DNA from: Methanobacteriota archaeon
GTDB lineage: Archaea > Hydrothermarchaeota > Hydrothermarchaeia > Hydrothermarchaeales > SZUA-236
Assembly: GCA_003695745.1 (NCBI GenBank)
Contig: RFHW01000079.1
Location: 1-18,916, forward strand
DNA: 18,916 bases
Direction of reading: 5' to 3'
The notes below the pieces were generated by a model. The model did not search any database and had not been told where the DNA came from. It saw only the letters and a list, made by a program, of their open reading frames with translations. Positions within the stretch are counted from its first letter, which is position 1; every line of letters begins with the position of its first letter. Shown here one piece after another: positions 1 through 18,916 of this stretch. Both the position numbers and the translations under genes were made by a program.

Positions 1-225
1 GATCTTGGCCACACCGTTGAGGAGCGGGACCTCACAAGGGGGTCTCTTCTAACGGCCGATGAGGTCTTCTTCACAGGCACGGCCGCCGAGATAACCCCGA
101 TCAGGGAGATCGATGGCGTGGAGATAGGGAAGCCCGGGCCCATAACCAGAGCTATTCAGGACAGGTTCTACAGGATCGTCGCCGGCGAAGAGCCCAGGTA
201 CGAGAAGTGGCTGGACTACATTTGA
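1..225 (+). CDS. ilvE: Branched-chain amino acid aminotransferase, C-terminal part
   Basis: The window opens inside this gene; 74 codons and a TGA stop are present. The enzyme family (fold-type IV PLP transaminases) transfers the amino group between glutamate and the 2-oxo acids of valine, leucine and isoleucine in the cytoplasm. The segment DEVFFTGTAAEITPIREIDG followed by a GKPGPITRAIQ-like stretch is the typical C-terminal signature of IlvE, in which the GTAAEI turn contacts the PLP phosphate. The PLP lysine lies upstream of the window. The last codons (EPRYEKWLDYI) are the source of the repeats found at 1159-1208, 1920-1945 and 2654-2679, so this 3' end seems to have been a target for repeated insertions. 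The identification is firm; the upstream context is not visible. Confidence 0.9.
   Translation, partial: DLGHTVEERDLTRGSLLTADEVFFTGTAAEITPIREIDGVEIGKPGPITRAIQDRFYRIVAGEEPRYEKWLDYI
176..225 (+). repeat. ilvE 3'-end repeat, copy R1 (in-gene copy)
   Basis: This is the last 50 bases of ilvE including the stop. It matches 1159-1208 at 46 of 50 positions; the four differences are one base in the middle and three just before the final TTTGA. Its core, GAAGTGGCTGGAC, recurs exactly in all four copies (R1 to R4), and each copy ends in TTTGA. Confidence 0.9.
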
Positions 226-237
226 GACACGGTCTAT

Positions 238-717
238 CTAATAAAACTTCGACATCTCAGAAAATAGCCTTCCTAAATTATCATTTTTTGATACTGTAAC
301 GAACTTACTTATTGGAACAGCACGATAATTTTGATTATTAGGATTCGTGTAACATTCGCCACACTCCAGGACTTTCGATGCTGGAATCCAATGCCAAGTG
401 TTATAGTGGTCACCTTCACTTGAAAACACATACCACACCTGAAGATTAAAATAATTTTGAAGGTTGCAATACTGTTTTGTTTCTTCCTCATCGATCTGGA
501 AGACATCATACTTTTTGGCAGGCTTCTTATACTCTACATCAACAATGATAAAACCTACATGAGGTACAAGGATCATAAAATCGGGGCGTTTTGTCATATA
601 TGTTCTCAGCGCTTGAGAAAAAGTGTCTATTGCTTGATGAATATAAAAATACGGTATATTATGTTTGTCCAACCATTCTTTGAATTCTGATTCAGCAAGA
701 TTTTCTTTTTCCTTCAT
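238..717 (-). CDS. PD-(D/E)XK-fold nuclease-like protein
   Basis: This is a protein of about 159 residues in AT-rich DNA unlike its neighbours. Near the start lies a helix with a conserved-type glutamate (E12, counting from the GTG three bases upstream). Then come RPDFMILV with D47 and, after a hydrophobic strand, VDVEYKK with E63 and K65. The order E...PD...ExK is the catalytic signature of the PD-(D/E)XK nuclease fold, in which the acidic residues bind the metal and the lysine helps position the attacking water. The C-terminal half (aromatic-rich, WYVFSSEGD and WHWIPASK) is not recognised. GTG at 720 and ATG at 717 are both possible starts. A TATA-like box at 741-754 sits about 25-35 bases upstream, so the mRNA is probably leaderless. 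It lies in the first module after ilvE and is likely horizontally acquired; a role in defence or DNA processing is only inference. Confidence 0.65.
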   Translation of the reverse strand: MKEKENLAESEFKEWLDKHNIPYFYIHQAIDTFSQALRTYMTKRPDFMILVPHVGFIIVDVEYKKPAKKYDVFQIDEEETKQYCNLQNYFNLQVWYVFSSEGDHYNTWHWIPASKVLECGECYTNPNNQNYRAVPISKFVTVSKNDNLGRLFSEMSKFY

Positions 718-740
718 CACTCTGATTAAGGGCGTTTAAG

Positions 741-754
741 ATATAAATATATAT
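741..754 (-). promoter_or_regulatory. TATA-box-like element of the nuclease-like gene
   Basis: An AT-only run reads ATATATATTTATAT on the minus strand. It lies about 25-35 bases before the start codon at 717/720, the normal archaeal TATA-to-start-site distance. Being nearly symmetric, it could also serve the plus-strand zinc-ribbon gene downstream, with a leader of some 60 bases. Confidence 0.5.
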
Positions 755-804
755 GATTGAAACGAAAAAATATTGGAGGATGTTTCAGTGCACGCTTGAA
801 TGAT

Positions 805-826
805 CCTCTAAAAAGTCTTTAGGAGG
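805..826 (+). promoter_or_regulatory. Possible hairpin covering the ribosome binding site
   Basis: CCTCTAAA (805-812) can pair with TTTAGGAGG (818-826) across a five-base loop, with one bulged base. The right arm contains the AGGAGG Shine-Dalgarno sequence of the following gene, so the folded RNA would hide it. Seen by eye only; no folding energy was computed. Confidence 0.35.
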
Positions 827-838
827 GCATTGAAGAAA

Positions 839-1147
839 ATGGCGCAGGCACCAGATCCATGGAGGAAAATGGGTGTAAAATCAAGTTCCCCCGGAAGAGG
901 ACTACGAACAAGTTTAGCAAGATTAGATCCTGCCTATAGAGAAGAAGACATACACAGGAAAGAATCGTTCCTTTCCGAACATGAAGCCGGGTTTGTTCAA
1001 CTGGATTTAGAGGAAGAAAAGCCCGTAGGCTCAATGGAGTCACAAAACGAGGAAGAGAAAACTAAGATTTGTAGGGTGTGTAAAAAAGAATTTGTTCCGG
1101 AAAGAGACTATTATCATACATGCCCTACTTGTTTTAAACGTTATTAA
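839..1147 (+). CDS. Small zinc-ribbon protein, function unknown
   Basis: This protein has about 102 residues. The first 80 are polar, charged and probably unstructured. The C-terminus holds two CxxC pairs, CRVC and CPTC, 15 residues apart, a spacing that fits a zinc ribbon. I do not recognise the family. A strong AGGAGG at 821-826 precedes the gene; ATG at 839 is 12 bases away (rather long), while the in-frame TTG at 830 is only 3 bases away (too short). I prefer the ATG, but the start is uncertain. The gene shares the AT-rich composition of the adjacent nuclease-like gene and lies in the same module, and its stop is 11 bases before the second ilvE-tail repeat. The zinc ribbon could bind nucleic acid or a protein partner; nothing here decides which. 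Confidence 0.6.
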   Translation: MAQAPDPWRKMGVKSSSPGRGLRTSLARLDPAYREEDIHRKESFLSEHEAGFVQLDLEEEKPVGSMESQNEEEKTKICRVCKKEFVPERDYYHTCPTCFKRY

Positions 1148-1158
1148 TCGCTGTGGGC

Positions 1159-1208
1159 TCGTCGCCGGAGAAGAGCCCAGGTACGAGAAGTGGCTGGACC
1201 AGGTTTGA
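1159..1208 (+). repeat. ilvE 3'-end repeat, copy R2
   Basis: A 50-base duplicate of the ilvE tail outside any gene. If read in the ilvE frame it would encode VAGEEPRYEKWLDQV and a stop, so it is a displaced gene end rather than random similarity. It closes the AT-rich nuclease/zinc-ribbon module and precedes the first vapBC promoter. Confidence 0.9.
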
Positions 1209-1218
1209 GCCCCTAAGC

Positions 1219-1237
1219 CGTATATACTTGTATTACA
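1219..1237 (+). promoter_or_regulatory. vapBC1 promoter and possible operator
   Basis: A TATA-like CGTATATACTTG (1219-1230) lies 11 bases after the repeat. The perfect small palindrome TGTATTACA follows at 1229-1237. Type II antitoxins usually repress their own operon by binding such inverted repeats near the transcription start, so this is a reasonable candidate operator. The expected transcription start is near 1250. Confidence 0.4.
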
Positions 1238-1275
1238 TATTTGTGTAGGACGTTAACATACAGGGTATTTATGCC

Positions 1276-1518
1276 ATGCCAGTTATCAGCCTGAGGATCG
1301 ATGAAAAGACCAAGAGGAAGATGAGCCGGCTCAAGCACATCAACTGGAGCCAGGTCATAAGAGAGGGGATACTGCAGAAGATCGAGGAGGAGGAAAAAAG
1401 AAGGATAGACAGAGCGCTGCTCTCCCAGGCAGTAAAGGAAAATGACAGGCTCAAGAGAAAGGTGCCCGGCTATGACAGCACCCTGGAGATAAGAAAGTGG
1501 AGAGAGGCAAGAAGATAG
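1276..1518 (+). CDS. vapB: VapB-type antitoxin
   Basis: This is an 80-residue, highly charged protein. Its N-terminal MPVISLRIDEKTKRKM fits a short DNA-binding beta strand, followed by two helices (NWSQVIREGILQKIEEEE). This is the ribbon-helix-helix pattern of archaeal VapB antitoxins. The C-terminal half (about residues 45-80) should be the flexible part that wraps and inhibits the toxin. The stop overlaps the next gene by 22 bases, the usual arrangement for translationally coupled toxin-antitoxin pairs. It probably binds its own promoter. ATG at 1276 is the only start that keeps the beta strand. The pairing with a PIN toxin makes the call fairly firm. Confidence 0.8.
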   Translation: MPVISLRIDEKTKRKMSRLKHINWSQVIREGILQKIEEEEKRRIDRALLSQAVKENDRLKRKVPGYDSTLEIRKWREARR

Positions 1519-1925
1519 TGGTCGATGCTTCTGTGGCTGCAAAATGGTTCCTCGAAGAGGAGCACAGCGACCATGCGGCCGCCCTCCGCACAGACTATGT
1601 TGACGGCACAGTTGACATCCTTGTGCCCGATATCTTCCCCTACGAGGTGTTGAACGCCCTGAAATACTCCGGCGATTTCGGGAGGATCGAGCTTGAGAAG
1701 GCCTGGGAGGTGCTGGAGAACTACCAGCTCCTGCACCTGCCCCTCCCGGGCCGGGAGGCGGTGGCAGCGGCCTTTGAATATGGTGTCACCATCTACGATG
1801 CCGCCTATTTGGCTGTTGCAAAAGAGGAGGACGCCACCCTATACACCGCCGATGAAAAGCTCCTTGAAAAGATAGGCGACGCAGCGCCTGTAAAACACAT
1901 ATCAGGATACAAAAAGAGGAAGTGA
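1497..1925 (+). CDS. vapC: VapC toxin, PIN-domain ribonuclease
   Basis: This 142-residue PIN-domain protein is of normal VapC length. The four acidic metal-binding positions of the family are visible: D10 in IVVDASV, E50 in PYEVLNAL, D101 in TIYDAAYLA and D119 in YTADEKL. VapC toxins cleave specific RNAs (tRNA or rRNA) when not held by VapB. The GTG start at 1497 keeps the first strand (KKIVVDAS); a later GTG at 1518 would cut it off. The last nine residues (HISGYKKRK) are identical to those of the other VapC in this window, although the rest differs. The stop codon falls inside the ilvE-tail repeat core. The toxin looks intact. Confidence 0.88.
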   Translation: MERGKKIVVDASVAAKWFLEEEHSDHAAALRTDYVDGTVDILVPDIFPYEVLNALKYSGDFGRIELEKAWEVLENYQLLHLPLPGREAVAAAFEYGVTIYDAAYLAVAKEEDATLYTADEKLLEKIGDAAPVKHISGYKKRK

Positions 1926-1945
1926 AGTGGCTGGACTACGTTTGA
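1898..1945 (+). repeat. Module-end repeat R3 (vapC tail plus ilvE tail)
   Basis: These 48 bases match 2632-2679 at 47 of 48 positions. The first part encodes the last residues of the toxin. The second part, from about 1920, is the ilvE tail (GAAGTGGCTGGACTACGTTTGA). The junction of toxin end and ilvE end is therefore itself duplicated. Confidence 0.9.
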
Positions 1946-1964
1946 GCTTTTGGTATGGAAAAAA

Positions 1965-1975
1965 CTTTATAATCC
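1965..1975 (+). promoter_or_regulatory. vapBC2 TATA-box-like element
   Basis: CTTTATAATCC lies about 30-40 bases upstream of the antitoxin ATG at 2006, implying a short leader. It sits just after repeat R3, so this module carries its own promoter. Confidence 0.45.
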
Positions 1976-2005
1976 TTCAGGTCAAGATTAACAGCGGCGC
2001 TGATC

Positions 2006-2236
2006 ATGAGCGAAATAGTGGTTGACCTTCCGGAAGACTTGAAGAAGGTGATGAGCAAGCATAAATCAGTCGATTGGTCAGGTATAGCAGAGGAGGCCAT
2101 AAGGAAGGCTGCCGCCGAGATAGAGTTATTAAATGCCATAGCATCTGAAAGCAAGTTGACCGAAGAGGATGCTCTCAAGCTGGGCAGAAAGGTAAAGAAG
2201 GGGATGTGGGATAGGGTATACAAAAAGCTGGTGTAG
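2006..2236 (+). CDS. vapB: VapB-type antitoxin, second pair
   Basis: A 76-residue protein with an N-terminal strand (SEIVVDLPEDLKKVM), a helix around DWSGIAEEAIRKAAAE and a charged C-terminal tail ending MWDRVYKKLV. The pattern is that of a ribbon-helix-helix or related VapB antitoxin. It shares little sequence with the first VapB, so this is not a recent duplicate of that gene. Its stop TAG is immediately followed by the ATG of the toxin, with no spacer, implying translational coupling. It is expected to neutralise the following PIN toxin and to repress the operon. The exact antitoxin subfamily cannot be settled from sequence alone. Confidence 0.78.
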   Translation: MSEIVVDLPEDLKKVMSKHKSVDWSGIAEEAIRKAAAEIELLNAIASESKLTEEDALKLGRKVKKGMWDRVYKKLV

Positions 2237-2659
2237 ATGGAGCTAGTGGTCGACACCAACATTGTTTTTTCGGCCATAGTCAAGGATTCCTATACACGAC
2301 TTCTGCTATGCAATCAAAATCTGGTATTATATGCTCCTGAAGCATTGATTTCTGAGCTGAACGAACACGAGAAGGAGATTAGAGAAAAATCAGGGTTACG
2401 TGGGGAAGAATGGGGAGAACTCATGGGACTATTATTGTCAAAGATAAGGCTAGTGTCAAGAAAAGACATCGCGCGGTATCTTAAAAAAGCACTTGAATTT
2501 TCTCCAGACAAGGAGGACGCCCCATTTTTTGCCGCCTGCCTTGCAAGGGATGTCCCTTTGTGGTCCAACGACAAGAAGCTAAAAGAGCAGGCTGCTGTCA
2601 AGGTTCTCACCACAGAAGAGCTGGTACGGCGCATATCAGGATACAAAAAGAGGAAGTGA
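2237..2659 (+). CDS. vapC: VapC-like toxin, PIN-domain ribonuclease, second pair
   Basis: This 140-residue PIN protein shows D6 in ELVVDTNIVFSAI, an acidic residue in the ISELNEH helix, KEDAPFFAACLA, and SNDKKLKEQ near the end. This is the acidic quartet and layout of the PIN subfamily whose first strand reads VDTNI, different from the VDASV type of the first toxin. Expected activity is metal-dependent RNA cleavage. It starts directly at the antitoxin stop. Its codon use is somewhat AT-richer than that of the first toxin. It ends with the same nine residues (HISGYKKRK) as the first toxin, which points to recombination or to a shared cassette end rather than common descent of the whole gene. 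Confidence 0.85.
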   Translation: MELVVDTNIVFSAIVKDSYTRLLLCNQNLVLYAPEALISELNEHEKEIREKSGLRGEEWGELMGLLLSKIRLVSRKDIARYLKKALEFSPDKEDAPFFAACLARDVPLWSNDKKLKEQAAVKVLTTEELVRRISGYKKRK

Positions 2660-2679
2660 AGTGGCTGGACTACATTTGA
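2632..2679 (+). repeat. Module-end repeat R4 (vapC tail plus ilvE tail)
   Basis: Second copy of the 48-base toxin-end/ilvE-end junction, with a single mismatch to 1898-1945. From 2660 the 20 bases up to the stop (AGTGGCTGGACTACATTTGA) match the true ilvE end exactly. The 5' end of the following membrane protein ORF reads through it in another frame. Confidence 0.9.
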
Positions 2680-3113
2680 ATCACGTAAACGGGAAGGCAA
2701 TAGCCCTTGGTGTGGTCGTTGCCTTCGTCCTTTCAAACGGGTTCACGCTGTTAATTACATTCTCGATCAATATCGCCCTTATTTTAGCAGGAACGCCGTA
2801 CGACCAAATTACCATCGCACAGATCTCAAGGGTGATAATGAGCTCGGACATCCTCATCGGTTTATTGATCTTCTTTGAACAGTTTTCTATTATGCTGGGA
2901 GGCTTTTTCTCTGCTTGGACCGCCAGGAAATCCGAACTGAAACATGGAGTGTTGGTGGGCATAATGGTTGAATTATTGGGGATTTCAATTGTCATCATAA
3001 GGGACCTATTCCCGCTTCATGAGCTCAGTCTTTTCTTTTTCCTCTTAACAATACCATCAGCATTCGTTGGAGCATATCTTGGAAGACAGTATAACACAGC
3101 TAAACAGGCTTAA
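2661..3113 (+). CDS. Small integral membrane protein, function unknown
   Basis: A protein of about 150 residues with four predicted membrane segments (roughly residues 12-45, 63-85, 93-112 and 122-145). A GGFFSAWTARKSELKHG loop lies between the second and third, with positive charges suggesting it faces the cytoplasm. The glycine-containing helix before a basic loop resembles several small unknown-function membrane families, but I cannot assign one. The start is doubtful. GTG at 2661 lies inside the ilvE-tail repeat, with GAGGAAG upstream; TTG at 2676 and GTG at 2712 are alternatives. If 2661 is used, the repeat supplies the first six codons, so the original 5' end may have been replaced. No promoter of its own is visible; it may be read through from vapBC2. 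Confidence 0.65.
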   Translation: MAGLHLNHVNGKAIALGVVVAFVLSNGFTLLITFSINIALILAGTPYDQITIAQISRVIMSSDILIGLLIFFEQFSIMLGGFFSAWTARKSELKHGVLVGIMVELLGISIVIIRDLFPLHELSLFFFLLTIPSAFVGAYLGRQYNTAKQA

Positions 3114-3157
3114 GACCTCCTCCCAGTGTGCAGAGCTGTAGATTTCAAGTGTTTCGT

Positions 3158-4339
3158 CTATTTCTGATCCTCTTTCTTCCACCGTTCAAAGAGCTCCCGG
3201 AGCTCTTCCTTGTCGCTCTCCTTCACCCCGGTGGCGTCTTTCAGGAGGCGCTGAAGCGTTGTGTAGTCCTTCTCGCTGATCTCCCCGTCCTCCATCATGG
3301 CCCTGAGGCTTGCCCTGAGCTGCTGGGGGATGCCGCCGAAGCGCTCGTTCACGATCTGCTCCCTTATCTCCCGCAGGTAGTCCTCGATCCGCCTGTCAAG
3401 TATAGCGTAGCTGTTGTCATCTATCCGACCGTTCTTGAACTCCTCGAGGATGAGGTCCTTGAGCCGATAGAGCTCTGCCTCGCAGCGCCGGCTCTTCATC
3501 TTGAAATTCGAATAAACGGTGTCGATCTCGTCGATGAGCCTTTTAACGCGCCCCCTCTTCCTGCGTGACAGAAACCATCCGCCCACACTGCCTGCAACCA
3601 CAAGGAACACGCCGATGGCCTCCCAGTTCGTCTCCTCAGGCTGTCCAGCAGGGGCGGGCGCTGCGGCCTCTCGCTCAGAAGGACCGGGCTCGCCTCTTTC
3701 AGCCAGCGGCGGTCTTGTAACCATCTCTCCCTGTGAAGGCTGGGTCTCTTCAACGACAGGAGGGGCGTTTTTCTCAAGGGGCGGCCCTGCAGGGTTCCCG
3801 ATGACCTCAACCCTGATATCCTTTATGAATATCCCGTCGCCTTCGCCTGACGTCTTGCCCTGCTCTATGTTCTGCAGAAGGAGCACGTTCTCACCTTCAA
3901 AGAGCGCCGCCCGCTCAAAACGGAGCCTCCTGATCCCCCGCGTTCCAAGGGAGCCCTCCAGATAGGATGGGGCGAACCACAGCACATGAAGGGCGACATC
4001 TCTGAAGGCAGGCGCCTCTTCTTCAATTATCTTGAGGAGCTCTGCAGGGACTCCGAAGTCCCCCTCCACCGGGAGCTCGCTGTTGAGCTGCACAAGAAGG
4101 CCTCCAATGCCATCGGCATATTCATTGTAGCCTGAGGGCGTGATCCTGGCATCAACGGTGACCACCACACCCTCCACACCATCTGTTGTGGGCAGTACAA
4201 ACTTCACCGCGTGGCCTGTCTCGCTGGTGTATATGAGGTTTATCTGCTCCTTGGATTCGAACACCACCTGGTCTGCGCCTGCAAGAGGTAGAAGAAGGAG
4301 GGATATTGCCAGCGCCGCCGGTATCCAGCTTCTCTTCAT
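3158..4339 (-). CDS. Secreted, membrane-anchored protein with cytoplasmic helical tail
   Basis: A 393-residue protein. Residues 1-22 form a signal peptide (basic MKR, hydrophobic core, AGAD cleavage region). Residues 23-182 look like a beta-rich extracellular domain. Residues 183-238 are a Pro/Glu/Ala-rich linker. Residues 240-258 are a membrane helix followed by basic RRKRGR. Residues 265-393 are charged helices, with two related segments (FKNGRIDDNSYAILDRRI and MEDGEISEKDYTTLQRLL) that resemble short helical-hairpin repeats. No catalytic motif is seen. It is a type I membrane protein with an outer sensing or adhesion domain and an inner helical domain. It follows the RAM-domain gene by 14 bases and probably shares its transcript. 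There is no clear ribosome binding site. I do not recognise the family. Confidence 0.75.
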   Translation of the reverse strand: MKRSWIPAALAISLLLLPLAGADQVVFESKEQINLIYTSETGHAVKFVLPTTDGVEGVVVTVDARITPSGYNEYADGIGGLLVQLNSELPVEGDFGVPAELLKIIEEEAPAFRDVALHVLWFAPSYLEGSLGTRGIRRLRFERAALFEGENVLLLQNIEQGKTSGEGDGIFIKDIRVEVIGNPAGPPLEKNAPPVVEETQPSQGEMVTRPPLAERGEPGPSEREAAAPAPAGQPEETNWEAIGVFLVVAGSVGGWFLSRRKRGRVKRLIDEIDTVYSNFKMKSRRCEAELYRLKDLILEEFKNGRIDDNSYAILDRRIEDYLREIREQIVNERFGGIPQQLRASLRAMMEDGEISEKDYTTLQRLLKDATGVKESDKEELRELFERWKKEDQK

Positions 4340-4353
4340 CTGCCGGGCCTCGA

Positions 4354-4584
4354 TCAGAACTCTGCCCCGATTATGGTCTTCGTTGCAGTGACCCCTTTCA
4401 CCTCCCTGATGGTGTCCACGGTGTCGTTGATCGCCTTGAGCCCTTCCGTCTCGATTATGGCGATGAAATCATACTCGCCGAATAGATGGAGAAGCTCTCT
4501 CACACCGTCTATGCGGGATATCTCCTTTCTAACGGCATTTTCCTTTCCAAGCTCAACATTTATCATGCAAACGCCAACAGCCAT
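4354..4584 (-). CDS. Standalone RAM domain (Lrp/AsnC ligand-binding type)
   Basis: A 76-residue protein consisting only of the alpha/beta ligand-binding and oligomerisation domain of Lrp/AsnC regulators. GVCMINVELGKE, the GVRELLHLFGEYDFIAIIE core and the GVTATKTIIGAEF end are all typical; there is no DNA-binding helix-turn-helix. Such single-domain proteins form octamers or larger assemblies and bind amino acids; some partner with full-length Lrp proteins. A good GGAGGAG ribosome binding site precedes the ATG. The gene begins 18 bases after thrC ends on the same strand. A role in sensing threonine or a related amino acid for this operon is a sensible inference but not shown. Confidence 0.85.
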   Translation of the reverse strand: MAVGVCMINVELGKENAVRKEISRIDGVRELLHLFGEYDFIAIIETEGLKAINDTVDTIREVKGVTATKTIIGAEF

Positions 4585-4602
4585 CTATATCTCCTCCTCT
4601 TT

Positions 4603-5823
4603 CTATAGCACTTGGGCCACCACCTTCTTTAACCTTTCCATGTCTGCAGGGCAGGTGATGGGCGCCTCAGAGCTTTTTATGATGATCTCAGGGTCCTTCA
4701 ATGCGTGGCCTGTTGCCACGCAGACTATCCGCTCGTCACTGTCGATCTCCCCTGATTCAAGGAGCTTCTTTAAGCCTGCAATGGTCGATGCCGAAGCAGG
4801 CTCCACCCCTATGCCTTCCCTGCGGGCAAGCATCTTCTGGGCATGGAGGATCTCCTCGTCGCTCACAGCCTCCATGAGGCCGCCAGACTCCCTGACAGCC
4901 CGAAGGGTCTTCGGCGCCGAGACAGGGGCGCCGATCCGAATGGCCGTTGCCACGGTCTCAGGGTTCTCGACGGGCACGACCTCGTCAAGGCCTTCCCTGT
5001 AGGCGTGGACCACCGGCGCCGCACCCTCAGCCTGGATGCCTGTTATCCGGGGTAGCCTGTCGATGAACCCATATTCATAGAACTCCTTTAAGCCCTTCCA
5101 GATGGCGGAGCTGTTGCCGCAGTTGCCCACAGGGACTATGATGCGGTCCGGCACCTCCCACTCCAGCTGGTCCACGATCTCGAATCCAAGGGATTTCTGG
5201 CCCTCCAGCCTCCAGGGGTTTATGGAGTTCAACAGGTAGATGTTCATCTCGTCGCAGACCCTGCGCACAAGCTCCAGCGCCTCATCGAAGTTGCCCTCGA
5301 TTGCTATGACCCTGGCGCCGTGGAGGATCGCCTGGGCCAGCTTTCCCATCGCCGTCTTTCCGGTGGGCAGAAGCACGATGCAGCTCAAACGGGCGACGGC
5401 TGCAAAGGAGGCCAGCGACGCCGAGGTGTTGCCTGTGGAGGCGCATGCCACTGCCCTGGCGCCGAGCTCCAGCGCCTTGGTGACGCCAACTGTCATACCT
5501 CGGTCTTTGAATGAGCCGGAGGGGTTTGCGCCCTCGTTCTTCACATAAAGCTCTTTTACGCCGAACTCTTCTCTTAGGTTGTCAACACGGTGAAGGGGCG
5601 TCCCTCCCTCTGTTAGCGTGATTATCCGGGCCTTTTCGCTGACTGGCATGAACTCCCGGTACTTCCAGACTCCCATCCACCGTGGGTCCATCTCCTCCTT
5701 TGTCACGTGGATCTTGTCAAGCTCGAGCACCACCTCGAGGAGGCCGCCGCATCTGGGGCAGGTGTATATCCTTTCTTCAGGGGGGTATGTGGCGTTGCAT
5801 TTGATGCACTGTAGATGGAACAT
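4603..5823 (-). CDS. thrC: Threonine synthase
   Basis: A 406-residue PLP enzyme converting O-phosphohomoserine to threonine, the last step of threonine biosynthesis. The N-terminus has a zinc ribbon (C6/C9 and C22/C25), as in many archaeal threonine synthases. NPSGSFKDRGM carries the PLP lysine K106. ACASTGNTSASLASFAAVA is the phosphate-loop region, VPVGNCGNSSAIWKG the glycine-rich PLP site, and VEPASASTIAGL the C-terminal active-site segment. Length and motifs are complete. The ATG is preceded by GAGG only two bases away, and a TATA-like element lies at 5854-5862, so initiation may be nearly leaderless. It heads a run with the RAM-domain protein and the secreted protein, and is divergent from the ArsR operon. 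Confidence 0.95.
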   Translation of the reverse strand: MFHLQCIKCNATYPPEERIYTCPRCGGLLEVVLELDKIHVTKEEMDPRWMGVWKYREFMPVSEKARIITLTEGGTPLHRVDNLREEFGVKELYVKNEGANPSGSFKDRGMTVGVTKALELGARAVACASTGNTSASLASFAAVARLSCIVLLPTGKTAMGKLAQAILHGARVIAIEGNFDEALELVRRVCDEMNIYLLNSINPWRLEGQKSLGFEIVDQLEWEVPDRIIVPVGNCGNSSAIWKGLKEFYEYGFIDRLPRITGIQAEGAAPVVHAYREGLDEVVPVENPETVATAIRIGAPVSAPKTLRAVRESGGLMEAVSDEEILHAQKMLARREGIGVEPASASTIAGLKKLLESGEIDSDERIVCVATGHALKDPEIIIKSSEAPITCPADMERLKKVVAQVL

Positions 5824-5853
5824 TACCTCACATGGGAAGATTATGAGCTGGAG

Positions 5854-5862
5854 TTATTAAAC
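5854..5862 (-). promoter_or_regulatory. Possible thrC TATA box
   Basis: The minus strand reads GTTTAATAA, placing transcription start near 5832, just ahead of the start codon at 5823. The match is moderate. Confidence 0.35.
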
Positions 5863-5890
5863 TTTGTGATTGCTGGCGGGCAGGGAATAT

Positions 5891-5920
5891 ATTTATATAT
5901 TAGAATATTAGAATACATAA
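5891..5920 (+). promoter_or_regulatory. Promoter and possible operator of the ArsR operon
   Basis: A strong TATA-like ATTTATATAT at 5891-5900 is 23-32 bases upstream of the ATG at 5923, so the transcript is probably leaderless. TTAGAATA occurs twice in tandem at about 5900-5915, between the TATA box and the start. That is where a repressor such as the encoded ArsR protein could block transcription. Confidence 0.5.
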
Positions 5921-5922
5921 AT

Positions 5923-6279
5923 ATGTCTCCCGGTCTAAGCGAAAAAGAGAAAGCCCTCTACCAGATGCATGCAGAGATATGCAAGGTATTCACAAACCCA
6001 AAAAGGCTTGAGATCATCGACCTCCTTCGAGAGGGGGAGAAGTCGGTGGGCGAGATCTCGGCCTCCACAGGTCTTGGGCAGAGCAACGTCTCGCAGCACC
6101 TCACCGTCCTCAGGGAAAAAGGGGTCGTATATCCAAGAAGAGAGGGGAACAGCATCTTCTACAGCATAGCGAATCCAAAGATATTCGACGCATGCAGGCT
6201 CATGAGAGAGGTCCTGCTGGAGAGGTTTGACGAGGAAAAGCTCCTTGCCACAGCGGCAAAGAGGAGGATGGAGGCATGA
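5923..6279 (+). CDS. ArsR-family winged-helix transcriptional regulator
   Basis: A 118-residue regulator. NPKRLEIIDLLREGEKSVGEI leads into the recognition helix region GLGQSNVSQHLTVLREKG and the wing RREGNSIFYSI. This is the standard ArsR winged-helix fold. It has only two cysteines, C20 (first helix) and C91 (last helix region), and no classic metal motif such as ELCVCDL. In dimeric ArsR sensors a cysteine pair joining the first and last helices could respond to thiols, persulfides or metals. I chose ATG 5923 over an upstream in-frame start at 5815, because the promoter lies between the two and the extra 36 residues do not belong to the fold. It overlaps the DsrE-like gene by ATGA and likely regulates this operon. 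Confidence 0.88.
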   Translation: MSPGLSEKEKALYQMHAEICKVFTNPKRLEIIDLLREGEKSVGEISASTGLGQSNVSQHLTVLREKGVVYPRREGNSIFYSIANPKIFDACRLMREVLLERFDEEKLLATAAKRRMEA

Positions 6280-6596
6280 AGCTGGGGATCGTGATATATT
6301 CGGGCGACCCTGAGACGGTGTGGAACGCCTTCCGCCTTGGCAACTTCGCCCTCAAAGAAGGCGACCAGGTCAGGGTCTTCCTCCTTGCAAAGGGCGTTGA
6401 ATGCGAGTCGCTGGACAGCGCAGACTTCCCCATCAGAGAGCAGATGCAGGCCTTTGCAGACGGAGGCGGGGAGATACTGGCCTGCGGGACCTGCCAGAGG
6501 ATGAGAGGCCAGGAGGGCTCAGAGCTCTGCCCCACATCGACGATGAAGGACCTCTATGAGATGATCAGAGACTGCGACAGGGTCCTCTCATTCTGA
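6276..6596 (+). CDS. DsrE/DsrF-like protein
   Basis: A 106-residue protein of the DsrE/F/H fold. It opens with strand KLGIVIYSGDPETVWNAFRL, has FALKEGDQVRVFLLAKGVE, and contains EILACGTCQRMRG followed by SELCPTSTMKDLYEMIRDCDRVL. Members of this fold carry sulfane sulfur on cysteine and relay it between partners; others act in unknown redox roles. Cysteines C70 and C73 (CGTC) sit where the family's active cysteine lies; C43, C85 and C100 are additional. It overlaps the regulator by ATGA and has GGAGG just upstream. With ferredoxin, thioredoxin and rhodanese downstream, a sulfur-transfer role is likely, though the partners are not proven. Confidence 0.82.
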   Translation: MKLGIVIYSGDPETVWNAFRLGNFALKEGDQVRVFLLAKGVECESLDSADFPIREQMQAFADGGGEILACGTCQRMRGQEGSELCPTSTMKDLYEMIRDCDRVLSF

Positions 6597-6598
6597 AC

Positions 6599-6841
6599 AT
6601 GCCTATGTTCGAGAAGATAACAGTCCCCCGGATACTGGCCGGCCGATGCCGGCTCTGCAGCCCATGCCCATCCATAGAGGCCTGCAGGTCCAAGGCACTC
6701 TTCAGGCTCGACGAGGACGAGCCTCCCGTCGTGGAGCAGGCATACTGCCAGGGATGCGGGGACTGCGCGGGGGCATGCCCCTACAGCGCCATAACATTAA
6801 AGACTGTCAAGGCAGAGGTATTACGCGATGGACGAGCTTGA
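6599..6841 (+). CDS. 2[4Fe-4S] ferredoxin-like protein
   Basis: An 80-residue protein with eight cysteines in two cluster motifs. The first is C17-x2-C20-x2-C23-x5-C29, with a longer last gap than usual. The second is C50-x2-C53-x2-C56-x3-C60-Pro, the classic ferredoxin motif. It should carry two [4Fe-4S] clusters and move electrons in the cytoplasm. The ATG at 6599 is two bases after the DsrE stop; a second in-frame ATG lies at 6605. The 3' end overlaps the thioredoxin gene by 14 bases. Its place in the operon suggests it feeds or drains electrons for the DsrE/thioredoxin/rhodanese chemistry. Confidence 0.88.
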   Translation: MPMFEKITVPRILAGRCRLCSPCPSIEACRSKALFRLDEDEPPVVEQAYCQGCGDCAGACPYSAITLKTVKAEVLRDGRA

Positions 6842-7232
6842 GGATATCAGGAGAAAGAAGAGGGAAGAGCTCCTGGAGCGTCTGCGTAAACGGGAGGAGG
6901 CCAGGGCCCCGCCGGAGAAGCCGATAACGATAAATGACCTCAACTTCCATGACGTGGTCCGCAGATACCCCCTTGTGGTCATTGACTGCTGGGCGCCCTG
7001 GTGTGCGCCATGCAAGATCATGGACTCTGTCATCAAAAAGATGGCCTCAGAGTATGCAGGCAAGGTGGTCTTTGGAAAGCTCAACATCGACCAGAACAGG
7101 GCGACAGCGCTGCACTACAAGGTCTCAAGCATACCCACGCTGCTCATTATGAAGGACGGCAAAGAGGTGGACCGCATCGTGGGCGCTGTCCCGAAAAAGG
7201 CAGTTGAGGACAGGCTCCAGCCATACCTTTGA
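6828..7232 (+). CDS. Thioredoxin with charged N-terminal extension
   Basis: A 134-residue protein. Residues 1-32 are a highly charged helical extension (DELEDIRRKKREELLERL...). The rest is a complete thioredoxin domain: VVIDCWAPWCAPCKIM with catalytic C59 and C62, buried D53 replacing the usual position before the site, and cis-proline P103 in SSIPTLLIM. It should reduce disulfides or persulfides in the cytoplasm; the extension may bind a partner or the next protein. GAGGT eight bases before the ATG supports this start inside the ferredoxin 3' end. The gene continues closely into the membrane-anchored thioredoxin-rhodanese gene. Confidence 0.92.
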   Translation: MDELEDIRRKKREELLERLRKREEARAPPEKPITINDLNFHDVVRRYPLVVIDCWAPWCAPCKIMDSVIKKMASEYAGKVVFGKLNIDQNRATALHYKVSSIPTLLIMKDGKEVDRIVGAVPKKAVEDRLQPYL

Positions 7233-7252
7233 AGCCGGAAGAGGATTGCCAC

Positions 7253-8071
7253 ATGGGAAAGAAGAGAAAAAAGGAAGGCGCAAGAAAAGGCGGATCCCGC
7301 AGGTTCCTGATCATCCTCGGATTGCTGGTGGCAGGCGCCTTTGCGGCAAAGACCTTTGTCTACTCCGACGACACCCCGGCGGCAGGAGGATACCGCAGCA
7401 ATGAATCAGGGATACTCTATGACTACACGCCAGAGGCCTTTGAGGCCGCGCTGAAGAGCGGCAAACCCACCATACTGGATCTCTCAGCGGACTGGTGCCC
7501 GCCCTGCAGGATAACGGCCCCCATCCTTGAGAAGCTGCGAGGGGAGTACCGGGGCGAGGTGAACATCTTCACCGCAAACGCCGACAAGGAGCGGGACCTG
7601 GTCCTCAGGTACAGGGAGGAGTGGTTCCCGGCATTCATATTCTTTGACAGGGATGGCAACGAAGTGCGGCGTGTCCGCGGCCTCATCTTCGAGGAGGATT
7701 TCCGGCTCGCAATCGAGGAGCTGCTCCATGAGGACAGCCTTGCCATAACAGTTGAGACCGTCGCCCCTGAGACGGTGCTCAACAGGCTCATGGCAGGCGA
7801 GCGGCTCACATTGATCGATGTGAGAACGCCACAGGAGTTTGACAGCGGCCACATCCCAGGCGCCATCAACATCCCTCTGGACAGGATCGATGAGGCCAGC
7901 CTGAGAGACCGGGGGATATCAGAGGATCAGGAGGTCATCGTCTACTGTCAGGGTGGTGTGAGAAGCCATCGCGCTGCCCGCATACTCTATCTCATGGGCT
8001 ATCGGAAGGTGAGGGACATGGGCGGCATCCTAGACTGGAACAGGATCGGCGGCCCGGTTGTCCGAAGCTAA
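7253..8071 (+). CDS. Membrane-anchored thioredoxin-rhodanese fusion
   Basis: A 272-residue, three-part protein. Residues 1-17 are very basic and residues 18-34 form one membrane helix, so the rest should lie outside the membrane. Residues 55-160 are a thioredoxin-like domain with WCPPC (C82, C85) and P126 in WFPAF. Residues 166-270 are a rhodanese domain with LIDVRTPQEFDSGHIPGA and the active-site loop CQGGVRS (C232). Rhodaneses carry persulfide on that cysteine; joined to a thioredoxin, the pair could release or transfer sulfur. ATG 7253 has GGAAGAGGA at good spacing; an upstream in-frame TTG at 7229 is less likely. It is the last gene of the ArsR-led operon. Confidence 0.92.
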   Translation: MGKKRKKEGARKGGSRRFLIILGLLVAGAFAAKTFVYSDDTPAAGGYRSNESGILYDYTPEAFEAALKSGKPTILDLSADWCPPCRITAPILEKLRGEYRGEVNIFTANADKERDLVLRYREEWFPAFIFFDRDGNEVRRVRGLIFEEDFRLAIEELLHEDSLAITVETVAPETVLNRLMAGERLTLIDVRTPQEFDSGHIPGAINIPLDRIDEASLRDRGISEDQEVIVYCQGGVRSHRAARILYLMGYRKVRDMGGILDWNRIGGPVVRS

Positions 8072-8125
8072 AGGCCGCCGGTCTTCACCTCGGCTTTGGC
8101 GGTGTTGACAAATGGCTTACGATAG

Positions 8126-8134
8126 CTTTAAATA
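8126..8134 (+). promoter_or_regulatory. TATA-box-like element of the lipoprotein gene
   Basis: CTTTAAATA lies about 50 bases ahead of the ATG at 8182 and would start transcription near 8158. The 110-base gap after the rhodanese gene holds nothing else convincing. Confidence 0.5.
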
Positions 8135-8181
8135 TGCCTTTTGCAAGGCTTGATTAAATTCATCACTGCAGAGGGTTGGAC

Positions 8182-8757
8182 ATGAAGAGGGTGTTGACTG
8201 GATTTTTGCTCCTTGTCATGATAGGCCTTTGGATGGGCTGCACAGGGGAGCCGGCTACAGAGGCAGGGCAAAAGACGCTTTATGTGTGCCCCACCGGGGA
8301 GAGCGTGACCAATCCAAGCCTGTGCCCGAAGGCCACTTCAGCTCCGACAACAGCGGCCCCTGCCACCGCAGCCCCCATGACCACCTCTGCCCCGACCACA
8401 TCCCCGCCGGCCACACCTCCGCCCACCACCGCAGCCCCTCAGACAACGGCCCCGCCGACGACAGCGCCGCCTGCGCCGAAGCCGACCCTTGAGATCGTGG
8501 AGAAGACCGAGTTGCAGGGGCCGGGCGGCGAGTTCTGGATAGGGGGGAAGATAAGGAACAACGGCGACAAGGAGCTGTTCTATGTGCAGGCGAGCCTGAC
8601 GCTTTTCAATAAATATGGCGAGGTGCTGGACACCAAAAAGAGCGCGCCCATAGACAGCATAGCGCCGGGGGCCACGGCAGAGTTCAACGTGATCAAGTCG
8701 AACATCCTGGCGGTGAACGTGGCCAGCTATAATCTAACGGCCCAGGCAGGTCAGTGA
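8182..8757 (+). CDS. Lipoprotein with Thr/Pro-rich linker and FxLYD-like domain
   Basis: A 191-residue surface protein. KRVLTGFLLLVMIGLWMGC is a lipoprotein-type signal with the lipid-attachment cysteine in WMGC. After a short segment with two cysteines (YVCPTGES...SLCP) comes a linker of about 50 residues made of Thr, Pro and Ala, probably glycosylated. The C-terminal ~85 residues (TLEIVEKTEL..., GGKIRNNGDKELFYVQASLT, TKKSAPIDSIAPGATAEFNV) match the FxLYD-type beta-sandwich found on many archaeal and bacterial surface proteins. No enzymatic motif is present. ATG 8182 is six bases after GAGGG and preferred to TTG 8176. The response regulator follows after four bases, suggesting co-transcription. 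Confidence 0.8.
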   Translation: MKRVLTGFLLLVMIGLWMGCTGEPATEAGQKTLYVCPTGESVTNPSLCPKATSAPTTAAPATAAPMTTSAPTTSPPATPPPTTAAPQTTAPPTTAPPAPKPTLEIVEKTELQGPGGEFWIGGKIRNNGDKELFYVQASLTLFNKYGEVLDTKKSAPIDSIAPGATAEFNVIKSNILAVNVASYNLTAQAGQ

Positions 8758-8761
8758 TATC

Positions 8762-9250
8762 GTGCGAAAGGTTCTCTTAGTGGATGATGAGCCGGATTTT
8801 CTGGTCATTATGGAGAAGCTACTGAAAAAACACGGCTATGATGTCATAGAGGCAATCAACGGGAAGAGCGGGCTTAAGAAGGCGCAGGAAAACCATCCTG
8901 ACCTGATCCTCCTTGACATCATGATGTCCGACATCAGCGGCTGGGAGGTGGCAAGGAAGCTGAAGAAAGACCCCGAGACCAGAGACATCCCCATTATCAT
9001 GCTCACCGTGATGACTGAGGAAGGCGAGATAAAGAGGAGCTTTGAATATGCAGGGGCTGAGTGGCACATCACAAAGCCCTTTGATACCGATGTGTTCTTT
9101 GCCGTCCTGGACATGGCGGCGCTCAGGTCCACAGAGCTTGAGAAACGGATCGAAGAGGCCATTGAAAGGGACAAGAAGATGAAACAGGTCTTTGACATGA
9201 TAAACCCCAAGCTCCTGGACTACAAATACGATTTTCTGAACAGAAAATAG
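8762..9250 (+). CDS. Single-domain response regulator (receiver domain)
   Basis: A 162-residue protein with one CheY-like receiver domain: acidic pair D8/D9, phospho-acceptor D52 in LLLDIMMSD, T82 in IMLTVMT and K105 in HITKPFD. All residues needed for phosphorylation and switching are there. Residues about 125-162 form a charged helix without a recognisable output domain, so it probably signals by protein contact. GTG at 8762 is the start. No histidine kinase is in the window. It directly follows the lipoprotein gene; whether the two work together is unknown. Confidence 0.92.
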   Translation: MRKVLLVDDEPDFLVIMEKLLKKHGYDVIEAINGKSGLKKAQENHPDLILLDIMMSDISGWEVARKLKKDPETRDIPIIMLTVMTEEGEIKRSFEYAGAEWHITKPFDTDVFFAVLDMAALRSTELEKRIEEAIERDKKMKQVFDMINPKLLDYKYDFLNRK

Positions 9251-9277
9251 CTCCCCGCAGGCGGGATTGCATGGGCA

Positions 9278-9291
9278 ATGATTTAAATCAT
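9278..9291 (+). promoter_or_regulatory. 14-base perfect palindrome at the nadK promoter
   Basis: ATGATTTAAATCAT is a perfect inverted repeat whose TTTAAA centre could be the TATA box, about 55 bases before the nadK ATG. A protein bound here would compete with TBP. A weak GC hairpin (CCCGC/GCGGG, about 9253-9264) lies just upstream after the response regulator. Confidence 0.45.
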
Positions 9292-9338
9292 ATCACGTTC
9301 TATTGAGATTATGATGCCTTAGCGGGGTCAGACAGAAG

Positions 9339-10157
9339 ATGAAGAACGTGCTTTTGGTCGTGAAAAAGGATGGCAGAGAGGCCTTGGAGGTGGCGAGAGA
9401 GGTGATGGAGTACCTGAATGAGCGGGGCATAAACACCACCTGCGACGTCGCAACGGGGCGGAACATGGACATACAGGGGATCGACCCGGGCGAGGCGCCG
9501 GCGGACCTGATGCTTGTCCTCGGCGGGGACGGGACGCTTCTGTGGGCGGAGTCGAAGATCTCCGGGAAGGGCATCCCCATACTTGGCATGAACTTCGGCA
9601 CCACCGGATTTCTAACAGAGATAAACCCTGAGAACTGGAAGCAGGCCATCGACCGTGTCCTCTCAGGCCGCTACACCATTGAAAGGCGAAAGAAGATCGA
9701 TGTCCGTATAAACGGGGCGAAGGCAGGCACGGCCCTGAACGAGGTTGTTGTCAAGACCGCCGTCCCGGTGGAGATGCTCAACCTTGAGATAAGGGTGGAC
9801 GAGCAGGAGGTGGAGACCGTTATGGCAGACGGCCTGATAGTGGCCACCCCCACGGGGTCAACGGCCTATTCCATGTCTGTGGGCGGGCCCATAGTGGACA
9901 CACGGGTCCGCGCCTTCATAATCACCTCCATCTCGCCATTTAAGCTTGGGGCCAGGCCCCTTGTGGTGCCTGACACCTCGAAGATATCCATAAGGATAAA
10001 GGGAAAGCAGAGCGGCGTGGTCGTCATAGACGGGGAGTCCAGAAAGGAGGTCTCTTCAAACGACGAGATCCTCTGCGCCCTTTCCAAGGACCAGACCTAT
10101 TTTGTGAAGCTTGAGAAGGACTTCTATGAAAAGATAAGGAGAAGGCTCAGGAGATAG
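9339..10157 (+). CDS. nadK: NAD kinase
   Basis: A 272-residue ATP-NAD kinase making NADP from NAD, the only route to NADP. Signature motifs are complete: GGDGT at 62-66, GTTGFLTEI after it, NE at 134-135, DGLIVATPTGSTAYSMSVGGP at about 164-184, and a C-terminal VVIDGE segment. Length is normal for archaeal and bacterial enzymes. It is the first gene of a unit with the LOG-like protein (two-base gap), thyX and a PsiE-like gene. NADP supply fits next to ThyX, which uses NADPH as reductant, although that functional link is inference. Confidence 0.95.
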   Translation: MKNVLLVVKKDGREALEVAREVMEYLNERGINTTCDVATGRNMDIQGIDPGEAPADLMLVLGGDGTLLWAESKISGKGIPILGMNFGTTGFLTEINPENWKQAIDRVLSGRYTIERRKKIDVRINGAKAGTALNEVVVKTAVPVEMLNLEIRVDEQEVETVMADGLIVATPTGSTAYSMSVGGPIVDTRVRAFIITSISPFKLGARPLVVPDTSKISIRIKGKQSGVVVIDGESRKEVSSNDEILCALSKDQTYFVKLEKDFYEKIRRRLRR

Positions 10158-10159
10158 AG

Positions 10160-10639
10160 ATGCTGCAGATCGGTGTGATAGGCTCTGGAGACGCAGAAGA
10201 AGGGGAAGAGAGGGCTGCAGAGCAGGTGGGCAGGGAGATAGCCCGGGCAGGGCACATCCTCCTGTGCGGCGGCCGGGGCGGTGTGATGGAGGCGGCGGCC
10301 AGGGGAGCGCGCTCAGAGGGCGGTCTCACCGTGGGCATCCTTCCAGGCCCATACAGGGAGGAGGCAAACCCTCATATAGCGGTGGCCATAGCCACCGACA
10401 TGGGCCACGCAAGGAACGCGATCATAGCGCGGTCTGCCGACGCCTTGATAGCGGTGGGCGGCGGGGCAGGGACCCTTTCAGAGATCGCCCTGGGCCTTAA
10501 GATGGGCAGGCCCGTCATAACCATTGAAGATGCCCCCCCAAGGCTTTTAATATCCTCTGAGGGGATATATCATTCCAGGTCGCCCCAGGAGGCGGTGAAA
10601 CTGGCAGAGGACATGGCTCAAAAAACAAAGGAGGAATGA
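10160..10639 (+). CDS. TIGR00725/LOG-like Rossmann-fold nucleotide-binding protein
   Basis: A 159-residue protein beginning with strand IGVIGSGDA. It has LLCGGRGGVMEAAARGA (37-50), TVGILPG, then ARNAIIARSADALIAVGGGAGTLSEI (84-109). These are the LOG/molybdenum-cofactor-carrier-like signatures; the longer PGGxGTxxE form of cytokinin-activating LOG enzymes is here GGGAGTLSE. Related proteins either hydrolyse nucleotide 5'-monophosphates or bind cofactors; the precise activity of this short TIGR00725-type branch is not established. It starts two bases after nadK (AGGAG upstream) and overlaps thyX by ATGA, so the three are translated as a coupled set. A nucleotide salvage or clean-up role is plausible. 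Confidence 0.82.
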   Translation: MLQIGVIGSGDAEEGEERAAEQVGREIARAGHILLCGGRGGVMEAAARGARSEGGLTVGILPGPYREEANPHIAVAIATDMGHARNAIIARSADALIAVGGGAGTLSEIALGLKMGRPVITIEDAPPRLLISSEGIYHSRSPQEAVKLAEDMAQKTKEE

Positions 10640-11340
10640 ACATAGTAAAGGTCGAGCTCATCACTTATACGAAGGACGGCATCCGGCTTGTGGCAGAGAG
10701 CGCCCGTGTGAGCGGCGTGCCCCCCGGCATGAGCGACTCGGAGATCGTGAGGATGATCGTGGAGAACGACTACCAGAGCGCCATCGAGCACATCAGCTTC
10801 ACCTTCGACATAAGCGAGATGAGCATCGCGGCGAGCCGGGAGTTCCTGGAGCACCGGATCTCAAGCCACACAGGCAGGAGCACAAGGTACAACGAGGAGG
10901 AGGGCTTCGGATATTATATCCCACGTGAGATAGAGGGGAATCCAGAGGCGCTTCGGGAGTTCAGGAGGGCCATGGAGGCCGCCAACGAGGCCTACAGGAG
11001 GCTCAAGGACCTGGGCGTGAAGAGGGAGGGCCGCAGGTATGTGCTTCCCATGGCCATGCACTGCCGCTACCTCTGGACCGTGAACGCAAGGAGCCTCATC
11101 AATTTCCTCGGCCTCAGGCTCTGTGTGAGGGCCTCCCCTGAGATGAGGGAGCTTGCAAGAAAGGTCCACGGGATCGTCAACAACATCTACCCTGAGATAT
11201 TCTCCGGCATAGACTGCAGGGGCCGCATCATGGGCGTCTGTCCGGAGAACACTGTGCGCGAGGGCTTCCCATGCCCCTATAAGAAGGGAAAGCTCCGGGT
11301 TCCCACCAAGGAGGAGGTAAAGAAGGGGAAAGACATATAA
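10636..11340 (+). CDS. thyX: Flavin-dependent thymidylate synthase, divergent motif
   Basis: A 234-residue member of the ThyX family, which methylates dUMP to dTMP using FAD, NADPH and methylene-tetrahydrofolate. Family features include SAIEHISFTFDIS (H52), the motif region EHRISSHTGRSTRY (72-85), LPMAMHCRYLWTVNARSLINFLGLRL (N150, R152) and ASPEMRELA. The classic motif is RHR-x7-S; here the first arginine is replaced by E72, while H73, R74 and S82 remain. The C-terminus adds three cysteines (C194, C202, C213) in GIDCRGRIMGVC and GFPCP that could hold a metal. A good GGAGG precedes the ATG. No thyA is visible in the window. The enzyme is probably functional, but the altered motif deserves testing. 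Confidence 0.88.
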   Translation: MNIVKVELITYTKDGIRLVAESARVSGVPPGMSDSEIVRMIVENDYQSAIEHISFTFDISEMSIAASREFLEHRISSHTGRSTRYNEEEGFGYYIPREIEGNPEALREFRRAMEAANEAYRRLKDLGVKREGRRYVLPMAMHCRYLWTVNARSLINFLGLRLCVRASPEMRELARKVHGIVNNIYPEIFSGIDCRGRIMGVCPENTVREGFPCPYKKGKLRVPTKEEVKKGKDI

Positions 11341-11355
11341 CTGCCGGGCCGGCAG
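11341..11355 (+). other. Small GC-rich hairpin between thyX and psiE-like gene
   Basis: CTGCC-GGGCC-GGCAG, a perfect five-pair stem (extendable in the centre), begins directly after the thyX stop. There is no T-run after it, so it may be an RNA-processing or stability element rather than a terminator. Confidence 0.3.
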
Positions 11356-11364
11356 GTGTGAGCC

Positions 11365-11772
11365 ATGGAAAGGGAAGAGTTCGGAAGAAAGATTTCACAG
11401 GGGCTGTTTGTCATACTCTCATTGATGATCGGCCTCCTGGCGGTCCTCTCCATAATAGACTTCTTCCTGAGCATTGGCCCCTCCTCCCTCGACATCGTAG
11501 AGTCTCACCACCTCCTGGACAAGATACTCTACTCCATCATCCTCGTGGAGCTTCTGCACCTCACCATCACCTATGCCCTGGAGGTGGTCATAGACCCCAA
11601 GGAGCTCATACTCATCATCCTCACCGCAGTGGGGCGAAAGCTCATCGTAAAGGACCTTTTTCTGGAGCCTGCATCAAGCACCGTTGCAACGGCCCTCGTC
11701 CTCCTCATATGCATCTATGCCCTGAAGAGCCTGCCCTCTGACTCAGGCCACGGCGGAATACAGGGCGATTGA
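11365..11772 (+). CDS. PsiE-like membrane protein
   Basis: A 135-residue protein with four membrane helices (about residues 13-35, 50-70, 78-95 and 104-122). ILVELLHLTITYALEVVIDPKELILIILTAVGRKLIV is recognisable as the phosphate-starvation-inducible PsiE family: a helix with Glu/His, a polar loop, then a helix leading to GRK. The biochemical role of the family is unknown. It sits 24 bases after thyX and may be the last gene of the nadK operon. Its last 30 bases overlap the 3' end of the opposing DUF92 gene, so the two transcripts would be antisense at their ends. Confidence 0.78.
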   Translation: MEREEFGRKISQGLFVILSLMIGLLAVLSIIDFFLSIGPSSLDIVESHHLLDKILYSIILVELLHLTITYALEVVIDPKELILIILTAVGRKLIVKDLFLEPASSTVATALVLLICIYALKSLPSDSGHGGIQGD

Positions 11773-12468
11773 CAGGAGCAGCCCGGCGCCTGTTGACAGG
11801 GCATTCACCGTGTTGTTCCCGATAAGACCCCTTTGCTCAGCGGTCGCTCCAAGGAGGCTGTCAATCAATGTGCCTGCAAACCCGGCCACAGCCGCAGGTA
11901 TGAAAAGGGCGCTGAAGGACAGGGGCCGCACATCCACGAGAAGGGCGAAAAGAGGTATGCAGAGGGCTGCCAGAAGGCCGGAGAAGGTGCCGAGAATGGA
12001 GATGGCACCATCCGTTCCAGCCTCCACCTCCTCGAAGGTGGTTATCAGCCTGGGCCGGCTGGCCGATAGCTCGCCGATCTCGCTGGAGACCGTGTCCGCA
12101 GCTGCAGCCGCAACAGCGGACACATAGCCCACAAAGAGCATAGAGCTGTGCTGGGGCAGCAGGCCGGCCAACGCAGCGGCCACGGCCGGGAAAAAGCCGT
12201 TTGCAAGGACATTGTCAAAGCTCCTCTTCCTCTGGGCGACGCCCAGCTCTGTCTTCCTGTCATACCCGATCCGTGTCGCCGCAGCCCCAAGCACATGAAA
12301 GGCGAGGAGTATGAGAAAACCCCTGAAGCCCAGGGAGAGATAGACCACAAGACCCACAAAAAAGGCTGCCATAGAGCCCTTCCCGTCCATCCTCGCATAT
12401 CTCAGGGAGAAGGGCGCGATGAGGATGGAGATGAGGATATATTCGGCTATGAGGCGTACAAGGGGCAT
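11743..12468 (-). CDS. DUF92/TIGR00297-family membrane protein (phytyl-phosphate-kinase-like)
   Basis: A 241-residue protein with about six membrane helices. Diagnostic segments are GGxxAFFVG-type GSMAAFFVGLVVY, RKRSFDNVLANGFFPA, AAAADTVSSEIGEL, GTDGAISILGTFSGL and GTLIDSLLGATAEQRG. This is the DUF92 family, which includes the plant enzyme VTE6 (phytyl-phosphate kinase) and TMEM19. Archaeal members are plausible prenyl-phosphate kinases. It begins two bases after the FAD-dehydrogenase gene ends, so the two are one transcription unit. With the divergently placed UbiA-type prenyltransferase, a role in activating or recycling prenyl groups is a reasonable inference. Substrate is unknown. Confidence 0.85.
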   Translation of the reverse strand: MPLVRLIAEYILISILIAPFSLRYARMDGKGSMAAFFVGLVVYLSLGFRGFLILLAFHVLGAAATRIGYDRKTELGVAQRKRSFDNVLANGFFPAVAAALAGLLPQHSSMLFVGYVSAVAAAAADTVSSEIGELSASRPRLITTFEEVEAGTDGAISILGTFSGLLAALCIPLFALLVDVRPLSFSALFIPAAVAGFAGTLIDSLLGATAEQRGLIGNNTVNALSTGAGLLLSIALYSAVA

Positions 12469-12470
12469 TT

Positions 12471-13850
12471 TTACAGCAACCCTTCTTTGGACATCACACC
12501 TCTTGCAGCCAGGACGCCGGTGGCGGAGGCGGTGATGATTCCCCTCGAGACACCTGCGCCATCCCCTGCTATGAAGAGGTTCTCCCTGCTCGTCTCCATG
12601 CTCCTGCCCACCTCAACCCTCATGGCATAGAACTTGATCTCAGGGGCATAGAGCAGCGTGGAGTCGGCGGCCACGCCCGGTATGACCATGTCAAGGCGCT
12701 CAAGACCTTCAAGGATGTCTGTTACAACCCGGTGCGGCATGACCATGGCAATGTCCCCCGGCGTCACACCTCGGAGGGTGGGGCGCACATGCCCCCGTTC
12801 GATGCGCTTCCAGGTGGAGCGCCTGCCCCTGCGCAGGTCGCCGAGGCGCTGGATGAGCGGCTTTCCGCCTCCAAGGGTGGTGGCGGTCCGCGCTATGCTG
12901 GAGCCGTATTCAGTTGAGTTCTCCACAGGCTCGGTGAGCTCGATGCGTGTGAGGAAGGCGAAGTTCGTGTTATCTGACTGCCTGTCCCGAAGGGAGTGGC
13001 CGTTCACGCCCACATATCCCTCGCCCACGTCCTTGTACATCTCCTTCACCACATAGCCCCGGTGGTTCACGCAGAAGGTCCTGACGAAATCATCGTAGGT
13101 GGGTGTGGTGATATGGAACTTGGGGTCCCTGTTTATCCTGCATATGGGGTCCATCACGATGCCCGGGACCTCCACCCGCACCCCCACGTCTATGGCGCCG
13201 TGCCTCCTCTTTATGCCGAGCTTTTGCGCCTGTTTCACAAACCATGATGCGCCGGACCTGCCGGGGGTGGCGATTATGTATTTTGCCTTGACCTCCCCCT
13301 TTTTTGTCTTCACACCGCCGTTGAGGATGTCTGTCACCTCTGTCTTCAGCAGGAACGTGACGCCCCTGTCCTCAAGCCTCTTCCTGATGGACTTGATCAC
13401 CTCAGGTGTGTGGTCTGAGCCGATGTGGCGCTGCGGTATCTGAATGAACTCGATGCCTGCAGAGGCCGCCTTCCGGCTGAGCTCCTCCTCCTCTTTGAGA
13501 GAGGCCTTGGTGAGCTTTTTCGGGGCGCCGTGATCGAGATAGATCTTATCCACATACCTCACCAGCTCCCAGGCCTCGTCATAGTCCAGGAACTCATAGA
13601 GGTTGCCGCCAATGTCGGGTCTGATATTGAGCGTGCCGTCAGAGAGGCCGCCGGCCCCGCCCACCCCTGCCATCACATTGCAGGGCTGGCAGTTTACACA
13701 TTCGCCGGTGTTCTCCATGGGGCAGCTTCGTTTGTCCACCTCCTTGCCCATGTCTATTATGGCCACGGAAAGAGGGGTCTTCTCGCTGAGCTCGTAGGCC
13801 GCGAAAAGCCCGGCCGGGCCTGCGCCTATAATAACAACATCATACGGCAC
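12471..13850 (-). CDS. FAD-dependent dehydrogenase (COG2509-type)
   Basis: A 459-residue flavoprotein. The N-terminal FAD-binding motif is DVVIIGAGPAGLFAAYEL (residues 4-21). A cysteine cluster C43, C51, C54, C57 (SCPMENTGECVNCQPC) precedes AGVGGAGGLSDG, an arrangement typical of COG2509 dehydrogenases. A second nucleotide segment, KYIIATPGRSG, lies mid-protein, and LFIAGDGAGVSRGIITASATG closes the FAD site. Substrate is unknown for the family; geranylgeranyl-reductase-like chemistry is one idea but not supported by a specific motif. The GTG start at 13850 has GGTGA five bases upstream and a TATA box at 13882-13890. It leads into the DUF92 gene. Confidence 0.85.
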   Translation of the reverse strand: MPYDVVIIGAGPAGLFAAYELSEKTPLSVAIIDMGKEVDKRSCPMENTGECVNCQPCNVMAGVGGAGGLSDGTLNIRPDIGGNLYEFLDYDEAWELVRYVDKIYLDHGAPKKLTKASLKEEEELSRKAASAGIEFIQIPQRHIGSDHTPEVIKSIRKRLEDRGVTFLLKTEVTDILNGGVKTKKGEVKAKYIIATPGRSGASWFVKQAQKLGIKRRHGAIDVGVRVEVPGIVMDPICRINRDPKFHITTPTYDDFVRTFCVNHRGYVVKEMYKDVGEGYVGVNGHSLRDRQSDNTNFAFLTRIELTEPVENSTEYGSSIARTATTLGGGKPLIQRLGDLRRGRRSTWKRIERGHVRPTLRGVTPGDIAMVMPHRVVTDILEGLERLDMVIPGVAADSTLLYAPEIKFYAMRVEVGRSMETSRENLFIAGDGAGVSRGIITASATGVLAARGVMSKEGLL

Positions 13851-13881
13851 TTATGTCACCCAATGGAATCCACGCCTCCTC

Positions 13882-13890
13882 TTATATATC
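13882..13890 (-). promoter_or_regulatory. TATA box for the FAD-dehydrogenase/DUF92 unit
   Basis: Minus strand GATATATAAG lies about 35 bases upstream of the GTG at 13850, giving a leader of some 7-10 bases that still includes the GGTGA ribosome site. Confidence 0.55.
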
Positions 13891-13909
13891 GTTTTCTGTA
13901 ACGCAAGGG

Positions 13910-13918
13910 TTATAAATT
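13910..13918 (+). promoter_or_regulatory. TATA box for the prenyltransferase gene
   Basis: TTATAAATT is centred 27 bases before the ATG at 13941, so transcription should begin at or next to the start codon (leaderless). It is only about 20 bases from the opposite TATA box, so one bound regulator could affect both directions. Confidence 0.6.
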
Positions 13919-13940
13919 TTATCGGGCCAACCTTTTATCT

Positions 13941-14840
13941 ATGAAGCTCAGGGCGTGGATACAGGCCTTCAGGCTGAAGTTCCTTCCCCAGGGGGTCATG
14001 CCTGTGTTGATCGGGACAGCCCTTGCCTACCGCACCAGAGGCGTCTTTCTCATGGGCCCCTTTGTCATGGCCTTCATCGGGATGATGCTCGTCCAGTTCG
14101 GCCTGACCATGCTCGATGACTGGCACGACTATCTCAGGGGCACTGACAGGACCGGGACCGATGAGAAGAACCCCTACAGCGGCGGGAGCGGCGTCCTTGC
14201 AGACGGGAGGATAACGCCCGGGGAGATGATAAGGGTCGTCATTTTGTTTTATGCCGTTGCAGCGGTCATCGGCCTGTATCTGGCCTATCTAAGAGGTATT
14301 GAGGTCCTATATATCATGCTCGCCGGCTTCTTTATCAGCATCTTCTACTCCCTGCCGCCATTCCAGTTCGCCTACCGCGGCCTGGGAGAGTTCATGATGC
14401 TCCTCGGCTACGGGCCCACCATCACCTTGGGCGCATATTTCGTGCAGGCGCAGGAGCTCACATGGCAGGCCGCTCTTGCAGGGCTGCTGCCGGGGATGCT
14501 CATGTGGGCCATGATAATAGTGAACGAGATACCTGATTACGAGGAGGACAGGGCCTCTGGAAAGCGGAACCTGGTGGTGCGTTTGGGCAGGGAGAGGGGT
14601 GTCAGCCTCTATGGGGGCGGCCTCGCCTTCATCTACCTGTATTTGGGTGTCCTGATCCTCCTTGGCATATTCCCGGAAGGCACGGCCCTTGCCCTGCTCT
14701 CCATGTTCTACGCGGCCCGTTCTGTGAGGCACCTGAAGGGGCATTATATGGATCGGATAGAGGTGGCAGATGCAAACAGGGACATGGTCATCGTGTATTC
14801 CATGACCACCCTGCTGTTCACCATTGGATTTTTGATCTGA
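13941..14840 (+). CDS. UbiA-superfamily prenyltransferase, MenA-like
   Basis: A 299-residue membrane enzyme with about eight to nine helices. The first Asp-rich motif is MLDDWHDYLRGTD (D60, D63, D69), followed by NPYSGGSGVLADGRIT as in MenA-type enzymes. The second is NEIPDYEEDRASGKRNLVVRLG (N195, D199, D203). These bind the Mg-diphosphate of a prenyl donor. The family transfers prenyl chains to aromatic acceptors (dihydroxynaphthoate in menaquinone synthesis) or to lipid precursors. The MenA-like motif suggests a quinone, but no other men or mqn gene is visible, so the acceptor remains open. It is divergent from the FAD-dehydrogenase/DUF92 unit and followed after 10 bases by the amphi-Trp protein. 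Confidence 0.88.
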   Translation: MKLRAWIQAFRLKFLPQGVMPVLIGTALAYRTRGVFLMGPFVMAFIGMMLVQFGLTMLDDWHDYLRGTDRTGTDEKNPYSGGSGVLADGRITPGEMIRVVILFYAVAAVIGLYLAYLRGIEVLYIMLAGFFISIFYSLPPFQFAYRGLGEFMMLLGYGPTITLGAYFVQAQELTWQAALAGLLPGMLMWAMIIVNEIPDYEEDRASGKRNLVVRLGRERGVSLYGGGLAFIYLYLGVLILLGIFPEGTALALLSMFYAARSVRHLKGHYMDRIEVADANRDMVIVYSMTTLLFTIGFLI

Positions 14841-14850
14841 GGTGAAAGGG

Positions 14851-15402
14851 ATGAAGTTTGAAGAGAAGAAGCGGATGGGAAAAGGGGAGGTCGCGGGCAT
14901 GTTAAAGGGCCTTGGCGAGATGATGGAGAGGGACGAGCTCAGGATCAGCGGCAGGGATCTCGCCGTGCCCGATGACGCCGAGGTGGAGGTGGAGTATAAA
15001 GAGGGGCATGGAAAGGCCAGGCTTGAGATTGAGGTCAAGTGGAGGATTCAGGAGGGGGCGGGCCGCACCGCGGCAGGGGAGGGTGGGAAGGCGGACGGCG
15101 TCTCCATAGGGGAGGTGAAAGGGTCCATCAGAGGGTCCTTCAAAGCCATAAGGGCCGCTCTCGAATCAGGTGAGCTGCCTCCGGAAGAGGCCCTCAGGGA
15201 CTTCATGGCGCAGAACAGGGTCTTCAGAGACCTTGCCAGAGGCAGGGAATACGAGGAGGATATGGAGGGTTACATGGAGCTGGTTGAAAGGCTCAGGGGG
15301 GCAGTGGAAGACAGGGAGCTGGAAGGGGCAAAGGCCCTTGTTGAGGAGATCAGGGAGGCGAAGAAGAGCTGCCACAGGACCTATCGATGGAAGGAGGGGT
15401 GA
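14851..15402 (+). CDS. Amphi-Trp domain protein with XXXCH-like C-terminus
   Basis: A 183-residue, very charged protein. Residues 1-66 (KFEEKKRMGKGEVAGMLKGL, then LEIEVKWR with W64) fit the amphi-Trp domain. Residues 88-183 are helical and end in EAKKSCHRTYRWKEG, where C174-H175 match the short C-terminal CH motif of the XXXCH domain. From memory, both domains are named in descriptions of the so-called GAK system; their joining in one protein is notable. Function is unknown. The ATG at 14851 has GAGGTG six bases upstream; a GTG at 14842 is less likely. It is probably co-transcribed with the prenyltransferase. Assignment of the CH motif rests on recall and should be checked by profile search. 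Confidence 0.6.
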   Translation: MKFEEKKRMGKGEVAGMLKGLGEMMERDELRISGRDLAVPDDAEVEVEYKEGHGKARLEIEVKWRIQEGAGRTAAGEGGKADGVSIGEVKGSIRGSFKAIRAALESGELPPEEALRDFMAQNRVFRDLARGREYEEDMEGYMELVERLRGAVEDRELEGAKALVEEIREAKKSCHRTYRWKEG

Positions 15403-15438
15403 GAGTTCCGCAGGCGCCGGGCATCGGCAATCGAAAGC

Positions 15439-15484
15439 CTTATATACCGCCATAATCATTTGAGTAAATAATCATTTAATCATT
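15439..15484 (+). promoter_or_regulatory. Promoter with three AATCATT repeats upstream of the topoisomerase VI operon
   Basis: A TATA-like CCTTATATA lies at 15439-15447. AATCATT occurs at 15454-15460, 15470-15476 and 15478-15484, with starts 16 and 8 bases apart. The predicted transcription start (near 15469) falls among them, so a protein binding these repeats would block initiation. Confidence 0.5.
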
Positions 15485-15494
15485 AAGTGATGCC

Positions 15495-15638
15495 ATGGCC
15501 GAGACAAGCAGCATCCCCATAAAAACACGGACTAAGATCAAGCTTAAAAAACAGAAGGTCGACCTGGAGTCAAGGCTCTCAAGAGAGATAACGTGGGATG
15601 AGTTCTTCAACAGGGTGGTCATCCAGTTCAAGGACTGA
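15495..15638 (+). CDS. 47-residue basic protein ahead of topoisomerase VI, possible ribbon-helix-helix
   Basis: ATG at 15495 opens a 47-codon frame ending TGA at 15638, just before the topoisomerase VI subunit B start. The product begins MAETSSIPIKTRTKIKLKKQ, with a strand-like SIPIKTRTKIKL. Two helices follow (VDLESRLSREI and TWDEFFNRVVIQF). This order and the basic charge resemble small ribbon-helix-helix DNA-binding proteins or VapB-like antitoxins, but no toxin follows. Codon use matches neighbouring genes. It has its own promoter with AATCATT repeats, so self-regulation, and perhaps control of the topoisomerase genes, is possible. No strong ribosome binding site is seen, consistent with a short leader. 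Too short for a confident family call. Confidence 0.6.
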   Translation: MAETSSIPIKTRTKIKLKKQKVDLESRLSREITWDEFFNRVVIQFKD

Positions 15639-15650
15639 GGATCAGGTGAG

Positions 15651-17765
15651 ATGATGGCAGGACAGCAGACCCTCCTCGACACAATGTTCGAATCCATAGA
15701 GAAACAGAAGGAGAGGCCTAAACAGCGGGACGAGCAGCCGCCCGGCGCCGCCGAGGCTGCGGCAGAGGAAAAACACAGACCGGGCCCTGAAAACACAGGG
15801 GAGGAGCCCCACCAGAGGATGGTCAAAAGAAGGGCGCGGAGAGAGGCTGAGGAGGCCATACACAGCCACATCCGGCTCCAGACCGCCGAGCAGCTTCTGA
15901 AAAGGGTGGACACAGGCTTCGGCCAGAAATCAAGGGCCCCCTTCCAGACCATAGTGGAGGGTGTGCAGAACGCCGCTGACGCCATAGACAAGGCGCGGGA
16001 GGCGCTCAAGAGATCGGGGCACCCACCTGACTATGATGCAAAGATCACCGTTAAGGTGGAGGTGGTAGACAAGTCCCGGGGGGAGCTCTATATCTGCATC
16101 GAAGACAACGGCATCGGGATCCCCAAGGGCAAGGTCCACATCATCATGCGAGCCGGCGGCACCGGCACCGTGGAGTACAAGGCATCGAGGAGCCAGCAGG
16201 GCATCGGCTGGAAGGCCGCGGCCATCTACTCGAACCAGTCCACAGGCAAGCCGGCTGAGATCATCAGCAAGACCTTCTTCGAGAAGCAGGCGCACCGCCA
16301 CGTCTATGACTACGGCAAGGGCAAGGTCACAAAGCTCGTGGAAGAGCCCTATGAGGGCGAGTTCCCTGAGCACGGCACAAGGATGAGCCTCTATCTCATC
16401 GGCGACTACCCAAGGGCCCGGAGCAACATCAGGGAGTTCATGAAAAGGATGGCTGCCGTCCACCCCTACATCACCTTCCAGTTCCATGACAACGGCGAGC
16501 CCACCATCTACCCGAAGCGAAGCGGAGCGAGCATACCCATCCCCACGCCTGTGCCGCCTCACCCTAACTCAGTGGACGTAGGCCAGCTAAAGGACATGCT
16601 TGCGGCCCAGTCCAAGGTGAGAAGCATCTGGATCTCAGGTTTTCTCAAGCGGGCCTTCTGCAGGATCGGGAACAAGAGCATACAGGACCTCATCGAGCGA
16701 ACAGCGATCCTCATGTACTTTGACGGGAAAGGTGTCTTCGCCGGCGACATAGTGAAGCGCATCGCCCAGAGCGACAAGGTGGCGCGGCTCAAGAAAGAAG
16801 GCGCCTCCAAGGTGGAATATTACCTTGAGAAGGTGCTCGTCCGGGACTATGAGATAGACTACGGCTTTGCAGCGGAGCTGGTGATGAAGGGCAGGCTGGC
16901 ACCGGGCAGGAACATCAGATACCTCTCCAACGAGGACATCATCCGGCTCTTCAAGATAGACAAAAGCGAGCTCCCGAAACCGCCCTTCACGCCAAGGACC
17001 ACGGTGAACATGATCCTCTCGGACGAAGGCAAGGTCAGGCTCCTCACCGAGACCCTGAGGAGCATGTTCTTCCCGGCGCCGCCCACAGACTCCCTCATGC
17101 CCATCCCCAAGGAGGTCTTCATCGAAGGCTTCGTCTCACTCTACAGGCCTGAGGAGCACGTCTTCATCGAGAGAAAACCCTCTAGCACAGGCGGGCGCCC
17201 CATCCAGGTGCAGGTCCTTGGGATGTACGGGGGGGAGATACCTGAGGACATGCGGGACCAGGACAGGCTCATCAGGATCGCCAACGCCACACCTCTCATC
17301 TACGAGTTCGGAAGCGACATCGTAACACAGACCATGAAGGACATCGACTGGGCGAGATACAGGCTCGGCAGAAAGGGTGAGATGCCAAGCGGCCCGGTGA
17401 TATTCGTGGTCCATGTGACATCGCCCCAGCTCAAATACCTGGGCGTTGCAAAGCAGGCCATCGGCGCAGACGATGTTATCGCAGGGGAGGTGAAGTTCGC
17501 GGTCCAGGCAGCTGCAAGAAAGCTCTCCGAACATGTGAAAAGGCTTGAAAAGGACAAGCAAACAGGGCATGTGCGCAAATACCTTGAGAGATATGCCCGG
17601 GTCGTGGCAGAGACCCTTCACAAGATGATAGACGTGGATAAGGACGCCGTGTACCAGATGCTCTCCGACGAGATAGCCCGCCGGCGCCCCACAGTGATCA
17701 CCCATGAGGAGACAGCCATCCCACAGGCCACAGTGGAGGAGGAGAATGTCAAAGTCGAAGATTGA
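15651..17765 (+). CDS. top6B: DNA topoisomerase VI subunit B, divergent, N-terminally extended
   Basis: A 704-residue ATPase subunit, longer than the usual 500-650. Residues 1-80 are a charged, Glu/Arg/Pro-rich extension. The GHKL ATPase domain follows: IVEGVQNAADA with E103 and N107, EDNGIGIP (D152), GGTGTVEYKASRSQQGIGWKAA and EHGTRMSLYL. Next is the H2TH region FLKRAFCRIGNKSIQDL. The transducer domain includes GRPIQVQVLGMYGGEIPED, ANATPLIYEFGSDI and VVHVTSPQLKYLGVAKQAI, where K601 is the switch lysine. With subunit A it relaxes and decatenates DNA by ATP-driven double-strand passage. The start may be ATG 15651 or 15654. The motif VEGVQNAADA differs from the commoner ELVENSLDA. The 3' end overlaps subunit A by 20 bases. 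Confidence 0.92.
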   Translation: MMAGQQTLLDTMFESIEKQKERPKQRDEQPPGAAEAAAEEKHRPGPENTGEEPHQRMVKRRARREAEEAIHSHIRLQTAEQLLKRVDTGFGQKSRAPFQTIVEGVQNAADAIDKAREALKRSGHPPDYDAKITVKVEVVDKSRGELYICIEDNGIGIPKGKVHIIMRAGGTGTVEYKASRSQQGIGWKAAAIYSNQSTGKPAEIISKTFFEKQAHRHVYDYGKGKVTKLVEEPYEGEFPEHGTRMSLYLIGDYPRARSNIREFMKRMAAVHPYITFQFHDNGEPTIYPKRSGASIPIPTPVPPHPNSVDVGQLKDMLAAQSKVRSIWISGFLKRAFCRIGNKSIQDLIERTAILMYFDGKGVFAGDIVKRIAQSDKVARLKKEGASKVEYYLEKVLVRDYEIDYGFAAELVMKGRLAPGRNIRYLSNEDIIRLFKIDKSELPKPPFTPRTTVNMILSDEGKVRLLTETLRSMFFPAPPTDSLMPIPKEVFIEGFVSLYRPEEHVFIERKPSSTGGRPIQVQVLGMYGGEIPEDMRDQDRLIRIANATPLIYEFGSDIVTQTMKDIDWARYRLGRKGEMPSGPVIFVVHVTSPQLKYLGVAKQAIGADDVIAGEVKFAVQAAARKLSEHVKRLEKDKQTGHVRKYLERYARVVAETLHKMIDVDKDAVYQMLSDEIARRRPTVITHEETAIPQATVEEENVKVED

Positions 17766-18840
17766 GATCCGCGACGACGTGAGCGCCAAGGAGCTCGTCC
17801 AGGTCATAGACTCCATTGCAAGACAGATATACAGGGACATTGAGCAGGGAAAGAACCCGAGCTTTGAGGTGCCGACCAGAGCCGCCTCCAACATAATCTA
17901 TGACGAGAAAAAAGACGTCATCTACATGGGGAAGAACCAGTCCACACGCTCATTCCACAACAGCGGCACCGTCGCCGCCTTCGCCCAGACCCTCATGGTC
18001 CTGAGCATCATAGAGGAGGCGGCTGAGAGGGCCAAGCACCTGACGAAGAGGGAGATCTATTACCAGGACCCTGAGCTCTTCAAGAAGGACCAGAAGATCT
18101 CGGACAGCATCATAGAGGACCTTGCAGTGACCCTGGGCGTAACACGTCCCTGTCTCAGGGTGGTGGCGGCGGCCAAGGGCACCTGCATCGGCGATCTCAC
18201 GCTTCAGGAGGGCAGCGACACATTCAACTGCAACCAGCTCGGCAGGGGCGGCTGGAGCATAAGCCCCTTCATAGACGAGGTGGAGATCAAGGACTGCGGG
18301 GCCGAGTACGTCCTAGTGGTGGAGAAGGACGCTGCCATGATAAGGCTGATCGAGGAGGACTTCCACAAGAAGAACAGCTGCCTCCTCATCACAGGGAAGG
18401 GCCAGCCTGACATCGCCACCAGACGGCTCATCCGCCGTCTCAACAAGGAGCTGAATCTCCCGGTGTACATACTCACAGACAGCGACAGCTACGGTATGCA
18501 GATATGCTCAAGCTACAAGCGGGGGAGCATCGCCCTGAGCTTTGAATCCCCCTATCTCGCGGTGCCAGATGCAAAGCTCCTCGGCCTCCTGCCAACCGAC
18601 CTAGACAAGTTCAACGTGCCCAAGGCAGCCAGGCTGAAGATGACCGAGTGGGACTTGAAGAAGGCCAAGGGAATGCTGGAGATGCCCTGGATCAAGCGCA
18701 ACAAACGGTGGACACAGGAGCTCAAGCTCATGATCAAGAACCAGGAGAAGGCCGAGCTCCAGGCCCTTGCAAAACACGGCATCACCTTCATGACAGACAC
18801 ATATATCCCGCAGAAGCTGGCTGAGAAGGACTGGATATGA
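17746..18840 (+). CDS. top6A: DNA topoisomerase VI subunit A (Spo11-like)
   Basis: A 364-residue catalytic subunit. The winged-helix domain contains LTKREIYYQDPELF, where the second tyrosine (Y106) should attack DNA. Toprim residues follow: E193 in LVVEKDAA and D245/D247 in LTDSDSYGMQI (most relatives have DxDPYG, here DSDSYG). The enzyme makes a transient double-strand break with 5' covalent links, opened and closed by subunit B. I chose ATG 17746 over an in-frame start at 17704, because upstream residues are arginine-rich shadow sequence of subunit B and GGAGGAG lies just before 17746. Order B then A, with overlap, is the usual archaeal operon. The C-terminus (PQKLAEKDWI) is complete. Confidence 0.95.
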   Translation: MSKSKIEIRDDVSAKELVQVIDSIARQIYRDIEQGKNPSFEVPTRAASNIIYDEKKDVIYMGKNQSTRSFHNSGTVAAFAQTLMVLSIIEEAAERAKHLTKREIYYQDPELFKKDQKISDSIIEDLAVTLGVTRPCLRVVAAAKGTCIGDLTLQEGSDTFNCNQLGRGGWSISPFIDEVEIKDCGAEYVLVVEKDAAMIRLIEEDFHKKNSCLLITGKGQPDIATRRLIRRLNKELNLPVYILTDSDSYGMQICSSYKRGSIALSFESPYLAVPDAKLLGLLPTDLDKFNVPKAARLKMTEWDLKKAKGMLEMPWIKRNKRWTQELKLMIKNQEKAELQALAKHGITFMTDTYIPQKLAEKDWI

Positions 18841-18845
18841 AGGGT

Positions 18846-18916
18846 CTAGAGCTCGTTGAGACGCTCCGGCTTTCTTTGCAAGATACCCTTCTCAACGCGG
18901 TCGCTGTAGAGGATGA
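18846..18916 (-). CDS. Possible C-terminal end of a convergent gene
   Basis: On the minus strand one frame is open from the window edge to a TAG whose complement is at 18846-18848. It encodes ILYSDRVEKGILQRKPERL followed by NEL, with codons like those of the neighbours. The other two frames are closed or look unlike protein. If real, it converges on top6A with five bases between stops. Too short to name. Confidence 0.4.
   Translation of the reverse strand, partial: ILYSDRVEKGILQRKPERLNEL

Follow-up and report, generated by a model that had tools for sequence, protein, structure and literature searches.

Three small gene modules stand in a row behind the 3' end of ilvE in the 18,916-nt stretch of archaeal DNA analysed here (the window), and four copies of the ilvE tail bound them. 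We observed the same footprint, a direct repeat of a gene's end on both sides of a module, around PIN/VapC toxin genes behind other genes of the same archaeal phylum. Two of the three modules are toxin-antitoxin (TA) pairs. The array may have arisen by insertion of each module just past a stop codon while the gene tail was duplicated, by stacking at that site and possibly by later exchange through the tails, a reading for which we put the chances at about even.

Such a footprint supplies insertion boundaries and a means to recognise insertions in other genomes. It links TA modules to the long target duplications known for restriction-modification (R-M) systems, and it makes the mechanism of TA entry testable in genome surveys and culturable archaea. 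Spare gene ends may reveal how selfish TA modules get into chromosomes. In the literature searched, a partial set that left out most subscription papers, no description of duplicated gene tails flanking TA modules came up.

Four copies of the ilvE tail bound three modules

The features of the array are as follows (coordinates in the window, strand, description).

1..225, +, ilvE 3' end, last 74 codons (Aminotran_4, 27.4 bits, cut-off 28.5)
176..226, +, tail copy 1, functional ilvE end
238..720, −, module 1, nuclease-like protein of 160 aa with a predicted Hjc-like fold (relatives, model, Foldseek)
830..1147, +, module 1, 105-aa protein with C-terminal CxxC pairs, putative zinc ribbon by eye
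1159..1209, +, tail copy 2, orphan, 46/50 to copy 1
1276..1518, +, module 2, VapB-type antitoxin (NF050799, E 4e-10, 40 bits, below the cut-off of 60)
1497..1925, +, module 2, VapC toxin with PIN domain (PF01850, above cut-off)
1898..1946, +, tail copy 3, vapC 3' end (1898-1923) fused to 23 nt of ilvE tail (1924-1946)
2006..2236, +, module 3, putative antitoxin by position (ORF directly upstream of the PIN_2 gene)
2237..2659, +, module 3, PIN_2 toxin (PF10130, above cut-off)
2632..2679, +, tail copy 4, 47/48 to copy 3
2661..3113, +, low-GC membrane-protein ORF adjoining the last tail (GTG start inside copy 4), possibly part of the array

The tail pattern occurs four times in the window (204-225, 1187-1208, 1924-1945 and 2658-2679), and 200 shuffles of the sequence gave 0 matches. 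A sequence-only reading of this DNA had noted that the last 50 bases of ilvE recur at 1159-1208, which was confirmed (46/50 bases; the match spans 176-226 and 1159-1209), and had seen shorter repeats near 1920-1945 and 2654-2679, which correspond to the third and fourth matches. The strict pattern has only these four matches in the 1.28 Mb assembly to which the window belongs (G000, 89.7% complete), with no fifth at up to two mismatches; a looser pattern gave one extra genomic site (2 mismatches, contig C122), and sites of the same kind occur in other genomes. The ilvE 3' end is 82% identical to the end of ilvE in G001, a relative of the same family. The remainder of the gene lies on contig G000:C89, with which the window start has an exact 99-nt overlap.

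Copies 1 and 2 differ by one synonymous and two non-synonymous codon changes. Copies 3 and 4 match at 47/48 nt (1898-1945 against 2632-2679), and about 25 nt of this match is the 3' end of the module-2 vapC and not ilvE, so module 3 holds a copied piece of its neighbour. The module-3 toxin and the module-2 vapC have the same last codons (ISGYKKRK). Close to the C-terminus, 103/119 listed relatives of VapC1 have a HISxY-type motif, versus 3/56 listed PIN_2 relatives; judged by these sequences, the C-terminal end of VapC2 is foreign. We observed no hairpins in the four tails beyond those of shuffled sequence (folding z-scores −0.74 to 0.79).

The sequence-only reading had described the modules as a nuclease with a zinc ribbon followed by two VapBC pairs. 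The 160-aa protein of module 1 has 121 protein relatives at E ≤ 0.001, and its structure model (pLDDT 89.6) gave archaeal Hjc as the best Foldseek matches (E 1.3e-5, TM about 0.5), consistent with a nuclease-like protein of Hjc-like fold. The putative zinc ribbon was inferred from its CxxC pairs and weak, sub-threshold family matches, with no match in Pfam. The module-2 pair held up through its PF01850 toxin. In module 3 the toxin was borne out as PIN_2, and its putative antitoxin, placed by position, had no match in Pfam or further family profiles. Both PIN-domain toxins thus have a small ORF ahead of them, as expected of VapBC-type type II systems. Module 1 has no PIN toxin, unlike modules 2 and 3.

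The G+C content of the modules is 37, 52 and 46%, compared to 57-59% for ilvE, the 393-aa gene, thrC and the remainder; the AsnC-like gene (50%) and the membrane ORF (44%) are exceptions. TATA-like stretches seen by eye at about 1221-1226 and 1965-1975 are candidate promoters.

The ilvE site in relatives

In G001, a single ilvE tail is followed by the same AsnC-like and thrC neighbours, with no module genes there. Together with the absence of any further tail in the window's own genome, this single-tail, module-free site supports the earlier proposal of stepwise module gain at the ilvE end. Behind ilvE in G001, other members of the order and 80 further loci, no additional copy of the 24-nt tail was found at up to 6 mismatches, with the exception of L068 (L056, L128 and L141 are partial; L140 and the window rows are uninformative). 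The idea that the ilvE tail acts generally as an attachment site was rejected. L068, from a bacterium, carries a perfect second ilvE tail copy 87 nt on, a local repeat. The proposal that the ilvE tail serves as a cassette system's own attachment site likewise lacks support in that form: other genes carry the footprint at their ends too, its length varies, the tails fold no better than shuffles, and searches of the genome for a tyrosine integrase and for Cas1 were negative.

Searches for carriers gave no tail pattern and no confirmed relative of the nuclease or the PIN_2 toxin in IMG/VR, and no match in a plasmid collection. CGTTTGAGCC, shared upstream of vapB in G008, was considered as a target motif and dropped as coincidence because it lies within apparent coding sequence of the other strand.

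Gene-tail repeats flank PIN genes at other gene ends

Our survey took in 111 PIN hits; 23 genomes were searched, 18 of which contributed to this set, and the search had further hits besides. All loci come from draft genomes of one archaeal phylum. Close flanking direct repeats surrounded 21/111 PIN genes, compared to 1/165 and 1/93 control ORFs. A strict scripted gene-tail rule was passed by 12/111 PIN genes and by 0/293 and 0/163 controls (Fisher P = 1.9e-9). These 12 do not include either ilvE PIN gene, and they include three known before the survey (L307, L322, L323); the other 99/111 fail the rule. Among the 96 PIN genes in previously unviewed regions, 9 passed (P = 1.1e-7 versus 0/456), and 16 had close repeats, of which 11 read as gene ends and 5 did not. 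A sensitive test at score 20 detected 12/91 PIN genes versus 1/273 controls; in the unviewed set it detected 9/80 (P = 9e-6), one of them (L257) a dispersed repeat. The control stretches (L148-L187) themselves contain at least two PIN genes (G000:C41, G013:C2), which works against the PIN/control contrast. In the 1.36 Mb of DNA examined, a single gene-tail pair enclosed no listed PIN gene, and that pair links two listed PIN copies. At loci mostly from other phyla, the strict rule was positive for 2/248 genes. Nine TA loci of E. coli K-12, none of them VapBC, had no gene-tail repeats.

The gene ends involved are those of truD (twice), an OMP-decarboxylase-family gene, trpC, folE2, topoVI-A, DsrE and more. 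By Pfam, the host genes are TruD (twice), OMPdecase/HUMPS, IGPS, CDP-OH_P_transf, GXGXG, PEP synthase, GCHY-1, DsrE and TopoVI-A. The repeats are 24 to at least 157 nt long, and 12 of 17 end within 8 nt of the stop codon (offsets read by hand); at L294 the repeat starts 7 nt past the stop. No shared motif at the module ends was visible by eye. PIN modules stand at truD in two families, with no similarity detected between them, and homologous vapBC modules stand at the end of the OMPdecase-family gene in two families. We observed a second stack on G008:C37, with three tail copies around two modules, the second PIN-like by eye.

Several assignments were adjusted by inspection. The L286 tail belongs to a 263-aa gene, where the script had assigned the wrong neighbour, and the host gene of L323 is putative. 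On inspection L305, L321 and L339 also qualify as gene ends, though they fail the script rule. We take the hosts of L321, L339 and L303 to be ahcY-like, cdhE-like and methyltransferase-like, respectively. We did not count as gene ends the antitoxin paralogues at L246 and in one L265 pair, the paralogous genes at L256, the palindromic repeats dispersed in G021 that account for L257 and L304, the promoter region at L274 or the palindrome at L334. Among 35 loose hits, L244, L264, L281 and others were left out of the gene-end assignment.

A lean towards synonymous differences between tail copies

At 13 sites, codon differences between tail copies were 21 synonymous and 8 non-synonymous (P = 3e-8 versus neutral change; P = 1.7e-4 versus a model in which the host end is constrained and the spare one drifts). 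This count covers the ungapped match only, and it becomes 28:8 when three sites are extended a few codons beyond. TopoVI-A supplies 12:3 of the lean, and the count without it is 9:5 (P = 0.041, constrained-host model). In the DsrE tails, third-position differences run on past the ungapped match (5:0 synonymous with the extension). The CDP-alcohol (L270), PEP-synthase (L294) and L323 tails were left out, as their differences lie past the stop or their frame is undefined.

How the array may have formed

We propose that each module would enter directly behind the stop codon and that the gene tail just upstream would be duplicated; the functional gene would retain its complete end, and the spare tail would close the far side of the module. 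The target duplication would be long and of varying extent (24 to at least 157 nt), the module itself would carry no recombinase, and such insertions would recur around PIN/VapC modules at unrelated gene ends in this phylum. A later insertion at the spare tail would duplicate whatever stands there, which would be why module 3 ends in the 3' end of the module-2 vapC. Recombination through the tails could then swap tail-bracketed modules among related genomes, which would account for pairs of tails whose differences resemble those of two working alleles. The repeats, their place at gene ends, their association with PIN genes, the chimeric toxin end and the synonymous lean are observed, whereas we infer the direction of these events, the exchange step and the making of the duplication at insertion. 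In favour of the proposal are the four ilvE tails, against zero by chance, the module-free G001 site, the differing G+C of the modules, the foreign VapC2 end, the excess at PIN genes and the second stack. The synonymous lean argues against the simplest form of this proposal: plain target duplication with later drift does not predict it, so an added exchange step, or a module that brings a foreign tail, would be needed. Also counting against the proposal are the PIN-free module 1, the negative E. coli loci, the 5 of 16 close repeats that lie elsewhere than at gene ends, the 99/111 PIN genes that fail the strict rule, the restriction to draft genomes of a single phylum and the mostly non-synonymous changes between ilvE copies 1 and 2. 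A broader reading is tentative, and we doubt it more than we credit it. Here chromosomal TA modules would be mobile units of their own that enter behind stop codons, duplicate the tail, stack, and leave and re-enter as circles via the tails, with any gene end as attachment site and no dedicated integrase.

Site-specific accretion of tiny cis-mobilizable modules, with the gene tail as attachment site and an integrase acting in trans, would build tandems like those at the streptococcal fda, rpsI and rpmG ends. It would fit the repeat ends near stop codons, the stacks at one site, the synonymous differences (if an element carries a working gene end) and the precedents of streptococcal stacks and thaumarchaeal protein-gene 3' ends. 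That truD serves in two families, and that related modules share the OMPdecase-family gene, hints at favoured sites and hence at a site-specific enzyme. We searched for three recombinase families. No PF00589 tyrosine integrase was found in the 89.7% complete genome, whereas the same search was positive in 14/14 control genomes; Cas1 was not found either, and the only member of the three families detected was a large serine recombinase beside a tRNA-Leu on another contig. Because the tyrosine integrase and Cas1 were not found in this genome and the target differs from locus to locus, it is unlikely that a single integrase acts at a single site, and the many target genes and repeat lengths would require many integrases. 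We consider this explanation improbable overall.

To one-step homologous capture we assign a similarly low probability. A circle or fragment carrying a module and a related strain's gene tail would integrate by a single crossover, and the second tail would be the donor's. Tail copies that differ like two functional alleles (clearest in TopoVI-A and DsrE) and the homologous vapBC modules that two families share behind their OMPdecase-family gene are in its favour. However, some tail pairs are identical (truD of G008, 29/29; L286, 32/32; L303, 34/34), and the spare tail in G000 matches its own gene at 52/53 and the G008 one at only about 74%. Capture would also leave the roughly 25 nt of vapC in module 3 unexplained, and it only moves the question, since a first insertion behind the gene is still required.

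Gene conversion or tandem duplication with replacement, in which module and tail are copied, a second toxin pair replaces the body of the copy and the other loci are coincidental, would leave the vapC piece common to copies 3 and 4, but the recurrence of this arrangement at further genes and in further genomes, versus 0/456 controls, makes it very unlikely. Chance or an assembly artefact is hardly credible: these are draft MAGs and a contig break lies 99 nt into the window, but shuffles gave no match, the footprint is present in several genomes, and none of the ilvE repeats reaches the 99 nt of the assembly overlap.

Comparison with known systems

Several related arrangements have been described. 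As in archaeal integrons (PMC9668308), small modules of genes follow one another and a repeat closes each of them; unlike there, the tails are gene ends without a significant hairpin of the attC kind, and no PF00589 match that would indicate an IntI integrase was found in the genome. Like casposons in ef-2 (PMC6563490), the array targets an archaeal protein-gene 3' region and resembles their tandem insertions with target duplications, whereas its repeat length is variable and the Cas1 casposase was not found in the genome. Among thaumarchaeal elements, 14/68 lie in 3' ends of protein genes (PMC6563490).

Streptococcal ICEs, IMEs and CIMEs at fda, rpsI and rpmG also stand in tandem at protein-gene 3' ends, and integrase-less elements occur among them (PMC7563491). 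In Streptococcus salivarius, stacks comprise two or three elements, with cargo CIMEs of 1.2-13 kb (PMC7563491). The array likewise has a gene 3' end with copies between its elements, with no integrase seen to act on the site. CIMEs derive from integrase-bearing elements at few fixed genes, in contrast to modules of 0.7-2.1 kb at many genes.

The closest precedent is probably the insertion of R-M systems with long target duplication. Nobusato 2000 and Furuta 2010 are reportedly the primary papers on it. In later reports, such insertions are not linked to a known mobile element (PMC3874152, PMC3031569, PMC1643837). Both cases have addiction-type cargo, no linked mobile element and long, variable target repeats (of the order of 100 bp for R-M systems). 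The present modules are archaeal TA systems that mostly target the 3' end of a housekeeping gene and stack at one tail, and some of their tail pairs differ like two alleles, unlike R-M insertions. Of what would be expected of a long target duplication, we observed variable direct repeats (24-157 nt) and a single-tail, module-free site at G001 ilvE. Some tail pairs are identical, and others differ mainly at synonymous sites.

Tail copies and modules at ilvE

The window is contig C99 of a MAG (G000) with a completeness of 89.7%. Judged from ilvE, the closest named relatives are Candidatus Pyrohabitans and Hydrothermarchaeota MAGs. The features needed here are:

1-225, ilvE 3' end
176-226, 1159-1209, 1898-1946 and 2632-2679, copies 1-4 of the ilvE end (tails)
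3' of ilvE, module 1: nuclease-like gene and 105-aa protein
3' of module 1, module 2: VapBC
3' of module 2, module 3: gene pair with a PIN_2 toxin

The sequence-only reading had claimed that a copy of the ilvE end closes each of the three modules, and this was borne out by a pattern search and a repeat comparison. Chance was excluded (0/200 shuffles gave a match), and the 89.7% complete assembly yielded no fifth copy. The G+C content of the module bodies was 37, 52 and 46%, and that of ilvE, the 393-aa gene, thrC and the remainder of the window was 57-59%. Values were 50% for the AsnC-like gene and 44% for the membrane ORF 3' of the last tail.

The module-1 nuclease (window 238-720) has a predicted fold of the archaeal Holliday-junction resolvase (Hjc) type; no Pfam domain was found in its relatives among the matches listed. 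Window positions 1-99 overlap positions 1-99 of contig C89 of G000. This exact 99-nt overlap within ilvE is the mark of an assembly-graph branch, and strain variants may exist immediately upstream of the array.

A single-tail site in a relative

In G001, a genome of the same family, ilvE ends in a single tail. Next comes an unrelated ORF of 111 aa, and after it AsnC-like and thrC genes, which also lie downstream in the window. These neighbours were absent from the fetched ilvE flanks of other order members. Because the G001 site has one tail and the same downstream neighbours, the modules were most probably acquired at the ilvE end, which supports the earlier proposal of a gain. Small ORFs reading as membrane proteins behind ilvE differ between two family members (window 2680-3113; stretch L019, 1664-1999); therefore variation at this location extends beyond the three modules.

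PIN loci across the phylum

Direct repeats were first noticed around PIN loci of relatives, before the survey. We surveyed 111 PIN genes and their flanking regions in 18 genomes of the phylum, among the matches listed; the evidence base is draft MAGs from one phylum, with one clean empty site. Flanking direct repeats were present at 35/111 PIN genes at a loose setting and at 21/111 at a close setting, compared to 1/165 and 1/93 control ORFs. Under a strict rule, requiring that one repeat copy form the 3' terminus of a gene (130 aa or longer) and that its partner be an orphan, we observed gene tails at 12/111 PIN genes compared to 0/293 and 0/163 control genes. Regions not viewed earlier gave 9/96 under the strict rule and close repeats at 16/96, 11 of these 16 being gene ends by reading. 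Across 1.36 Mb scanned, a single gene-tail pair enclosed no listed PIN gene, and it connects two listed PIN copies. In G000, tails bracket 4/7 surveyed PIN genes (two at ilvE, one at the OMPdecase-family gene and one at truD).

Host genes of the repeats (Pfam assignments)
TruD, in G000 and in G008 (another genome of the phylum)
OMPdecase/HUMPS-family protein
IGPS (trpC)
CDP-alcohol phosphatidyltransferase
GXGXG protein
PEP synthase, repeat beginning just past the stop codon
GCHY-1 (folE2)
DsrE
TopoVI subunit A

By eye, we take two further host ends to be ahcY-like and cdhE-like. A second stack lies on contig C37 of G008, where three copies of one gene end, presumably methyltransferase-like, flank two modules; by eye, the second of these modules is PIN-like. 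Repeats at gene ends span 24 to 157 nt, the longest reaching the contig end, and 12/17 tallied junctions end at most 8 nt from the stop codon (offsets by manual reading). No common sequence at module ends was seen by eye.

At nine TA loci of E. coli K-12, all of types other than VapBC, no gene-tail footprint was seen, so the footprint is either not universal or erased there. Near dinJ-yafQ, we observed only repeats reading as REP elements. In G021, a genome of the same phylum, dispersed palindromic repeats with CTCACAGCTGTGAG surround several PIN loci (stretches L203, L257, L304), possibly a different insertion or repeat system.

Differences between tail copies

Ungapped matches at 13 sites held 21 synonymous versus 8 non-synonymous codon differences, or 28 versus 8 with three sites read a few codons further. 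The expected synonymous share is 23% under neutral drift and 38% where the host is constrained and the spare (orphan) copy drifts. Taken together, the 13 sites reject both models (P = 3e-8 and P = 1.7e-4, respectively). TopoVI-A alone gave 12 synonymous to 3, and the ilvE copies alone 1 to 2. Because only 9 to 5 is left without TopoVI-A (P = 0.001, neutral; P = 0.04, constrained host), the synonymous lean is strong at TopoVI-A and modest at the remaining sites.

Either the modules carry in a foreign tail, or insertion with duplication was followed by exchange between related strains via the tails. Behind the OMPdecase-family gene, G000 and G008 carry related vapBC modules (70% DNA identity), yet the G000 spare tail matches its own gene (52/53) and is only ~74% identical to the G008 tail, and the G008 site has an apparent decayed spare tail by eye; this pattern fits duplication followed by exchange.

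The toxin end of module 3

Tail copies 3 and 4 have 47/48 nt in common, and ~25 of these nt belong to the first vapC, at its 3' end. Among the matches listed, 103/119 relatives of the first toxin carry a HISxY-type motif close to the C-terminus, versus 3/56 of the second, whose closest relatives have C-terminal ends of another kind. The shared ending is native to the first toxin's family; because it is rare among the second toxin's relatives, that toxin's original last codons were apparently lost and replaced by those of its neighbour. An insertion duplicating sequence present at its target would naturally place the neighbour's vapC end on module 3.

Mechanism and precedents

A site-specific enzyme behind the insertions stays alive as an alternative because truD was used repeatedly, its best argument; the PIN modules at truD in G000 and G008 showed no BLAST similarity to each other. 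Against a site-specific integrase, neither a tyrosine integrase nor Cas1 was found in the 89.7% complete G000 genome, and attC-type folding of the ilvE tails was not seen. PF00589 had no match in G000, a 90% complete archaeal genome, and was detected in all 14 control genomes. Contig C115 of G000 (stretch L211, ~4371-5273) encodes a 300-aa large serine recombinase (PF00239 and PF07508) ~230 nt from tRNA-Leu(CAG), possibly part of an integrated element; no direct repeat of at least 14 nt was found in the surrounding 12 kb. On contig C65 of G000 (stretch L164), a 45-nt repeat (7996-8040 and 8310-8354) spans the 3' part of tRNA-Lys and that of a second tRNA-like sequence without an ARAGORN call.

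CIME accretion, in the cited portion of PMC7563491, resembles the array in outcome, with tandem elements at gene ends, but relies on integrases and a few fixed sites, unlike the modules here. The cited portions of PMC3874152, PMC3031569 and PMC1643837 describe restriction-modification systems inserting with long, variable target duplication. Such insertion is the best precedent for the gene-tail modules.
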